Shown: one piece after another, positions 1 through 64,000 of the stretch
Layout: each line of letters opens with the position of its first letter
Position numbering within the stretch: position 1 is the stretch's first letter
Source of the DNA: Fibrobacter sp. UWB13
GTDB taxonomy: Bacteria; Fibrobacterota; Fibrobacteria; Fibrobacterales; Fibrobacteraceae
Assembly (NCBI RefSeq): GCF_900177805.1
Contig: NZ_FXAX01000004.1
Location: forward strand, 143,882-207,881
Direction: 5' to 3'
DNA: 64,000 nucleotides
Made by a program: the position numbers and the translations under genes
The notes under the pieces: model-generated
What the model was told of the DNA's origin: nothing
The model's input: the letters and a program-made list of their open reading frames with translations, nothing else
Database searches by the model: none

Positions 1-73
1 TCACTTTGTCAGCAGCAGCCTGGGCCATAGCAGCGCCCATAGCAAGAGCCAATGTAATAACTTTAAAGTTCAT
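1..73 (-). CDS. Secreted protein, N-terminal fragment only
   Basis: Only the first 24 codons are inside the window; the gene runs off the left edge. The visible residues (MNFKVITLALAMGAAMAQAA then DKV) form a short Sec signal peptide with a likely AMAQA cleavage site, so the product is exported. It starts 17 bp after the stop of the upstream lipoprotein gene, on the same strand. A good ribosome site (GAGAGG) lies upstream of the ATG. It is probably the last or a late member of the outer-membrane operon that begins at 8244. Its function cannot be read from this fragment. Confidence 0.7.
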   Translation of the reverse strand, partial: MNFKVITLALAMGAAMAQAAADKV

Positions 74-90
74 TTGATAACCTCTCATCC

Positions 91-735
91 TTATTGAATC
101 AGACGATCAACGCCATTGGCGTCACGGCAATACAAGTTGTAATCCGGAACAAAATCTTCGGCATACTGGACACCTTCAAGCTGCTGACCGGCAATCGGCA
201 GTTCAGAGCGAGGAGTACCAAGTTCCGTCGGAAGGCAATAACGATATGCCCAACCATGGATTCTGCCATACATGTTGAAGTGCTGGCTAATACCCATGTA
301 ATCCACAGGAATAGCGGTCAACAAGGCAAGGTCATTGTCAACGCCTACATAATTGTAGCCGTCAGCCAAAGACTGGAGCTTGGTTGCGTCAGCAGAGAAG
401 GTTTCCCATCCTGCTTCCGTTCCACCGCCCATGTACGGGTCCAGATAAATGGCTTTCAGAGTCTCAAGGTTTGTCACGAAAACAGCATCTTCTGCAGCCT
501 TCAGTTTATTAAAATCAGGGAGCTTAAGTCCCGCATTTACCCTGAACTGTTCGTTATAGTCCGCCACCGTTTCCCTGATCTGCATCATGCGCAATTCCGG
601 ATGCAATTTCATGTACACTTCCGAATTGAAGTCTGCAGGGAAGCTATCGACATAGGGATCATCAACACTCATCGAGGAGCAGGCGCCCAAAACACCTGCC
701 AAGAGAATCATCGTGTACTGGTGAAGTTTTTTCAT
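91..735 (-). CDS. Lipoprotein of unknown function in the outer-membrane-protein operon
   Basis: A 214-aa protein starting MKKLHQYTMILLAGVLGACSS, a lipoprotein signal with lipobox LGAC, so probably anchored in the outer membrane. The open frame can be extended three codons to a GTG, but the AGAGG site sits 8 nt from the internal ATG, so that ATG is chosen. The mature part (DDPYVDSFPADFNSEVY onward) is acidic, Tyr-rich and has no motif I recognise. It follows the 726-aa barrel gene by 12 bp and is surely cotranscribed. From context it may be a periplasm-facing accessory subunit for the three barrels; that is inference only. Confidence 0.75.
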   Translation of the reverse strand: MKKLHQYTMILLAGVLGACSSMSVDDPYVDSFPADFNSEVYMKLHPELRMMQIRETVADYNEQFRVNAGLKLPDFNKLKAAEDAVFVTNLETLKAIYLDPYMGGGTEAGWETFSADATKLQSLADGYNYVGVDNDLALLTAIPVDYMGISQHFNMYGRIHGWAYRYCLPTELGTPRSELPIAGQQLEGVQYAEDFVPDYNLYCRDANGVDRLIQ

Positions 736-747
736 TTTCAGCACCTC

Positions 748-2928
748 TTAGAAATTCACCGTCACATCGGCGGAAAGTATGTTCTTGGTGATGGAAAGCT
801 TGTCTTCGCCCGCAACAGCACCAGTATTATAAGAATACTGAAGTTCGTTGGTAAGCATGCCATACTGCAAGGACAAGTAAGAAATCGGAGCAAGTTTCAC
901 ACGGACACCAGCCATGATCAAGCGTTCGTTAGTTTCCTTCACGTTAAAGAGGAAGGGAGCTTCTTCGGTGCCGCCGACAAACGGGACGCCACCTCTGTCA
1001 AAGACCTTCTTATACTGCTGGAAACCGGCGAGCAAGCCGAACGGACCCCAAACATCGGCGGTAATACCGGCAACGATGCGAGTAGCCTTACGCTTGAGGT
1101 AAGCGTTTTCGGAAGCCTGCGAGAAAGAGCCCTGAACGAGAATCTGGCGATCGAGAGCGGCGAGTGCACCAACATCGACACCAAGACCCGCAGCAAATTC
1201 CGTAAACTTGTTCTCTTCAATTACCGGGATACCAAGACCTGCCCATTTGCCATAGTTGGCATAAGTTTGAGTCAACAGGTTGACACGGCCATTGAAGAAC
1301 ACCTTGTCTTCCCAGTTCACATCGACCTGGGCGACAATACCCTTACGGTCAGGAGTAGCCATGCCGAACGGCAATGCAAGACCGACAGACGGATCGATAT
1401 CCATCAAAAGGTCCTGTTCGGCTTCGAGCTTCTTCGCAATATTACCCGTGTAACCGTTGCGGTAGAAGTGGCCATTCTTGTAGTTGTTGTCCAAGCGAGA
1501 ATACATGTACTTGCTTTCTTCATCGTTAGACAAGGTATTCGTGCTGTTCGAGGTCATCAAGTTGCTTGCATTCAATGTCGTGGAATTATAGACATTGAAG
1601 TAGAGATTTTCGAGGCTAGAAGCTCCGAAAGTCGACATGATGGCTTCAGTAACCGGAGTACCGTAGAAGGAGTTCGAATTGAGGATCACCGAACGTCCAT
1701 GATAGATCGGAGAAGATGCCAGTTCAGACCAGAAGCTGGAATCCGTCTTGAGGTAACCGGCCTGAGCATTGAACTCAATACCACTAATGTCACCCTTCAC
1801 AAAGAGGTTGGCATAGAAGCTGTTACCATCCTGATCGCGGTAATCCTGGTTCGTATAGACATTCGCATCAGAAACTGAGTTCTTGACGTAGACAATATCC
1901 TTGCCGTCCACATTCTTGGACATGATGGTATATTTCGACGTCTTTTCCGTCGTCATGTAGTCACGATCGACCTTCCACTTGGACATGGCAAATTCGCCGT
2001 TCAAGCCAAAGGTAACCGGAAGTTCCGGGAGCACCTTCTTGGAATCGAAAGCGAGGTCAGCAGAAATGACCATGTTGTTGTCGTAATAGATCGTATCGGC
2101 ATTGTCGATCGACTTCGAGCGGCGAGTCTGCTTGCGGTCCATCAAGTTGACGAAGTTCACGCCAAGATGGGCTCCATAAGCATCGGCACCGGCACGTGCA
2201 CCGAGGAGGTAACGGTCAGAGAAGTCGAAGTCAAAGAACACCTGGTCGGTCTTCTTACCCGTGTTGCGAAGACGGGCACCCGTGAGCTGAGCGGTGATAT
2301 TATCGACCGGACCCACATTACCACTCTGGTAAGCGACATTGAGACCCTGCAACAGGCGGCGGCTCGTGGTATCGAGGTTACGCTTTGCAAGAGCTTCGCG
2401 ACGCTTTTCCGCAAAGATTTCCGGTTCCTGGAGGATTTCGGTCTGCGGAGTGTAAATGGTGAGCGGGGTATAACCGACACGCATGTAACCCAAGTTGAAG
2501 TCCACATGCTTATTGAGGATCGTACCGTCGTAGCTGAACCAATGACCGATAATCGGGTTGTTGTTTTCGTCGTAAGCGCTCTGCCAATCCTTGTGCAAGC
2601 GCAACTGGACGTCAATCATGGTTTCAGAACTCGGACGAGCGGTCAAGCGCAGGTTCACATCCGTGAAAGCCTGGTTTTCCTGAGTCGGAGATTCCGGAAC
2701 GCCTTTTGCAAACTGATCGGAAGAAGCGAAGGAAGCGAGAGCGCCAGCCTTTGCCGTACCGTTAATCTTAAGTCCAAGAACTGCTGCATTGAGAGAATCC
2801 AGCTTTTCCAACAAGGACTTCTGTTGCGTCACAACCTCAGCCTGGTTTTCAGCAGCAAAAGCAGATGCGGCCGAGAAAGCTACTGCGGAGGTCAGTAAAA
2901 ATTTGCGCATGTTCATATTGAAATTCAT
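748..2928 (-). CDS. Large outer-membrane beta-barrel protein, paralog 1
   Basis: A 726-aa protein with a signal peptide ending near AASAFA. A short helical, heptad-like stretch follows (QQKSLLEKLDSLNAAVLGLK), then a long region of alternating polar and aromatic strands. It ends SADVTVNF, the terminal-Phe signature recognised by the Bam machinery. The motif TPLTIYTP...EPEIFAEKRR is shared with the next gene upstream (TPLTIYNP...EPTIFARKR), so the two are paralogs. The start has GGAGG 8 nt upstream. It sits in a tight operon with 15 and 12 bp gaps. The likely role is a porin-like or substrate-binding barrel. Link to cellulose use is inferred from the neighbouring CBM-like gene and cellulase. 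Confidence 0.8.
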   Translation of the reverse strand: MNFNMNMRKFLLTSAVAFSAASAFAAENQAEVVTQQKSLLEKLDSLNAAVLGLKINGTAKAGALASFASSDQFAKGVPESPTQENQAFTDVNLRLTARPSSETMIDVQLRLHKDWQSAYDENNNPIIGHWFSYDGTILNKHVDFNLGYMRVGYTPLTIYTPQTEILQEPEIFAEKRREALAKRNLDTTSRRLLQGLNVAYQSGNVGPVDNITAQLTGARLRNTGKKTDQVFFDFDFSDRYLLGARAGADAYGAHLGVNFVNLMDRKQTRRSKSIDNADTIYYDNNMVISADLAFDSKKVLPELPVTFGLNGEFAMSKWKVDRDYMTTEKTSKYTIMSKNVDGKDIVYVKNSVSDANVYTNQDYRDQDGNSFYANLFVKGDISGIEFNAQAGYLKTDSSFWSELASSPIYHGRSVILNSNSFYGTPVTEAIMSTFGASSLENLYFNVYNSTTLNASNLMTSNSTNTLSNDEESKYMYSRLDNNYKNGHFYRNGYTGNIAKKLEAEQDLLMDIDPSVGLALPFGMATPDRKGIVAQVDVNWEDKVFFNGRVNLLTQTYANYGKWAGLGIPVIEENKFTEFAAGLGVDVGALAALDRQILVQGSFSQASENAYLKRKATRIVAGITADVWGPFGLLAGFQQYKKVFDRGGVPFVGGTEEAPFLFNVKETNERLIMAGVRVKLAPISYLSLQYGMLTNELQYSYNTGAVAGEDKLSITKNILSADVTVNF

Positions 2929-2943
2929 TCTAGTTACCTCCCA

Positions 2944-5190
2944 TTAAAATTCCACATTAATGGAAGCTTCAAAGATAGACTGACTAAACTTATGCTGGTA
3001 GGTTCCCGTTACACCATCAGCCTTGCCCTTCTTGGTATTGCTGAAGTAATCAGGCAGATTACGCGGCGTACCGGTAACGGTAGCGGTGTTATAGTCATTC
3101 GTCACATTGATCATGCCGTAGTTGATAGCGAGCCATGCATTGTCGGCGACCGTGTAGTCAAAGCCAACCATCCACTGCATCTGCTTGCTCTTCATGAGAG
3201 GAATGTCAGCACCGACTTTCGTTTCGACATTGCCGACACCGTAATCGGAATTGATCATCTGGAAACCAGCCGTAAAGCCGAGACGCGGCAAGAACTGGGC
3301 GCAGAGGCCAGCGTTGATGAAGTCGCTCTTAAGAGTGCCGACCACACCGCCGTACATCATGTTGTTCTTGCTTTCGGAATGCTTGTAAGAACCGGATACT
3401 TCCAAAGCCTTGCTGAGACCAGCAATCTTGGCGATATCAACCTTGGCGCCACCGCCGAATTCCATGTAGGAAACCTTGTCCAAGCCTTCAATTTCAGGCT
3501 TGACCTGATTGAAGATGCTCACGAGAGCCTGAGCTTCAACCATTCCCTGCCAGTCGCCCTTGATAAGAGCGCGGACACCCATGCGGTTTGCAGTGGCAAG
3601 ACCGTTCGGCAAGGCAAGCTGAAGAGCCGGATCCATCATCAAATTGAGGAGAGCGAGCTGTTCAGCGGTATAGACGTTAGAACCCCAGGAGTTCTTGTTA
3701 TACGGAGCGATGTTGTAGCTCTTGGACTGACCGTCCCTAATCTTATCGTCGTTCGTACCGAGAGAGCGGGTCATCGGAGAGAACTTCGGAGAGTAGTTGT
3801 AGAGAGCGTCAAAGGTGGAGTAAAGCGGAGAGTTCACGCCGTACTTGACCGTTTCGCCATCCTTATCGGAGTTCAAGATGCGCTGAGCAAAGAAGCTCGG
3901 AGACTGGGCGAGGTTGTTGAACCACTTTTCATCGTTGCGGATGAAGTCGAGGGCAAGACCTGCACTCCAGCTATTGTCCACCTTGTAACCCACGTTCAAG
4001 TTAGCAAGAATTGCAGAACCGTTAGCAGATTCTTCGGTCGTAGGAAGGGTAAGCTGGGTATAAACTGTTTCACCAGTTTCAGGATCCGTCAGTTCTTCAC
4101 CAGTTGTAGGATCGATAGCGGCCGGGCCCTGGACAACCTTGCTCAACGTCTTCGTCTTGTTCATGGACATGGCGTATTCAGCAACAAGGTCAAGAGTCAG
4201 GTTCTTGTTCTGCATGAGGGCAGCCACATCGGCACCGACGCGAGCGCTCAGCACGAACGTATTCTGCAAAGCATCATCGTACGGATTGATCTGCTGCATT
4301 TCGTAAGGGTTAGCCTTATCTCCAGGAACGAAGCCCACCGGGTCCCTGTTCACATGGCGGTAAGTATAAGAGTTGGTGCTCTCGTTATCGAAAATGAGCA
4401 TCGGAGTCACGCCGACAAAGATATTCTTCTGCATCGGCAATAGTTCGATGTTGCCACCGACAAGCCACTTGTCCGTTGCAGAGGCAAGCGACGTACCATC
4501 GACTTCATCACCCGGAAGGATGTTGCCTTCGGCACCGGTAAAGTCAAGCACCGACACGCGGTTCACGCGGGCGAAGAATGCTTCGGCACGGAGTTCACCA
4601 ATCATCGGGTCGATTTCCTGACGGAACTGGAGATTCACACCCTGGAGGTTGCGCTTGTTGCCTTCGAGGAGCTGTTCCTTCTGGGCCATGTGGCGTTTAC
4701 GGGCGAAAATCGTCGGTTCGTACATGATGTCGATACCCGGATTGTAGATCGTAAGCGGAGTGATTTCCTGACGGAAGTCACCGACAACCCAGTAGAAGTT
4801 CTTGCCGATATTGCCTTCGACATTGAGCCACTTGGCTTCGAGAGTCTTAGATGCAGCAGCAAAGTATTCCTGCATACCGCCGCCAAGGCGCATCGTCACG
4901 TTGGCGCGGACAAATTCGTACGGACGGAAACCGAAGTTCAAGTCAGCACTGACGAATTCGTTGCGTTCCACATCCGTCATGTTGTTGATACCGGTCGGAT
5001 CGTTATCCGTAGAGAAACTGGAGCGCTGTGCTACAGCACGGATGCTACCGCCAATTTCAACGCCACGCTTGGCGTTTGCACTATCAGCCTTGGCCTGCAA
5101 AGCCTTTTGATTATCCGCAACAGCGGAAGCCGATGCGGCAACCGAGGCAGAAAGAAGGGCGATTAAAAGTCTTTTCATTTTCATATTCAT
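2944..5190 (-). CDS. Large outer-membrane beta-barrel protein, paralog 2
   Basis: About 748 aa with signal peptide (MKMKRLLIALLSASVAASASA). A short helical, heptad-like region (ADNQKALQAKADSANAK) leads into a barrel-like body ending FEASINVEF. It shares the TPLTIY / EPxIFAxKR motif and general plan with paralog 1. The frame is open three codons further upstream, but that ATG directly abuts GGGAGG; the ATG used here is 9 nt from it, a normal spacing, and another ATG lies two codons in. It lies between the other two barrels with gaps of 15 bp on both sides. Outer-membrane location is well supported; ligand unknown. Confidence 0.8.
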   Translation of the reverse strand: MNMKMKRLLIALLSASVAASASAVADNQKALQAKADSANAKRGVEIGGSIRAVAQRSSFSTDNDPTGINNMTDVERNEFVSADLNFGFRPYEFVRANVTMRLGGGMQEYFAAASKTLEAKWLNVEGNIGKNFYWVVGDFRQEITPLTIYNPGIDIMYEPTIFARKRHMAQKEQLLEGNKRNLQGVNLQFRQEIDPMIGELRAEAFFARVNRVSVLDFTGAEGNILPGDEVDGTSLASATDKWLVGGNIELLPMQKNIFVGVTPMLIFDNESTNSYTYRHVNRDPVGFVPGDKANPYEMQQINPYDDALQNTFVLSARVGADVAALMQNKNLTLDLVAEYAMSMNKTKTLSKVVQGPAAIDPTTGEELTDPETGETVYTQLTLPTTEESANGSAILANLNVGYKVDNSWSAGLALDFIRNDEKWFNNLAQSPSFFAQRILNSDKDGETVKYGVNSPLYSTFDALYNYSPKFSPMTRSLGTNDDKIRDGQSKSYNIAPYNKNSWGSNVYTAEQLALLNLMMDPALQLALPNGLATANRMGVRALIKGDWQGMVEAQALVSIFNQVKPEIEGLDKVSYMEFGGGAKVDIAKIAGLSKALEVSGSYKHSESKNNMMYGGVVGTLKSDFINAGLCAQFLPRLGFTAGFQMINSDYGVGNVETKVGADIPLMKSKQMQWMVGFDYTVADNAWLAINYGMINVTNDYNTATVTGTPRNLPDYFSNTKKGKADGVTGTYQHKFSQSIFEASINVEF

Positions 5191-5205
5191 CTTTAGCATC
5201 CTCCC

Positions 5206-7491
5206 TTAGAACCAAGCCTTGGTTTCAGCAGCGATGTAATGGGAATGCCAATTATTTTCAGAAACGGTTTCGTCAGAGTGCGTCATGAACTTGTAGCGGA
5301 AGTGGAGACCCACACGGTCGGAGAAGTCCCAGTCAAAGCCAAGGCCAATAGCGAAGTCCTTGTAGTTGATCGGAGCCTTTTCATAAATGTAGGTACTGAC
5401 TTCGTTAATACGGCTCTTGTTCTTTGCCGAAGCAGACCACTGAGGCATAGCCTTACCGGTTTCACGGGCGACATAAGCCTGGCTAGACCTGAACGTTTCG
5501 AGACCGAGGATACCCACCATGTGGAATGTCGGAGTCACGGCAACAGTCGGTTCAAACTGACCGTAGAAACTCGTCATGAGCATGTCGAACGTGTTTTCGG
5601 AAACGGCGATCGGGGCAAACGAAGTAGAAACACCGGAGAGAGCAACAAAAGCGGTCATCATGATGTTGCGGTCGGTACCGAACCAGTGACCAATATCGTA
5701 ACCACCCATGAAGGACATGTAGCTAGACCACTTGGCGTGTTCCGGAACCTGTCTGAAAACAGCCTGTTCACCGTTTTCATAAGCGGCGAAAGATTCCCAC
5801 ATTTCCCAAGTACCACCATAAAGACCACCATGCTGGCGATACATCTTAACGCCATCAGCAGCAATCTTTTCGACACCGACACGGGAAACATAGGACGTAC
5901 CGGAGCTGTTACCGGAGTCAGCCACGAAAAGCGGCTTGTGCTTGGTCCAGGAGTTGGTGCTTTCCCAAATGTTGCGGCCGTTCAAGCGGTAGTTGAACGA
6001 AATCACGTCCTTGCCTGCTTCGATCTGGCGATGCTGAGCATACTGGAAGTCAAAGTAGCCACGGTTGAAGCTCGGTTCCAACTTGAAGTTGATACCAGCC
6101 ATGTTCGGGGAGTAGCGGAGAGCACCACCGTTGAGGTAGAATTCATCCTTGCGCCAGCCCGGGAAACGGGACGGGTTCGTAAGAGAGTACGGAGAATAGA
6201 AGCCCGGCTGGAAGAACACGAGTTCTGCAGTCATCGGCCAGCCTTCGATATACTTGCTCTGAGCCTTGACATAGATACCGATCTTCGGATCGCCAACGCT
6301 AGATCTCTTGGTATCAACAGAATAACCAGAAGACTTATTGGTTGCCTTATAGTCATCAATGACTTCGGACTGGTAGAATGCCGTAGTATCAACAATGCTC
6401 AAGCCCAAGTCAGCCATCAAGAAGAGCTTCGGTGTAACGTTGCCCTTGACATCGATAGAAGCCACGTGGGTATTGAGGAGTCTCGGAGTTGCATCACCGG
6501 TACTCTGGATACCATAGTTAAGCCACTGGTCACGGAATTCATCTTCGCGGATGATACCGTCATCATAAGTGACGCCCAAGTAGTTCACGCCAACGGTCAG
6601 GTTGTCGGCAATCTTTTCCTTGGCGATACGGCCATGAAGGATTGTACCACGGAAATCGTAGCCACCCATCATTTCGAGTTCGCCCGGCTGGCCACCGTAC
6701 ATACGGAGACCGTCACGAGTTGCCACGTCGGCATCCATCGGCTGGGACACGAGGAACTGAGCCTTCAAGTCATACGGGAGCTGGTAGACGTTAGCAAAGA
6801 CGCCACCGAAGGAGCGGTTCGTCCAGAAAGCACGACCACCTTCCTTGACCGGCTTGAATGCCTTTTCCTTATAGTAGGTAGAAACGGTCTTTTCGTCTTC
6901 GAAAAGTTCGTACTGCCATACGAAACGCGGGTTCGTTTCACGTTCCCACATGGTAAGCGGGGAAGCGTTAGCCCAGATAACACCGCCTGCGGTAATGTAG
7001 GCGCCGAACACACCTGCACGGATATCGACACCGACGTTCAATTCTTCATTGATGGTCGATGCATAGTAGTCCGTAGAGTGATCGTAAAGGACGCGTTCAT
7101 CGTAATAGGCAGGAGTCTGAGTCGGGTGCTTAGCCAAGTCGTTCGTAAAGATACCGCTCAAGTCGAACGGGAACGAGAGGTTCGTAAACAACGTAATGTA
7201 GGAGTTCGGCATGGCGACGACGTTCACATTCAAGACTGCATCGACGCTTGTACGTGCCTGGTCATCCTTGACCCACGGGCTCTGTTCAGAATAGTGGAAA
7301 TTCTTCAAACGGAAAGCCATGTAACCGGAGACTGCCAGTGGCAGATCGTCCTTGCCGAGAAGAGTCGATTCCATGTTGTTGGAAAGAGTATCCAACGAAG
7401 CGTGAAGGGAATCAAGCTGCAACTGCGGAGGAAGAGCCCACGCAGCACCGAGGCTAGACGCTAATAAAAGGGAAGAAACTGTTTTGCGCAT
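5206..7491 (-). CDS. Large outer-membrane beta-barrel protein, paralog 3 (divergent)
   Basis: A 761-aa exported protein: signal MRKTVSSLLLASSLGAAWA, a short amphipathic segment (QLDSLHASLDTLSNNMESTL), then a strand-rich body ending AAETKAWF with a terminal aromatic. It has the same architecture as the next two genes but is more divergent. The SPLTMWERETNP segment occupies the place of TPLTIY.P in paralogs 1 and 2. Ribosome site AGAGG lies upstream of the ATG. It is the first of the three barrels, 9 bp after the CBM-like gene. The late region reads WDFSDRVGLHFRYKFM, typical of barrel hairpins. Likely part of one surface complex with its neighbours. Confidence 0.78.
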   Translation of the reverse strand: MRKTVSSLLLASSLGAAWALPPQLQLDSLHASLDTLSNNMESTLLGKDDLPLAVSGYMAFRLKNFHYSEQSPWVKDDQARTSVDAVLNVNVVAMPNSYITLFTNLSFPFDLSGIFTNDLAKHPTQTPAYYDERVLYDHSTDYYASTINEELNVGVDIRAGVFGAYITAGGVIWANASPLTMWERETNPRFVWQYELFEDEKTVSTYYKEKAFKPVKEGGRAFWTNRSFGGVFANVYQLPYDLKAQFLVSQPMDADVATRDGLRMYGGQPGELEMMGGYDFRGTILHGRIAKEKIADNLTVGVNYLGVTYDDGIIREDEFRDQWLNYGIQSTGDATPRLLNTHVASIDVKGNVTPKLFLMADLGLSIVDTTAFYQSEVIDDYKATNKSSGYSVDTKRSSVGDPKIGIYVKAQSKYIEGWPMTAELVFFQPGFYSPYSLTNPSRFPGWRKDEFYLNGGALRYSPNMAGINFKLEPSFNRGYFDFQYAQHRQIEAGKDVISFNYRLNGRNIWESTNSWTKHKPLFVADSGNSSGTSYVSRVGVEKIAADGVKMYRQHGGLYGGTWEMWESFAAYENGEQAVFRQVPEHAKWSSYMSFMGGYDIGHWFGTDRNIMMTAFVALSGVSTSFAPIAVSENTFDMLMTSFYGQFEPTVAVTPTFHMVGILGLETFRSSQAYVARETGKAMPQWSASAKNKSRINEVSTYIYEKAPINYKDFAIGLGFDWDFSDRVGLHFRYKFMTHSDETVSENNWHSHYIAAETKAWF

Positions 7492-7500
7492 AAAATCCTC

Positions 7501-8244
7501 TTAAATCTCGTTGCGGAACGGATAATGAGCCGGGCCTTCGTACGGCTTGCCATGCTTCTTAATCACAATATCATCGATCCAAACTTTGAAGGATTCGTTT
7601 TCATCCTTGCGGACTTCGAGACGGAAGCCCTTGAAGTTGGACCATGCGAACGGGAGCATCACTTCGCGCGTGTTCTTCGCATCCCAGTACACACCGGTAT
7701 TGCCGAAGAGCTTCAGAGGAATGCTGAAGTGCTTCCATTCGGTCGTAATTTCACCAAGGCTCTTGGAACGGAGCTTAACCTGGAGGGATTCGCCGTTGCT
7801 CTTCACGCCATCGTCAACGAGCACGAACAAGGCGTTTTCGCCACCCTGGGCACCTTTAAGCCAAAATTCGAGAACACCTTCTTCCAAATACGGAGTCAGG
7901 TCCACGGAACCCGCAATACAAATGGCGACACCGGAATAGTCGCTCGCGATAAGTTCGATTTCCATGGAGAGAGCACCTTCCATAGCGTACTTATCCGTGA
8001 GTACCGGTTCGGGGTTTTCACGCGGATACTGGTAGGTATAGCCACCACCACGCGGAATAGCTTCACGCATGACAACGGTGACAACTTCCTTATCAGGACG
8101 GAACGGCTTAGGATCCTTCATGACAAAGTGGGACTGGTCGCGGTCGCGGTAATCGCTAAAGCCGTAGCCAGCAAAAGAAGATGAAGCAAGAAGCATCGCC
8201 GCTAGAGCGGACTTCCAAATGGCTTTTTTTAAGTTTCCATTCAT
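7501..8244 (-). CDS. Secreted carbohydrate-binding-like (galactose-binding fold) protein
   Basis: A 247-aa exported protein; signal peptide MNGNLKKAIWKSALAAMLLASSSFA. The body resembles the jelly-roll modules of CBM11-like and related binding domains: a 'sum of forces' strand (MEIELIASDYSGVAIC), DLTPYLEEGVLEFWLKG, a kinetic middle with LKLFGNTGVYWD, and a closing FKVWIDDIVIKK strand. No catalytic motif is seen. It is the first gene of the six-gene minus-strand operon. A GGAG site precedes the ATG at 12 nt; ten extra upstream codons are open but have no better start. The probable job is to bind polysaccharide at the cell surface beside the barrels. The CBM11 assignment is a fold-level resemblance. 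Confidence 0.68.
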   Translation of the reverse strand: MNGNLKKAIWKSALAAMLLASSSFAGYGFSDYRDRDQSHFVMKDPKPFRPDKEVVTVVMREAIPRGGGYTYQYPRENPEPVLTDKYAMEGALSMEIELIASDYSGVAICIAGSVDLTPYLEEGVLEFWLKGAQGGENALFVLVDDGVKSNGESLQVKLRSKSLGEITTEWKHFSIPLKLFGNTGVYWDAKNTREVMLPFAWSNFKGFRLEVRKDENESFKVWIDDIVIKKHGKPYEGPAHYPFRNEI

Positions 8245-8381
8245 AATAGGTACAATTCTCCAAATTCGGATCATCTACAATATAGCTTGTTTTTGGGAAT
8301 TTTCGATCCAGTGTTTTGCAAAAAAGGCTTTGCAAAGCTAGATGTATCAACGAAATACCGCTTGCTAAGCCACATAAACGC

Positions 8382-8398
8382 TGGACTCAAGCGTAAAC
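8382..8398 (+). repeat. 17-bp direct repeat, copy 1 (candidate operator)
   Basis: TGGACTCAAGCGTAAAC, identical to the copy at 8464-8480 in the same intergenic region; centre-to-centre distance is 82 bp, close to eight helical turns. Copy 1 lies nearer the barrel operon. No copy was noticed elsewhere in the window by eye. Confidence 0.7.
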
Positions 8399-8463
8399 GG
8401 AAATTTTTTCGTTTGTAATGTTTCTTAATGTTTACAAATTAAAAATTTTGACGGTGCTCACAA

Positions 8464-8480
8464 TGGACTCAAGCGTAAAC
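8464..8480 (+). repeat. 17-bp direct repeat, copy 2 (candidate operator)
   Basis: Second exact copy of TGGACTCAAGCGTAAAC, about 35 bp upstream of the candidate -10 of the cellulase gene, a usual place for an activator site. Both copies share orientation, so a regulator could bind cooperatively or loop between them. Confidence 0.7.
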
Positions 8481-8571
8481 ATAAGATAAGCATGTTTTTA
8501 ATTTTCTAATTTTTGTTTTATATAGATTTTGAGAACACGCATTTAAGTATCATAACCTTTTGGGGGTTACC

Positions 8572-9732
8572 ATGATTAAAAAGATTCTTTCTGCAATGGC
8601 AATCGGATGCCTCTTTTGCGCATGCGACAACGGCACCGCTCCTCCGCCGGCCGCATCATCCAGCAACAAAAGCACAGCCGTTCCCGTAGACTACACCGCC
8701 GGAAGAACCATGAACAAGATTCTTGGCCGCGGCATCAATCTCGGTAACTCCTGGGATTCCGATGGAAACGATGACAGCGGCTGGGGTAACCCCATCCGCG
8801 ATACGGATTTCGCCATCATCAAGGCAGCGGGTTTCAACTCCGTCCGCATCCCGGTCCGCTGGCAGAACGGTTCCGACTATACCAACCATACCGTTAATCC
8901 GGATCGTCTGGCAGGCGTCCTCGAAGATATCCGACTCGCCATCGCAAACGGCCTTGCCGTTGTCGTGAATTTCCACCATTATACCGACCTGAACTGTGCC
9001 GGTGGCGGCGGAACCGGTTGCACTTACAACGCCGCCGAATTCGAAGCCGAAAAGACACACTTCCTCATGATGTGGGCACAGGTGGCACAGGCTATGGGTG
9101 AATTTCAGGATAACCAGGTCGTTCTCGAAATCTTGAATGAGCCCATCATCCCGAACGCAACGCTTGTGGACCAGCTGATGCTTGACGCCTACACCGTCAT
9201 CCGCACGTACGCTCCGGGCAAGACCATCATGTTTGAAACCTACCATGCCGCAAAGTTCGAAGACCTCGAAAGCCTGCACTTGCCGCAAGACGGAAACATC
9301 ATCTTTAGCGGACACTACTATCAGCCATACCAGTACAGCCATCAAGGTCATCACGGTAACAAGTGCCTTGGCGACGGTGCCTTCGCCAACACGGCAGCAT
9401 CCGACATGCAAATTTACAAGGCTCTCGCCCGCCGTCTTTATCCCGACATCAACGGTACCGATCACGTCCCTTTGAACATGGGTGAATTCGGTGTCGCCGG
9501 CGGTAGCAACATGGGACAGTGCGTATGGTACAATCAGAACGGAGATCCGGAACAAGGCGTTTGGCCCACAGACCAAAATAAAGCCGCATGGGCTCAAAAG
9601 ACCGCTCAGGCAGCCATATCTAGCGGGATGTCCTTCCATTATTGGGGATTTGGTCAGACAGGCGGATTTGACGCCTACAACGTATATAGCGAAACCTGGT
9701 ATCCGGGATTCCCGCAGGCACTGTTACAATAA
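8572..9732 (+). CDS. GH5 family endo-beta-1,4-glucanase, lipoprotein
   Basis: A 386-aa glycoside hydrolase family 5 cellulase. The catalytic Glu pair is visible: acid/base in LEILNEP (Glu190) and nucleophile in MGEFG (Glu305). Other GH5 marks are GINLGNSWD at the domain start, the VRIPVRW strand, and the NFHHY motif. The N-terminus (MIKKILSAMAIGCLFCACDN) is a lipoprotein signal with Cys18, followed by a short Ser/Pro linker, so the enzyme is probably tethered to the outer membrane and faces outward. No CBM is attached. The ATG follows GGGGGTT; a TTG four codons earlier is less likely. It is divergent from the barrel operon and likely coregulated with it. Confidence 0.93.
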   Translation: MIKKILSAMAIGCLFCACDNGTAPPPAASSSNKSTAVPVDYTAGRTMNKILGRGINLGNSWDSDGNDDSGWGNPIRDTDFAIIKAAGFNSVRIPVRWQNGSDYTNHTVNPDRLAGVLEDIRLAIANGLAVVVNFHHYTDLNCAGGGGTGCTYNAAEFEAEKTHFLMMWAQVAQAMGEFQDNQVVLEILNEPIIPNATLVDQLMLDAYTVIRTYAPGKTIMFETYHAAKFEDLESLHLPQDGNIIFSGHYYQPYQYSHQGHHGNKCLGDGAFANTAASDMQIYKALARRLYPDINGTDHVPLNMGEFGVAGGSNMGQCVWYNQNGDPEQGVWPTDQNKAAWAQKTAQAAISSGMSFHYWGFGQTGGFDAYNVYSETWYPGFPQALLQ

Positions 9733-9742
9733 TTACGGAATA

Positions 9743-10510
9743 TTACGGGCGAACGAGAGAACCGCCCCAATGTTCATCAAAGAAGGCTTGGAACAGAGGT
9801 TCCGGGCCTTTTTTCAATTCTTCGATGACTTCAGCCGTCGGGCGTTTGCCACGGTAAAGTTCGCGGAAGGCTCGTTCGAAAAATGCAATGCGTTCGGGCG
9901 GGAATTCATCAGCATGCAAACGGAGCGCATGGAGGTTGAGGGACGCAAAGCGAAGCGGGTTCCCGAATGCACGACTGCAAGGGGGAACGTCATAATCGAC
10001 CTTGAGCGTGCCGCCCACAAAAGCGTAGGCGCCCACCTGATTACGTTGCTGCACCGCGGTAGTGCCACCGAGGGTGGCAAACATGCCGATACGCACGTGG
10101 CCGCCAAGTTGGCAAGCGTTCGCAATGACAGCCCCCTCGCCAATTTGACAATCGTGCCCCACATGGGCATAAGCCATAATGAGGACGCGTGGCGCAATGC
10201 GAGTGCAACCGCCGCCCTGAACCGTGCCACGGTTGAGCGTCGTGTATTCGCGGATGATGCAATTTTCGCCAATTTCCAATCGAGTTGGCTCGCCCGCGTA
10301 CTTGAGGTCTTGAGGAGGCGCCCCGAGAATAGCCCCATCGTAAACGTGCGTATTCGCCTTGATGGTCACGCAGCCGTAAACGCGCACGCGCGATTCGAGC
10401 ACCACGTTTTCACCAATTTCCGCACCTTCATCGACAACGCACCAAGGGCCGATAACAGCAGACTCGTGAACGTTGGCATTCGGATGAACAAAAGCGGATG
10501 GATGGAGCAT
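9743..10510 (-). CDS. lpxA: UDP-N-acetylglucosamine acyltransferase LpxA
   Basis: A 255-aa left-handed beta-helix acyltransferase that starts lipid A synthesis by moving a 3-hydroxyacyl chain from ACP to UDP-GlcNAc in the cytoplasm. Hexapeptide repeats run through residues 1-190. Diagnostic motifs are PPQDLKYAGEPTRLEIG, RGTVQGGG and AYAHVGHDC, whose His119 matches the E. coli catalytic His125. The C-terminal helical domain is present and the length is normal (E. coli 262). It stands alone rather than in an lpxD-fabZ-lpxA cluster. It converges on the GH5 gene (10 bp) and diverges from a glycosyltransferase with a 34-bp shared promoter and no Shine-Dalgarno. Confidence 0.93.
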   Translation of the reverse strand: MLHPSAFVHPNANVHESAVIGPWCVVDEGAEIGENVVLESRVRVYGCVTIKANTHVYDGAILGAPPQDLKYAGEPTRLEIGENCIIREYTTLNRGTVQGGGCTRIAPRVLIMAYAHVGHDCQIGEGAVIANACQLGGHVRIGMFATLGGTTAVQQRNQVGAYAFVGGTLKVDYDVPPCSRAFGNPLRFASLNLHALRLHADEFPPERIAFFERAFRELYRGKRPTAEVIEELKKGPEPLFQAFFDEHWGGSLVRP

Positions 10511-10544
10511 AGCCGTAATTTAGTAATTTCCTATATTTCCCCAC
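10511..10544. promoter_or_regulatory. 34-bp divergent promoter, both genes apparently leaderless
   Basis: On the plus strand TATATT at 10532-10537 ends 7 nt before the glycosyltransferase ATG. On the minus strand TAAATT (10522-10517) ends 6 nt before the lpxA ATG. Neither gene has a purine-rich ribosome site. If these are -10 boxes, transcription would start at or next to each ATG. Confidence 0.55.
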
Positions 10545-11648
10545 ATGGGTGGCATTATTCTCGCATGCCTGACTGCGCTTTATGCGCTACTGTTCCTATT
10601 CTTTATCATAGGACTGTTAAAGACGCATCGTTATAAAGGCCCAAAGGCCACCCCGAGTGTTTCGGTCGTGATCCCGATGCGCAACGAAGAGGAGTTTGCC
10701 GAACGCACACTCGAAGCGGTCGCTGCCCAGGACTACATTGGCGAATGGGAAGTGATTTGCGTCGATGATCGTTCTACGGACCGCACGCGCGAGATTCTCG
10801 AAAAGTTTGCCACCACGCACCCGCGATTCCGCGTTTTGAGCCTTCCGCAAGACTTACCGCAAATCGCAAGCCCCAAGAAGCGCGCACTCGAAAGCGCCTT
10901 CAAGATTGCGAAAAACGAAGTGCTCTTGACGATGGACGCCGACTGCATCCCGCGCAAGAGCTGGATTACCGCCATGGCCGGGCGATTTGTCGATGGTATC
11001 TGCATTGTGCAAGGCCCCAAGCAGAACAACGGTTCGCGTTCAATGCCGCACCTCTACCAGAAACTCGAGACTCTCGGCTACACCGCGATGGAAGCAGCGG
11101 GCTTTAGCCTTGGCCGCCCGATTGTCGCCAGTGCGGCATGCCTAGCGTACAAAAAAGATCTGTTCTTTAAAGTCGGCGGATTCGGAGACCTCATCAACCT
11201 CTCGAGCGGCGATGACGACATGCTCATCCACAAGATGATGAAAATCCCGGGAACGAAGGTTTGCTACAATCTCGACAAGGATGCTGTGATCGAGACCGCC
11301 CCGGTGCACACGTGGAAGCAACTTTTCAACCAGCGCGCCCGCTGGAGCAGTAACGGCACGAACTACGAAAGCAAAGCCTACATCCTTTTGCTCACGCTCA
11401 TTTACACATACTACATCTGGATGTTCGTGAGTCCATGGTGCGCTATATTCCTCGACTTTCCGTGGCAATGGTGCGTATTCAGCATTCTGCCCAAGATTGT
11501 CGTGGACTTCGTATTCTTGAGCATTGCATCCTGGAAACTCAAATCCAAGCGCCGCATGCTTGCGTTCTTGCCTGTAGAGCTTATCCAAATCCCAATGATT
11601 GTGTTCTGCGTCCCCGCAGGAATCTCGGGAATGTTCCGATGGAAATGA
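10545..11648 (+). CDS. Family 2 membrane glycosyltransferase
   Basis: A 367-aa GT-A fold glycosyltransferase. An N-terminal membrane helix (about residues 4-24) is followed by the nucleotide-sugar domain: SVVIPMRNEEEF, VDDRSTDRT, metal-binding DAD (residues 131-133), an acceptor-side SSGDDD acid motif and QRARW (near residue 263), the mark of processive GT2 enzymes. Two to three C-terminal membrane helices follow (about 285-360). Substrate and product are unknown; polysaccharide or glycolipid synthesis is likely. It diverges from lpxA, which fits an envelope role but does not prove one. The start has no ribosome site and is preceded by TATATT. Confidence 0.85.
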   Translation: MGGIILACLTALYALLFLFFIIGLLKTHRYKGPKATPSVSVVIPMRNEEEFAERTLEAVAAQDYIGEWEVICVDDRSTDRTREILEKFATTHPRFRVLSLPQDLPQIASPKKRALESAFKIAKNEVLLTMDADCIPRKSWITAMAGRFVDGICIVQGPKQNNGSRSMPHLYQKLETLGYTAMEAAGFSLGRPIVASAACLAYKKDLFFKVGGFGDLINLSSGDDDMLIHKMMKIPGTKVCYNLDKDAVIETAPVHTWKQLFNQRARWSSNGTNYESKAYILLLTLIYTYYIWMFVSPWCAIFLDFPWQWCVFSILPKIVVDFVFLSIASWKLKSKRRMLAFLPVELIQIPMIVFCVPAGISGMFRWK

Positions 11649-11661
11649 TTTAGACGAGAGA

Positions 11662-13008
11662 CTAGAGCCGTTCTTTCGTCTGACTCCGGACCCACTCGAT
11701 TGCTTCTTCGGCGTTCTTGATTTTGCCATCGAGCTGGAGCTCAAAGCTTTGCTTGATGGTCTCGCCCATTTGCTTGCCCGGCTTGAATCCCATTTCCATA
11801 AGCATTTTGCCCATGAGGAACGGCTGCGGAGCTGCATTGAGCAAGTCGAGACTTGTAACAGCCTGCCATAGCTGTTCCGGGAATTCCGGGGCGCCGGCGG
11901 CGGCGTAATACTTACGCGGGGTGGCTTTCACAAGCAGGCACAACAGCTTTAAGCCACCCAGCTTCACCGCCATGCGGCGAAGCGCCGGCGCATCGCTTAC
12001 AATTGCAAAATCAAGCGTGCTATAAGCATTCAAAAGCAGCGGAACATTCTTCACCAAGTGCGATTCATTCGTAATGCGTTCGAGGAACTTGAGAGATGTT
12101 TCCGGACTCCCGCTGAGAAATGTAGCAAACGCAAATTCCATCACCTGATCGTCCGAAAGTGCGGTGCACTTGGCGTCACCAACAGCTCCACTAGCCGCTT
12201 CAGCATTCGCAAAGTTCCTGCGCAAGCTCTCCATGTTGTCAAGCATTTCGCCTAGGTCTTCCCAGGAGCCATGCAGTGGCGAAACTTCCGGGAAAAATTC
12301 ATTCAGCTTGATGTCCAAAAACGCGCGCAATCCAAGCGATGGCTTGCCCGGCTTCAAAAGCCACTTCTTGAATTCTTCGAACAAGCGTTCGATAGAAAGG
12401 TCTTCGAGCGAAAGCGTCTGGCAAAGTTCAATCGTCTCGGGTGCAAGCCTAAGCGCAAAGCGACTTGCAAACTGCACACCGCGCAAAATGCGCAGCGAAT
12501 CTTCGACAAAGGCAGGGCCCACATGGCGCAACAAACCTTTCTTCAAGTCGTCAATGCCGCCGTACGGGTCACAAAGCGTGAGTTCCGGAAGTTCCATGCC
12601 CATCGCATTGATGGTAAAGTCTCGGCGGAGCGCCGCTTCCTTAAAAGAAAGCTTTTCGTCCGTATGCACCACAAAACCGCGATGGCCATAGCCAACCTTG
12701 CTTTCGGTACGCGGGAACGAAAAATCGAGCGAGAGCCCCTTCATTGCCAAGTGGATCACGCCAAAAGCTTTCCCGACAAGATTCGTGCGACCGTACTTCT
12801 TTAAAATCGGAATAAGTTCATCTTGCGTGAGGTCGTACACTTCAACGTCATAATCACGGCAAGTCCTGCCAAGGAGCGCATCGCGCACCCAGCCGCCCAC
12901 CAAGAAGGCGCGACCACCCGCTTCACGAATTTCGCCCGCAATAGAAAGCAGACGGTTCGGCAAATCCGGTTCAAACGTCTTGCCTGCAAGAGTTTCGATA
13001 CTCGGCAT
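11662..13008 (-). CDS. cca: CCA tRNA nucleotidyltransferase / poly(A) polymerase family
   Basis: A 448-aa class II nucleotidyltransferase that adds or repairs the 3' CCA of tRNA. The head domain is clear: FLVGGWVRDALLGRTCRDYDVEVYDL holds the GGxVRD motif and the metal-binding DxD (DYDVE). Next come RRDFTINAM and the DPYGGIDDLKKGLLRHV and EDSLRILRGVQFASRF motifs of the neck. The tail is helical. Because GGxVRD proteins include CCA-adding, A-adding and poly(A) enzymes, the exact activity is not certain. Its ATG overlaps the stop of the upstream lipoprotein gene (TAATG), so translation is probably coupled. Confidence 0.88.
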   Translation of the reverse strand: MPSIETLAGKTFEPDLPNRLLSIAGEIREAGGRAFLVGGWVRDALLGRTCRDYDVEVYDLTQDELIPILKKYGRTNLVGKAFGVIHLAMKGLSLDFSFPRTESKVGYGHRGFVVHTDEKLSFKEAALRRDFTINAMGMELPELTLCDPYGGIDDLKKGLLRHVGPAFVEDSLRILRGVQFASRFALRLAPETIELCQTLSLEDLSIERLFEEFKKWLLKPGKPSLGLRAFLDIKLNEFFPEVSPLHGSWEDLGEMLDNMESLRRNFANAEAASGAVGDAKCTALSDDQVMEFAFATFLSGSPETSLKFLERITNESHLVKNVPLLLNAYSTLDFAIVSDAPALRRMAVKLGGLKLLCLLVKATPRKYYAAAGAPEFPEQLWQAVTSLDLLNAAPQPFLMGKMLMEMGFKPGKQMGETIKQSFELQLDGKIKNAEEAIEWVRSQTKERL

Positions 13009-13373
13009 TACTTATCCGCCTCGACAGACTTGTAGCGGTCGTAAATGCTCATCGTCTTTTCTTCAGAAGAATCCTGCAACAACGTAGAAACCGGGATTTC
13101 AACCTTAGAAGAATCCCCAGTCGTTGCACTTTCCGTATTGGCATAGCGGTCATAAATACTGCCACCAGTCGGACCCGATTCATTTTTCTTTTTAGATTCA
13201 TCTTCGCGGCAAGTGCGGAGTTCGTTTTCCATATAGGCGCGCTGATCCGGAGAATACGTCATCGTATTCAGGCGATATTCAATTTCTTCACAAACAAGTC
13301 CTTGACGCTCGCCAGCACAACCCACCAAGAGCATAAAAACAGCTATAAAGGCAAAACCGATAACTTTATTCAT
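13008..13373 (-). CDS. Small lipoprotein with duplicated SIYDRY motif
   Basis: A 121-aa protein: signal MNKVIGFAFIAVFMLLVGCAG with lipobox LVGC, then a charged, Ser/Lys/Glu-rich mature part. The motif SIYDRYANTES recurs near the C-terminus as SIYDRYKSVEA. Between signal and repeats is a two-Cys segment (CEEIEYR...CREDES). I do not recognise a family. The stop codon shares bases with the start of cca (TAATG). Ribosome site GAGGA precedes the ATG. Its role is unknown; coupling to cca may only reflect compact gene packing. Confidence 0.72.
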   Translation of the reverse strand: MNKVIGFAFIAVFMLLVGCAGERQGLVCEEIEYRLNTMTYSPDQRAYMENELRTCREDESKKKNESGPTGGSIYDRYANTESATTGDSSKVEIPVSTLLQDSSEEKTMSIYDRYKSVEADK

Positions 13374-13394
13374 AGAATGTCCTCAACTCAAAAA

Positions 13395-15707
13395 TCAATG
13401 GATGACCAGGAGTTTTCCTTTTTTAACCTTGGATTTTCCACGAATAATATACTGATAGACACCTGGAGCCACAATATTTCCATTATCCATCCGGCCATCC
13501 CATTCGGCACGACCACCGACAACGCGTTCATTGGCAAGTGTCGCCACCAGTCGACCACCCCTATTGTAAATGTTGATGACAGCATCATCCGAGATGTTGT
13601 TGAACAACACATACTGATGTCTATTCGGGCGGAAGGGATTCGGGAATACCTTGACTTCTTCACGGGCAGCATCGGTCATGTTGCCTTCCGTACTGCGCAA
13701 GTCATTCCTCGTGTAACGGGTAACACCGTTATCATGAGCAAACCAGACATAACCGAGCAGCGAGTCAATAGCCACATCCTGGACTCTATCGCTCAGAAGA
13801 CCATGCCATGTCGTAAAATGGGTTACAGACAATGTATCCGGATTTGTCACTCGCGGAGTCAAGCGGTACGCTCCGTTCGTCGAAGTTCCAACCCAGAGGT
13901 TTCCACGGCTATCCACATCAATACTTGTAAAACTTGCACTTGTAAGGCCGTTTGTAGAAAGCGGAGTTCTCAGAGAATCCTGCTCTTCGTTCCAATATGC
14001 AAGCGAAGACGCCGTTACTATCCAGAAATAATCCGTCTTCGGTTCATAAACCATGTCCAGCGGAGTGGATGGCGTTCCGTAATAGTTCTTTACCTGAATC
14101 TTTGACTTTTTCAACTCACCGCCCATCTGTTTTGGAGGTGGGAACGTAAATACATCCAAGCCACCATCGGCATCCGTCGTCAGCTCCTTACGAGTACCGA
14201 CATAAACTTTCCAATCGCCAGTTTCCTTGTCAATGCGGGCGACCATCGGTCCACCAAGCATTGCACTGCCGATATTGTTTGCGCAAGAGATATTGCCGTT
14301 CAGGTCTACATAGATGAGGCTGTACCCACTGTTCGAGCCCGACGTCGTAAGGAATCCATTGTTATCCGGAGCGGGGATCGTCCACACCGCCACAGTGTAT
14401 GGCGTCTTGGGATTTTCCAGAATGTTGTCCATGCAAAGACCTTCTGTCGCCATAAAGGACGTTTCCAGAGATTCGCCCCACTGGGAATACATGAAATAGC
14501 CCTGTCCCCAGATATGGTAGAATACCGTACCATCAGGAATGACCGACAACGTTTTCATATTGTGACCTAGAGCATCCGTGTTATTGCCAATAGCACTAGG
14601 CAAAGCGAGCTTAGGTTCACTCCATTCGTTACCAAAATTACGCGAGAAAAGACCTTTCTTGGAAGCAGCTAAGACTCCTCCTCCCGGAAGTACCTGAAGT
14701 TCGTAGGCGCCTCCAACGGCAAACTTCTTGTACTCGATCAATTCCGAAAGCTTGCGACCATCGTAATAGAATATATCGTTAGGCCCTGCCAAAATTGCCT
14801 TACCCGAAGGCTGCAACGAAACCCAACAGACTTTAGACTGTAAATAAGGATGACGTATCGTATCATTCTTGATAATTTTCACAGACTCCTTTTTTTCATA
14901 CAAGACCGAATCTTCCAACGCATGTCCACGGAGAGTGACTAGCGGAGCATCCGACGAAATCACAGAGAACGTATCAAGAGCGACAACCGTCTCGCCATCC
15001 TTGTCCCAAATTCTCATGCCTTCCGAAGGGAACGTCATGAGCTTACCATTCTTCCATGCGATATCCTTAATGTCATAGCCTTTGTTAGATGCAGATTTTA
15101 CGACACTCCAGGAATCCTGATTATAAAGCTGCACATCCGATTCCAGATTTTCCCAGTCCATCTTGCGCACGTAAAGAGATTGACCGACAGCGACAAACAG
15201 GGAATCCCCGCGAACCTTCATGGCACTAATAGATTCCGACGTCAAGCTCACATCCGAAATACGATCCACAGTGATAATTGACGTCAACGTCTTGAGGTTA
15301 AAAAACGAGAGGCGGTTTTCGAACGCAATCGTCAAAACGGAGCCGGACAAACAAACCATGCCAGGGATCACATACACTTTGTTGCTTGCGTAGGAACGGC
15401 TAAGGACTTGCCAGTAACCGTTTACCATCGTCGAAATGATACCGAAGTCGCTCACGGCAAAGATTTCATTTTCCGAAACGACCACCGCACTTATGGACTG
15501 GTCGCCAAGACCATTCGACGTCGTGTACAAGTCATCTGCGGTATTCGTCCTGTAACGGACGCCGCCACCCGTTGCCATCAGCAAGCCGTCGCCATAAGGC
15601 GCAGCCGACTTGATCGGAAGCGGGCTTGAAAAATTGAGCCAGCCATCAACGGCAAAAGCGGTTGTGGCGAGAGCGAGGATACAGATAAGCTTTGACAATA
15701 TTTTCAC
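13395..15707 (-). CDS. Secreted propeller-repeat protein with C-terminal T9SS/FlgD-like sorting domain
   Basis: A 770-aa exported protein. After the signal (KILSKLICILALATTAFAV) comes a long series of blades like those of two-component-regulator propellers: ITTMVNGYWQ-type strands, GNLWVGTSTNGAYRL, LLSDRVQDVAID and GYVWFAHDNGVTRY. The last 85 residues (VKVFPNPFRPNRHQYVLF ... GNIVAPGVYQYIIRG) match the type IX secretion C-terminal sorting / FlgD-like fold. This predicts export across the outer membrane and surface anchoring. There is no kinase domain, so it is not a sensor. The start codon is GTG with no ribosome site. The ligand is unknown. It lies 29 bp downstream of the sigma-factor gene on the same strand. 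Confidence 0.8.
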   Translation of the reverse strand: MKILSKLICILALATTAFAVDGWLNFSSPLPIKSAAPYGDGLLMATGGGVRYRTNTADDLYTTSNGLGDQSISAVVVSENEIFAVSDFGIISTMVNGYWQVLSRSYASNKVYVIPGMVCLSGSVLTIAFENRLSFFNLKTLTSIITVDRISDVSLTSESISAMKVRGDSLFVAVGQSLYVRKMDWENLESDVQLYNQDSWSVVKSASNKGYDIKDIAWKNGKLMTFPSEGMRIWDKDGETVVALDTFSVISSDAPLVTLRGHALEDSVLYEKKESVKIIKNDTIRHPYLQSKVCWVSLQPSGKAILAGPNDIFYYDGRKLSELIEYKKFAVGGAYELQVLPGGGVLAASKKGLFSRNFGNEWSEPKLALPSAIGNNTDALGHNMKTLSVIPDGTVFYHIWGQGYFMYSQWGESLETSFMATEGLCMDNILENPKTPYTVAVWTIPAPDNNGFLTTSGSNSGYSLIYVDLNGNISCANNIGSAMLGGPMVARIDKETGDWKVYVGTRKELTTDADGGLDVFTFPPPKQMGGELKKSKIQVKNYYGTPSTPLDMVYEPKTDYFWIVTASSLAYWNEEQDSLRTPLSTNGLTSASFTSIDVDSRGNLWVGTSTNGAYRLTPRVTNPDTLSVTHFTTWHGLLSDRVQDVAIDSLLGYVWFAHDNGVTRYTRNDLRSTEGNMTDAAREEVKVFPNPFRPNRHQYVLFNNISDDAVINIYNRGGRLVATLANERVVGGRAEWDGRMDNGNIVAPGVYQYIIRGKSKVKKGKLLVIH

Positions 15708-15736
15708 ATTCTAAAATTACAAATTTTAAAAACTTT

Positions 15737-16348
15737 TCAACCGGCATATTCAATAATTTCTCGCAATGAGGCGTCCCGACCAAAAACCATTTTTAACAAT
15801 TCCTTTTGTTGGACCATCTTTTCCCGCATTTTTTCAAACGCTTTTATTCGGCGCCTTGTAATTCCCGTTCTAGAAAGTCCTATCAAGTTACTCAATTCAT
15901 CTGTATTATAGCCTACAATCGAAAGTTCCACGATCATCTTTTCTAGCGGACTCAATACCGAAAGCAGGCTTGAAAGCTCCCCTATAATAGCGCTGACGTT
16001 AACATCCTCATCGGGCAGCGAATGCTCCAAGTTTTCAGATGCCGTATAACGCTCCATGCGGTCGTACAGAATCGAAAGCGGAATTTCCCGGTTCCATCCC
16101 CTTTTCCGATAGCCGCTATAATGGCAATTCAACAGAACCGTCTGAAACCATGGCAACAAATGGACTCCGTTGTTCAACTCACTTGCCTTTTGGCAAAAAC
16201 GGAGCGCCACCTCCTGAAACAAGTCGTCCGCCTCGTCTTTTAAGCCGCACTTTTTCAAACACAATTTGTATATTCTGTAGGAATATTTTTTCCAAACACT
16301 ACCTACCCAATCGCGGGGTTGGTCACAAAGGAAACCCGTATATGACAT
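15737..16348 (-). CDS. ECF-type RNA polymerase sigma factor
   Basis: A 203-aa sigma-70 family protein. Region 2 is visible around YKLCLKKCGLKDEADDLFQEVALRFCQK, with the conserved DLFQEV core contact motif. Region 4 is a helix-turn-helix: LSPLEKMIVELSIVGYNTDELSNLIGLSRTGITRRRIKA. No anti-sigma factor gene is adjacent. The frame is open twelve codons further to a TTG, but the internal ATG (MSYTGF) is preferred. It diverges from dsbD over about 50 bp and precedes the propeller/T9SS gene in the same direction, which may be a target or simply a neighbour. Confidence 0.85.
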   Translation of the reverse strand: MSYTGFLCDQPRDWVGSVWKKYSYRIYKLCLKKCGLKDEADDLFQEVALRFCQKASELNNGVHLLPWFQTVLLNCHYSGYRKRGWNREIPLSILYDRMERYTASENLEHSLPDEDVNVSAIIGELSSLLSVLSPLEKMIVELSIVGYNTDELSNLIGLSRTGITRRRIKAFEKMREKMVQQKELLKMVFGRDASLREIIEYAG

Positions 16349-16397
16349 AAATGTTTTATTTCCAATATTTTCTACTTCTTTCAACGGGACTTAATTT

Positions 16398-18323
16398 ATG
16401 AAAATTTTAGACAAATTTAAGGAATTTGGAAATTTTGCAAACAACCGTTTGCAAAAAACGTCATTTTGCATGCTATTGTTTGCAACGGCTATTTTTGCGG
16501 AAGAGTTCAACATGAACAATATGCCGCCTCCAGAAGCTGGCATGAAGTATTCTGTGGGGGCTTTGCAGAAAGGTTCGAGCGTTACTGTTGAAATCGAAAT
16601 TCCGGATAACTGGCATGTAAACGCAAATGTTGCCGCCGATGAATTTTTAAAACCCTCGTCTATCGAGATTTCGGCAAAGGGCATTCACTTTGGAGAGCCC
16701 AAATGGCCAGAACCGATCAAGGAATACAGCGAAGCCTTGGATCTCGAGAATCTCGTGTTCAAAGGACTCTTCCAAATCACGCTCCCGGTCGATAGCGTCG
16801 AAGATGATTACGACAGCTTGACGACCAAGGCAACATTCCATTACCAGGCATGCGACAATTCGATTTGCCTCGCTCCATCGCAAGTGACATTTGGACTTGG
16901 ACCGCTCGGGTTTACAAAAAAAAGCGCATCGCGAGATGATGCAACTGCTCCTGGAGCCAAAAGTGCTACAAACTCTACAGTGAAAACGGGCGGAAACGCC
17001 GCTGCAAATGCCACCGGGAATGTGATCAATGCGCCAAGCGCTGCTGGGAATACCACAGAAGGTGCCGCCGGAACGTTCATTTTGCTTTTGTCCGCACTGT
17101 TCGGTGGCTTAATTCTGAACTTGATGCCGTGCGTGCTTCCCGTGCTTTCGCTAAAGCTTTTCAGCTTGATCAAGCAGTCTCGTGAGAGCCGCCGGCGCCT
17201 GCTTATGCTAGGCGCCACGACAACCCTCGGGATACTTGTGAGTTTCTGGACGCTCGCCGGGGTTGTCGCCGCCGTCAAGGCGGGCGGCGGAAATGCAGGC
17301 TGGGGCATGCAATTCCAGAGCGCTGGATTCATTGCATTCATGGTCGTGATTCTGAGCGCCTTTGCGATGAGCTTTTTTGGAGTCTTTGAAATTTGGCTTC
17401 CCGGAAGCGCCACCACCAAGATGGACAAGGCTGGGCACAAGCAGGGCTTTTGGGGCGCATTTTTCACAGGCGCACTCCTCGTGCTTTTGAGCACACCGTG
17501 CTCTGCACCGTTTCTCGGTACAGCGATGGGTTTTGCATTTACCGCATCGACCCCTGTGCTGTTTTTGTTTTTCACCGCAGCAGGCATCGGGCTTGCACTC
17601 CCCTACATGCTCGTAAGTGCGTTTCCGAAAGTCCTGAAAGTTTTTCCGAAACCGGGCGCATGGATGGTCACGCTCCAGAAAATCATGGGCGTTCTTTTGC
17701 TCGGCACAGTCGTATGGCTCTTGTGGGTTGTGCATGAACAAGCCGGAAACGTCGGCGTAGGCATCTTCGCCGCCATTTCACTTTTGAGCATCGCCATGAG
17801 TTTTGCGATAGGAAACATCGCCCCACCGGGCGTCGCGTTCTTTCGCGAAGTGCTCTCCGTTGGCGGCGCCGTTGTAATCCTTGCCATTATCTGGTTTGCA
17901 TTTGCATCGCCAAAGTTCGAAGCCGAAGTCGATGCAATTTTCAAGGCAAGGTCAGTACAGCTCGTCACCGAAGATGGCTGGTACCGCTACACGCCAGAAC
18001 TCATCGAAGAATTTGCGAAGTCCGGTCGTACCGTATTCATTGACGCCACCGCCGACTGGTGCCTCACTTGCAAGGCAAACGAAGCTGCCGTCCTCAACCG
18101 CGATGATTTCAAGCACGCCATGGACAGTCTGAATGTCGCCCGCGTCAAGGCTGACTGGACTCGCGAAACACCCGAAGTCACAGCGCTCCTGCGCAGCATG
18201 GGCAAGTCCGGCGTCCCCGCCTACGCCATCTACCCCGCAGGCGATGCAAGCAAGCAAATCGTTCTCCCAGAACTCCTTACGACAAGCGCGATTGTGGAGA
18301 AGATTGTAGACGGTAGACTGTAA
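16398..18323 (+). CDS. dsbD: Thiol:disulfide interchange protein DsbD
   Basis: A 641-aa inner-membrane electron carrier that passes reducing power from cytoplasmic thioredoxin to the periplasm. Three modules are visible. First is an N-terminal periplasmic immunoglobulin-like domain (about residues 45-175) with the redox pair in YQACDNSICLAP. Next is an eight-helix membrane domain with its two Cys sites in LNLMPCVLP and LSTPCSAPFLG. Last is a C-terminal thioredoxin domain with DWCLTCK near residue 554. An Ala/Thr/Asn-rich linker joins the first two. The length is typical (E. coli 565 plus a longer linker). It ends at a strong bidirectional terminator facing glgA. Confidence 0.93.
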   Translation: MKILDKFKEFGNFANNRLQKTSFCMLLFATAIFAEEFNMNNMPPPEAGMKYSVGALQKGSSVTVEIEIPDNWHVNANVAADEFLKPSSIEISAKGIHFGEPKWPEPIKEYSEALDLENLVFKGLFQITLPVDSVEDDYDSLTTKATFHYQACDNSICLAPSQVTFGLGPLGFTKKSASRDDATAPGAKSATNSTVKTGGNAAANATGNVINAPSAAGNTTEGAAGTFILLLSALFGGLILNLMPCVLPVLSLKLFSLIKQSRESRRRLLMLGATTTLGILVSFWTLAGVVAAVKAGGGNAGWGMQFQSAGFIAFMVVILSAFAMSFFGVFEIWLPGSATTKMDKAGHKQGFWGAFFTGALLVLLSTPCSAPFLGTAMGFAFTASTPVLFLFFTAAGIGLALPYMLVSAFPKVLKVFPKPGAWMVTLQKIMGVLLLGTVVWLLWVVHEQAGNVGVGIFAAISLLSIAMSFAIGNIAPPGVAFFREVLSVGGAVVILAIIWFAFASPKFEAEVDAIFKARSVQLVTEDGWYRYTPELIEEFAKSGRTVFIDATADWCLTCKANEAAVLNRDDFKHAMDSLNVARVKADWTRETPEVTALLRSMGKSGVPAYAIYPAGDASKQIVLPELLTTSAIVEKIVDGRL

Positions 18324-18344
18324 AATTGATAGTGGTCAAAAAAA

Positions 18345-18367
18345 AGGTGGCTTGAAGCCACCTTTTT
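18345..18367. terminator. Bidirectional rho-independent terminator (dsbD / glgA)
   Basis: GGTGGCTT-g-AAGCCACC hairpin preceded by a run of A and followed by a run of T, so it can end transcripts from dsbD (plus) and from the converging glycogen synthase gene (minus). Confidence 0.85.
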
Positions 18368-18383
18368 TCGCTTTACTGGCGAA

Positions 18384-18406
18384 GCCGGAATAAATCCGGC
18401 ATGACA
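18384..18406 (+). repeat. REP-like palindromic repeat, short copy
   Basis: GCCGGA-ataaa-TCCGGC followed directly by ATGACA, the same 3' flank seen in the other palindromic intergenic repeats of the window. It lies between the dsbD terminator and the 3' end of glgA. Confidence 0.6.
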
Positions 18407-18409
18407 ACA

Positions 18410-19642
18410 TTAAACGCGCTTGCCTTCACGCTTGTAGCGTTCGATGCATTCCTGGTAGAAGTCGAATGTCTGCTTGGCAATCGTCTTCCAGCTGAACACG
18501 TCAATGGCGCGCTTGCGGCTGACTTCGCCCATCTTCTTTGCAAGTTCCGGATTCTCGAGAATCTTGTTGAGCTTGTTCGCAAAGTCCGTCTGGAAAGTCT
18601 TCGGATCAGCAGGTTCAAAGATCTTTTCGGAAACCGGCTTGAGCGGCACGAGGTAACCCGTTTCGCCATCGACGATGATTTCCGGAATGCCACCGACAGC
18701 AGAGCCAACGACCGGCGTTCCGCAGCTCATGGCTTCGAGATTGATAATGCCGAACGGTTCATAAAGAGACGGCGTCGCAAAAACGGTTGCATGGCTATAG
18801 AGCACGCGAAGTTCCGTATGCGGCACAGCGTCCTGAATCCACACGACTCCATCACGTGTCTTCTGGACTTCTTCAATCAAGCGCTTGCATTCATCGGCAA
18901 GTTCCTGCGTGTCCGGCGCACCGGCGCAAAGCACCACCTGAGCATTCTTGTCGATCTGCGGGATTGCCTGAATGAGCTGGCTGATGCCCTTCTGGCGCGT
19001 AATACGGCCCACAAAGAGCACGAACGGACGCTTCGGATCCACGCCCCACTTCTTCAAGATTTCTTCATCGAACGTCGGCTTGTAAAAATCCGGATCGATA
19101 CCGTTGTAGATAACCTTCACGCGATCTTCCGGCACGCCGTAAAGCTTCATCACATCGCGCTTCATGCCTTCGCTCACGGCAATCACGCCGTCAGCAGCTT
19201 CGTAAGCGGTGCGTTCAATCCAGCAGCTCATGTTATAGCCGCCGTCACCGAGCTGTTCCGCTTTCCACGGACGGTGCGGTTCGAGCGAGTGCGTCGTCAA
19301 AATAAGCGGGCACTGCAAAAGGCGACTTGCAACCACGCCACCGAAATGGCTGTACCACGTATGGCAATGAATCACATCGATATCCTTGAGCGAGGACATC
19401 CACTGCAAATTAATATCGAGCGGCTTCAAGATTTTCTTGAAACGTTCATCAGCCGGATTATGTTCTAGCTTCTGGCTAAAACCAATGGCTCGGATATTGT
19501 CTGCATCGTCGTTCTGCGGACCAAAGCAGCGTGCTTCGATGTGGCAGAGCTTGGAAAGTTCTTGGCTCAGGAACTTGACGTGGATACCTGCACCGCCATA
19601 GATTTCTGGCGGAAACTCATTAGTAAGGATAGCAGCGTTCAT
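18410..19642 (-). CDS. glgA: Glycogen synthase (GT4-type, GlgA/GlgM family)
   Basis: A 410-aa GT-B glycosyltransferase. The N-terminal acceptor domain starts MNAAILTNEFPPEIYGGAGIHV, with the conserved YGGAG. The C-terminal nucleotide-sugar domain carries FVGRITRQKGI and the E-x7-E motif in SLYEPFGIINLEAMSCGTPVVGSAVGG. This pattern is the actinobacterial-type glycogen synthase family, which uses ADP- or UDP-glucose; some members make maltose-1-phosphate (GlgM). Fibrobacters store glycogen, so this fits. No other glg genes are nearby. The family is certain; the exact donor and product are not readable. Confidence 0.88.
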   Translation of the reverse strand: MNAAILTNEFPPEIYGGAGIHVKFLSQELSKLCHIEARCFGPQNDDADNIRAIGFSQKLEHNPADERFKKILKPLDINLQWMSSLKDIDVIHCHTWYSHFGGVVASRLLQCPLILTTHSLEPHRPWKAEQLGDGGYNMSCWIERTAYEAADGVIAVSEGMKRDVMKLYGVPEDRVKVIYNGIDPDFYKPTFDEEILKKWGVDPKRPFVLFVGRITRQKGISQLIQAIPQIDKNAQVVLCAGAPDTQELADECKRLIEEVQKTRDGVVWIQDAVPHTELRVLYSHATVFATPSLYEPFGIINLEAMSCGTPVVGSAVGGIPEIIVDGETGYLVPLKPVSEKIFEPADPKTFQTDFANKLNKILENPELAKKMGEVSRKRAIDVFSWKTIAKQTFDFYQECIERYKREGKRV

Positions 19643-19726
19643 AATACAGCAAACAGTGTTTAGTGGACAGGGGTTCGGTAAATGTCCGCAAACTGTTTTC
19701 GTGAATAATTATAAAAAATTGTATAA

Positions 19727-19776
19727 GGAGATGCCCTATCAAGTCTGGCATGACAATAATATTTGCGGGCATGACA
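19727..19776 (+). repeat. REP-like repeat, degenerate plus partial second copy
   Basis: GGAGATGCC-ctatcaagtct-GGCATGACA (19727-19755) has the full frame of the family, and GCGGGCATGACA at 19765-19776 is a half copy. Together they fill the spacer between the glgA start and the hydrolase terminator. Confidence 0.6.
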
Positions 19777-19785
19777 AGCGTAAAA

Positions 19786-19825
19786 CAAACACCTCGACCA
19801 TGAAGATCGAGGCGCTTGGTGTTTG
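19786..19825 (-). terminator. Terminator of the first Ser-linker hydrolase
   Basis: Minus-strand hairpin with inner stem CCTCGA/TCGAGG and outer stem CAAACAC/GTGTTTG, followed by a T-rich run. It lies 14 bp past the stop of the hydrolase gene. Confidence 0.75.
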
Positions 19826-19839
19826 GAGTGTTTAAGAGA

Positions 19840-21147
19840 TTAGAAGTTCTTGCACTGGCCCTTCCAATTGCCGCGTTCGCCAACAATCGGGCCATTGATG
19901 TACTTGCCACTAGAGCCAACGAAATCAGCCTTGCGGTTGTCTTCGCCACCGAGGTGCCAACGCATCCATGCAACCGTTGCAGCCATGCCGCCCCACGGAC
20001 CAGAACCATGGCCCCAGCCGCATTCACCCTGCTGGCATTCATTGCCCTGACCGCCCGTCATCTTGATGAGGCATGCCGGAGCCTTGACGCCCCGGTTGTT
20101 ATAGTCAGCTTCGGCGTTCGGGCGTTCCATGCCGCCTTCGCCATAAACAATACCGATAGTCTTGCTTGTAGAAACCTGAGACATAGCCGTATGTCCGAGG
20201 TCACCACTATTGTTGAGCATGGCGGTAATCACACGGTCGTCCTTGATGAGGGCCTGTTCAGATTCGAGACCGCCCATGGAGTGACCGGAGCAACCGACCT
20301 TCGTCATATCAAGCTTCTGGTACAGAGGATCATTCGGATCCTTGTTCTTCTTTTCGAGCCAGTTGAGGGCAGGAATTGCCTGGGTTGCGTTACCCGGAGA
20401 TTCACGGAGTGCTATCACGACAAAGCCGTGAGAAGCGAGACGACGGATAATACCACCGTATGCACCCGGTTCCGTGCCGCCACCCGGACCCCACACGACA
20501 ACAGCGTGCTTCTGGTCGTTAGAAAGCTGTTCCGGATAAGCAAGGATTCCACCGCCATCGTGACCGGTGCGTTCAATGTACTTGACCTTCAACTGGTCCT
20601 TCGTCTCGTCCGTGCCTTCGGCAAGGAAAACACCCTTCGGCTTAGCTGCTTCGCTGGAGCTCGATTCGACCTTTTCTTCAGAACTGGAGGAGCTTACAGC
20701 AGGAGCCTTTTCAGAACTAGAACTTACAGCCGGTGCGGTAGCAGAGCTCGATGCCGGAGCGTCACCGCAGGCGTTCGGCAAGCTAGAAGCCAAGCACTTG
20801 TCATCAGAACTAGAGCTTGCAGCAACATCTGCAGAAGATTCTGCGCCCGGAGCAGCTGCGCTGCTGGATCCTGCCTGCGGCCCAACATCCGCACTAGAAC
20901 CCGGAACAGTTGCACTGGAGCCAGCTTCAACAGTCGTACCAGAAGTCGGCTGAGCGGCATCAGAGCTAGAAATTTCTGCGCCAGCAGACCACCGAGAGTC
21001 AGAACTCGTGCCCGGCTGAACTTCTCCGGCAGAGCTAGACGACAAGCTGGCAGTAAAATCGCTAATTGCAGACGTGACATCGTCACCGCAATTTAGGAAG
21101 ACCAAAGAACTGGCCAACACCACAGTTTTTAAGAGTTTAGATTTCAT
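19840..21147 (-). CDS. Lipoprotein alpha/beta-hydrolase with Ser-rich linker (esterase-like), copy 1
   Basis: A 435-aa protein in three parts. First is a lipoprotein signal (MKSKLLKTVVLASSLVFLNCGDD). Second is a ~150-aa low-complexity Ser/Ala/Pro linker. Third is a C-terminal alpha/beta-hydrolase of the chlorophyllase/cutinase-like (PETase-type) group. In the hydrolase, VVVWGPGGGTEPGAY forms the oxyanion region, VGCSGHSMGGLES holds the nucleophile Ser elbow, and a late GHGSG holds a candidate His. The linker contains one sharply conserved island, DDKCLASSLPNACGDAP, shared with the next gene. AGGAG lies 6-7 nt before the ATG. It has its own terminator. It is probably a surface-tethered carbohydrate esterase for plant cell wall; substrate unproven. 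Confidence 0.8.
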   Translation of the reverse strand: MKSKLLKTVVLASSLVFLNCGDDVTSAISDFTASLSSSSAGEVQPGTSSDSRWSAGAEISSSDAAQPTSGTTVEAGSSATVPGSSADVGPQAGSSSAAAPGAESSADVAASSSSDDKCLASSLPNACGDAPASSSATAPAVSSSSEKAPAVSSSSSEEKVESSSSEAAKPKGVFLAEGTDETKDQLKVKYIERTGHDGGGILAYPEQLSNDQKHAVVVWGPGGGTEPGAYGGIIRRLASHGFVVIALRESPGNATQAIPALNWLEKKNKDPNDPLYQKLDMTKVGCSGHSMGGLESEQALIKDDRVITAMLNNSGDLGHTAMSQVSTSKTIGIVYGEGGMERPNAEADYNNRGVKAPACLIKMTGGQGNECQQGECGWGHGSGPWGGMAATVAWMRWHLGGEDNRKADFVGSSGKYINGPIVGERGNWKGQCKNF

Positions 21148-21259
21148 TTTGTTCTCCTATTTTTCCCATAACCTGTATAGAAAGTACCTTATAATATCAT
21201 CGAAATTTCATGTTTTGAACAAAGTCTCGTGGATAAAAAGTCCAAAGGTAAACAAAAGA

Positions 21260-21290
21260 AAACGCCTCGATCGTAATGACCGAGACGCTT
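21260..21290 (-). terminator. Terminator of the second Ser-linker hydrolase
   Basis: Minus-strand hairpin AAGCGTCTCG / CGAGGCGTTT followed by TTCTTTTG. The loop and stem resemble the terminator of the sister gene, as expected if the whole unit was duplicated. Confidence 0.75.
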
Positions 21291-21323
21291 GGTTGTTGGA
21301 GTGTGGAAATGATTATGAATTAA

Positions 21324-22505
21324 TTAGAAATTCTTACATTGGGTTTTCCATTTGCCCTGCTTACCGATGATGCTTCCATCGATATACTTGCCAGTCGTAC
21401 CCACAAAATCTGCCTGACGTTCGTTTTCGCCACCGAGCTGCCAGCGCATCCAGGCAATCGTTGCCGCCATGCCGTCCCAGGAACCGGAACCATGGCCGTA
21501 ACCGCCTTCGGAATTGTTCTTCGGACCGCCCGTCATTTCGATCAGGCAAGACTTGATATCCGTTGCCGTTTCGTAATCCTTGATGGCGTTCGGCTTTTCC
21601 ATGCCAACTTCACCATAAAGCACCGCAGCCGTTTTTTCTTTCGGGAAATTCTTGATGACACCGCCATTCTTGTCACCGCTATTGTTGAGGAATGCGGTAA
21701 ACACGCGCTTGTCCTTGATGGCTGCCTGCTCCGATTCCAAGCCGCCCATCGAATGCCCAGAGCAACCGACCTTCGTCAATTCAAGCTTCTGGTAGAACGG
21801 GTCGTTGGAATCCTTGTTCTTGTTTTCGAGCCAGTCAATCGCCTTGGAAGCCTGCGTTGCATCGCCCGGCGAAACGCTCAAGGCAATCACGACAAAACCA
21901 TGCGAAGCGAGTCTGCGGATCATGCCTTCGTAAGCGCCCGGTTCCGTGCCGCCGCCCGGCCCCCACACGACAACGCCGTGTTTCTGGTCGCTAGAAAGCT
22001 GTTCCGGATAAGCTAAAATACCCTTATTATCCCAACCCGTATTTGTCTTGTAAACGACCTTCAGCTGGTCCTTTTCTTCTTCCTTACCGCTCGCAAGGAA
22101 AATGCCCTTTGGAGCTTCGCTCGAACTAGAAACCTGTTCGCTGGAACTCGACTGAGCCTCGGAAGAACTGGACGCCACATCGCCTGAGCTAGACTGCACA
22201 TCAGAAGAGCTGCTCGGAGCATCTGCCGAACTCACCGGAGCTTCGTCGGAACTCGATGCAGGCGCAATTTCGGAGCTAGAGGTCGGTGCAATATCAGAAC
22301 TAGAGACCGGCGCATCACCGCAAGCGTTCGGCAAACTTGATGCCAAGCACTTGTCATCAGAGCTGGAACTTTCAGCCGTAGATTCTATGCTTGATGAAGA
22401 AATATCACCAGTAGACGATAACGGAGAAGTTGCAGAATCGTCCCCGCAGTTGATAAAGGCAATGGCACTTGCCAAAATCACACCCTTAAAAATCTTTGAT
22501 TTCAT
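21324..22505 (-). CDS. Lipoprotein alpha/beta-hydrolase with Ser-rich linker (esterase-like), copy 2
   Basis: A 393-aa paralog of the downstream gene with the same plan: lipoprotein signal (MKSKIFKGVILASAIAFINCGDD), Ser-rich linker with the identical DDKCLASSLPNACGDAP island, then the hydrolase with VVVWGPGGGTEPGAYEG and VGCSGHSMGGLES. The catalytic domains stay alignable end to end, while the linkers differ in length and sequence apart from the island. The frame is open 15 codons further, but AAGGAG stands 9 nt before the ATG used here. Tandem duplication in the same direction is clear. Function is as for copy 1; a different substrate preference is possible. Confidence 0.8.
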   Translation of the reverse strand: MKSKIFKGVILASAIAFINCGDDSATSPLSSTGDISSSSIESTAESSSSDDKCLASSLPNACGDAPVSSSDIAPTSSSEIAPASSSDEAPVSSADAPSSSSDVQSSSGDVASSSSEAQSSSSEQVSSSSEAPKGIFLASGKEEEKDQLKVVYKTNTGWDNKGILAYPEQLSSDQKHGVVVWGPGGGTEPGAYEGMIRRLASHGFVVIALSVSPGDATQASKAIDWLENKNKDSNDPFYQKLELTKVGCSGHSMGGLESEQAAIKDKRVFTAFLNNSGDKNGGVIKNFPKEKTAAVLYGEVGMEKPNAIKDYETATDIKSCLIEMTGGPKNNSEGGYGHGSGSWDGMAATIAWMRWQLGGENERQADFVGTTGKYIDGSIIGKQGKWKTQCKNF

Positions 22506-22562
22506 TTTAGGCACTCCTTTTTTTACCAAGACCTTAATCCCATCCTTCAATAAAATACCCCC

Positions 22563-22592
22563 AAAAAAGCCCCGTGATCAAAATCACAGGGC
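22563..22592 (-). terminator. Terminator of folE
   Basis: Minus-strand GCCCTGTGAT-tttg-ATCACGGGGC hairpin (one mismatch) followed by TTTTTTGG, 38 bp after the folE stop. Confidence 0.85.
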
Positions 22593-22630
22593 ACGTTTCG
22601 TTGACAAAAAGTCCAAAGCTAAAAAGGAGA

Positions 22631-23197
22631 TTAACGCGGGGCGTAGATGCGGGACATGAATTCGGCGCGAGTCTTTTCGTCCGTCTTGAAGCGTCCGAGG
22701 AGCTGCGTCGTGACCATCATGGCACCCGGCTTTTTCACACCACGCATCGTCATGCACATGTGCGAAGCTTCGAGAACCACGGCAACGCCCTTCGGCTGGA
22801 GCACTTTTTGAATAAGTTCTGCAATCTGGCGCGTCATGCGTTCCTGAATCTGCGGCATGCGAGCGTAATATTCCACCACGCGCGGGATCTTCGAAAGACC
22901 GACCACACAATCACCCGGAATATAGGCCACGTGAGCCTTGCCTGTAAACGGCAAAAAGTGGTGTTCGCACATGCTTGCAAACTGGATGTCCGGCACGATA
23001 ATCATTTCATCGTACTTTTCGTGGAAACGCGTCTTGAGGATGTCTTCGGCCTTCATTTCACCCGTAAGGCTAGTCATGAGCTCGGCGTACATCTTTGCAA
23101 CACGTTTCGGCGTATCGATAAGGCCTTCGCGGTTAGGGTCTTCGCCCATGCCTTCCAGAATCATCCGGAAGCCGTCTTCCATTTTCTTAAAATCCAT
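22631..23197 (-). CDS. folE: GTP cyclohydrolase I
   Basis: A 188-aa enzyme that opens GTP to 7,8-dihydroneopterin triphosphate, the first step of folate and pterin synthesis. Zn-binding and catalytic motifs are present: [22 protein letters not shown] (Cys and two His), [25 protein letters not shown] and [16 protein letters not shown] with the second Cys. A much longer open frame extends upstream but carries no family sequence; [10 protein letters not shown] matches the usual N-terminus. The protein is the normal size of the short FolE form. It is probably the third gene of an argA-nitroreductase-folE run. folD for the same cofactor pathway lies at 26742. Confidence 0.93.
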
Positions 23198-23273
23198 AAT
23201 GTACCCGCAAGCGATGAGGTATGAAGTCGGTTGCCTTCGGCATCCGTCGAGCGCAAAGATAGCAAAAAAGAGC

Positions 23274-23864
23274 TTACACGAAAACGACTTCGTTGCCTGT
23301 GCGAGGAGTTTCCGCGCGGTTCGGGAGTCCTGATTCCGTATCGGCATAGCCAATCGCCACAGAAGCGTAAACGCGTTCATCTTCCTTAAGACCAAGACCG
23401 CGCAGGTATTCCAAAAGCGTCGGGTCTTCATTCAGCCACTTGAGCTGATTGATGTAGCAACTGCCAAGGTTGAGTTCATTCGCGGCAAGCATCATGTTTT
23501 CGACAGCGCAGGCGACATCCGCCATGTTGTTGCCATATTCTTTTTTATTCGCAACGACGATAAGCACAGGCGCAGTATAGCAGAAAGAATAATTGCCCTT
23601 GCGCGAAAGCGTGATAGAATTCTTGAGGCTCTTGTAAAGGTCTTCGCGAAGTTCCATCGCTGCAAATGCGGACTGCACGAGTTCCTTGAGCTTTGCAATC
23701 ACCGCCGCATCCGAAATCACGAAAAAGCGATTACCTTGCGCGTTACCGCCGGTCGGTCCGAATTGTCCCGCTTCGGCAATCAGTTTTAACTTTTCGATTT
23801 CAACAGGTTGCGCCTTGAACTTGCGCGTGCTGCGACGGGTCTTTATGGCTTCAAGTGTATTCAT
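23274..23864 (-). CDS. Nitroreductase family flavoprotein
   Basis: A 196-aa NADH/NADPH-dependent FMN protein. The N-terminal [13 protein letters not shown] is the FMN phosphate-binding start of the family, [14 protein letters not shown] is the second FMN contact, and the C-terminal [19 protein letters not shown] is the usual closing strand. Length is typical. The physiological substrate is not readable; members reduce nitroaromatics, quinones or flavins. It follows argA by 20 bp and precedes folE by 76 bp, so all three may share a transcript, though no pathway link is evident. Confidence 0.88.
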
Positions 23865-23884
23865 AATAAATCCTTCGAGACTCT

Positions 23885-25243
23885 TTACTTGTCAAGCGGG
23901 AGCATCAAAATTCTAGACTTGCGTTTTTGATTGTAGTGTTCACGCTTGGATGGCGGCAACTCATCAACAGTGCCATCGACAAACCCAAGCTGATAGAACC
24001 AATCGAGCGCCTGCGTTGTAAGCAAGAACAAAGTCTTATAGCCCTTCATACGACCAAGCGAAATCAAGTGGCGTACAATCGCATCGCCAATACCCGATTT
24101 GCGGTAGTTCGCACCGACAGCAATGCCAGCAACTTCAGCCATGCCATTTTCAAACGCATGGAGAGCACCGCAACCGTGGATGCTGTTATCGATGCTGTAC
24201 ACCACGTAATCAGCAAGCTTTTCAGAAATGGAGTCCTGCGTACGCGGCACCAGGTAACCCTTCGCAATATAGTCTTGCATAATGCGCAAGATATCCGGAA
24301 TGTCTTCGATAGTCGCCGGGCGGATACAGGAGTACTGGTTTGCATACACCATGGTTCCGTCACCGCGAGCAGAGAACACTTCCTGCAACACGCTGCCCTG
24401 AAATTCACCGCTCAACAAATGCACACGGTTCGCACCCGCTTCGCAAGCGTTGATGGCATTCATCAGGTAATCCATTTGTGCAAAGTCGAGCACATCGGAA
24501 TTGAGTTCCAGAAGTTCCTTCGCCTGGTCCACGTCCATTGCAGAAATAAGCCCGTTGTCCGTCGGTTCAAGATACTTCGTGTTCTTGCCCGTCACGAGAC
24601 CTTCGAGCTTGATGCCGCTTTGGCTACCGATGAAGAACAGCTTCCCAACCTTCAAGTATTTGCAAAGTTCGGTAGCAAGTTCTGTACTAGAAATATTGTA
24701 GGCATGTCCAATCTTGTTCCAGCCAATCGGCGGGATAATCGGCACAAACTTCTCGTTCATGAGCTGTTCCAAGAGGTCGCGCTGGATGCGTTCAATGCGA
24801 CCGGTGCGCATGTAGTCGACACCGTTAATCACGCCCATGCTGCGCGCCAAGATCCAGTTGCCTTGAATGCCACTGAGACCGCTCGCCGTGAGGTGGCTCA
24901 TGATGCGTTGCGCAACACCCAAGGACGCCTGTTCCACAAGCGGAAGCGCCTCTTCGTTCGTGAGTCTCACGCCGTTATGGAATTCTGTCTCAAGGTCCCA
25001 CGCCTTGAGCTGAGCATCGATGCTATTTCGCGTACCCGGCACGATAATGATTCGGATACCCGCCTTATGCAACAAAGCGATATCGCGCATCAGCACGGGG
25101 AACATCGGATGGTCCATCAGGCTATCGTCAATTTTCAGAACGAAAAGCTGACCTTTAAACCTATCCATATAGCCAAACACTTCACGGATGAAACCGGCTA
25201 CTTCGAAGTGCTGAGAATAAAAATCGGACGCTGCGTTATTCAT
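23885..25243 (-). CDS. argA: N-acetylglutamate synthase ArgA
   Basis: A 452-aa two-domain protein for the first step of arginine synthesis. The N-terminal amino-acid-kinase-like domain (about residues 25-290) includes AGIRIIIVPGTRNSIDAQL, NGVRLTNEEAL and FVPIIPPIGWN. The C-terminal GNAT acetyltransferase (about 305-450) includes IRPATIEDIPDILRIMQDY, the acetyl-CoA loop VGANYRKSGIGDAIVRHL and LTTQALDWFYQLGF. Order and length match classical ArgA (E. coli 443). The kinase half is regulatory and non-catalytic in the family. The ATG has no ribosome site; TACTTT stands 7 nt before it. Confidence 0.92.
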   Translation of the reverse strand: MNNAASDFYSQHFEVAGFIREVFGYMDRFKGQLFVLKIDDSLMDHPMFPVLMRDIALLHKAGIRIIIVPGTRNSIDAQLKAWDLETEFHNGVRLTNEEALPLVEQASLGVAQRIMSHLTASGLSGIQGNWILARSMGVINGVDYMRTGRIERIQRDLLEQLMNEKFVPIIPPIGWNKIGHAYNISSTELATELCKYLKVGKLFFIGSQSGIKLEGLVTGKNTKYLEPTDNGLISAMDVDQAKELLELNSDVLDFAQMDYLMNAINACEAGANRVHLLSGEFQGSVLQEVFSARGDGTMVYANQYSCIRPATIEDIPDILRIMQDYIAKGYLVPRTQDSISEKLADYVVYSIDNSIHGCGALHAFENGMAEVAGIAVGANYRKSGIGDAIVRHLISLGRMKGYKTLFLLTTQALDWFYQLGFVDGTVDELPPSKREHYNQKRKSRILMLPLDK

Positions 25244-25261
25244 GGGTTAAAAAGTAGCAAC

Positions 25262-25292
25262 AGAAAAAGCGAAGGACAGAACATCCTTCGCC
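25262..25292 (-). terminator. Terminator of the FKBP lipoprotein gene
   Basis: Minus-strand GCGAAGGA-tgttctg-TCCTTCGC hairpin followed by TTTTTCTG, just upstream of argA and 54 bp past the FKBP stop codon. Confidence 0.8.
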
Positions 25293-25345
25293 ATTTGAAC
25301 AGAAAAAAGCCTTTTTTTGCGTGGCGTTCCGCGCATTTCGCGAAA

Positions 25346-26161
25346 CTACTTCGCCGGGAATACCTGCAACAGCTCCACCTCGAACACAAGGAGCGCATTA
25401 GGCGGAATTAAAGGCGGAGCACCGGCTTCACCATAGGCTAAAGCACTCGGGATCCAAGCCTTTACCTTTTCACCGACCTTCATTTCCAAGAGCAAATCCT
25501 GCCAGCCTTCGATGACAGAAGTCACCGCAAATTCCATCGGGGCACCGCGCTTGACGCTATTGTCAAATTCCGTTCCGTTGAGAAGCGTTCCCACGTAATG
25601 GACTTGCACCTTGTCGGTCAGCTTCGGCTTGATTCCGGTACCTTCCTTAAGCATTAAATATTGCACGCCTTTTTTCGTGACCCAGATTCTCGGATCCTGA
25701 ATATTCTTCGAAAGGAACGCCGCCTGGTCACTTAAAGCCTTACGTGCAGCAGCGGCCTCATCAATATCCTTTTGCATTTGCATCTGGTTGAGCAAGTCCT
25801 GAAGCGCAGCCTCGGACTGGGAATCCGTCATAAGGATCTCGCGAGAGGAATCTAAGACATCTCGCATGGCATCCATAAGGACATCCAGCTTAACAGGAAC
25901 ATTAATATTCGAAACAGCCCTGCCGAAGTCTACACCAAGCGCATAACTATAACGGTCAACCGCATTGTCCAAAAATACTTTTTGTTCCTGAGGTTCAGTT
26001 GGTTCCGGAACAGGGGTCAAATCAGGTGCACTAGAGGCTTCTTTAACCTCTGCAGGCGCAGGAACCGGATTTGAATCAACTGCGGGAGCAGATTTACTAC
26101 CTCCGCAAGCCACAAGAGCGCTCCCCACAAAAAATATTGGCAAATAACGAAAAATTTTCAT
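25346..26161 (-). CDS. FKBP-type peptidyl-prolyl isomerase, lipoprotein
   Basis: A 271-aa exported foldase. The signal MKIFRYLPIFFVGSALVACGG ends in a lipobox Cys. A Pro/Ala/Glu-rich linker leads to an FKBP N-terminal dimerisation region (about residues 75-165: DRYSYALGVDFGRAVSNI ... AALQDLLNQMQMQKDIDEAAAARKAL). The catalytic FKBP domain (170-271) shows VQVHYVGTLLNGTEFDNSVKRG, VIEGWQDLLLEMKVGEKVKAWIPSALAYG and IPPNALLVFEVELL. It resembles FkpA/Mip proteins, which help fold periplasmic and outer-membrane proteins. A longer open frame upstream has no homologous content. GGATCCG precedes the ATG. Confidence 0.9.
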   Translation of the reverse strand: MKIFRYLPIFFVGSALVACGGSKSAPAVDSNPVPAPAEVKEASSAPDLTPVPEPTEPQEQKVFLDNAVDRYSYALGVDFGRAVSNINVPVKLDVLMDAMRDVLDSSREILMTDSQSEAALQDLLNQMQMQKDIDEAAAARKALSDQAAFLSKNIQDPRIWVTKKGVQYLMLKEGTGIKPKLTDKVQVHYVGTLLNGTEFDNSVKRGAPMEFAVTSVIEGWQDLLLEMKVGEKVKAWIPSALAYGEAGAPPLIPPNALLVFEVELLQVFPAK

Positions 26162-26332
26162 AAAAACGGATCCAATCCTATTTTTTATCTCTAAAAATAC
26201 TTTTTTTGGCGAAAAAACGCAAAAAAATGTGAGTTTTATCTCTAATTTACTATAAATGTAAAGAAAATCACACACTAACCCTTTAATTTTTCTTACTTTT
26301 TTGCTATCTTCGCGTTGAAAGGAAAATTTACA

Positions 26333-26584
26333 ATGAAAAACAGCTTTAAGTGTTATATTGATTCTGCAACAGCTCAAAAAAAGCTGTTCGATGAGTCTAT
26401 TGATAACGTTAAAGGCGCCTTGGTTAAAGTTGTATCTGAATCCATGGTGCATAGCGATAGCGAAATGCAGGTTTTCAAAAAGCAGGAACCGGCTTATTCG
26501 ACTACGGGTTGGCTCAAGGGCGCCCTTTCTTACCCCTGGGCAATCGTAAGCATCGTTATCCCATCGATTCTCGAAAACCTGTAA
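26333..26584 (+). CDS. Small protein with C-terminal hydrophobic segment, unknown
   Basis: An 83-aa protein beginning MKNSFKCYIDSATAQKK with AAAGGA about 9 nt upstream of the ATG. The first 60 residues are charged and amphipathic. The last 25 (GALSYPWAIVSIVIPSILENL) are hydrophobic and could insert in or lie on the membrane. I recognise no family. Coding is supported by the ribosome site and by a terminator 10 bp after the stop. It is monocistronic and divergent from the FKBP gene across about 170 bp of AT-rich promoter sequence. Confidence 0.65.
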   Translation: MKNSFKCYIDSATAQKKLFDESIDNVKGALVKVVSESMVHSDSEMQVFKKQEPAYSTTGWLKGALSYPWAIVSIVIPSILENL

Positions 26585-26593
26585 TTCTGAAAC

Positions 26594-26620
26594 GCCCGCC
26601 TCAAGCGGGCTTTGCTTTTT
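26594..26620 (+). terminator. Terminator of the 83-aa protein gene
   Basis: GCCCGC-ctcaa-GCGGGC hairpin followed by TTTGCTTTTTT, 10 bp after the stop codon. Confidence 0.85.
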
Positions 26621-26643
26621 TAAGAATAACGCCTCTTTTTACT

Positions 26644-26673
26644 TGTCATGCCCGCCACCGAGCGGGCATCTCC
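26644..26673 (-). repeat. REP-like palindromic repeat, full copy
   Basis: TGTCATGCCCGC-caccga-GCGGGCATCTCC, with GGAGAT on one side and ATGACA on the other when read on the minus strand. It matches the copy at 51224 except for a paired stem change. Confidence 0.75.
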
Positions 26674-26741
26674 TTTTTTAAAGAAAAAACACCTTTAGCG
26701 GCGAGTCTAAATTTTTTATTTTTGCAAAAAACGGAGATTTT

Positions 26742-27581
26742 ATGGCAGCACTCATTCTCGATGGCAAGGCTCTTGCCAAGACTACTGAAGAAGAACTCAG
26801 CGCCCGCGTGGCAAAGCTCAAGGAAAAGACCGGCAAGACCCCGATTCTTGCAACGATTCTCGTGGGCGACGATCCGGCTAGCGCCACTTACGTCAAGATG
26901 AAGGGCAATGCCTGCGCTCGCGTGGGCATGGAAAGCATCCGCGTGGTGATGGACAAGAACACCACGACCGAAGAACTCCTGGGCAAGATTCAGGAACTCA
27001 ACGAGAACCCAAACGTGCACGGCATCCTTTTGCAGCACCCGGTTCCGCGCCACATCGACGAACGTGCCGCCTTCGAAGCCATCGACGCCCGCAAGGACGT
27101 GGACGGTGTAACCTGCCTCGGCTTTGGCCGCATGTCCATGGGCGAGCGTGCTTACGGCTGCGCAACGCCGGCCGGCATCATGCGTCTCCTCAAGGCTTAC
27201 AACATTCCGCTTTCTGGCAAGCACGCCGTGGTCGTTGGCCGCAGCGCCATCCTCGGAAAGCCGATGGCCATGATGCTCCTCAACGCGAACTGCACCGTGA
27301 CCATTTGCCACAGCAAGACCGAAAACCTTCCGGAATTTGTGAAGCAAGCTGACATTTTGGTCGGCGCCGTCGGCAAGCCGGAATTCATCAAGAAGTCCTG
27401 GATCAAGCCGGGTGCAGTCGTCGTGGACGCTGGTTACCATCCGGGTGGCGTGGGCGATATCGAAAAGGGTCTCGAAGAAGTCGCCTCCGCATACACTCCG
27501 GTTCCGGGCGGTGTAGGCCCGATGACCATCAACACCCTCATCTACCAGAGCGTGGAATCCGGCGAATCGTTGATTAAGTAA
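26742..27581 (+). CDS. folD: Bifunctional methylene-THF dehydrogenase / methenyl-THF cyclohydrolase
   Basis: A 279-aa FolD that interconverts 5,10-methylene-, methenyl- and 10-formyl-tetrahydrofolate. Family marks are YVKMKGNAC with the catalytic Lys, [11 protein letters not shown] with the catalytic Gln, DVDGVTCLG with Asp, [11 protein letters not shown], the Rossmann motif [13 protein letters not shown] and the C-terminal [11 protein letters not shown]. The length is normal. A clear ACGGAG site lies before the ATG. Its stop codon shares bases with the start of the next gene (TAATG), so the two are translationally coupled, an unusual partner for folD. Confidence 0.95.
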
Positions 27582-28537
27582 TGTTCAACGTCACGCGACA
27601 GGTAAAGCATTTGAAAGGCGCCCTCGTGGCGCTTTTCGCTTTGTGCGCCTTCAGCGGAGCATTCGCATCAGAACTTCAAAAGCAGATGCTGCGCGACATG
27701 AAGAAATGCGGCAGCACCACCGAAGAAGTCACTTGCGTTGTCGAAGGCAAGGACGGCTGGCTCTTTTTGCAAGAAAGCCTAGTGAACGCCACCAAGCGTT
27801 GGAACGACAACACGCCACAGATCATCGCGTTCAAGGACTCACTCGAAGCACGCGGCATCAAGCTCATCGTCGTACCCGTTCCAGACAAGCTCCTTGTCGC
27901 ACCCGAGCAATATTCCGATAAGGCAAAAAAAGGAATCAAGCTCCCACAATACAATAAGTGGGTCGAGAAGCTCCGCAAGCATAACGTGACTGTCATCGAC
28001 GCGCTCGGCAAGATTAAAGAACTTCACAAGAATCTTGGCACCGAGACGCCCATGTTCGAACCATACGAAAGCCACTGCACAGGTCCCGCAAGACTCGTAC
28101 TCGCCAACATGGCTGCAGATTCCATCGCACCGCTCCTCTACGGCATGAACCGCAAGCGCTACCCGTTACGCGACACCATCGTCGATGGCACCGGGAACCT
28201 CTACGACTTGCTCCACGGCGAAGAAATTGAATATAAAATAAAAGAACAGAAAGTTTTGGGCACCGACGGCTACAAGTATCGCGGTTCCAAAAAAGCCCCC
28301 ATCGTCATCATCGGCGATAGCAATGTAGGTCAAGGAAAATCCTACGGCGCACAAATCGGCGCATACATCGCAGCAGCAACAAGCGTCGAAACATTCACTA
28401 TCAGCAAAGTCGGCGGCGGCAACATCGGCCCGCAAATGTTCAAAGGCAAGTCCAGTTTTTTGGAAGGCAAAAAGGCAGTCGTCTGGGTATTCGACGGTCG
28501 CGAGCTCTATGGGCATTTTAAAGCTCCGGAATTTTAA
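27581..28537 (+). CDS. Exported AlgJ/AlgX-like SGNH-family protein
   Basis: A 318-aa protein with a signal peptide (residues about 8-30, ending SGAFAS). It resembles the SGNH-like acetyltransferases of the alginate AlgJ/AlgX group: GKDGWLFLQESLVNA near the start, LIVVPVPDKLLVAPEQY, FEPYESHCTGPARLVLANMAADSI in the place of the catalytic Asp-x-His strand, and VIIGDSNVGQG for the Ser block. The Asp position reads Glu and the usual GDSF reads GDSN, so activity is possible but not assured. No MBOT acyltransferase (AlgI) is adjacent. It is coupled to folD by a TAATG overlap. Cell-surface glycan modification is a guess from the family. Confidence 0.6.
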   Translation: MFNVTRQVKHLKGALVALFALCAFSGAFASELQKQMLRDMKKCGSTTEEVTCVVEGKDGWLFLQESLVNATKRWNDNTPQIIAFKDSLEARGIKLIVVPVPDKLLVAPEQYSDKAKKGIKLPQYNKWVEKLRKHNVTVIDALGKIKELHKNLGTETPMFEPYESHCTGPARLVLANMAADSIAPLLYGMNRKRYPLRDTIVDGTGNLYDLLHGEEIEYKIKEQKVLGTDGYKYRGSKKAPIVIIGDSNVGQGKSYGAQIGAYIAAATSVETFTISKVGGGNIGPQMFKGKSSFLEGKKAVVWVFDGRELYGHFKAPEF

Positions 28538-28559
28538 ATTCCACAAACCCGACCAACAG

Positions 28560-29546
28560 CTACTTCAGCTTCTCTAAAAATTCCTTAGCGTCGCAAGACT
28601 CGACGAGACTTTCGCCAAGCAGTTTCTGCAAGCGTTGTAAGTCATGGCTGCCATCGTGTTCAAAGATGACCACCTTCTTGAAGCGGTCTCGATGACGCAA
28701 CAGGAACTCCAGATTGTTGATGTCCGTCTTCGGGAAACCGTAACCGATAAAGTAAATCTCTTCGGCATTTTTCAGGTAGTAATCGGCCTTAGACCAAAGC
28801 AAGTTGAAAAGACTCCCGCGCAAGAAAGATTCCTTGGCATGCGCCATCGGAATGAAGATGGGCGTGTCTTCGCAGTAGATGGGGAAACTGCGGTCCTGCG
28901 GTTCGACTTCACAGACGTTTTTCAAATCGAGTTCGTCACTTGCGCCCTTGACGGGGAACCAATTGAGCGAGCCGTGCAGTTTGATAAGGTCTATAGTGCG
29001 GTTGGATTTGCCACGTTTTGCCGAACGGTCGGCAGGGTCAATTTTTACGCCATAATCGACGGAAACTTGTTCGCTAAGTTCCTTATCCTTGGCAATTGCA
29101 GTTTCAATAAGCGTGTCGTAATTGAACGAAAGCAACAGCGTCTCGCGAGAACCTGACGCTGAATCGTTTTCGCAAGACACCAAAAATTTCTTGAGAATCG
29201 CAGCAGCAGATTCATCAAGCACATCGTTATCGCGACGGATGACGCTTGCAATAAAACGCAACAGTTCAAAACGGAGCGATGCATGGTAAAGGCGTTCACG
29301 CTCGCCCGGGAAAATCTGCGCCGAAAGAATAGACGTTGCCAAAGGCTCAATGCCCAAATAATCGCTATCGCCGTTGCAGAGCGTCAAAAAGCGCTTGCAA
29401 TAATCGCGAAAATGCGGAAACTCGTCCGGGATTCCAAAAGGGATAAGTTCGTTCAAGTCGCGGAGCGTGGGCATCTGCGGCGAGAAGGACTTGCTAAAAC
29501 CAGAACCAAGTACAAAAATACGGCGATAACAATTCGATTGCATCAT
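28560..29546 (-). CDS. SIR2-like domain protein, stand-alone
   Basis: A 328-aa cytoplasmic protein with the SIR2-like fold seen in many bacterial NAD-cleaving defence effectors. The NAD-binding start is RIFVLGSGFSKSFSPQMPTL. Core motifs follow: LLLSFNYDTLIETAI with the conserved Asn, IKLHGSLNWFP with the catalytic-type His, and EIYFIGYGFPKTDINNLEFLL. No second domain (TPR, STAND, Argonaute) is fused and no defence partner flanks it, so its role could also be housekeeping deacylation or NAD metabolism. Two adjacent ATGs begin the frame; there is no ribosome site, and TACATT lies 6 nt upstream. Confidence 0.75.
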   Translation of the reverse strand: MMQSNCYRRIFVLGSGFSKSFSPQMPTLRDLNELIPFGIPDEFPHFRDYCKRFLTLCNGDSDYLGIEPLATSILSAQIFPGERERLYHASLRFELLRFIASVIRRDNDVLDESAAAILKKFLVSCENDSASGSRETLLLSFNYDTLIETAIAKDKELSEQVSVDYGVKIDPADRSAKRGKSNRTIDLIKLHGSLNWFPVKGASDELDLKNVCEVEPQDRSFPIYCEDTPIFIPMAHAKESFLRGSLFNLLWSKADYYLKNAEEIYFIGYGFPKTDINNLEFLLRHRDRFKKVVIFEHDGSHDLQRLQKLLGESLVESCDAKEFLEKLK

Positions 29547-29580
29547 ACCGTTAATGTATAATTTTTAAGCGAAAATGAAC

Positions 29581-30258
29581 TTAAAAATGAAGCCAGCCCG
29601 TTTCCATGGCTGTGATGGGTGTGACTTTCACGTTACCTTTTTCAGGGCGTTCAAATGCAAGGCCCGTCAAGAAGTTCATCCAGCATTTCGGCTGGAACTT
29701 CAAATTACAAAAGTGCGAGAGGCACGGTACAATCCAGGCATCATGTGTCACGAAGATGTTAAAGCGGGAATCGCCTTTTGCAAACATCATCTCGCGCATC
29801 TGTTCGGCGCGTTCATGCAATGGGAAAAAAGCATCGTGCTCGCCGGAATCAAGCCACTCGCAGATACCTTCGTAAAAACCTTCTCGCAAAGTCTGCTCAT
29901 ATGCAGGCACATCACGGACAAAGAAATCGCCAAGTTCATTCAGCGGCGTGACATTCACCGAGGCACCTGAGCAAACTCCAAAGCCCGCAAGCTTGCGACC
30001 TTCACCAATGCACTTCGCCGTTTCCACGCAACGCCCGACCGGGCTCGAAAAGTACACCGCATCGCCAATCGCAGGAATCACTTTCCCAAGCGCTACCGCC
30101 TGGCGACGCCCACAATCCGTAAGCCCCACATGCGCACCAAAGTCCTTGTCGTCGGGCGTGATGTGGTTGCGTTCAGCATGGCGCAACAGCAGATAAATTT
30201 TAGAGTTCCAGTCAACCTGGGCAAAAAAATCTGAAATTTGTACGAAGTCGTTAGTCAT
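29581..30258 (-). CDS. Histidine phosphatase superfamily protein
   Basis: A 225-aa phosphatase or mutase of the branch-1 histidine group. The phosphate pocket begins YLLLRHAERN (the RHG-type motif with Ala-Glu). GLTDCGRRQAVALGKVI follows, then YFSSPVGRCVETAKCIGEG with the second Arg, and VTHDAWIVPCL holds the second His. The substrate is not readable. It starts ATG 12 bp from a palindromic repeat and runs toward the SIR2-like gene; the two are 34 bp apart on the same strand and might be cotranscribed. Confidence 0.82.
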   Translation of the reverse strand: MTNDFVQISDFFAQVDWNSKIYLLLRHAERNHITPDDKDFGAHVGLTDCGRRQAVALGKVIPAIGDAVYFSSPVGRCVETAKCIGEGRKLAGFGVCSGASVNVTPLNELGDFFVRDVPAYEQTLREGFYEGICEWLDSGEHDAFFPLHERAEQMREMMFAKGDSRFNIFVTHDAWIVPCLSHFCNLKFQPKCWMNFLTGLAFERPEKGNVKVTPITAMETGWLHF

Positions 30259-30269
30259 AGGTTAGTAAA

Positions 30270-30299
30270 GGAGATTCCCGCTCGGAGGCGGGAATGACA
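30270..30299 (+). repeat. REP-like palindromic repeat, full copy
   Basis: GGAGATTCCCGC-tcggag-GCGGGAATGACA fills the spacer between the PAP2 and histidine phosphatase genes. Same outer frame as the copies at 26644 and 51224, opposite orientation, with a T/A pair at the stem base. Confidence 0.75.
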
Positions 30300-30301
30300 A
30301 A

Positions 30302-30847
30302 TCAAGCGCCAATAGCTGCAGAAATCGGAATCCACAAAGCGTGTCCGAGCACAAAGCTCAAGATACCAAGCAAGAATCCGCAGATAATATCCGAGAACCA
30401 GTGCACACCAAAGTACACGCGCAAAAGTCCCCACGTGAGCGGCAACAGCATCATGATCCATCCATACTGCGGCACGCAATAGAACACCGTGCTTGCCACC
30501 GCCAAGTTGTTCATCGTATGGCCCGACGGGAAGCTGTATTTGTCAAGCGGCGGGACCTCCGCCTTGATTTGCGGGTTGGCGGCAAACGGGCGCGGACGCT
30601 TAGTGCTGAGCTTGACGCCCTCGTAAATGAGAAGGCTCATCGCAAGCGAAACAAGAGCCTGCCACAGAATCGGCAAAAAACTATCCCAGCTCGTTCTCCA
30701 AATCAAAAATGCTATGAACAGAGCCCAGATATAGCCATCACCAAGGCGCACGTAAAACTTGAGGAACTTCGTCGTCTTCGCAGAAAAATGCCGGTTCGTC
30801 CAATAAACTGACACGCGATTGTCAAAATCAGAAATCTTACGAAACAT
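30302..30847 (-). CDS. PAP2-family membrane phosphatase
   Basis: A 181-aa membrane protein with about five helices. The acid phosphatase signature is complete: KLSTKRPRP (motif 1), SFPSGHTMNN (motif 2) and RVYFGVHWFSDIICG (motif 3, R-x5-H-x3-D). Members dephosphorylate lipids such as undecaprenyl pyrophosphate, phosphatidylglycerol phosphate or lipid A; the substrate here is unknown. Upstream open codons overlap the neighbouring gene and lack homology, so MFRKISDFDN is used. It has no ribosome site; TAAATT ends 7 nt before the ATG. Confidence 0.87.
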   Translation of the reverse strand: MFRKISDFDNRVSVYWTNRHFSAKTTKFLKFYVRLGDGYIWALFIAFLIWRTSWDSFLPILWQALVSLAMSLLIYEGVKLSTKRPRPFAANPQIKAEVPPLDKYSFPSGHTMNNLAVASTVFYCVPQYGWIMMLLPLTWGLLRVYFGVHWFSDIICGFLLGILSFVLGHALWIPISAAIGA

Positions 30848-30854
30848 TGTTATG

Positions 30855-30860
30855 AATTTA
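30855..30860 (-). promoter_or_regulatory. Candidate -10 box of a leaderless transcript (PAP2 gene)
   Basis: Minus-strand TACTAAATT places TAAATT 7 nt before the ATG, with no purine-rich ribosome site between. Same arrangement as at lpxA and the Ktr membrane gene. Confidence 0.45.
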
Positions 30861-30867
30861 GTATTTA

Positions 30868-32844
30868 TCAATTTTTCAGGCAACGCACCGAGAAGTGGTA
30901 ACCCTTTTTCGTGACATCGTATTCCGGGAAAGCATCATCTCGTGCCGTAAACTCGATGTAAATATTCGAATTGTGGCTATACTGCGATTTATGGAAATTA
31001 GGGTTGTCGTCATATTCCAAATGCACCTCGGCAATCCAGAACGCAGCACTTTCTTGGTTGAAAGTCCAGCCCTTTGACGGCAAAACGGAGAAACCGGTTT
31101 CATTCGTCGCCAAGCCCTCTTCCCAACCATTCTGGGATTTCACGAGACGACTCCCCAGCAAACCAAACTTTTCTGGATAGAGCTCTGCAACTGTCGTTTG
31201 CAATGTATAGAAATCATCGAACGAAGGCATATGCCAGCCGTCCGGACAAACGCCCCGGATGCGCGAAATAGACGGAATTGTATCCTTGCTAAAATCACAA
31301 TCCTCGTCATACGAGCATTCACTCATACTTTTTCCCACAGCCGCATTCCAGGTGTAAAGGCGCCCATACATCTCGCAAAAAGCAGGATCGCCACCATCGC
31401 AAAAGCTAGAATCCGCCTCGTAATTCAAGTTCTGTGCCATCCATTCCTGCTTACCGATTTTCACAGTTCTGTACACTTGATTGTCACGAGCATCCAGCAG
31501 TTCCCCATATTCCACATCAGGGTTCAAGTACGCCGTCGTAACGCACTTGTACTTGCTGCAATCGTACTTGATTGCAGGGATTGTTGTAAGCGGCTTATCG
31601 AGAGAGCCTTTCACATACTGAGAATCGGCGACAGCAATATCTTCTATTTCCAGGGACTCGGAATTTTTATCGGCATCCGTCAAGACAACATCCACAGAAA
31701 GCTTTGCTTTAGAATCCGTATAGCTGAACTCATAGGCAAGGTGGAGCGAATCTTTTTCCTGCTCGACATAATCCTGATAAGCAAGTTGTCCATTTACAAA
31801 GAACGAGACCATCAAAGTCTGGCTTTTACGCCCTATCAAGTCTTCGTATGCGTCAAAGTCAAGGGAATACTTGCGTTCATGCTGTGTCCCGTTTGACTTG
31901 ACGGAATACTTCGCATTATTGACCGTAACGACCTTCGGTGCCGTATGGTCAATAAACACATCCGAATCCAGGCGCATCCCGGCAACACCCTCACGGAAGT
32001 TCCCGGCAGAATCAAGAGAAAGCGCCCACAGCAGGGAGTCGTTTCCAAATTGAGCCTCGTTCACGGCATCATGAAATTCACTGCCAGCAGCAGACCTACG
32101 CACGGCCACCATGCTTATAATATAATGCCCTTCCTTCAAGGTATCTAGAATGTCGTAGACTTTACAACTCATGTAGTCCCAATATTTAGAGCACTCCACG
32201 AGAACGGCGTTTGCCCCTGTACTATCGTATAAATAGACTCTAGCCGAAAAGTAACCCTTATATTCCGTGCCATAATGCACGCTCGCATACTTGTTTTTTA
32301 CACTCACATACCATTCCATTTTCGGGAATGTCCTTATCAGGGAAAAATTGACATTGAAACCTTCTCCCCAGGCAAGCCTGTATTCTCCATCCGGAAGAGC
32401 GGGATTATCGAGACTGCTCAAGTCCGCCTCATATTTCCATTTGGTTTCCCACCTTTCGGTATCGGTTGTATCACTCAGCAGGGTTGTCTTTATAGGGACC
32501 GACCCGACTTTTTCCTTCGCGGTGGAATCAGCAGAGATCTTTACAAGCCTGTATAATGTCGCCTCGACCTTTTCCATATTGTAATGGCACCCCACATCGC
32601 TTCCGTAGGCATAGAAGCCTTTCAACGACGAAATATAATCCAAATCGATCGGCCAACCTTCCCGATAATACGGCTTGGTATCGCAACCCGTTTCTTGCTC
32701 GGAACTGCTCGATTTTTCTTTTTCGCTAGAAGAGCTACTCGTCGTTTCGGGTTCATCTATAATCGGTGAAGAAGGTTCATCATCGCCACACGCCACCAAC
32801 AAGCAAAGGGCAAATAGCAATTCAAGGGAGAGCCAATTTTTCAT
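30868..32844 (-). CDS. Lipoprotein with C-terminal FISUMP (Fibrobacter major paralogous) domain
   Basis: A 658-aa lipoprotein: signal MKNWLSLELLFALCLLVACGDD, a Ser/Glu spacer, a long beta-rich region of no clear family (residues about 60-450), then the FISUMP domain. Hallmarks of the latter are DNQVYRTVKIGKQEWMAQNL, FCEMYGRLYTWNAA, GVCPDGWHMPS and the ending GYHFSVRCLKN. This domain is expanded in Fibrobacter and is thought to lie on the cell surface; its biochemical role is not established. The ATG used lies 6 nt after AGGAGG; an ATG two codons earlier directly abuts that site. It precedes the PAP2 gene by 20 bp. Confidence 0.82.
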   Translation of the reverse strand: MKNWLSLELLFALCLLVACGDDEPSSPIIDEPETTSSSSSEKEKSSSSEQETGCDTKPYYREGWPIDLDYISSLKGFYAYGSDVGCHYNMEKVEATLYRLVKISADSTAKEKVGSVPIKTTLLSDTTDTERWETKWKYEADLSSLDNPALPDGEYRLAWGEGFNVNFSLIRTFPKMEWYVSVKNKYASVHYGTEYKGYFSARVYLYDSTGANAVLVECSKYWDYMSCKVYDILDTLKEGHYIISMVAVRRSAAGSEFHDAVNEAQFGNDSLLWALSLDSAGNFREGVAGMRLDSDVFIDHTAPKVVTVNNAKYSVKSNGTQHERKYSLDFDAYEDLIGRKSQTLMVSFFVNGQLAYQDYVEQEKDSLHLAYEFSYTDSKAKLSVDVVLTDADKNSESLEIEDIAVADSQYVKGSLDKPLTTIPAIKYDCSKYKCVTTAYLNPDVEYGELLDARDNQVYRTVKIGKQEWMAQNLNYEADSSFCDGGDPAFCEMYGRLYTWNAAVGKSMSECSYDEDCDFSKDTIPSISRIRGVCPDGWHMPSFDDFYTLQTTVAELYPEKFGLLGSRLVKSQNGWEEGLATNETGFSVLPSKGWTFNQESAAFWIAEVHLEYDDNPNFHKSQYSHNSNIYIEFTARDDAFPEYDVTKKGYHFSVRCLKN

Positions 32845-32917
32845 ATTCATCCTCCTAAGCACCAAAAGAAAATTACGCCTAACGTAATATACAAAAAACG
32901 CCAATTTTGCGAGCTTT

Positions 32918-33063
32918 TTTTGAAGAAAGACGGTATCGGTTTTGACGGCTTATCTTTCGAAATCGGCTGGCACACCCATGGCAGCGTGATGATCGTGGTG
33001 CCTTACAAGGAAATTCTGCCCTATATGGAAACTTGGGCCCGCAGAATATATGGTTTCAATTGA
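32918..33063 (+). pseudogene. 3' remnant of a lost gene
   Basis: Plus-strand frame ending at TGA reads ...KKDGIGFDGLSFEIGWHTHG, then SVMIVVPYKEILPYMETWA and RRIYGFN before the stop. Codon use and amino-acid texture look like real protein. There is no start codon, and the frame enters from AT-rich promoter sequence of the FISUMP gene, so only the last ~45 codons survive. The VVPYKEILPYM segment faintly resembles the C-terminus of RsiV/DUF3298 proteins, but this is weak. Confidence 0.6.
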
Positions 33064-33242
33064 CGCATTCGTAATCCGCCTTAGATCCCCCCGCGCCAAA
33101 ATACTATTATTTAGAAAAAAGAACGGGGCAAAATGTCCTATAGACCAAAGACGATCAATCGATTAGATTCTTCGACTTCGTCCTACGGACTCCGCTCAGA
33201 ATGACACCTCTATCATGTTCTGCCAGCTGAGCCGAAGGCTCC

Positions 33243-33275
33243 CTAATCACTAACCACTAACCACTGATTACTAAA
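33243..33275 (+). repeat. CTAnnnA heptamer tract upstream of ackA
   Basis: CTAATCA CTAACCA CTAACCA CTGATTA CTAAAA: in-phase seven-base units that run into the ATG of acetate kinase. The rest of 33064-33242 holds a REP-like fragment (GACTCCGCTCAGAATGACA region, about 33168-33204) and GCTGAGCCGAAGG (33226-33238), which recurs inverted at 47609. No gene is seen there. Confidence 0.65.
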
Positions 33276-34457
33276 ATGCGCGTACTCGTCCTCAACTGCG
33301 GCAGCTCCTCTGTAAAATTTGCTGTCATCGATACAAAGACCCAGGAATCCATCGCTAGCGGCCTCGTCGAAAACATCGGCGTGAACGGTCACACCAAGGC
33401 CAAAGGTCCTGAAGGCAAGATTGACTTCAACTTCGACTGCCCCACGCATGCCGAAGCTGTGGACCAGGTCAAGAAGTTCCTTGACGCCCAGAAGCTCACC
33501 TCCACGATCGAAGCTATCGGCCACCGCGTCGTGCATGGCGGTAAGTACATCAAGAGCGAAAAGGTCTCTCAGGAAGTCATCGACTACATCCGCAGCATCA
33601 CGCTCTTTGCCCCGCTCCACGAACCGGCACACGCAACCGGCATGGAATGCGCTACCAAGTTCTTCCCGGGTCTCCCGCAAGTCGCCGTGTTCGATACGGC
33701 TTTCCACCAGACCATGCCACAGAAGGCTTACCTCTACGGCATCCCGTACAAGTTCTATGAAAATGACGGCATCCGCCGTTACGGTGCTCACGGCACAAGC
33801 CACCGCTTCGTGACCGCCGAAGCTTGCAAGGTTCTCGGCACCAAGCCCGAAGAAACCTGCCTCATCACGGCTCACCTCGGCAACGGCTCCAGCTGCTCCG
33901 CCATCTTGAACGGCCAGTGCGTCGATACCACGATGGGCTTCACACCGCTCGAAGGCCTTATCATGGGTACCCGTTCCGGTAGCCTTGACCCGGCAATCCT
34001 CTTCTACATCGCTAAGAAGTACGGTGAAGAATACGGCACCATCGACAAGCTCGACCACCTCGTTAACAAGGAATCCGGCTTGCTCGGTCTCTCTGGACTT
34101 TCTAACGACATGCGTACTCTCACGCAGGCTGCAAGCGAAGGCAACAAGCAGGCACAAATCGCCCTTGACGTCTTCTGCTACCGCCTCACCCGCGAAATCG
34201 ACGGCATCGCCATGGCTCTCCCACGCATTGACGCCATCGTCTTCACGGGCGGCATCGGCGAAAACAGCTTCTACGTCCGCAAGCAGGCTCTCGACAACCT
34301 GAAGCTCCTCGGCTACCAGGTTGACGAAGAACGCAACCTCAAGAGCGGCAAGGAATCGAACCACCTCATCACGAAGGATGGCACGCCGAAGGCAATCGTC
34401 GTTGCAACAAACGAAGAACTCCTCATCGCTCTCGACACCGAAGCACTTGTCAAGTAA
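33276..34457 (+). CDS. ackA: Acetate kinase
   Basis: A 393-aa acetate kinase that makes ATP and acetate from acetyl phosphate, a main fermentation step. Family motifs: VLVLNCGSSSVKFAVID at the start, AIGHRVVHGG, VAVFDTAFHQTMP, RRYGAHGTSHRFV, HLGNGSSCSAI, MGFTPLEGLIMGTRSG and FTGGIGEN. The length is normal. The usual partner pta is not adjacent. Codons are strongly biased (AAG, CTC, GGC), as expected for a highly expressed gene. There is no ribosome site; a heptamer repeat abuts the ATG, so promoter and start context are unusual. A terminator lies 110 bp downstream. Confidence 0.96.
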   Translation: MRVLVLNCGSSSVKFAVIDTKTQESIASGLVENIGVNGHTKAKGPEGKIDFNFDCPTHAEAVDQVKKFLDAQKLTSTIEAIGHRVVHGGKYIKSEKVSQEVIDYIRSITLFAPLHEPAHATGMECATKFFPGLPQVAVFDTAFHQTMPQKAYLYGIPYKFYENDGIRRYGAHGTSHRFVTAEACKVLGTKPEETCLITAHLGNGSSCSAILNGQCVDTTMGFTPLEGLIMGTRSGSLDPAILFYIAKKYGEEYGTIDKLDHLVNKESGLLGLSGLSNDMRTLTQAASEGNKQAQIALDVFCYRLTREIDGIAMALPRIDAIVFTGGIGENSFYVRKQALDNLKLLGYQVDEERNLKSGKESNHLITKDGTPKAIVVATNEELLIALDTEALVK

Positions 34458-34567
34458 CGCAAAGCAGAATAGTGAGCAACAAGTCCCATGCGTTAAGCTG
34501 GGACGGTTGCGAGAGTGAGCGCCAGCCCTGCACATGTTTTGCAGATTCTAGCGCGAACGGTCAGAAA

Positions 34568-34596
34568 AAGGCTCCGCGATGCGGAGCCTTTCTTTT
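34568..34596. terminator. Terminator between ackA and the 1026-aa gene, possibly bidirectional
   Basis: AAGGCTCCGC-gat-GCGGAGCCTT hairpin with A-run before and TCTTTT after, usable for ackA and for the converging secreted-protein gene. The 110 bp before it contain no recognised element. Confidence 0.85.
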
Positions 34597-34615
34597 ACGC
34601 TTATGCAAAGTGAGC

Positions 34616-37600
34616 TTACTTAATCGTCCATGTCTGGTTGTTGACGCGGAGGATCTTGCGTCCCTGCACCTGGGCAGAAGCGTTGAGCACTTCAGCCGGG
34701 TTCACCGGAAGCTTAGCACTCCAGACCACGCGACCCTTCATGTCCATGATCTTTGCCGTACCGCGCTTTGCCATCACAGCATTCTGCCAGTTCATCTTCG
34801 GCTGAGCAAGCTGCGGTTTCAAGCCAATCGGTCTTTCACCAATGATAACATACAGCGGAACCGTCACATTCAACTTATCCGGATCGCTAGCCTTCACGCC
34901 AATCGCAAGAATCTGCTTGTCCTTGAACTTGACGCCTTCATTAGCCTTGACCGTAATCACGGAACCCTTCATCGAAATCGAAACGTACTTCAGCAAAGCG
35001 TCAGTCTCGTTCGGGGTATAGGTCAATTCATCGCCATCGACATCCGTCACAAGCGTATCCAAATCCCATTTGACTTTCCAGTCGGACTTTTCGGATACAT
35101 AGATGGTATCGCGATGCAACAGCACAGGCTTGTCGTTTACCGGAGTAATCGTCACGCAGAATTCAAAGCTCTTGGAGCCAGACTTCTTGTCTGTTGCCGT
35201 CACGACCACATAAGCCTTGCCCGTAGAATCCTGAACGGAGTTGATTTCAAGGATTCCCTTATCCGTAATCTGAACCTTGAGCTTGCCATCCTTGCTCTTT
35301 GCAGAGTAGGTCAGCGGGTCGCCTTCCGGATCCTTGAACCAGGAGGCAATCACAGAACTCGTGTACTTCAAAGTTTTCGAAGTCGGGAAGTCTTCGGTCA
35401 CAGTCGTATCGAGAGTGCTGGACTTTACGACAATGGTCGGGAGCAAGTTGCGCTTTTCGACCACAATTGTCACGATAGCGGCTTTGGACTTCGTCCCCTT
35501 GACAACGGCATAGTAACCAAAGTAATCGACACCTTCATAGCCTTCTTCCGGCACGTACTTGAAGCTACCGTCCTTATTGAATGTCAACGTTCCATGAGCA
35601 GGCTTCTGAGCAAGTTCAGCTTCCATACCCTTCGTCACGCCTTCTGGATACTTGTCGTTAGCAAGAACACCTTCCTTGGCATCCACCGTAAGAGTGCTAT
35701 CGTTAAACGTGGTGTACTCGTCCTTTACAGCCTGGGCGACATCCTTCGGAGAGACAAGCTTTGCATAAAGCTTCACACCGACGGAATCCTTGCCATCCGA
35801 AGCATAGAAGAAGATAGTTGCAAGACCCGTTGCACTAGCCACCGGCTTCAGAGAAATAAAGTAGGTGCTTGTAGTCACGCTATCGACTGTAGCAATAATC
35901 TTTGTACCTACAGCCTTATAAGTAAACTTCTGCGTGCCTTCGGTAACTTCACGATCCTTAAAGACCAAGGACTTTGTCGGAATCTTGATCTGTTTTACGG
36001 TATCTTCGTCGAAGTCCATATCGAGAACAAGCGTATCCTTCAGGAATGCACTATCGGCAACCGTCACGGTCGGCTTGGCGTTGATCGGCACCACGTGGAT
36101 GACCACAGTACCCTTGTTACTAATCATCGTATGATTTGCAGTTTCCACAAGCACGTAAGTCAACGTGTCATCGCCACGGAAATCCTTTTCCGGAGTATAG
36201 ACGAACGAACCCAACTGGGAGAATTCCGTCAAAACGCCATGCTTGGTAGAATCCACCGGCACAACCAGGAAGTCATCGCCATCCGGATCCGTGTTCATTG
36301 CAGCAAGACCGCGCACAATCGGAACAATCAAATCTTCGCCTTCGTTCACTGTATACGACGTATCCAAAGCCACCGGCGGTCTATTGGCATCCTTGATTGT
36401 CAAGGCGTACTGGACAAAGACAGATTCAGACTTTCCATCCGTCGCATAAATCGCCACATTGATACTCGTATCCTTTTTAATACCGGTCGGAGTAAAGCGA
36501 AGGGTATCATTCAACGTAGCCTTGTCCATCGGAGTCAAGATGGAAATCAACGGAGCAGACATGTCAACGGCAAAAATGAGCTTGTCATTGTCTTCGTCTG
36601 CAAAAAGATCTACCAACGGAACTTTGACTGTATCCGTTTCATCAATCTTCAGCACAACGACTTCATCATAAGGAGCAAGCACCGTTGTCGGGTGATTTTC
36701 TGCAGGAGGATCATCCGGGCATTCCGGGTCACCCGGGCAAACCGGATCAGGTCCCGGACCTTCAGCATCAGCCGTAATGATAACGTTAAACTGAGCCTTT
36801 ACAGAAGTTCCTTCGCTACTCAAAGCAAAGATATTAAGAGCTAATGCTGTATCGCGTTCAATATTCCTAGAAACAAACACAAGAGTGTCCGCCAAAGTCG
36901 GCGCATCAGCCGGCTTGATCTTCGTCAAGATATTGGCAGGCATCGAAGTCGCAATCGTAATCTCTTCATTTTCGCCCGCAGTAAAGACCTTCGAAAGAGG
37001 AATCTTCAAGGAATCCGTTTCCTTCATCGTCACGGTCTGAGCCTTGTTATACGGTTCAAGCACCGCAAGAGTCGGCTTTTCTACGACCGTTTCGCATTCA
37101 CCGAGAGAAATGGAAGCAACCGTAATGACGTTTTTATGCCTATTGGCGTCACTTTCTTCAAGGTTTGCAGCAATGCCCGCCTTGTAGCTAATCTGAACAG
37201 CTAGCTGTTTTGCCAAATCCAACGAGGCAGTCTGGCCCCAGCCCGCTTCTTGAGCGAAATTCTGGAAATCAAGGTACTTCGCCGTAAATTCGGTTGCAGC
37301 CGGGAGGTTCACGCCATAATAGTTGTAGTCCGTAATAGTAGACTGCTTCAAGTCAAAACGGAACGGACGATCCGCCTTATAGGTAAAGCAAAGGCCAGAA
37401 TGAGCAGAAAGATCTACATCCGTTTCCTGTCCACCAGAAGATTTCCACGAAAAACCAAAACCTGCAACACTATACTCTTCTGAATTGAGATCCAACTCTA
37501 CAGAAAACTGCTTATACCCATCATCGGTATCGGAAAGAGTACCCTTTGTATTCGGTTGCGGCTGGGCATAGGAATACCACCCAGCCGGCTGCATGTCATT

Positions 37601-37696
37601 GCCTTTCTGTTTATCAAAACTCCAAACCGTCGTGCCGGCGAAACCCGTCGTCGCGCCAGCCAACGCCATCACCAAAGATAACGATAGCGATTTCAT
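34616..37696 (-). CDS. Large secreted multi-domain protein (CBM-like N-terminus, cadherin/Ig-like repeats)
   Basis: A 1026-aa exported protein with signal MKSLSLSLVMALAGATTGFA. Residues about 22-190 look like a jelly-roll binding module (TTVWSFDKQKGNDMQPAGW ... DVDLSAHSGLCFTYKAD ... QNFAQEAGWGQ), as in CBM11/CBM30-like domains. A Pro/Cys linker (PGPDPVCPGDPECPDDPP) separates two similar repeats. Then come several bacterial Ig/cadherin-like units with 'NRPPVALDTSYTVNEGED', 'DPDGDDF', 'GSFVYTPEKDFRGDDTLTY' and 'DGSFKYVPEEGYEGVDYFG'. A short C-terminal tail (AKIMDMKGRVVW ...) resembles sorting/FlgD-like ends. No catalytic site is visible. It is probably a surface or secreted adhesin that binds plant polysaccharide. 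Confidence 0.75.
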   Translation of the reverse strand: MKSLSLSLVMALAGATTGFAGTTVWSFDKQKGNDMQPAGWYSYAQPQPNTKGTLSDTDDGYKQFSVELDLNSEEYSVAGFGFSWKSSGGQETDVDLSAHSGLCFTYKADRPFRFDLKQSTITDYNYYGVNLPAATEFTAKYLDFQNFAQEAGWGQTASLDLAKQLAVQISYKAGIAANLEESDANRHKNVITVASISLGECETVVEKPTLAVLEPYNKAQTVTMKETDSLKIPLSKVFTAGENEEITIATSMPANILTKIKPADAPTLADTLVFVSRNIERDTALALNIFALSSEGTSVKAQFNVIITADAEGPGPDPVCPGDPECPDDPPAENHPTTVLAPYDEVVVLKIDETDTVKVPLVDLFADEDNDKLIFAVDMSAPLISILTPMDKATLNDTLRFTPTGIKKDTSINVAIYATDGKSESVFVQYALTIKDANRPPVALDTSYTVNEGEDLIVPIVRGLAAMNTDPDGDDFLVVPVDSTKHGVLTEFSQLGSFVYTPEKDFRGDDTLTYVLVETANHTMISNKGTVVIHVVPINAKPTVTVADSAFLKDTLVLDMDFDEDTVKQIKIPTKSLVFKDREVTEGTQKFTYKAVGTKIIATVDSVTTSTYFISLKPVASATGLATIFFYASDGKDSVGVKLYAKLVSPKDVAQAVKDEYTTFNDSTLTVDAKEGVLANDKYPEGVTKGMEAELAQKPAHGTLTFNKDGSFKYVPEEGYEGVDYFGYYAVVKGTKSKAAIVTIVVEKRNLLPTIVVKSSTLDTTVTEDFPTSKTLKYTSSVIASWFKDPEGDPLTYSAKSKDGKLKVQITDKGILEINSVQDSTGKAYVVVTATDKKSGSKSFEFCVTITPVNDKPVLLHRDTIYVSEKSDWKVKWDLDTLVTDVDGDELTYTPNETDALLKYVSISMKGSVITVKANEGVKFKDKQILAIGVKASDPDKLNVTVPLYVIIGERPIGLKPQLAQPKMNWQNAVMAKRGTAKIMDMKGRVVWSAKLPVNPAEVLNASAQVQGRKILRVNNQTWTIK

Positions 37697-37788
37697 TATA
37701 AAAACTCCTCTAAGATTTCAACACCAAGACCCATCAGGGTAAATCTATATTATCCCGTGAGCTTTGTCACTAGGGGAGCAAAAAAAAA

Positions 37789-39645
37789 TCATCCCAAATT
37801 GTCAAGGGCTTCGAAGCGCTCGTAAGCCTGTTCGAGCAGAGCCTCGTCATCGGCAATCTTTTTCTGGAGTTCCACGATGAGGGTTGCGTTCGTGTAGACT
37901 TCGGGCTTGGAAAGTTCCAGCTGGTAGTCGGCAATTTCCTTTTCGAGCTTTTCGATTTTTTCGGGGAGGGCGGCGTATTCGCGCTCCTCGTTGTAGCTGC
38001 GCTTTTTCTTTTTCGCAGGCGCGGGGGACGCAGAGGCGGCGCCGGCGCCAGCGTTAGAGCGAGCTTGCTTTTCGGCTTCGCGTTCGGCGGCCAGGCGGGC
38101 TGCCTGGGCGGCTTCCTTGTCGCGGAGCTTCTTGTTCGCCTCGTAATCGGAGTAACCGCCAACCGCTTCAAAGACATGACCATCTTCTTCGATGGCGAGG
38201 ATGCCCGTCGCCACGGAATCGAGGAAGGCACGGTCATGACTGACAGTCAGGACGGTGCCGTTATAGTCCGCCAAAAGTTCCGCCAGAAGGTCGAGGGTTT
38301 CCATGTCCAAGTCGTTCGTCGGTTCGTCAAGCACCAAGACGTTGCTCGGGTGGCTAAAGAGGCACGCGAGCAAAAGGCGGTTGCGTTCACCGCCACTAAG
38401 CGCACTGATCGGACCACGGGCGCGATCCGCCGAGAACAAGAAGTCTTGCAAATAACTTAACACATGGCGTTTGACACCGTTCAATGTGATATAAGCCTGA
38501 CCGTCACCGATGTTCTCGATGAGCGACTTGTCTTCGCGCAGGCGGGTACGCATCTGGTCAAAATAGGCAATATGGAGGTTACTGCCCAAGCGCACTTCAC
38601 CCGATTCCGGCTGGAGTTCGCCAAGAATCAAGCGGAGTAATGTCGTCTTGCCGGAGCCATTCGGCCCCACAATGCCAATACGGTCGCCACGGCTGATTTC
38701 GGTCGAGAGGTCGCTAATGAGCGGACTCCCGTCATAGGAATAGCTCACATTCTTGAGACGCGCAACGAGGCGCCCGGAACGGTCGGCTTCCGTAATCTGC
38801 ATGTTCACATTGCCTGTACGGGAGCGGCGGGCCGCGCGTTCTTCGCGCATCTTGATGAGGGCGCGGACTCGCCCCTCGTTGCGCGTACGGCGGGCCTGGA
38901 TGCCCTTGCGGATCCAGACTTCTTCTTCGGCAAGCTTCTTATCGAAAAGTGCATTTGCCTTTTCTTCTTCGGCAAGCGCCTGGTCCCTAAACTGTACAAA
39001 CTTGTCGTACGGGAAATCCCAACTGCGCACACGACCACGGTCAAGCTCAAAAATACGTGTTGCCGTACGGCGGACAAAAGCACGGTCATGGCTCACAAAC
39101 ATCACCGCACAATTCAAGCGCGTCACAATCCCTTCCAGCCACTGGATCGCGGGAATATCCAAATGGTTCGTCGGTTCGTCGAGCAAAAGCAAATCCGGAT
39201 CTTCAGCCACGGCACGAGCAAAAAGCACACGACGCTTCTGACCACCGCTCAAGCTGTCGTAAGGCGCATCCGCATCGATGCCCGTCTTCCCGAGAATCGC
39301 CTCGGCAGTCGCATTGTGCGCGCCATCGTCCAGAATCTTCTGTGAAATCACAGAACCGCCGCTTACCACGGACACGCGGCCCATCACAATGTCGCGGACA
39401 GTCCCGTCGAGATGTGCGGGGATTTCCTGGATCATGCGGGAGACCTTAAGCCCCGTCTTCTTTACGATTTCGCCGGAATTCGCTTCCATCTCACCGGTCA
39501 GCACCTTCAAAAGCGTGCTCTTGCCCTCGCCATTACGACCCACAAGGCAAATGCGGTCGCCAGCCTCAATATCGAACGAGACATTATCCAAAAGCGGCGG
39601 ACCGCCAAAACGCAGCAAAATATTATGAACCGACAAAATGGGCAT
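37789..39645 (-). CDS. uup: ABC-F ATPase, Uup-type
   Basis: A 618-aa cytoplasmic protein with two ABC cassettes and no membrane domain. Walker A: GRNGEGKST and GPNGSGKTT; signatures: LSGGQKRRV and LSGGERNRL; Walker B: LLLLDEPTNHLD and VLVLDEPTNDLD. The inter-domain linker RKGIQARRTRNEGRVRAL is typical of Uup, and the C-terminus is a basic coiled coil (about 545-618) after an Ala/Lys linker. ABC-F proteins act on ribosomes to rescue stalled or difficult translation; Uup also affects transposon excision in E. coli. It is monocistronic, divergent from the Omp85-like gene. Confidence 0.88.
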   Translation of the reverse strand: MPILSVHNILLRFGGPPLLDNVSFDIEAGDRICLVGRNGEGKSTLLKVLTGEMEANSGEIVKKTGLKVSRMIQEIPAHLDGTVRDIVMGRVSVVSGGSVISQKILDDGAHNATAEAILGKTGIDADAPYDSLSGGQKRRVLFARAVAEDPDLLLLDEPTNHLDIPAIQWLEGIVTRLNCAVMFVSHDRAFVRRTATRIFELDRGRVRSWDFPYDKFVQFRDQALAEEEKANALFDKKLAEEEVWIRKGIQARRTRNEGRVRALIKMREERAARRSRTGNVNMQITEADRSGRLVARLKNVSYSYDGSPLISDLSTEISRGDRIGIVGPNGSGKTTLLRLILGELQPESGEVRLGSNLHIAYFDQMRTRLREDKSLIENIGDGQAYITLNGVKRHVLSYLQDFLFSADRARGPISALSGGERNRLLLACLFSHPSNVLVLDEPTNDLDMETLDLLAELLADYNGTVLTVSHDRAFLDSVATGILAIEEDGHVFEAVGGYSDYEANKKLRDKEAAQAARLAAEREAEKQARSNAGAGAASASPAPAKKKKRSYNEEREYAALPEKIEKLEKEIADYQLELSKPEVYTNATLIVELQKKIADDEALLEQAYERFEALDNLG

Positions 39646-39735
39646 AAAAACCTACTTCTTTTTCACAAAAATAAAAATCTTGCGTTTAAAACTTTTAATG
39701 CAAACTTTAAAAAAAAGGAGATGCCTTTAATTATC

Positions 39736-39741
39736 TAAATT
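39736..39741 (+). promoter_or_regulatory. Candidate -10 box of a leaderless transcript (Omp85-like gene)
   Basis: TAAATT ends 8 nt before the ATG at 39750. An AAGGAG lies at about 39716 but is too far upstream (over 25 nt) to serve this start; it faces a five-codon frame (MPLII) instead. Confidence 0.4.
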
Positions 39742-39749
39742 TGGACGAA

Positions 39750-40841
39750 ATGCGTTTTTTGTCTAAAAAGCTACTAGCACTAGCAGCCTTCGCCGCACCA
39801 GCATTTGCAGGAGTTGAAGCCGATTCCACGGACGACTTCCAGCGTTTTTCCGTCGTTCCCATTCTTGGCTATACCGAAGAAACCCGGTACCAGTTCGGGG
39901 CAATGGCTATCATATTCTTCAAACCTGAATTTACCGGCGGAAACTCCACCGAGCTAGACCTTTCCTTTTACGGCACAACACGCAAGCAGGTCACGGGTTC
40001 TGTATCACCCAAGTTCTTCTTGTTGAACGATCGAATTTCAGGAGATGTCGACCTCCATTACGAAAACTGGGTCGGTAATTACTTTGGTAGAGGCAACGAT
40101 CCCGACATCGACGACTACCGCAAGTTCGACCGCCACACATTCTATTTTACATCCTTAACCGAAGCCAATTTTGGTACAAAGCAATGGCTTCCGGACTTCC
40201 GCTACGGGCTATTTTTCGAGATAAACAGCACCGAGATTGACCTCAACCGGTACAATTACCACGGGACTCTCAATCGCCCTGAAAACACAGACGGCTGGAG
40301 AAACGGCGTAGGCTACCATCTTTCCATAGACTCCCGCGACAACACCAACTGGGCTCGGCATGGTTACCTTGTACAATGGGGACACTACTTTTATAACAAA
40401 GCCTTAGGCGACTACAATTTCACCCATCAGGAACTCGATGTCCGCGGCTATACAGAATTCATCTGGAATACGTCCATGGCTGTCGGTTTCCTCTGGCAAC
40501 GCATCGACGGAGACGCTCCTTTTGACAAACTTGCAGGCTCGGACGGGCTCAAGCGGTTCCGAGGCGTCGAAAAGAACTTCTTCTACGGCAACCAGGCGAT
40601 GTTTTTACAAGTAGAATTCCGCAAGAAACTGTTCTGGCGACTCGCCGGTGACATTTTCTTCGAAGGCGGAAAAACGGGCGATTACTTTAGCGACCTTATG
40701 CGTAACAAGTGGCATAGGAGCTTGGGCTTCGGGGGGCGGTTGGCGCTCAACCAGAAAGAAAACCTGTATGCCCGCTGCGAATTTTCGTGGGTCGATTTCA
40801 AGCACCTCGGCATGACGATGTACGTCCGCGACGCCTTCTAG
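39750..40841 (+). CDS. Omp85-superfamily-like outer-membrane barrel without POTRA domains
   Basis: A 363-aa exported protein; signal MRFLSKKLLALAAFAAPAFA. It has no POTRA region and goes directly into a barrel that resembles the C-terminal surface-antigen domain of BamA/TamA relatives: VVPILGYTEETRYQFGAM, NYFGRGNDPD, SIDSRDNTNWARHGYLVQ, KRFRGVEKNFFYGNQAM, and a final VDFKHLGMTMYVRDAF with terminal Phe. The GRGN and (L/K)RGF-like motifs are diagnostic of that domain. Stand-alone versions occur in several phyla, with unknown substrates. The stop codon TAG forms part of a heptamer repeat. Confidence 0.78.
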   Translation: MRFLSKKLLALAAFAAPAFAGVEADSTDDFQRFSVVPILGYTEETRYQFGAMAIIFFKPEFTGGNSTELDLSFYGTTRKQVTGSVSPKFFLLNDRISGDVDLHYENWVGNYFGRGNDPDIDDYRKFDRHTFYFTSLTEANFGTKQWLPDFRYGLFFEINSTEIDLNRYNYHGTLNRPENTDGWRNGVGYHLSIDSRDNTNWARHGYLVQWGHYFYNKALGDYNFTHQELDVRGYTEFIWNTSMAVGFLWQRIDGDAPFDKLAGSDGLKRFRGVEKNFFYGNQAMFLQVEFRKKLFWRLAGDIFFEGGKTGDYFSDLMRNKWHRSLGFGGRLALNQKENLYARCEFSWVDFKHLGMTMYVRDAF

Positions 40842-40869
40842 TGGGTAGTCACTAGTCAATAGTTATTAG
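40835..40869 (-). repeat. CTAnnnA heptamer tract after the Omp85-like gene
   Basis: On the minus strand the units are CTAATAA CTATTGA CTAGTGA CTACCCA CTAGAAG, five in-phase heptamers. The last contains the complement of the TAG stop codon of the upstream gene, so the tract begins exactly at the gene end. Confidence 0.65.
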
Positions 40870-40880
40870 TTTCTGGGGAT

Positions 40881-40917
40881 AAAAAAAGCGGATGCAAACC
40901 CGAGAGCCTGCATCCGC
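40881..40917 (-). terminator. Terminator of nuoA
   Basis: Minus-strand GCGGATGCA / TGCATCCGC hairpin with 12-nt loop followed by TTTTTTT, 34 bp past the nuoA stop. Confidence 0.85.
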
Positions 40918-40950
40918 CATTTTGAGATAGAATAATCAACGGTTTAAGGA

Positions 40951-41343
40951 TTAGTCCTTAACGCTGTTCCAGTCCAACACACCCTTCTTCAAGAGGTAGA
41001 TGTAACCGGCTTCGAGAATCAGGAGGAAGCCAAGGAGGATGAACAGCAATTCCCAGCCGCCAGCGAGGAACTGGATGGTCCAGGGATAAATAAAGGCGAC
41101 TTCGAGGTCAAACACCAAGAAGAGCATAGCCACCATGTAATATTTTACCGGATAGCGCTCGTTTGCCGTACCGGAAACGTGAGCAAGGCCACATTCGTAA
41201 GCAGAACCCTTAATAAGGGTATGCTTGATCTTGCCCGGGTGCAAAACCCAGTTGGCGACGAGAAGAACTGTGGGGATGCAGAGAGCCATGATCACAAGGA
41301 TCGTCATGGCGAAGGTGGTGTCGAAAATTTCAACATTGCTCAT
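40951..41343 (-). CDS. nuoA: NADH-quinone oxidoreductase subunit A (NuoA), orphan
   Basis: A 130-aa membrane protein with three helices (about residues 10-33, 75-97, 100-122). The family motif between helices 1 and 2 is SAYECGLAHVSG, and the second helix reads KYYMVAMLFLVFDLEVAFIYPW, where the buried acid is conserved. Subunit A forms part of the quinone-site loop of complex I. Normally nuoA leads an operon with nuoB and others; here it is alone, closed by its own terminator, so the rest must be elsewhere. The frame can be extended 15 codons but MSNVEIFD with GGAATCACT upstream is preferred. Confidence 0.9.
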   Translation of the reverse strand: MSNVEIFDTTFAMTILVIMALCIPTVLLVANWVLHPGKIKHTLIKGSAYECGLAHVSGTANERYPVKYYMVAMLFLVFDLEVAFIYPWTIQFLAGGWELLFILLGFLLILEAGYIYLLKKGVLDWNSVKD

Positions 41344-41398
41344 AGTGATTCCAAAGATAGTAAAAAAGTTTTTGCTACAGCAAACCATTTTTGTAAAC

Positions 41399-41404
41399 TA
41401 TATT
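41399..41404 (+). promoter_or_regulatory. Candidate -10 box of a leaderless transcript (FISUMP lipoprotein)
   Basis: TATATT followed by 8 nt (TGGTAATC) and then ATG. No ribosome site is present. The whole nuoA-lipoprotein divergent spacer is 69 bp. Confidence 0.5.
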
Positions 41405-41412
41405 TGGTAATC

Positions 41413-42312
41413 ATGAAGAAAAATCTCCTTTCTTTCGTTATTGTAGGGGCCTCCACCCTCTTTTTCGGCTGTTCGGACGATCCAAGTCCAATGGCACCTC
41501 CTGTCTCCATCACTAGTTCTTCCTCTGTCGTTTCGCCAACATCGTCCTCCATTTCCAATCCGGGAGATTCTACGATTGTCATCGGCGTCAGAGACACAAC
41601 TGAAAAGCACCAGACAGTAACCGTTCCCAGTCAATCGAGCGTCCAGCACCCTGACATGGTGGACGAAAGCCAGACGTACTGCATCTGGACCGCAGGTTGC
41701 GAAGCTACGGTGAAGCCGCCTTCATCCTCCTCCAAGGCAACACCGGTTGCAAAGAGTTCCTCCAGCAATAACGGCATTACCATCGACACGCCCGAAAACA
41801 AGGAACCCGTCGTCCAAGGTCTCCAGATGACCGACACGCGTGACAACCAGACTTACACCCTTATTCAAGTTGGCACAAAGCTCTGGATGGCACAGGACAT
41901 CAATTACGCTATCGCCAACAGCGAATGCTACAACGAATCCGACGCCAACTGCGCAACAAACGGAAGACTTTACACATTCAACGGCGCCCAGAAGGCATGC
42001 CCGACCGGTTGGCGCCTTCCGAGCCGCGAAGAAGCTCAAACAGCTATTAACAACGAAGCTATGCCTTGGAGCTATAGCGGACGCTGCAAGGACGGCGACT
42101 GCAACTTCATGGGTGACATGGGCTTCCACTGGACATCCGGAACTCCGGAATCCGGCGACAAGAAATTCGACGAAAACGGCGGAACAAACGGAGCACTCAT
42201 CATCGTGGAGAAATCTCCCGAATATGTCAAGGACAAGGAAGGCGAAGATAGATTGTTCTTCCAGGTCGACTCCAAGACAAAGCGCTTCAGCGTCCGCTGC
42301 GTCCAGGATTAA
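41413..42312 (+). CDS. Short lipoprotein with FISUMP domain
   Basis: A 299-aa lipoprotein: MKKNLLSFVIVGASTLFFGCSDD signal, a Ser/Pro/Thr-rich spacer (residues about 25-125, with four SSSS-type runs), then a FISUMP domain. The latter shows DNQTYTLIQVGTKLWMAQDI, CATNGRLYTFNGAQKACPTGW, LPSREEAQ and the closing KRFSVRCVQD. It is a compact relative of the 658-aa protein at 30868, sharing the spacer style and domain ends. Surface location is likely; molecular role unknown. A strong terminator follows, so the potassium genes are separate. Confidence 0.85.
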   Translation: MKKNLLSFVIVGASTLFFGCSDDPSPMAPPVSITSSSSVVSPTSSSISNPGDSTIVIGVRDTTEKHQTVTVPSQSSVQHPDMVDESQTYCIWTAGCEATVKPPSSSSKATPVAKSSSSNNGITIDTPENKEPVVQGLQMTDTRDNQTYTLIQVGTKLWMAQDINYAIANSECYNESDANCATNGRLYTFNGAQKACPTGWRLPSREEAQTAINNEAMPWSYSGRCKDGDCNFMGDMGFHWTSGTPESGDKKFDENGGTNGALIIVEKSPEYVKDKEGEDRLFFQVDSKTKRFSVRCVQD

Positions 42313-42336
42313 CCAACGATTTTCCTCCTTACAACA

Positions 42337-42367
42337 AAGACTCCGCGCGAGCGGAGTCTTTTCCTTT
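42337..42367 (+). terminator. Terminator of the short FISUMP lipoprotein gene
   Basis: AAGACTCCGC-gcga-GCGGAGTCTT perfect hairpin followed by TTCCTTTTT, 24 bp after the stop. Confidence 0.9.
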
Positions 42368-42396
42368 TTCAGCAAGAACCGCCCCCTCAACTTTAC

Positions 42397-42402
42397 TAAA
42401 TT
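42397..42402 (+). promoter_or_regulatory. Candidate -10 box of a leaderless transcript (Ktr membrane gene)
   Basis: TTACTAAATT places TAAATT 7 nt before the ATG at 42410, again with no ribosome site. Confidence 0.45.
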
Positions 42403-42409
42403 CCCTCTT

Positions 42410-43813
42410 ATGCTACGTTCAAAGTACCAGATGCTCACGGACTCGCTTTCCGAGAACATTTTCAAGACGAGGACCCAGGCCAACCCGATCATGCTGGTGG
42501 TGCTCGCCTATCTTCTACTCATTGCGATTGGCACCGGGCTTTTAAGTCTCCCCGCATCCACCACTCGCCCCATAGATTTTATCGAAGCCTTTTTCACATC
42601 GATGTCTGCCGTCTGCGTCACCGGACTTTCCGTTGTCGACATTTCTTCTACATATACAGATACAGGCCACTGGTTCATCATCGTCCTCATGCAGCTTGGC
42701 GGACTCGGTATCATGACCGCATCTACAACACTTATCTTGCTTGCCGGCATGCATCCAGGATTTAGCCACCAGTCCGTATTCTTCTCCGAATTCACGCAAG
42801 AAGGAAACATCGACGCAGGTCGCATCCTCAAGGCAGTCATCCCATTTACATTTGTTCTGGAACTCATCGGCGGCACCGTCTACTTCACGCAGTTCGAATC
42901 TATGGAAATGTACGACCGCATTTTATGCTCTGTTTTCCAGGCAGTCAGTTCATTCTGCGGTGTAGGATTTACGTTGTTCCCCAACTCGCTCGAAGGTTTC
43001 CAGTACAACCCCGTCATGAACATCACCACCTGCATCCTCGTACTGGCAGGCGGTTTCGGGTTCCTTGCCATTGCAGAGCTGCGCTACATCTTCGACTTCA
43101 GCCACAAGGAAATCCGCCGCGTTTCTTTGCACACCCGCATTGCGACTTACGGCACCATCATCGTCATCGTCGCAAGCATTCTCGTCTTCTCGTTCACCGA
43201 ATGGAACAACCTCTTTAGCGGACACACCATAGGCGAAAACGCACAATCCGTATTATTCATGGCGTTCACAAGCCGCACGGCAGGACTCAACTCCTTGAAC
43301 ATTCCTGACCTCACGCAGGCATCGCTCTTCTTCTTTATCATCATCATGTTCATCGGCGCAAACCCTGGTAGCTGTGGGGGTGGCATCAAGATTACGACCG
43401 CAGCAGTCATCGGGCTTTTGGGCATAAACAGACTCCTCGGCAGAGAAAAGACTCAAGTCATGGGTCGCACCATCCCGAACAACACCGTCGATAAGGCAAT
43501 TCGAATTTTCGTCGTCGCCATGGTTGTGATTGCTGCGGCAACGCTCATTCTCCTCTGCACCGAAATTCCCTCCGGCACAGCCTACTCCGCCAACAGCACG
43601 CCATTCCTCAAAATTCTGTTCGAAGTCGTGAGCGCTTATGCCACATGCGGACTTTCGATGGGACTTACCGAAGAACTCACCACGGTCGGGAAAATCGTCA
43701 TCTGCTGCGTGATGTTCATCGGACGAATGGGACCATTGTTCCTGATTTCGGCAGTCGCAGGCAAGCTTCAGGACACCGCTTATTACGCCGAAGAAGATAT
43801 AATGGTCGGTTAA
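42410..43813 (+). CDS. ktrB: Potassium uptake channel subunit, KtrB/TrkH family
   Basis: A 467-aa membrane protein with four M1-P-M2 repeats. Each pore loop shows the selectivity Gly region: MSAVCVTGLSVVD, FQAVSSFCGVGFTLF, MAFTSRTAGLNSL and VSAYATCGLSMGL. GANPGSCGGGIKITT before repeat 4 and the final FIGRMGPLFLIS are conserved in the family. It pairs with the cytoplasmic RCK gene that follows after 20 bp. Length and the short single-RCK partner favour the Ktr type over Trk. Codons upstream of this ATG belong to an unrelated open frame across the previous terminator and are not used. Confidence 0.92.
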   Translation: MLRSKYQMLTDSLSENIFKTRTQANPIMLVVLAYLLLIAIGTGLLSLPASTTRPIDFIEAFFTSMSAVCVTGLSVVDISSTYTDTGHWFIIVLMQLGGLGIMTASTTLILLAGMHPGFSHQSVFFSEFTQEGNIDAGRILKAVIPFTFVLELIGGTVYFTQFESMEMYDRILCSVFQAVSSFCGVGFTLFPNSLEGFQYNPVMNITTCILVLAGGFGFLAIAELRYIFDFSHKEIRRVSLHTRIATYGTIIVIVASILVFSFTEWNNLFSGHTIGENAQSVLFMAFTSRTAGLNSLNIPDLTQASLFFFIIIMFIGANPGSCGGGIKITTAAVIGLLGINRLLGREKTQVMGRTIPNNTVDKAIRIFVVAMVVIAAATLILLCTEIPSGTAYSANSTPFLKILFEVVSAYATCGLSMGLTEELTTVGKIVICCVMFIGRMGPLFLISAVAGKLQDTAYYAEEDIMVG

Positions 43814-43821
43814 CTTAATAC

Positions 43822-43827
43822 TATATT
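43822..43827 (+). promoter_or_regulatory. Candidate -10 box of a leaderless transcript inside the ktr pair
   Basis: TATATT ends 6 nt before the RCK-gene ATG, in the 20-bp gap after ktrB. If active it lets the regulatory subunit be made independently of the channel. Confidence 0.45.
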
Positions 43828-43833
43828 TAAATT

Positions 43834-44493
43834 ATGGCTTCTAGACAATTCGTGATTATCGGTCTTGGGAATTCGGCAAACTACCTTGCCCGTCATTTGA
43901 CGTCGCTCGGTCATGACATCATGGTCATCGACTCTCATCCCGAAAAAGTCCAAGACTTCGCCAGCATGGTCTCGCAAGCCGTTGTCGCCGACAGCACCCG
44001 CAAAAAGCAGCTCGCCTCCATCCCGTCATTAACCAAGGCGGATAGCGTTATCGTCTGCATCGGTAGCAACCTGGAAGCATCCCTCCTCACCATCCTGAAC
44101 CTAAAGGAACTCGGAGTCAAGCACATCATCGCAAAGTCGAGCAGTGCCGAACACACGAGCATTTTGGAAAAGCTTGGCGTTACAGATATTTTCCACCCGG
44201 AACGCGACGCTGCCATAAGCCTTGCCGAACGCTTGAACCGCCCGAACATGGTCGACTTCCTTCCGTTCATGGAAGGCTATTCCATCGTGGAACTTGTCTG
44301 TCCCAAGCAATTTATCGGTAAAACTCTTAAGACGCTGTCGCTCACGCACAAGTACGGCGTGCAGGTGATCGCCATTCGCGATCCGCAGGAGCCAACGCCT
44401 AAAATCGGTAACATTGCAGATGTCATCTTGCAAGAAGACGACGTGCTGTTCATCATCGGGCCAAACGAAGCTCTCGACAAATTAAAGGACTAG
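43834..44493 (+). CDS. ktrA: Potassium uptake regulatory subunit, KtrA/TrkA (RCK) family
   Basis: A 219-aa cytoplasmic protein: an RCK_N Rossmann domain (residues 1-125) with VIIGLGNSANYLARHL and the ribose-binding acid VIDSHPEK, then an RCK_C domain (135-219) with GKTLKTLSLTHKYGVQVIAI and a closing VLFIIGPNEAL. One module only, as in KtrA; TrkA has two. The nucleotide loop reads GLGNSA where GxGxxG is usual, a mild deviation. It gates KtrB in response to nucleotides. Its TAG stop overlaps the convergent regulator's TAG in a CTAG palindrome. Confidence 0.9.
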   Translation: MASRQFVIIGLGNSANYLARHLTSLGHDIMVIDSHPEKVQDFASMVSQAVVADSTRKKQLASIPSLTKADSVIVCIGSNLEASLLTILNLKELGVKHIIAKSSSAEHTSILEKLGVTDIFHPERDAAISLAERLNRPNMVDFLPFMEGYSIVELVCPKQFIGKTLKTLSLTHKYGVQVIAIRDPQEPTPKIGNIADVILQEDDVLFIIGPNEALDKLKD

Positions 44494-44909
44494 TTTAATC
44501 CGCCTTCTCCGACCGCGCACTTGTCGCACAGTCCAAACATATAGAGCGAAGTTCCCTGCAAGGTAAATCCGGAGGGAATCATCTGTGTGCAATCTGGCGG
44601 CGCTATAAAGATATCATAGACCTTGCCGCATTTTCTGCACTTGAAATGGCTATGCGGAGAGCAGTCCGCATCGTAGCGCAAGAAGCCGTCGCCAAAATCC
44701 AGCGAAATCGCCAAGTCATTTTCGAGCAACAGTTCCAATGTATTGTAGACCGTCGTGCGCGAAAGCGACGGGTATTTTGGCAAAAGCGCCATATAGATTT
44801 CATCGACCGTCGGGTGCGTCTTGACTCCCCGCAGGTAATGGTAGACACAAACCCTCTGCAGCGAAGGCCTTATGCCGTGATCCTTGAGTATGCTTGCTGT
44901 ATCCTGCAT
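44490..44909 (-). CDS. Fur-family metalloregulator (PerR-like)
   Basis: A 139-aa winged-helix regulator. The DNA-binding part is LKDHGIRPSLQRVCVYHYL ... HPTVDEIYMALLPKYPSLSRTTVYNTLELLLEN. The metal part has HSHFKCRKCGKVYDI and the second Cys pair CDKC, which together bind structural zinc. Fur and PerR cannot be told apart by these alone, but its place just downstream of rubrerythrin favours a peroxide-stress role. AAGGGG lies before the ATG used; upstream in-frame codons cross the terminator hairpin. Its stop overlaps that of ktrA. Confidence 0.88.
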   Translation of the reverse strand: MQDTASILKDHGIRPSLQRVCVYHYLRGVKTHPTVDEIYMALLPKYPSLSRTTVYNTLELLLENDLAISLDFGDGFLRYDADCSPHSHFKCRKCGKVYDIFIAPPDCTQMIPSGFTLQGTSLYMFGLCDKCAVGEGGLN

Positions 44910-44940
44910 ATCACACCCCTTTTCCTCAAACATTCCATAA

Positions 44941-44978
44941 AAAAGCGGCCCCGCACGCCCTGAGACGTCCGGAACCGC
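44941..44978 (-). terminator. Terminator between rubrerythrin and the Fur-family gene
   Basis: Minus-strand GCGGTTCCG / CGGGGCCGC hairpin (two G-U pairs) followed by TTTTTT, 14 bp past the rubrerythrin stop. It may let only part of the transcript read through into the regulator. Confidence 0.75.
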
Positions 44979-44992
44979 ACCACACTCCAATC

Positions 44993-45550
44993 TTACTTGA
45001 AGTAGCGACCGAGCAAGCCCTGGAAAGCAGAGCCGTGACGGGCCTCGTCCTTACACATTTCATGAACAGTGTCATGGATAGCATCGTAACCGAGTTCCTT
45101 GGCGCGCTTTGCAAGAGCAAGCTTGCCTTCAGTTGCTCCCGCTTCGGCAGCAACGCGAAGTTCCAGGTTCTTCTTGGTGTCGGCATAGACGACTTCGCCC
45201 AAGAGTTCTGCAAACTTGGCAGCATGTTCAGCTTCTTCGAAAGCGATGCGCTTGTAAGCTTCAGCCACTTCCGGGAATCCTTCGCGGTCCGCCTGACGGC
45301 TCATCGCAAGGTACATGCCCACTTCGGTACATTCACCCGCGAAATTTTCACGGAGGCCCTGCACCACTTCGGCATCCAAGCCCTGAGCGACACCGACCTT
45401 GTGTTCGTCAGCCCAGACAATCTTCCCTGCAGCAGGCGTTTCCACCTTTTCGAAGAACTTGCTCTTCGGAGCGTGGCACTGCGGGCATTCTTCCGGAGCT
45501 TCCGGACCCATGTGAACGTAACCGCAAACTTTGCAAACCCAGACCTTCAT
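44993..45550 (-). CDS. Reverse-type rubrerythrin
   Basis: A 185-aa peroxide-scavenging protein. The rubredoxin domain is N-terminal ([12 protein letters not shown] ... [11 protein letters not shown], residues 4-30) instead of C-terminal, the layout called reverse rubrerythrin in anaerobes. The diiron four-helix domain follows, with [32 protein letters not shown] and [12 protein letters not shown] providing the Glu/His ligands. It reduces hydrogen peroxide in strict anaerobes. It is followed by a PerR-like gene, a probable regulator. There is an AGGAGA site before the ATG, and strong codon bias suggests high expression. Confidence 0.93.
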
Positions 45551-45723
45551 ATCTTCTCCTTTTCCGCTATGCGGAATTTGATGAAATATTACAAAAACTC
45601 ATTTAATTTTGTTCTTGTTTTTGTAACAATTAAAAATATATAATTATTTCAACAAAAGTCAATAGCTTGAAGAAAAAAAAATTAATCATCGCATTTCGCC
45701 AGATTCTACCAAATCGACAGCAT

Positions 45724-45750
45724 AAAAAAAAACGACCCGTTCGGGTCGAT
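45724..45750. terminator. Terminator near the unknown secreted-protein gene
   Basis: CGACCCG-tt-CGGGTCG hairpin; on the minus strand it is followed by TTTTTTTT, 27 bp past the stop of the gene at 45777. The remaining spacer up to rubrerythrin (45551-45723) is AT-rich promoter-like sequence. Confidence 0.85.
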
Positions 45751-45776
45751 TTAGCGCTTTTAGCTTTTTTGGAATT

Positions 45777-46355
45777 TTAGAAAGCAGCCGCTTCCGGAGC
45801 TTTTTCGCGAGCACGCTTGGCTTCGCTTTCCGTAGCGAGCTGGCGGTGCGTTACAGAACCTACTGCATAATAGCGATTACCCTTCTGGATCACCGCGGTA
45901 TAAGCATCGAGAGCCTTCACCGAGAACCATTCCTGGTAGAGATTATGCACATTTTCTTTAAGGTTCGAAAGTTCGCTAATAGCCGGCGCACCAGATGCCT
46001 TGCCATACTTGAGCGTAAACTGGTCAGACATATAGGCAACAGCTTCAAAAGTCTTGCTCAAGCGAGCACGTTCGACACGACCTGTACGGATTTCAAAGGC
46101 ATAGAACTTATCATTCTTATTGAAAATGAAGTCAACCTGAACTGGCAGTTCGCCGAACATATAAACAGGAATCACCACGCGTTCGCCAATGCCCGTCTGA
46201 CCGTAAGGTTCGTAACCTTTTTTCATCATTTCTTCGATAACGGTTTCACGAGCGGCCCCAAATGGAATGCCAGCAAAATTATTCTGAGACTGTGCTTGCA
46301 CATGAAGCGAAAGCACAAGAATCAAAAAAGTTATGACAATTCCGAACTTGGACAC
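45777..46355 (-). CDS. Exported protein of unknown function
   Basis: A 192-aa protein with a signal peptide (SKFGIVITFLILVLSLHVQAQ). The mature part begins NNFAGIPFGAARETVIEEMMKKGYEPYG, a pattern common in small periplasmic proteins that open with 'G(I/V)PFG' and a helix. Strand-rich text follows (VQVDFIFNKNDKFYAFEIRTG) and the C-terminus is Ala/Glu/Lys-rich. I do not recognise a named family. The start is GTG, 6 nt after GAGGAG. It is divergent from aroC. Confidence 0.75.
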   Translation of the reverse strand: MSKFGIVITFLILVLSLHVQAQSQNNFAGIPFGAARETVIEEMMKKGYEPYGQTGIGERVVIPVYMFGELPVQVDFIFNKNDKFYAFEIRTGRVERARLSKTFEAVAYMSDQFTLKYGKASGAPAISELSNLKENVHNLYQEWFSVKALDAYTAVIQKGNRYYAVGSVTHRQLATESEAKRAREKAPEAAAF

Positions 46356-46446
46356 GATTGACTCCTCTAGATATTGTAAAAGATAGTAAACTTTTTCTAA
46401 GTAAGCAAAAAATTTTCATAAAAAAAAGTTTTTTTGGTCCAAAATT

Positions 46447-46452
46447 TATATT
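46447..46452 (+). promoter_or_regulatory. Candidate -10 box of a leaderless transcript (aroC)
   Basis: TATATT followed by TGGTCAC and ATG; spacing 7 nt. The sequence TATATTTGGTnA-CATG is nearly the same as before the lipoprotein at 41413. Confidence 0.5.
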
Positions 46453-46459
46453 TGGTCAC

Positions 46460-47542
46460 ATGTCAAGCACGTTTGGAAAGATATTTTCTGTCACAACATG
46501 GGGTGAATCCCATGGTCCTGCTGTCGGAGCCGTCCTCGATGGATGCCCCGCCGGCCTCCCAATCACCGAAGAAATGATTCAGGCAGAACTGAATCGCAGG
46601 CGCCCGGGCCAGGGCAAACTGACGACTCCCCGTAACGAAAAAGATACGGTGAAGATTCTTTCTGGCGTTTTCGAAGGCAAAACAACTGGCACGCCCATCT
46701 CGTTTGTCGTATTTAATGAAGACCAGCATAGCAAGGACTATGCCGACATCGCCAAGTGGTACAGACCGGGGCACGCAGACCTCTGCTACGACCTCAAGTA
46801 CGGGTTCCGCGATTACCGAGGCGGAGGCAGAAGCTCTGCCCGCGAGACCATCGGTCGCGTAGCCGCAGGCGCCGTCGCGAAAGCATTCCTCAAGACCGTC
46901 GCAGGTACGGAATTTCTCTCGTGGGTTTCTTCCGTCGGTACAGTCGATGGAACTACGCCCGACTTGAACACACTAACGCTTGACCAGATTGAAGCTTCCC
47001 CCGTCCGCTGCCCGGATGCTGACGCCAGCGCCAAGATGGAACAGGCTATCCTGGAGGCGAAGTCCAAGGGCGATAGCATCGGTGGGACCGTAGCGCTTCT
47101 CGTGAAAAACGTTCCGGCAGCCCTCGGCGAACCGGTATTCGACAGGCTTGACGCCCTCCTTGCTCAGGCAATGCTTTCCATACCGGCATGCAAGGGATTT
47201 GAAATCGGCAGTGGCTTTGCTGCAGCACGCATGCACGGCAGCGAGCACAATGATGAAATTTACGTAGAAGGCAACACCTACCACACGCGTACAAACAACG
47301 CGGGTGGTAGCCTTGGCGGCATCTCTAACGGTGAACCGATTTACTGCCGCATGGCATTCAAGCCGACCGCCACGATTTCGCAGTTGCAAAAGACCGCCGG
47401 CCGCGGTTACGAGAATGGAGAACTTGCCGCCAAGGGAAGGCACGATCCTTGTGTTGCCGTCCGCGCTCCCGTGATTGTCGAAAGCATGGCAGCCCTCGTC
47501 CTTGCCGACCTCTACCTGCAGCAAAAACGCAACTGCTTGTAA
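46460..47542 (+). CDS. aroC: Chorismate synthase
   Basis: A 360-aa FMN-dependent enzyme that makes chorismate from EPSP, the last common step for aromatic compounds. All signatures are present: MSSTFGKIFSVTTWGESHGPAVGAVLDGCPAGL, RRRPGQGKLTTPRNEKD, RPGHADLCYDLKYGFRDYRGGGRSSARET and NNAGGSLGGISNGEPI, with the final GRHDPCVAVRAPVIVE. The length equals E. coli AroC. The frame is open 34 codons upstream without homology, so this ATG is right. No ribosome site is present. It is the only aro gene here. Confidence 0.96.
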   Translation: MSSTFGKIFSVTTWGESHGPAVGAVLDGCPAGLPITEEMIQAELNRRRPGQGKLTTPRNEKDTVKILSGVFEGKTTGTPISFVVFNEDQHSKDYADIAKWYRPGHADLCYDLKYGFRDYRGGGRSSARETIGRVAAGAVAKAFLKTVAGTEFLSWVSSVGTVDGTTPDLNTLTLDQIEASPVRCPDADASAKMEQAILEAKSKGDSIGGTVALLVKNVPAALGEPVFDRLDALLAQAMLSIPACKGFEIGSGFAAARMHGSEHNDEIYVEGNTYHTRTNNAGGSLGGISNGEPIYCRMAFKPTATISQLQKTAGRGYENGELAAKGRHDPCVAVRAPVIVESMAALVLADLYLQQKRNCL

Positions 47543-47575
47543 AGCTATGTGCAACTTCGGCTTGTCCCCCCGGAC

Positions 47576-47727
47576 TGTCATCCCGGATTTATTGTGCAAG
47601 CACAAGGCCCTTCGGCTCAGCTATGTCAAAGATTAAAATCTTTGACGCAGCGTTCGCCTCGTTCGCCTTTCCGGGGTCGCCATCTCGCTTATGAAAAGGC
47701 GATGCCGGAACGGAGTCCGGCATGACA
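47576..47727 (+). repeat. Composite intergenic repeat region after aroC
   Basis: Starts with TGTCATCCCGGA (47576), includes CCTTCGGCTCAGC (47609-47621, also inverted at 33226), a hairpin GTCAAAGAT-taaa-ATCTTTGAC (47625-47646), and ends with ATGCCGGA-acggag-TCCGGCATGACA (47702-47727). The two REP-like ends bracket the block, which has no open frame of note and may also serve as a terminator for aroC. Confidence 0.65.
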
Positions 47728-47745
47728 TGCATCGAGGCACTGCTA

Positions 47746-48615
47746 ATGATATACACAACGAAGCCTTTCCGTCTTGCAGCAGCCGCAATCTACCGGATTG
47801 CGTACAAGCTACACCACAAATTATTTTTGCGGCCACAACCGCCCATTAAGACTCCCGTCATCATCGTCGGGAGTTACCTAGCAGGCGGTGCCGGAAAGAC
47901 TCCGTTCACCATCTGGCTTGCAAAGCGTCTTCAAGAACAAGGTAAAAAAGTCGCGATTCTTTGCCACAGCGCCGCATGGGACGAATTCATCATGATGCAG
48001 CAGGAACTCGACAACGTATTCGCGACCAAGAACCGCTACAAGACCGCCAAGGAAATTCAGGACAAATTCGATATTATCCTTTGCGACGACGGCTTTGAAG
48101 ACTCGCGTTTTACAGGCGCCCACTACATCTGTCTCGACTGGCAAGAACCACCAACATCATGGAAAAGCCTTTTGCCAAGCGGCCCTTTTCGCAGCCTAAA
48201 ACAAGACCACGACGAACGCCAAATCACCCATCTCCGTTGTTTCGATTCATTCATCCAAGCACCCGACATCCAGTTCGCCATTAAATCCATAACAAATTAC
48301 ATTCCGGGTAAGCCATTCACCGCCACCATCATTTGCGGACTCGGATCCCCCAACCGCTTTATCGACGACATCCGCTCATTTGCAACGCCCTGCGGTATCC
48401 AAATCAACAAAATAATTACACGTTCCGACCACGACAAACACTTCCCAGTAGTCGTTCAAGCAGAGCTTTCGCAAGACCACGATATTATTATTTCTCAGAA
48501 AGACGCCTGCCGTCTGCCACAAACAGTCCTCAACCACGCCAAGCTCCACATCGCAATCCAAAAAATCGAAGTTTCCCCAAAAGTTCAAGGATTGGTTGCC
48601 ACAGTAACCACCTAA
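47746..48615 (+). CDS. lpxK: Tetraacyldisaccharide 4'-kinase LpxK
   Basis: A 289-aa inner-membrane kinase that adds the 4' phosphate of lipid A. The Walker A motif VGSYLAGGAGKTPFTIWL sits near residue 35 after a membrane-associated N-terminus, and IILCDDGFEDSRF matches the DDGxQ catalytic/Walker B-type segment. It is some 40 residues shorter than E. coli LpxK, mostly in the middle, where AILCHSAAWDEF replaces the usual SRGYG loop. The first ATG of the frame lies inside a palindromic repeat; the one used follows GAGG by 8 nt. lpxA is far away at 9743. Confidence 0.82.
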   Translation: MIYTTKPFRLAAAAIYRIAYKLHHKLFLRPQPPIKTPVIIVGSYLAGGAGKTPFTIWLAKRLQEQGKKVAILCHSAAWDEFIMMQQELDNVFATKNRYKTAKEIQDKFDIILCDDGFEDSRFTGAHYICLDWQEPPTSWKSLLPSGPFRSLKQDHDERQITHLRCFDSFIQAPDIQFAIKSITNYIPGKPFTATIICGLGSPNRFIDDIRSFATPCGIQINKIITRSDHDKHFPVVVQAELSQDHDIIISQKDACRLPQTVLNHAKLHIAIQKIEVSPKVQGLVATVTT

Positions 48616-48695
48616 CAAGGCTTTCTTAATAAATAATCGTAAACTTTTCCCTTTTTTATTGTATTTTTAAAAGGTAAGAACTAGGGAGAAAAAAT

Positions 48696-50249
48696 ATGAA
48701 TTTGCGTCAGCGTTTTGCCGAACTTCTTCAGATCATTACCAAAGACATTCCAGAAAGAGAATACTATGTGCAGTTGGGATTCCTCACCGCACTCATTCAG
48801 GAACCGTTCTACTTGTACGGTCGCCCCGGCTGCGGAAGCTCCCTCTTTATCCGCAGAATTTCGAGCGCATTCAAGGACGCCCGCGTTTTGAAGCTCGGGA
48901 AAAAGCAAAGACAGCTCCCTGACAACATCAACGATTTCAATCTGATTATCTTCGATAACTTCACGCCCAACGACGAACAGAGCAAGAGTAATCTCCAGAT
49001 TGTCATCCACGATCACGAAAAGAATTCCATCATCATCTCGGGTGACCAAAAGCCGGAATCCGCATTGAGCAGGTCCGAAGTGAGCGACCAAGTCACGCTT
49101 ACCATCATGCTCCCCGACAGCATTTCTTCGGAAGCCCTTTGCAAGCTCCTGCAAATTCACGGTACAGACAGTAACGTCAACGTTCCGCCCGCAATTGCCA
49201 TCAGCGCCGAAGAACAGGCTCAGTGGATTCAGGAAATCAGCAAAGTCACGCTTTCCCCGAACACGCTCGCCGTCATCGGCAAGGTTGCAGAGACCTGTGA
49301 AAAGAACTGCGTTTACGTGCCCATCCGCAGATGGCTCGCCCTTTCGAACATGATCAAGGCAATCGCATACCTCAACGGGCGCTCCGAAACCAAGCTTATC
49401 GATACATTCTTCCTCGGCACATCCATCTGGGGACGTAGCGCATCTAACACCGCCATTTCCGAAAGCTATAAGCAGATTCTCAAAGAGCAATTATATAAGA
49501 ACACGCCGAGCCTCCTAGAAACGCCTTATGACGCCAACAGCCTGCTCATGCGCGTGAACCATCTTGTCCACAGCTCCAACAACCTTTACGAAACCAAACC
49601 GTTCAACGGCGAGAAATGCCTCGCCTACCGCATCACGATTGCAGGCGAATCCGTACCGCTTTACGCGCCGCTCAAATACATCGAAACAGATGTCAGCTTC
49701 AATCCGTACAACGAACTCCGCCAAATCGAAAAGCGTGTTGTCTGCAATTACCACGGTACTTCGAACTGCACTATTTCCATCGATCCACAAGTCCGTACAA
49801 GCGGGCTGCGCAGTTCCGTGAACCAGTCCAATGCCGCTTGCACAAAGTTCGAAGAATTCGGTACACTCCCGACATACATCTTGAGAGAAAACGCGCCAGA
49901 AATCATCGAAGAGAAAAAAGTTCTTCGCGACACGCTGAATGCCGAAATCAAGGAATCCATGGACCGCGAAACGGCAAACCTAGTCGCCTTGCGTAACACA
50001 TATAAATTATTCAACGAATCGAAGGACGACCTTTTCTGCTTTACGCAGATGTTCAACGCCGTCCAAAGCGATATCAAGGCACAGTTCGACAACACCGCAA
50101 ACATCATCAAGACCATCAAGAAGGCAAGCGAAGTCATCGCATCGTTCTCAAATAACATGCTCAAGACTCCGAACCTCGTCGGTAAGCCGCAAGCCAAGCC
50201 ACAGGCGCAGGCACCACAGGCGGCTCAGCCTTCTAATGCCGAAAAATAA
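48696..50249 (+). CDS. RavA-like MoxR AAA+ protein with inactivated ATP site
   Basis: A 517-aa protein that aligns with E. coli RavA over most of its length: FLTALIQEPFYLYGRPG (RavA LLAALSGESVFLLGPPG), RRISSAFKDAR, WIQEISKVTLSPNTLAVI and YVPIRRWLALSNMIKAIAYLNGRS, then a LARA-type middle and helical C-terminus. The Walker A reads G42-RPGCGS-S49: the Lys is Ser48. Walker B reads IIFDNF (DN for DE). About 30 residues between them are missing. It is therefore probably a structural pseudo-ATPase. The C-terminus is Pro/Gln/Ala-rich. GGGAG lies upstream of the ATG. The next gene starts 14 bp later. Confidence 0.8.
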   Translation: MNLRQRFAELLQIITKDIPEREYYVQLGFLTALIQEPFYLYGRPGCGSSLFIRRISSAFKDARVLKLGKKQRQLPDNINDFNLIIFDNFTPNDEQSKSNLQIVIHDHEKNSIIISGDQKPESALSRSEVSDQVTLTIMLPDSISSEALCKLLQIHGTDSNVNVPPAIAISAEEQAQWIQEISKVTLSPNTLAVIGKVAETCEKNCVYVPIRRWLALSNMIKAIAYLNGRSETKLIDTFFLGTSIWGRSASNTAISESYKQILKEQLYKNTPSLLETPYDANSLLMRVNHLVHSSNNLYETKPFNGEKCLAYRITIAGESVPLYAPLKYIETDVSFNPYNELRQIEKRVVCNYHGTSNCTISIDPQVRTSGLRSSVNQSNAACTKFEEFGTLPTYILRENAPEIIEEKKVLRDTLNAEIKESMDRETANLVALRNTYKLFNESKDDLFCFTQMFNAVQSDIKAQFDNTANIIKTIKKASEVIASFSNNMLKTPNLVGKPQAKPQAQAPQAAQPSNAEK

Positions 50250-50263
50250 CGTATATTGAGGGC

Positions 50264-51220
50264 GTGAACTTAATTCTCCTCTGGGCGGGTATCGCCATCA
50301 TTTGGCTACTATGCATCTGCATGACCAAAAAAGGTTGTGCAGTTATTCGCATTCTCTGGAGGAGCATCAAGGTAAAATTAACCATCATTGTATGCGCACT
50401 AGGCATTGCCGCCATCACGACCGCTTACGCTACGCACCCCGAAGAAGCCCCACGCCCAACAATTGACGAGCAGCACGAATACCAAAAATACGCGACTTCC
50501 GCCATTCAAAAGCTCTGCGACCAAGGCGAACTCATTATCGACATGAACTGCAACCTCGACAGTGCGGCTGCAGAACTAGCCTACATCCTCCCCACCGTCA
50601 TCAACAATTACAATCTCGTCGTCACGCGACCCACGACACCGATTCTCGAAAAAATCAAGGACACGCTCCAAATCAAGATGATCGGCTACAAGAAATTCAA
50701 GAACAGAGGCATCCGACTCACAAAAGCGCTGCAACGCGATCTCGGCATCCGCTACGATATCGAAATCATTTCCGAAGACACGGACCACACGCTGAAAATC
50801 ACATACAACGGAAAGCGTTGGGACAGCGAACACCTTTGCAACCTCCCCGTTCTCGAAGCATGCCTCCGCGAACGCACAGACCCCGCCGTTCTCATGTCCA
50901 TCATCCAGCACACTTCCGGATTTCAGATGAACTATCAGGGCAAAAACAACACGTCCGGATTACTCGCACTCGATACTGGCAAGGGTTTAGAACAAATTGA
51001 CATAGGCGCCCATCGCCTCAAAAAAGTTCTAGCGACATCACCCACGCTCGCCGACGCCGTTGCGCAATTCTACCCCGATGCAGAACACCGCAACAAATTC
51101 GAGAACTGGCGCAAAGACCCGCAAAAGCATTACTGGGTGGGGCAAGTCCTTACGGACATTCAATACTACCGCAGCAACGGCATGACGCTTACCCCGCGCA
51201 AACGTCAAAGAGCGGAATAA
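50264..51220 (+). CDS. Membrane-anchored protein with degenerate lysozyme-like (SLT) domain
   Basis: A 318-aa protein with two N-terminal membrane helices (residues about 2-19 and 37-56). The middle (DEQHEYQKYATSAIQKLCDQGELIID ... YNLVVTRPTTPILEKI) is of no known family. The region from about residue 200 (RERTDPAVLMSIIQHTSGF ... TSGLLALDTGKGLEQID ... DAVAQFYPDAEHRNKFENW) has the layout of lytic transglycosylases. However, the catalytic Glu of 'xESGF' is Thr217, so it is probably not a muramidase. The start is GTG near a GAGGG; an ATG at codon 20 is possible. It is likely cotranscribed with the RavA-like gene. Confidence 0.6.
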   Translation: MNLILLWAGIAIIWLLCICMTKKGCAVIRILWRSIKVKLTIIVCALGIAAITTAYATHPEEAPRPTIDEQHEYQKYATSAIQKLCDQGELIIDMNCNLDSAAAELAYILPTVINNYNLVVTRPTTPILEKIKDTLQIKMIGYKKFKNRGIRLTKALQRDLGIRYDIEIISEDTDHTLKITYNGKRWDSEHLCNLPVLEACLRERTDPAVLMSIIQHTSGFQMNYQGKNNTSGLLALDTGKGLEQIDIGAHRLKKVLATSPTLADAVAQFYPDAEHRNKFENWRKDPQKHYWVGQVLTDIQYYRSNGMTLTPRKRQRAE

Positions 51221-51223
51221 TCC

Positions 51224-51253
51224 TGTCATGCCTGCCACCGAGCAGGCATATCC
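51224..51253 (-). repeat. REP-like palindromic repeat, full copy with compensated stem change
   Basis: TGTCATGCCTGC-caccga-GCAGGCATATCC. Compared with 26644-26673, one stem C is T and its partner G is A, keeping the pairing; one flank base also differs. Confidence 0.75.
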
Positions 51254-51256
51254 CTT

Positions 51257-51291
51257 CTACGAACTAATAACTAACGACTATTGACTAGTCC
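51257..51291 (+). repeat. CTAnnnA heptamer tract at the end of the ABC-F gene
   Basis: CTACGAA CTAATAA CTAACGA CTATTGA CTAGTCC: five in-phase heptamers. The CTA of the last unit is the complement of the TAG stop of the minus-strand ABC-F gene, so the tract starts at its stop codon, and it abuts a REP-like element. Confidence 0.65.
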
Positions 51292-53171
51292 AGCTTATAC
51301 TTGTCTTTCGCGGCTTCGAGTTCGGCACTCGCCTTTTCCCAGGCGGCGTAAAGTTCTTCGGTCAGCTTCTTGTTTTCGTCCATATCTTTTGCAATGGACG
51401 TAATCGCATTGCCGTCGCCAGATTCCGAGGCAGCCACAAGTTTTGCTTCAAGTTCACCGCCGATAGCTTCGGCCTTCGCAATTTCTGCTTCGAGGCGAGC
51501 GGTCTCTTTTTCGAGCGGCTTGATGACCTTGCTGCGTTCGGCAATGTAGTCTGCTCGCGCCCTGCGGTCTTCCTTGGTGCGCGGCGTCGAACTCACGGGC
51601 TTGTCGTCCGTGACGTCGATATTCGAGACCTTGATGTTTGCGGAGTTTGCGCCGCCCGGCTTCTTTTCAGAAGCCCAGCCAACCTTTTCAAGGAAGTCCG
51701 CGTAAGTGCCTTCGAAGATACGGCACTTACCACCGTCAAAGACGATGAGGCGCGTCGCAAAAGCATGCAGCAGTTCTTCGTCATGCGTCACGACAAGTGC
51801 GGTTCCATCGTAATCTTCGAGCGCATCGATCAAGCTCTCGATGCTTTCCATATCCAAATGGTTCGTCGGTTCGTCTAGCAAAAGCATGTTGCTTTCGTTC
51901 GCCAAAATCTTCCCTAACAGCACACGGCTGCGTTCACCACCCGAAAGCACCTTGACCTTCTTCATGGCAGTGTCACCGCTGAACATCATCACGCCAGCAA
52001 GGCTACGCGCACGGCTCTTCTGCGACACATCCGCAATCGCACTTGCAATTTCTTCTTCAACCGTATTTTCAAGATTCAGACGGTTGATGTTCGTCTGTCC
52101 AAAGTAATTTATCTTCAGGTTCGGGTTGTAATTGATTGAACCCTGGGTCGGTTCAAATTCTTTCGCAATCAAGTTCAAGAGCGTCGTTTTACCGCGACCG
52201 TTCGGACCGATAATCGCAATGCGGTCGCCCTTGAACACTTCCATCTCGAGATCCGAAATCAGCTCCGGACCGTAACCGTTTTCGTTCTTGTACGCAAAGT
52301 GCAGCCCGTGAATCTGGAGCATGCGCTTGCCCGGGAATTCCGCATTCTTGAAATTGAAATCCAGGTTGCGTTCATGCGTGAGGCGCTCGCCCGTTGCAAG
52401 CTTTGCCGCAGCCTTAATCTTCGACTGCACCATCGCCGCCTTCGCCGCCTTGTAGCGGAAGCGCTCGATGACTTTTTCAAGCTGTTCCTTTTTACGCTGC
52501 TCGTTTTCTTGCGTGCGCATTGCCACTTCTTCTTCTTCGGCAATCGTCTCGCGGAGCTTTTCGACCGTTCCCTTGACCTTGCGCATCTTGTGGCGGTGAA
52601 TCCCCACCGTATGTGTGCAGACCTCATCCATAAAGTGGTGGTCATGCGTAATCAAGAGCACTTCGCCCTTCCACATGCGCAAAAAGCGGCTGAGCCAGCG
52701 CATGGAAACAATGTCCAAGTAGTTCGTCGGTTCGTCCAGCAAAAGCATGTCCGGTTCCGACGCCAAGACCTTCGCCAAATTCAAACGGATCTGGAAACCA
52801 CCCGACAAAAGCATCGGGTCTTTCTGCATGCTCTCTTCGTCAAAGCCAAGACCAAAGAGAATCGCCTCGACCTTGTGTTCTTCGAGCCAGCCGTCCTCAT
52901 TCACCTTGAGCACGCTACACGCTTCTTCGTGAACCGTCGGGTGCGTGAACTTGATGTGCTGTTGCAAATAGCCAATCGTATAGCCCTTCGGGATGTCGAT
53001 GTTACCGCCATCGAGACATTCCTGCCCGAGAATCATCTTGAAAAGGGTCGATTTGCCGCAACCGTTGCGACCTACAAGACCGACACGTTCATGGTCGGCA
53101 ACGAGCATGCTAGCGCCGTCCAACAGGACCTGCATGCCAAAAGACTTAGATACATTCTGAATTTGAATCAC
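51285..53171 (-). CDS. ABC-F family ATPase
   Basis: A 628-aa soluble double-cassette ATPase. Walker A: GRNGCGKST and GPNGRGKTT; signatures: LSGGFQIRL and LSGGERSRV; Walker B: MLLLDEPTNYLD and MLLLDEPTNHLD. The P-site linker between cassettes is long and charged (KLRETIAEEEEVAMRTQENEQRKKEQLEKV), and a C-terminal coiled coil lies at about 560-628. It is a second ABC-F next to the Uup type at 37789, closer to YheS-like members. Its work is at the ribosome. The start is GTG (MIQIQNVSKSFG), the standard N-terminus. Confidence 0.88.
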   Translation of the reverse strand: MIQIQNVSKSFGMQVLLDGASMLVADHERVGLVGRNGCGKSTLFKMILGQECLDGGNIDIPKGYTIGYLQQHIKFTHPTVHEEACSVLKVNEDGWLEEHKVEAILFGLGFDEESMQKDPMLLSGGFQIRLNLAKVLASEPDMLLLDEPTNYLDIVSMRWLSRFLRMWKGEVLLITHDHHFMDEVCTHTVGIHRHKMRKVKGTVEKLRETIAEEEEVAMRTQENEQRKKEQLEKVIERFRYKAAKAAMVQSKIKAAAKLATGERLTHERNLDFNFKNAEFPGKRMLQIHGLHFAYKNENGYGPELISDLEMEVFKGDRIAIIGPNGRGKTTLLNLIAKEFEPTQGSINYNPNLKINYFGQTNINRLNLENTVEEEIASAIADVSQKSRARSLAGVMMFSGDTAMKKVKVLSGGERSRVLLGKILANESNMLLLDEPTNHLDMESIESLIDALEDYDGTALVVTHDEELLHAFATRLIVFDGGKCRIFEGTYADFLEKVGWASEKKPGGANSANIKVSNIDVTDDKPVSSTPRTKEDRRARADYIAERSKVIKPLEKETARLEAEIAKAEAIGGELEAKLVAASESGDGNAITSIAKDMDENKKLTEELYAAWEKASAELEAAKDKYKLD

Positions 53172-53182
53172 GAACCCAAAGA

Positions 53183-53217
53183 TAAAAAAAAGCGACCCCC
53201 ACGCTAATGGGAGCCGC
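53183..53217 (-). terminator. Terminator of the 379-aa secreted-protein gene
   Basis: Minus-strand GCGGCTCCCA / TGGGGGTCGC hairpin (with G-U pairs) followed by TTTTTTTT, directly before the ABC-F start. Confidence 0.75.
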
Positions 53218-53239
53218 TCCTAAACTCAACAGAGCGAGA

Positions 53240-54379
53240 TTACTTCCAGTCGAGAACTTCGCGGTTCCAGGAAACCGGAGAACCCGTCATGATCAATTTC
53301 TTATCAAAGCCGCTGCCATTGCTCATCTGCTTTGCAATAAAGCCAGACTTGTACATGGTAGCCTTCTTGCCGTCCTTGTTCTTGCCGTCATAGACAATGT
53401 CAAAGCCAACCCATCTGTAAAGGACAAAGCCGAAGAAGTTTCTGCGGTATTCCCAAGAGTCACTCGTGATGATGAGCTTCTTCACCTTGTAACCCTTCAC
53501 GAGAGCCTTGAGTTCCTTTTCAATCTTCGGACCCTTCCAGGTCTGCTTCGGGAGGTCAGCCATCTTGACCGGAGTCGGGCCACGCTTGATAGCATCCTGC
53601 ACTTCTTCAATCGGAGACTTGCCCACGATTTCCTTGAAGTCAGTCACTTCAACTTCGTAGAACTTTTCCGGGAAGGCAACGCCCTTGTAAACGCCCTGGT
53701 CGATATAGCCATATCCTTCCGGCACATAGAAGAACTTGCCACCCTTCTTGTAAACGAAAGCCATCGCAAAAGCGTTCTTGTCGTTGTACTTCATGATGGA
53801 GCCAAAGCGGTAAGCACGCACGAATTCGCTTTCACCCTGTTCCTTGTCAGACGGGCCAATCCAGCGGGACTTGAGATTTCTGATGTCGTTGTCCTTCGTG
53901 ATCATGTAGACTTCAGCCGGCAATTCGCCTTCGACCATCGTCTTGGTGGTATCGTCGATTTTCTTCGGATCCCAGTCATACACGAGAGCCTTCGGGGTAT
54001 TCGGGGTCGGGCCATCGACAACCGGCTTGCCAAAGCACTTGACGCACTTTGCAACGTGATCCTTCCAGAACACGACATTGCTATCGGCGTCCCTGTAAAG
54101 CACGTCGTAGTTCAACACGTCCGGTTCGCGTTCTTCGGCAAGTTCATCCGTGTGAATGAACACCTTGATGATACCCTTTTCCTTGTTGTCCTTCCAGTGG
54201 TAGAAAACGCGTTCGAGGTAACGGTTAGAAATATCGGCGCCCACCGGGAGTTCGCTTCTAGCCATCGTCGGCTTGTCAGAAGCAGGTGCAAAAGCAGCAT
54301 CAGCAGGGACATCATCCTGAGCATTCGCCATAGAGAAGGCGAAAAGCCCTGCAGCAAGAGTCTTAAAAATCAGTTTCAT
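53240..54379 (-). CDS. Exported protein of unknown function
   Basis: A 379-aa protein with a signal peptide (MKLIFKTLAAGLFAFSMANAQ). The mature part has a Cys pair (VAKCVKCFGKPVV), a VYDWDPKKIDD segment, two similar strand patches (FVYKKGGKFFYVPEGYGYID; FFGFVLYRWVGFDIVYDG) and ends ISWNREVLDWK-like (SPVSWNREVLDWK). I recognise no family. The heavy AAG/TTC codon bias suggests good expression. Eight additional upstream codons are open, but the signal peptide fits this ATG. It is probably periplasmic or secreted. Confidence 0.75.
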   Translation of the reverse strand: MKLIFKTLAAGLFAFSMANAQDDVPADAAFAPASDKPTMARSELPVGADISNRYLERVFYHWKDNKEKGIIKVFIHTDELAEEREPDVLNYDVLYRDADSNVVFWKDHVAKCVKCFGKPVVDGPTPNTPKALVYDWDPKKIDDTTKTMVEGELPAEVYMITKDNDIRNLKSRWIGPSDKEQGESEFVRAYRFGSIMKYNDKNAFAMAFVYKKGGKFFYVPEGYGYIDQGVYKGVAFPEKFYEVEVTDFKEIVGKSPIEEVQDAIKRGPTPVKMADLPKQTWKGPKIEKELKALVKGYKVKKLIITSDSWEYRRNFFGFVLYRWVGFDIVYDGKNKDGKKATMYKSGFIAKQMSNGSGFDKKLIMTGSPVSWNREVLDWK

Positions 54380-54582
54380 TCCATTCGGCTTTGCGGGTTC
54401 CAAGTGTCAGCGACATTCTTGGCGAACCCACATTTACCAAAAATGCGCATTTTTTAGGACAATGTAAATAAAAACGATACATTTGGCAATAAATTATCAC
54501 GAAATTACTACAAAAAAACTTCAAGCGTTCAACAATCTTCAACATCTATCAACACCCATTGTAAATAAAATTCAGGCATAAA

Positions 54583-54633
54583 GAAAACCCCGCGTGTAAC
54601 CCGTTAAGTTTCAAAGAGTTACTTTCCGCGAGG
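54583..54633 (-). terminator. Terminator-like hairpin after the first fibro-slime gene
   Basis: Minus-strand CCTCGCG ... CGCGGGG outer stem with an inner TAAC/GTTA pairing, followed by TTTTCTTT, 30 bp past the stop codon. The rest of 54380-54662 is AT-rich with no recognised element. Confidence 0.65.
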
Positions 54634-54662
54634 TCTATTCTTAAGTTGTTGATAAGTTGTGG

Positions 54663-57600
54663 TTATTTCTTGCCGTGACGGCGAATGCCCAAAGTAAACG
54701 TTTCGTCGACACTCCCAGCCACATTACCATCCGAGAATATCTTGAACTTGAGCTTGGCAATATACACGCCCGTTCCGACCATGCGGCCCTTGTTGCTATG
54801 GCCATCCCACATCAAGAATACGTTGCCCGGATTATCCACGCAGTCCGTTCCAAAGACATCCTTGTCGCTACACAGCACTTCGCCCTTCAGCGAATTGACA
54901 TAGTGCCCAAGACTCGAGAAGTAGCTAACTTCCCACTTGATTTTCGCCTTCGAAAGCACGACTTCTCGCGGTTCATCCGAATTCAGCAATAGCGACTTAC
55001 CCACTTCGCTCAAGTCAAACTTGATGAGTTCACCCGGAAGTCCACGTTCCGCAATAACCTCCTTGAGTTCTTTTGCAACATCAACACGAACCGGAGCGAC
55101 ATCATCCTTGTACGGCCACTTGTCTGGAGTCCAATCCGCAGGGTTGATGCCCACAACACCCGGAGTTTCCACTTCCACTCGCTGTTCACCTTCAATGCGG
55201 CGCCACGGGTTATTCACATGCGGCGTATTTCCGTTCAAGTCCGGCAACACACCCGGAATCAAGCGCACCATAAAGCCCACATCCGGAACAACAGTATTTT
55301 CGCTCTTCAAGAACATCACATCATAGTAATTGCTCTTCTTGGTCGGTGTCACAGAAACCACGGACAATCTTGACGGATCCACCACTTCACCAGCCTTGTC
55401 CTTGAATTCAAGGAACTGCACGCCGTTCAACAAATCCATCTGGGTCGCTTCGCTAATATACACAGTCAGCTTGTTCAAATTATCCGAGACAGGCTTCACA
55501 ATCGGCTTATCCGTAAGGATAGCTCCCATGCGGTCTTCAATGGCAAGCCCATCCAAGCTGAGCTGCGTCATCTGTCCCGTTTCCTTGTCCATATAAGTGT
55601 AATGATACCTGAAGGAGCCCTGGTAAAGTTCCTTGGCACCACCTGTAAACACCTTATCCTGCATTCCTTCGTAAGCAATCGCCAAGCTCTTGTCATCCTG
55701 CATCAGCATGGCAACACTCTGCGTCGACGCCACTGTATTCCAGTCATCGCTACCGAAAGACCAGGCAATCGTATCCGGGATAGTTTCATCAAACGGCTTG
55801 TTGAACACAATAGCAATGCTATCGAGCACACCATCGCCATTGCGGTCATACGCTTCGCCAAGATTGGCAAACGGCACAGGCGGTTCCTTAAAGTGGATAT
55901 TACTCCAGGAAATCACGTTCGCGACACTTTCACCCGAGATTTCAAAGCTCGCATTCGTCACCGAGGAATCGCCAACAACATAGAACTTGACCGTTCCCGT
56001 CGAATCTGTAATGAGCTTGTCCACTCTCTGCTTTTTCTCGTTCAAGAAACTGATCGGGAATGCCGTCTTCAAGTCAAGCACGGCAAAGCAGTCCTTGCAA
56101 AGGTTTGCAATGTAGAACACGCCCACCTGCAAAGGAATCGTATCCGGGTAAGCCACATGAGTCAAAAGCGTATCGTTAGCAGAGCCGTCAAACGGGAGTC
56201 CGCGCAAGCTAATGCCCGTCGGGTCAAACGCCTTGATAGAATCCGGGCTGTTAAACACATCGATAAATGCAATGTCTGGAAGCGGGTATGCCGGCACCGA
56301 GAAGTACACTTCGCTAGACTGCGTCATGTCGCTAGCCAAGAAGAACTGCAACATGTAAGAGCCTGGGGCAAGAGAACGGTTACGCACAATTTCCACCGTA
56401 TCGATTACGAAGCCCGCCATGTTCTCGTCAATGTTAATGCCAGCGATCGTACCCGGCAAAATGTCCAAGCCTTCCGGCGGAATTCTCCCATCATCGCCAA
56501 ACAGCACAAACGAGGACTGAGCCGGCATTGTGTCAATTTTCGATGTACTCGAAACATCGCAACTGATCGATTCATCCATCAACAACTGCAAAATGGAGAA
56601 CTTGATCGTTCCATCGGTCGTCTTTTCTTCGACCGGGTAATATGTCTTTTGCGTCTGCAAGTTGATGGACGTACGCATCTTGAAGTTCGAGCCCGTCGCA
56701 TTACGTTCCGAGAAGAAAATGTGGAACGGGTATTCACGACCTTCGACAAGCTTTAACGACGGGTCATTCTGTCCAATCGTATCCAAGTTCACGCCACCTT
56801 CCACAGGGCTATGGCATCCACCGATATCCACAACAAGACGGTTGTTGATAAACACCCACACGTCATCGTCACCGCGGAATTCAAAGTACTGGCCTTTCAC
56901 GTACTTGAACTGAGCCGAAACCTTCATCGCAAAGCTGTAGTTATGGCGGCAACCCTGAATGTTCCAGTCGAATTTCGGGTTCAGCACCGTCTTTGCCGAA
57001 TCGAGGTACTGCAAGTCGTCAATCGGGTAAAATCCCGGATTAATCGTATCGTTGCAATCACCTTCTTCGTTCGTAAAGTCCGCCTGCCAAAAGCCTTCTT
57101 CATCCAGCGAGAGGCTAATATCACGGCAAACCCCATTCTTGTATTCATTGCCGGCGGCATCCTTCGCCACCACCTGCGGGATAAACCATTTCTCGATTTC
57201 ATGAGCGGCAGAGCACTGAGCCCACGGATAGACAAGCGAGTCCACACGTGCAGGGGCTCCATTCACAAGCGTATCCTGTACCATGCCCGGCACATGTCCT
57301 GAGCAAGTTTTAAATTCTGCAGCATCTCCATTCTGGTCAATGCCCATAACGGTTGTGTACGCATTACCGCCATAAATACCGCCAAAGTCCACGTCAATGC
57401 TATCCGCATAGGATTCACCTGCCCAGTCCAGCACAAGAGCAGAAATCTTAAGTGACGGGCAAATGCCAAGGAATCCCGGATACTGCGTCGTATCACTCGG
57501 TTCATAGCTATGCTTCGGGTTCGGATACACCCAGACCGTATCATTTTTCGCCATGACCGTATCCAGCGAAATCAGGGAATCCAGTTCATCCATTTCTGCG

Positions 57601-58940
57601 ACAATGCCCTTGCCGCCATAGCGTTCCATGCCAAAAGTCTGCTTAAAGTAAACGCGCCAATCTGTCGCATGCTTGTAAACTGTACCCGTGTACCAGCCAC
57701 AAGTATCCACAAGCGGTCCCATCTTGATGACATCGCCAGTCGATTCAATCACCATGGACGGCGACTGGTTTTCCCACGGGCTCTTGAGGCGAACAACCTT
57801 AGGCTCCGGCGGGTAGAACACCAGATCCAATGTTTCAAGCGAAGTCGAGGTATACATCCAGGTTTCATAAATGCCAGTCGGGAAAAGTTCGCCAGCACGC
57901 GGGCGGGACGCATCCGGGAAATACGGATGTTGCGGCCAGTCGTTACTGCCACGCAAAATCTGGACAAAAGCCCCTGCAGAATTCCACTGCGAAGACGCCA
58001 CAAGCGTATCTGCAAAATCAATATGACGCCAATATTTGTACTCGCCTTCGGAACTCAACCCTGTAGGCGCATTCAAGATGTTGTTGTCAATCTTGATATA
58101 GAACGTGCTATCACGGAATGTCGTGTTCGTACGCCACGGATGGTAAATATGCAGACGACGAGTCGGGTCAAAACATTCGCCCGGCGTCCCAATTTCAGCA
58201 GAAGCCACAGGATTTGCCACCGTACCATCCACAAAAATCGTATCCTGAGTTAGGAGAATAGTCCCCAAGTCCACAAAAGCGTCCTTATCCGCTGGCACAA
58301 CATACCACGGCGCCTTGTAGCGCACGAAATAGCCGGTCAAAAGCGGATTCGCCTGCACCATCGCAGGTGTCAAAGCACCATAGAACCAACCACACTTGTC
58401 CTTGTCGCCTTCATCAAAACGCATCAGCACGGAATCCGCGCCAAACACCATCTGCGGCAAAACCTTGTTGCCCCACGGGCTCTTGAACCATACGATCTTG
58501 GAACCCGGAGCCATGAATGACTTTTTATAGGACTTGTCCGTCGCATCCGTATAAAGCCAAATTTCCGTTTCACTACCGAAAAACGCGGACATTCTAGTCT
58601 TTCCGCCTTCAGTCCAAGAAACGCAATTGTTGTTATTGTAATTATAGTCGTCTGTATTGGGGCAAGCCTTGAACTCAAAGTCCTGCCAATCCTGGAAATC
58701 GGCAACCGTCTTGCCTTCCCAAGTATAGACGTACCAGTCATCACCTTCACTCTTCATCATTGTCCGTGAAGTAGCGCCAAAACCCGGATTGTAGTCCGTC
58801 ACGCCACCGACAATATGCGGAGTATAACTAGAAGCCGTCGCATCATTGCGAAAAGGCGACTGTAAGTGAATTGTCAAATCCGCCCACGCAGAGACAGCAA
58901 GCATCAATGAGGCGGCAATACCCAAACAACAGTGTTTCAT
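54663..58940 (-). CDS. Giant fibro-slime domain surface protein, paralog A
   Basis: A 1425-aa exported protein. The signal (MKHCCLGIAASLMLAVSAWA) leads to a series of modules opening 'LTIHLQSPFRND', 'IVWFKSPWGNKVLPQMV' and 'VVRLKSPWENQSPSMV', each closing with a CGWY/CGWF segment. The central fibro-slime (PA14-like) domain is unmistakable: YVKGQYFEFRGDDDVWVFIN, NRLVVDIGG, REYPFHIFFSERNATGSNFK. Beta-rich domains follow with Ca-type loops (DRNGDGVLDSIAI). A C-terminal FlgD-like fold (FLMWDGHSNKGRMVGTGVYIAKLKFK) closes it. Fibro-slime proteins of F. succinogenes are implicated in adhesion to cellulose. It is the second of a tandem pair, each with its own ribosome site and terminator. Confidence 0.88.
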   Translation of the reverse strand: MKHCCLGIAASLMLAVSAWADLTIHLQSPFRNDATASSYTPHIVGGVTDYNPGFGATSRTMMKSEGDDWYVYTWEGKTVADFQDWQDFEFKACPNTDDYNYNNNNCVSWTEGGKTRMSAFFGSETEIWLYTDATDKSYKKSFMAPGSKIVWFKSPWGNKVLPQMVFGADSVLMRFDEGDKDKCGWFYGALTPAMVQANPLLTGYFVRYKAPWYVVPADKDAFVDLGTILLTQDTIFVDGTVANPVASAEIGTPGECFDPTRRLHIYHPWRTNTTFRDSTFYIKIDNNILNAPTGLSSEGEYKYWRHIDFADTLVASSQWNSAGAFVQILRGSNDWPQHPYFPDASRPRAGELFPTGIYETWMYTSTSLETLDLVFYPPEPKVVRLKSPWENQSPSMVIESTGDVIKMGPLVDTCGWYTGTVYKHATDWRVYFKQTFGMERYGGKGIVAEMDELDSLISLDTVMAKNDTVWVYPNPKHSYEPSDTTQYPGFLGICPSLKISALVLDWAGESYADSIDVDFGGIYGGNAYTTVMGIDQNGDAAEFKTCSGHVPGMVQDTLVNGAPARVDSLVYPWAQCSAAHEIEKWFIPQVVAKDAAGNEYKNGVCRDISLSLDEEGFWQADFTNEEGDCNDTINPGFYPIDDLQYLDSAKTVLNPKFDWNIQGCRHNYSFAMKVSAQFKYVKGQYFEFRGDDDVWVFINNRLVVDIGGCHSPVEGGVNLDTIGQNDPSLKLVEGREYPFHIFFSERNATGSNFKMRTSINLQTQKTYYPVEEKTTDGTIKFSILQLLMDESISCDVSSTSKIDTMPAQSSFVLFGDDGRIPPEGLDILPGTIAGINIDENMAGFVIDTVEIVRNRSLAPGSYMLQFFLASDMTQSSEVYFSVPAYPLPDIAFIDVFNSPDSIKAFDPTGISLRGLPFDGSANDTLLTHVAYPDTIPLQVGVFYIANLCKDCFAVLDLKTAFPISFLNEKKQRVDKLITDSTGTVKFYVVGDSSVTNASFEISGESVANVISWSNIHFKEPPVPFANLGEAYDRNGDGVLDSIAIVFNKPFDETIPDTIAWSFGSDDWNTVASTQSVAMLMQDDKSLAIAYEGMQDKVFTGGAKELYQGSFRYHYTYMDKETGQMTQLSLDGLAIEDRMGAILTDKPIVKPVSDNLNKLTVYISEATQMDLLNGVQFLEFKDKAGEVVDPSRLSVVSVTPTKKSNYYDVMFLKSENTVVPDVGFMVRLIPGVLPDLNGNTPHVNNPWRRIEGEQRVEVETPGVVGINPADWTPDKWPYKDDVAPVRVDVAKELKEVIAERGLPGELIKFDLSEVGKSLLLNSDEPREVVLSKAKIKWEVSYFSSLGHYVNSLKGEVLCSDKDVFGTDCVDNPGNVFLMWDGHSNKGRMVGTGVYIAKLKFKIFSDGNVAGSVDETFTLGIRRHGKK

Positions 58941-59032
58941 TCAACACCCTCTTTATTCTGCCCACACTTTAATCAAAAGATATATTCAATTATCAAAAAT
59001 TCAAAATGCTATAAGGAAAAAAACGTAAAAAA

Positions 59033-59053
59033 AGCCCCGCACAAAGGCGGGAC
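59033..59053 (-). terminator. Terminator of fibro-slime paralog B
   Basis: Minus-strand GTCCCGC-ctttgt-GCGGGGC hairpin followed by TTTTTTTACG, 23 bp past the stop codon, so the two giant genes are largely separate units. Confidence 0.8.
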
Positions 59054-59075
59054 TGATTCAATACTTTAGGACAAC

Positions 59076-62000
59076 TTACTTGATAATCTTGGCATTGCCC
59101 TTCTGTCCACCGCTTCTGTATTTTTCATTGCGACGGATACCGAACGTGAACGTTTCTTCGCCCTTGCCCACGATTTCCTTATCCGAGAAAATCTTGAACT
59201 TGAACTTGGCGATATACACACCCGTTCCAACAAGACGCTTCTTATCGCTCATTGCATCCCATTCGAAGAACATGTTACCCGAATTCTGGATACAGTCAGT
59301 ACCATAAATGTTCTTGTCGTTACAAGCAAACTCGCCCTTGACCCAGTTCACATACTGACCCAAGCTAGAGAAGAATTCAATATCCCAGTGCACCCTGACC
59401 TTGCTCAGAATTTCATCCCTGCTGGCATTATCGGAGCCCAGCAATATGGTCGTCGCATAGTCATTCAGCTGGAACTTCACCAAGACACCCGGCAAGCCTT
59501 CTTCCTGGATAATTTCCTTCAATGTGAGTTCCGGATCGACTCGAAGCGGAATAACATCGTTAGTATCGCCCGGCCACGGAGTTTCGTCAAACATACCCGG
59601 CCAAATCGTCACGACCTTCGGACGTTCCGTTTCAAGCGGCTGTTCACCTTCAATTCGACGCCACGGGTTCTTTTCATGCGGTGTATTGCCATTCTTGTCC
59701 GGCAACACTCCCGGAAGCAAGCGGATCTTAAAGCCAACCTCAGGAGCCGTGTATTCAAGACTCTTCTGGAAAAGCAAGTCATAGTAATCGCTTTCGCCCG
59801 ACGGTTCAGCAGACAGCACATTATATTTCGACGGATCGAGCAAATTATCGTTCTTATCCTTCAATTCGATAAAGCGAGTCGAAGAAAGACCTGTCGTGTT
59901 GCAACCTTCCGAAAGCTTTACGGTTACCTTGACCACCTTGTCCGAGACAATCTTAAGCATCGGCTTTTCAAGCATGATGGCACCAATCTTATCCACAATC
60001 TTCGTGTTGAGGACATCGGATTCCTGAGTCGAGCCCGTCGCTTCATCCGTATAGATATAGTGGTAGAGGAAGCCGCCTTCGATTGTCGTCTTCGAAGCAC
60101 CCGTCAACACGGAATCAATCAAGCTATCAGCCGTAATGACGACGCTAGAATCACGAACAATTTCATCAATCTTGTCCATGGAATAACCATGCCAGACCGT
60201 GCTGCCAAAGCTCCAAGCAACAGTATCCAAGTCATGCTTTGCAAAAGCGTTATATTCGAACGGCACATAGATACTGTCCGGGACACCATCGCCATTGCGG
60301 TCATGAATTTCGCCAATCTTTGCAAGAGGCACTTCAGGATCCTTGAAGTTGATGTTTTCCCACTTGAGCGTGTTCTTGACACCGCTTACGCCAATCACAG
60401 CAAAAGAGGCACCCTGCATCGAACCGTCACCCACCACATAGAAGCGGGCACGACCCGTTTCATCCGTTTCCACAGTGTAAATCTGCTGGTCGAATTCATT
60501 ATAGAACATCATGTGAGGATCACTGGCTTTCAAGTCCAGCACCACAAAGCAGTCCGTGCAAATTTCACCTCTGTAAGTCACCATGATTTCAAGGTACGTC
60601 ATTTCCGGATAGCGCACATGAGTCATCAACGTATCATTGACACCAGTCTCAATCGTTTCACCTCTCAACGTCTTGTTCGTCGGGTCAAAAGCCTTAGGTG
60701 TATCGCCAGCAACAGCATTGAACACATCGACGAATGCAATTTCCGGTGTATCAAAAGGCGGAACCGTAAATTCACAAGCATCGCTCAAGCCCATATCGCT
60801 TTCCAGGAAGTAATACAGGACATACGTTCCCGGGCTTAACGAACGCTGCTTCACAATTTCTTCGATATTGATTTCAAAGCTGGACTTGTCCGGATTGATA
60901 AGGATACCGGCAAAGTTGAGACCCACGCTCAATTCCTTAGCCTCAGAGAGGTTACCACCATCGAGATAGAAAATAGACGGAGCATCAGTCGTATCGGCCT
61001 CGCCCTTGGCTCGCGGATCGCAGCTGATTGCCTCGGCATCCATCTTGAGTCTCAAGATGCCCTTAATATCCATCGTATCTTTCCTGTCGATCGTAGCAAG
61101 GTAAGTGTTCTGCTTCTGCAAGTTGATCGATGTACGCATCTTGAAGTTCGAACCCGTCGCATTACGTTCCGCATAGAAGATATGGAACGGGTATTCACGA
61201 CCTTCCTTCAAAGCAAGGGTAGCGTCATTTTGACCAATCGTATCGAGATTTACAGCGCCTTCGACCTTTTCATGAATACCGCCGATATCCACGACGAGTC
61301 TGTTATTAATAAAGACCCACACGTCATCGTCACCACGGAATTCGAAGTACTGTCCCTTCACGTACTTGAAGCTTGCAGAAACTGCCATTGCATAGCTATA
61401 GTTGTGCTTGCAAGTATCCAAATGCCAGCCCGTACCGGTGTTGACGTAACCTTCAACATCCCAGTCAAACTTCGGGTTCGGAACGAGTCCTGCAGAATCG
61501 AGGAACTTAAAATCATCCAGCGGGAAGAATCCCGGGCTATCCGGGTCATTGCAGTCACCGGATTCGTTCGTGTAATCTGCATACCAGAAACCTTCGTCAT
61601 CAAGCTGGAGCTCAATATCCTTACATACGGAGTTCGTATATTCCTTTCCACCCACCTTGGCGACAACTTGCGGCTTAAACCACTTGTCAATTTCATGACC
61701 CGCAGCACACTTTCCCCACGGGAACTTCGTAGAATCAACTCGAGCCGGATAACCATCGACTAGAGTACTCTGCACCATGCCGGTAATCTTTTCACCGGAA
61801 TTGCAAGTACTGTCATTGCCAACCCTCGTAAAGGAGTTACCGCCATGAGTATGGCCAAAGTCAATATCAATACTGTCGTGATAGCTTTCGCCCGCCCAGT
61901 CCAAAAGCATTGCAGAAATCTTCATGCTCGGACATTCACCAAGACGCCCAACAGGGAACTTGGACGATGCATCCGGGCGGCTATAGCTCTTGTTCTTATC

Positions 62001-63440
62001 GGATGGATAAACCCAAGCCGTGTCTCCCTTGCTCATCAGGGAATCCAAGTCAATCAGGACTTCGACATCGTTACCTTCCCTGACAACTCCCTGCATCGAG
62101 TATTTTTCAAGACCAAAGCTCTGCTTGAAATAGATTTTCCAATCAGAAGCATGCTTGTAATACGTGCCTTCGAACCAGCCACAAGTATCCTTCGAGAACG
62201 CGGACATTCTCACTACATCGTCATTGGCATCGACAATAAAGGAAGTCGGCGTATTCTTCCAAGGGCTCAATAAACGCACAACCTTGCGTTCAAGCGGAGC
62301 AAAGGAAATATCAAATTCTTCCATCGTAGAACTAGTAAGGAACCAGGCTTCATAAACGCCAGACGGGAACAAGTCACTTGCAACCGGGCGATTCTTTTCA
62401 CTAAAGTAATGGATCTTAATAGTTTCGTTGAAGCTACGAGTTACCTGAACCTTTGCATCAGCCGACTTCCATGCGGTCGTCGAAACGAGGGAATCCGGGA
62501 AAGTCACGGAAAGCCAATATTTGTAGCCCTTGTCAAAAGAAAGCGGAGTCAGCGCCGGACCACCAACAGTCGTATCAGCACCACGGATTGAATCCTGTCT
62601 CACACCATCAATACTGATGTAAATCGAGCTATCGCGATAGACACTATTGTTGCGCCACGGGTTATAGACATGCAGGGTACGGCTCTTATCAAAGCATTCC
62701 CCAACAGTTCCCATGTTTGTCCCGACAGAAGGTGTTGACAAGGTACCATCCACATAGATAGTATCCTTTTTCTTTTCGAGAGCGGCACTCAGTTCAATAA
62801 TTCCCTTCTTGTCGGCAGGGACACTCAGCCAAGGAGCGTTATTGCGATAGAAAACAGCTGTACGGAGAATATGCTTTTCCAGCATCTCCGGAGAAAGACC
62901 AGCATAGAACCAGCCGCACTTCGTCTTGTCATCAGAGAAATGCATCAAGACAGTGTCTTGACCAAAGACCATCTGCGGCAAAGCCTTATTGCCCCACGGA
63001 CTCTTGAACCAAACAACCTTAGAGCCCGGAGCCACAAAGGACTTCGTATAAGTTCCAGTAGCTTCGTCTGTATAAATCCAGACTTCCTTGCTACCATCAA
63101 AGAAATCTCTGTAATTAAAGTCGTCGCCTTCCGCCCAGTCTACGCAAGTAATATTACTCGTCGCAGTCTCCGGACAAGCCTTGATAGAAAACGTCTCGGA
63201 AGCCTTAAAATCCGAAAGAGACTTTTTCCATGTGTAAGAAAACCAGTTCTCTCCCTCATCCTTCATTGCTGTTGAAGACGTCGTTCCAACATCCGGCTTC
63301 GCCGAACTCGCAACAACATGAGGAATATACTTTGATGCGGCTGCAACGCCAAAAGGAGACTGTAAATGAACAGTCAAATCTGCGAAAGCCGATGACGCCA
63401 ACGCGCCCAATGCACAAAAAGCCAAATACAGGTGTCTCAT
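59076..63440 (-). CDS. Giant fibro-slime domain surface protein, paralog B
   Basis: A 1454-aa exported protein with the same order as paralog A: signal MRHLYLAFCALGALASSAFA, 'LTVHLQSPFGVA' and 'VVWFKSPWGNKALPQMV' modules, 'VVRLLSPWKNTPTSFIV', then the fibro-slime domain (YVKGQYFEFRGDDDVWVFIN, VVDIGGIHEKVEGAVNLDTI, IFYAERNATGSNFK). The late region has DRNGDGVPDSIYV and the C-terminal FlgD-like part (FFEWDAMSDKKRLVGTGVYI). It ends in a basic tail (KYRSGGQKGNAKIIK). AAGGTGAG precedes the ATG by about 10 nt. Probable adhesin or cell-surface fibre component; substrate not proven here. Confidence 0.88.
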   Translation of the reverse strand: MRHLYLAFCALGALASSAFADLTVHLQSPFGVAAASKYIPHVVASSAKPDVGTTSSTAMKDEGENWFSYTWKKSLSDFKASETFSIKACPETATSNITCVDWAEGDDFNYRDFFDGSKEVWIYTDEATGTYTKSFVAPGSKVVWFKSPWGNKALPQMVFGQDTVLMHFSDDKTKCGWFYAGLSPEMLEKHILRTAVFYRNNAPWLSVPADKKGIIELSAALEKKKDTIYVDGTLSTPSVGTNMGTVGECFDKSRTLHVYNPWRNNSVYRDSSIYISIDGVRQDSIRGADTTVGGPALTPLSFDKGYKYWLSVTFPDSLVSTTAWKSADAKVQVTRSFNETIKIHYFSEKNRPVASDLFPSGVYEAWFLTSSTMEEFDISFAPLERKVVRLLSPWKNTPTSFIVDANDDVVRMSAFSKDTCGWFEGTYYKHASDWKIYFKQSFGLEKYSMQGVVREGNDVEVLIDLDSLMSKGDTAWVYPSDKNKSYSRPDASSKFPVGRLGECPSMKISAMLLDWAGESYHDSIDIDFGHTHGGNSFTRVGNDSTCNSGEKITGMVQSTLVDGYPARVDSTKFPWGKCAAGHEIDKWFKPQVVAKVGGKEYTNSVCKDIELQLDDEGFWYADYTNESGDCNDPDSPGFFPLDDFKFLDSAGLVPNPKFDWDVEGYVNTGTGWHLDTCKHNYSYAMAVSASFKYVKGQYFEFRGDDDVWVFINNRLVVDIGGIHEKVEGAVNLDTIGQNDATLALKEGREYPFHIFYAERNATGSNFKMRTSINLQKQNTYLATIDRKDTMDIKGILRLKMDAEAISCDPRAKGEADTTDAPSIFYLDGGNLSEAKELSVGLNFAGILINPDKSSFEINIEEIVKQRSLSPGTYVLYYFLESDMGLSDACEFTVPPFDTPEIAFVDVFNAVAGDTPKAFDPTNKTLRGETIETGVNDTLMTHVRYPEMTYLEIMVTYRGEICTDCFVVLDLKASDPHMMFYNEFDQQIYTVETDETGRARFYVVGDGSMQGASFAVIGVSGVKNTLKWENINFKDPEVPLAKIGEIHDRNGDGVPDSIYVPFEYNAFAKHDLDTVAWSFGSTVWHGYSMDKIDEIVRDSSVVITADSLIDSVLTGASKTTIEGGFLYHYIYTDEATGSTQESDVLNTKIVDKIGAIMLEKPMLKIVSDKVVKVTVKLSEGCNTTGLSSTRFIELKDKNDNLLDPSKYNVLSAEPSGESDYYDLLFQKSLEYTAPEVGFKIRLLPGVLPDKNGNTPHEKNPWRRIEGEQPLETERPKVVTIWPGMFDETPWPGDTNDVIPLRVDPELTLKEIIQEEGLPGVLVKFQLNDYATTILLGSDNASRDEILSKVRVHWDIEFFSSLGQYVNWVKGEFACNDKNIYGTDCIQNSGNMFFEWDAMSDKKRLVGTGVYIAKFKFKIFSDKEIVGKGEETFTFGIRRNEKYRSGGQKGNAKIIK

Positions 63441-63870
63441 ACAACACTCACCTTATAGTTATTCCACACCCGTAATTGTAAATTTACATCATTTTTTTTG
63501 TAAAAAAACAAAAATATTTAAAAAAAAAGAAATCTTTTTAACCGAAATTATATATAGGAAATCATTTTTCCAAAAAACGTGAAGAAAATCCCCAAAATAT
63601 CGCAAAAACGCACAAAATAAGTACAGATAAAATAATAAACCTATATTTAAAACAAATTCATTTTCAGCATTAAAAAACAATCGAACATCAAATTTCATCC
63701 ATCAAAAGCACACAATCATTAAGATTGTCTTTAGGACAAATGCAATTTATATGGATTTGGGGAGCGCTACAAAAAACGCACTTGCTTGGGAGCTGCATGC
63801 CTGGAGCGTGTATGCCGCTGCGAATGACAGCGCCGCTGCGAGATTCGGGGGCGCGGACGGCATAAAACGA
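63441..63870. other. Gene-free spacer between the rRNA operon and fibro-slime B
   Basis: Bases 63480-63720 are extremely AT-rich with A and T runs, as expected of a strong promoter or UP-type region for the fibro-slime gene. Bases 63760-63870 are GC-rich and contain a REP-like GAATGACAGCGCCGCTGCGAG fragment. No tRNA or gene is recognised. Confidence 0.55.
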
Positions 63871-63906
63871 AAAAGCCCCCTCGGCCGTCTGTTCGACCAA
63901 GGGGGC
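63871..63906 (-). terminator. rRNA operon terminator
   Basis: Minus-strand GCCCCCTTGGTCG-aacaga-CGGCCGAGGGGGC strong hairpin followed by TTTTTCG, directly after the 5S rRNA end. Confidence 0.88.
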
Positions 63907-63910
63907 GTGA

Positions 63911-64000
<90 letters not shown>

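Follow-up and report, generated by a model that had tools for sequence, protein, structure and literature searches.

What can two neighbouring genes be doing when their products have the shape of known enzymes and lack the residues with which those enzymes work? The question is posed by a locus of Fibrobacter sp. UWB13 (genome G000, 3.8 Mb in 10 contigs) that lies in the window, the whole stretch of 64,000 nucleotides analysed here. Protein A (517 aa; 48696-50249, + strand) is a RavA-like pseudo-ATPase; 14 bp separate it from the gene for protein B (318 aa; 50264-51220, +), a protein with two hydrophobic N-terminal helices and a lytic transglycosylase-like (SLT-like) domain. Directly upstream of A lies lpxK, which specifies lipid A 4'-kinase (47722-48615, +; Pfam LpxK, 99.9 bits); the product is somewhat divergent, its score of 88.9 bits falling slightly short of the 91.95 that NCBIfam sets for lpxK. 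The initial annotation read A and B as a system that had kept binding and lost catalysis, perhaps an envelope-bound scaffold. What is new is a conserved RavA-like protein without hydrolysis residues: no paper on the A family is found among the matches listed in a literature search, judged by titles and the starts of abstracts, in a corpus that leaves preprints and most subscription papers outside.

The predicted structure of A follows the RavA fold from end to end: AAA core, lid, triple-helix bundle and a LARA-like β domain (residues 301-397; 49596-49886, +) in which C350 and C358 are present in 59/59 orthologs. Sequence comparison recognizes the RavA-type AAA lid (PF17868, AAA_lid_8) at 39.2 bits, against a cut-off of 22.8. 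The score with the RavA model NCBIfam NF010054 is 75.4 bits, below the curated cut-off of 681, and the 26 AAA_5 matches in the window genome do not include A. The C-terminal half matches no known RavA when searched with its own profile, and the profile of full-length A reaches only 4.9 bits in this part (the best among the matches listed); the identity of this half as LARA-like therefore rests on the predicted fold. The LARA-like region is also the best conserved part of A in the genus, with a mean identity of 0.667 versus 0.42-0.63 elsewhere, which suggests a binding role. The P-loop stretch (residues 35-60) is almost as well conserved, at 0.631, so that contact with nucleotide may matter in most lineages. 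In E. coli, RavA deprived of LARA no longer binds phosphatidylglycerol (PMC9489729), and the LARA domain of RavA binds LdcI (PMC4145799). Inspection of A by eye reveals no hydrophobic N-terminus, and the protein is presumably cytosolic for that reason. In a 481-aa database protein (P0056), half of A (52% of its length, at 97% identity) is fused to several further Pfam domains, which we take, by their accessions, to be of the helix-turn-helix type; this fusion may be an artefact of assembly or gene calling.

Nucleotide contacts in RavA are made by A51, K52, S53 and D114, with R170 and R251 contributed by the adjacent subunit (PMC6987120); the K52Q variant of the E. coli protein is called ATPase-deficient (PMC10585395). 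In A, the degenerate Walker A motif GRPGCGSS (48819-48842, +) has Ser at codon 48 (48837-48839), the equivalent of K52, and the degenerate Walker B motif is Asp87-Asn88 (48954-48959, +), at the place of D114-E115. Asp117 stands at the sensor-1 residue N155, Gln132 (49089-49091, +) at the Arg finger R170, and Arg211 at R251. A lacks 34 alignment columns of the RavA core that lie between Walker A and sensor 1; the initial annotation had put the absent part of the core at about 30 residues.

These losses are not peculiar to the window. Among 59 orthologs retrieved from genomes, the sensor-1 Asn is replaced in all 59 and the Arg finger in 52 (it is kept in 7), and a Walker B Glu at position 88 survives in one. 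The sensor-2 Arg is retained in 36/59 and the P-loop glycines in 59/59. Isolated hydrolysis residues do persist: in an alignment of 99 sequences (A1; 98 of 120 listed homologs of A, with 185 found, after exclusion of fragments and near-duplicates), Asn117 occurs in 6 and Arg132 in 12. In 157 aligned sequences, however, an Asp or Glu at 87 is never followed by Glu, and a Walker A Lys is never found together with a Walker B Asp-Glu. The residues for ATP hydrolysis are missing from A across its family.

Position 48 has a different history. Lys stands there in 119 of the 157 sequences (119/125 outside the window clade), Arg in 6 and Ser or Thr in 32; among the genome orthologs the count is 10 Ser and one Thr in the window clade, 37 Lys and one Arg in the 38 other Fibrobacter, and Lys in 10/10 of the other genera. 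At the Ser/Thr site that follows position 48, N, G, A, R or Q are frequent. In a tree of the 157 sequences (A1 plus 58 genome orthologs, rooted on the other genera, in which some proteins may appear twice), all 32 proteins with Ser or Thr at position 48 form one clade with a support of 1.0 and nothing else inside it; its sister group consists of three proteins with Arg48. An acidic residue at position 87 is found in 32/32 members of this clade and in 0/125 of the others. Each protein thus has either K/R48 and no acid at 87, or S/T48 together with D/E87; the combination of Lys48 with Asp or Glu at 87 is absent from all 157. Parsimony on the tree requires one change at position 87 and three at position 48. 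Named records outside the tree agree: loci related to A are found in 11 Fibrobacter MAGs, five of them titled F. succinogenes, at 78-92% identity to A, and 11/11, checked residue by residue, have S/T48 with D/E87. The loss of Lys48 is a single evolutionary event, to be weighed as one. The Ser at position 48 is thus specific to the window clade; orthologs with Lys, which the initial annotation would have taken as a sign of recent decay, do exist, yet they too are without the residues for hydrolysis.

Canonical RavA is rare in the phylum Fibrobacterota, being found in 8/167 genomes. A ViaA-like gene lies beside it in 2 of the 8 stretches, seven of which are only about 2.5-4 kb long. One such pair (L145:5065-8565; also L162) sets canonical RavA next to a ViaA-like VWA protein with an N-terminal DnaJ domain (Pfam DnaJ, 73.2 bits; VWA_CoxE, 34.6 bits, in L145). 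An active RavA elsewhere in the window genome was considered and rejected: the sole other match of the RavA model is a frame of 309 codons (32.8 bits), and AAA_lid_8 occurs once. A query with E. coli ViaA, which matches one of the seven genomes searched, has no match in this one. The search that had been proposed for an active RavA/ViaA pair elsewhere in this genome accordingly has a negative outcome.

In B, the hydrophobic helices (residues 2-19 and 35-56, with a basic stretch between them; 50267-50431, +) are taken as a membrane hairpin; the helices come from the structure model, and hydrophobicity and conservation were judged by eye. The predicted structure of residues 187-308 (50822-51187, +) has the SLT/goose-lysozyme fold, and this domain is presumably periplasmic. 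Sequence comparison places it lower: B scores 11.7 bits with Pfam SLT (PF01464), below the cut-off of 21.3, seven relatives of B yield a single match (12.8 bits), and the B profile finds no transglycosylase by sequence among solved structures. Codon 217 (50912-50914) places Thr at the site of the catalytic Glu. In 50 B orthologs aligned at this column (alignment A2 holds 53 of 56 homologs of B), Val is found 23 times, Thr 14, Ile 8, Ala 2 and Leu once, with 2 gaps; the Glu of the ES motif is absent from 48/48 of the orthologs aligned there. The loss of the Glu, first noticed as Thr217, is therefore general, but its replacement by Thr is not. In L156, a divergent ortholog, the next column contains a Glu.

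How closely do A and B keep company? The phylum sample comprises 120 genomes and the family 66 (49 of the genus Fibrobacter and 17 others). Orthologs of A are present in 59 of the 120, namely in 49/49 of the genus and in 10/17 other family members; a sixtieth match (G063) proved to be a canonical RavA. B is found in 53 genomes (48/49 and 5/17, respectively), and in the only genus genome without it (G113) the contig ends soon after A. In the family, 52 genomes have both, 7 have A only, one has B only and 6 have neither; one genus of six sampled genomes, one of them a single contig, has A without detectable B. The co-occurrence of A with the pseudo-SLT protein B is real. In 38 of the 52 genomes with both, the two lie on one fetched stretch, always on the same strand. 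Measured between tblastn matches, 30 of these 38 loci have them less than 700 bp apart (7 with nothing between and 23 with a GroES-like gene between on the other strand), and the remaining 8 have them 1.2-6.9 kb apart. All 7 directly adjacent pairs belong to the window clade. In 13/52 genomes separate contigs carry the two genes, and the sequence downstream of A contains no B for at least roughly 4.6 kb; in G016, A crosses a contig break and B starts 438 bp past the end of A. An A-B operon as a general feature was accordingly rejected, a GroES-like gene in between or separate contigs being the arrangement in many genomes; the joint conservation that the initial annotation looked for holds as co-occurrence and fails as a two-gene unit.

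Each gene has a steadier neighbour of its own. For A, in the genus Fibrobacter, it is lpxK, which is directly upstream on the same strand (gap of -1 to 174 bp, again between tblastn matches) in 47/49 loci; the remaining 2 have an insertion between the two genes. In the other genera lpxK is beside A in 0/10 loci. Insertions are also found on the other side, where three loci of the window clade (L126, L130 and L131) have other genes between A and B. The frames concerned, judged by eye, include one that resembles an Rpn-type nuclease/transposase (L126:10920-11849, -) and Ser-rich lipoprotein-like frames between lpxK and A (L127 and L130); pairs of large frames separate A from B in L130 and L131.

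For B, the steadiest neighbour is the GroES-like gene, head to head with it in 38/40 B loci outside the window clade and within 300 bp of it in 37; only L123, whose B lies at the end of a contig, and L156 are without it alongside. (Among the 38 other Fibrobacter genomes, the counts of this gene beside B cover 35, all but G016, G084 and G102.) Where A is elsewhere, the GroES-like gene stays with B in 10/11 fetched loci, the exception being G114. Many loci also have it on the opposite strand downstream of A, no more than 1.2 kb away in 8/10 loci of other genera and no more than 300 bp away in 22/38 other Fibrobacter. Pfam assigns two members of the family to Cpn10 (56.4 and 51.5 bits; cut-off 21.1), and the protein retains a GL(Y/F)LP stretch at the place of the mobile loop of GroES. 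In L136, for example, the gene lies between A and B (10714-11097, -), head to head with B and facing A. It was not found in 11/11 genomes of the S/T48 clade (two of them less than 90% complete), and three of three control genomes carry it in addition to the usual groES. Most simply, then, the tight A-B pair of the window is a by-product of the loss of the GroES-like gene.

The reading that we prefer, at a probability of about 0.5, is that A, with a predicted RavA fold and without hydrolysis residues throughout its family, is an ATP-independent scaffold at the inner membrane. With segments of the RavA core between Walker A and sensor 1 missing or shortened, A is unlikely to be a threading motor. 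Where a Fibrobacter lineage has the P-loop Lys, A may still bind nucleotide; in the window clade, Ser or Thr has replaced Lys, perhaps by way of the Arg that the sister group has, and nucleotide binding was probably lost as well. A would work through its LARA-like domain, next to LpxK, as a membrane-side adaptor, and its most likely function would be one at the inner membrane, in the biogenesis of lipid A or of the envelope. B would be a separate membrane protein linked to the GroES-like gene, its pseudo-SLT domain binding peptidoglycan instead of cutting it; a physical link between A and B, suggested by their co-occurrence, is possible. The acidic residue 87 of the Ser48 clade, which is without counterpart in the relatives, may be part of an unusual metal or nucleotide site.

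Four other explanations have been weighed against this one. That A is an ordinary RavA in recent decay toward a pseudogene would account for the missing catalytic residues and core segment, and deserves next to no credence. Within the window clade, 11 sequences of A (55 pairs) give a median dN/dS of 0.073 and 10 of B (45 pairs) one of 0.078; when A is divided, the AAA part stands at 0.054, the lid at 0.088, the C-terminal part at 0.073 and the tail beyond residue 480 (32 of 55 pairs usable) at 0.167, all of these ratios being only rough because synonymous change is high (mean pS 0.56 for A and 0.44 for B). A match to A is found in every sampled genome of the genus, no sampled genus has a complete Walker A/B set, and an enzyme whose hydrolysis residues are gone family-wide has not decayed recently from an active one. 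Decay of A and B is very unlikely, and the initial view of them as intact, constrained genes without catalytic residues stands. The P-loop raises a different prospect, that A is a nucleotide-gated switch in which Lys48 and the sensor-2 Arg hold ATP unhydrolysed, the F. succinogenes clade being a later, nucleotide-free offshoot. The near-universal Lys48 outside that clade (37/38 other Fibrobacter and 10/10 other genera) and the invariant glycines speak for such a switch; the frequent replacement of the Ser/Thr that should follow Lys, and a sensor-2 Arg in only 36/59 orthologs, make it improbable.

The remaining two turn on the neighbours. A and B might be one envelope-spanning scaffold, with cytoplasmic A gripping the basic loop of B and the pseudo-SLT domain of B holding peptidoglycan. 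Joint presence in 52/66 family genomes (with A alone in 7, B alone in one and neither in 6), a common strand in all 38 loci that hold both, and the absence of catalytic residues from each protein across its family are what such a scaffold should display. We nevertheless think it unlikely: the two genes are on different contigs in 13/52 genomes, a genus of six genomes has A and no detectable B, the closest companion of B is the GroES-like gene even where A lies elsewhere (10/11), and co-occurrence is confounded by shared descent. With A presumably cytosolic and the SLT-like domain of B presumably periplasmic, a joint complex would moreover have to pass through the short loop of B. Still more doubtful is a chaperone pair of A and the GroES-like protein, in which loss of the GroES-like gene freed the P-loop Lys to change. 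The gene is downstream of A in 8/10 other-genus loci and 22/38 other Fibrobacter, and it is not found in 11/11 S/T48 genomes and is found in 3/3 controls; but the Lys loss and the gene loss are one event each, so that their coincidence may be chance, and when A and B are separated it is B that the GroES-like gene accompanies (10 fetched loci).

A bolder reading has the whole family convert a RavA-type AAA+ machine, in two steps, into an envelope scaffold that is no motor. Hydrolysis would have been abolished first, the P-loop being kept as a structural or nucleotide-locked site; a swap of P-loop Lys and Walker B acid and the loss of a dedicated GroES-like partner would have followed in the F. 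succinogenes lineage, and the AAA scaffold that remained, free of nucleotide, would couple lipid A synthesis to a periplasmic pseudo-transglycosylase. So complete a scheme is a long shot. The less ambitious observation has consequences of its own. Work on RavA in enteric bacteria treats it as an ATP-driven chaperone, for which several roles are proposed; a predicted RavA shape kept without ATP hydrolysis would separate the binding from the hydrolysis roles of the RavA body, and natural orthologs of A with and without the P-loop Lys are a ready-made comparison. The label MoxR-like ATPase, which one source attaches to several A proteins, would mislead.

Set beside known systems, A shares its predicted fold and AAA_lid_8 with RavA, the MoxR AAA+ ATPase of E. 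coli (PDB 3nbx, 6q7l), and differs in having no Walker B Glu, sensor-1 Asn or Arg finger, in the loss of the Walker A Lys in the window clade, in the 34 missing core columns, and in having lpxK, not viaA, as neighbour in a genome without a ViaA match. A is best described as a RavA-derived pseudo-ATPase. The canonical RavA of the same phylum (e.g., L145:5065-6741) also has AAA_lid_8 and, by eye, a C-x7-C in its C-terminal half similar to C350/C358 of A; unlike A, it has a full AAA_5 match and GPPGTAKS and LDE motifs, and it occurs sporadically. B resembles the family 1 lytic transglycosylases MltF, Slt and MltC and the goose-type lysozymes, from which it differs by the replacement of the catalytic Glu with V, T, I, A or L, by a score below the Pfam SLT cut-off, and by its two hydrophobic N-terminal helices. 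What separates A from B in 23 relatives is a GroES (Cpn10)-like gene; in contrast to the usual groES, which has 103 codons in the window genome, it specifies a protein of about 127 aa, with about 17 extra residues.
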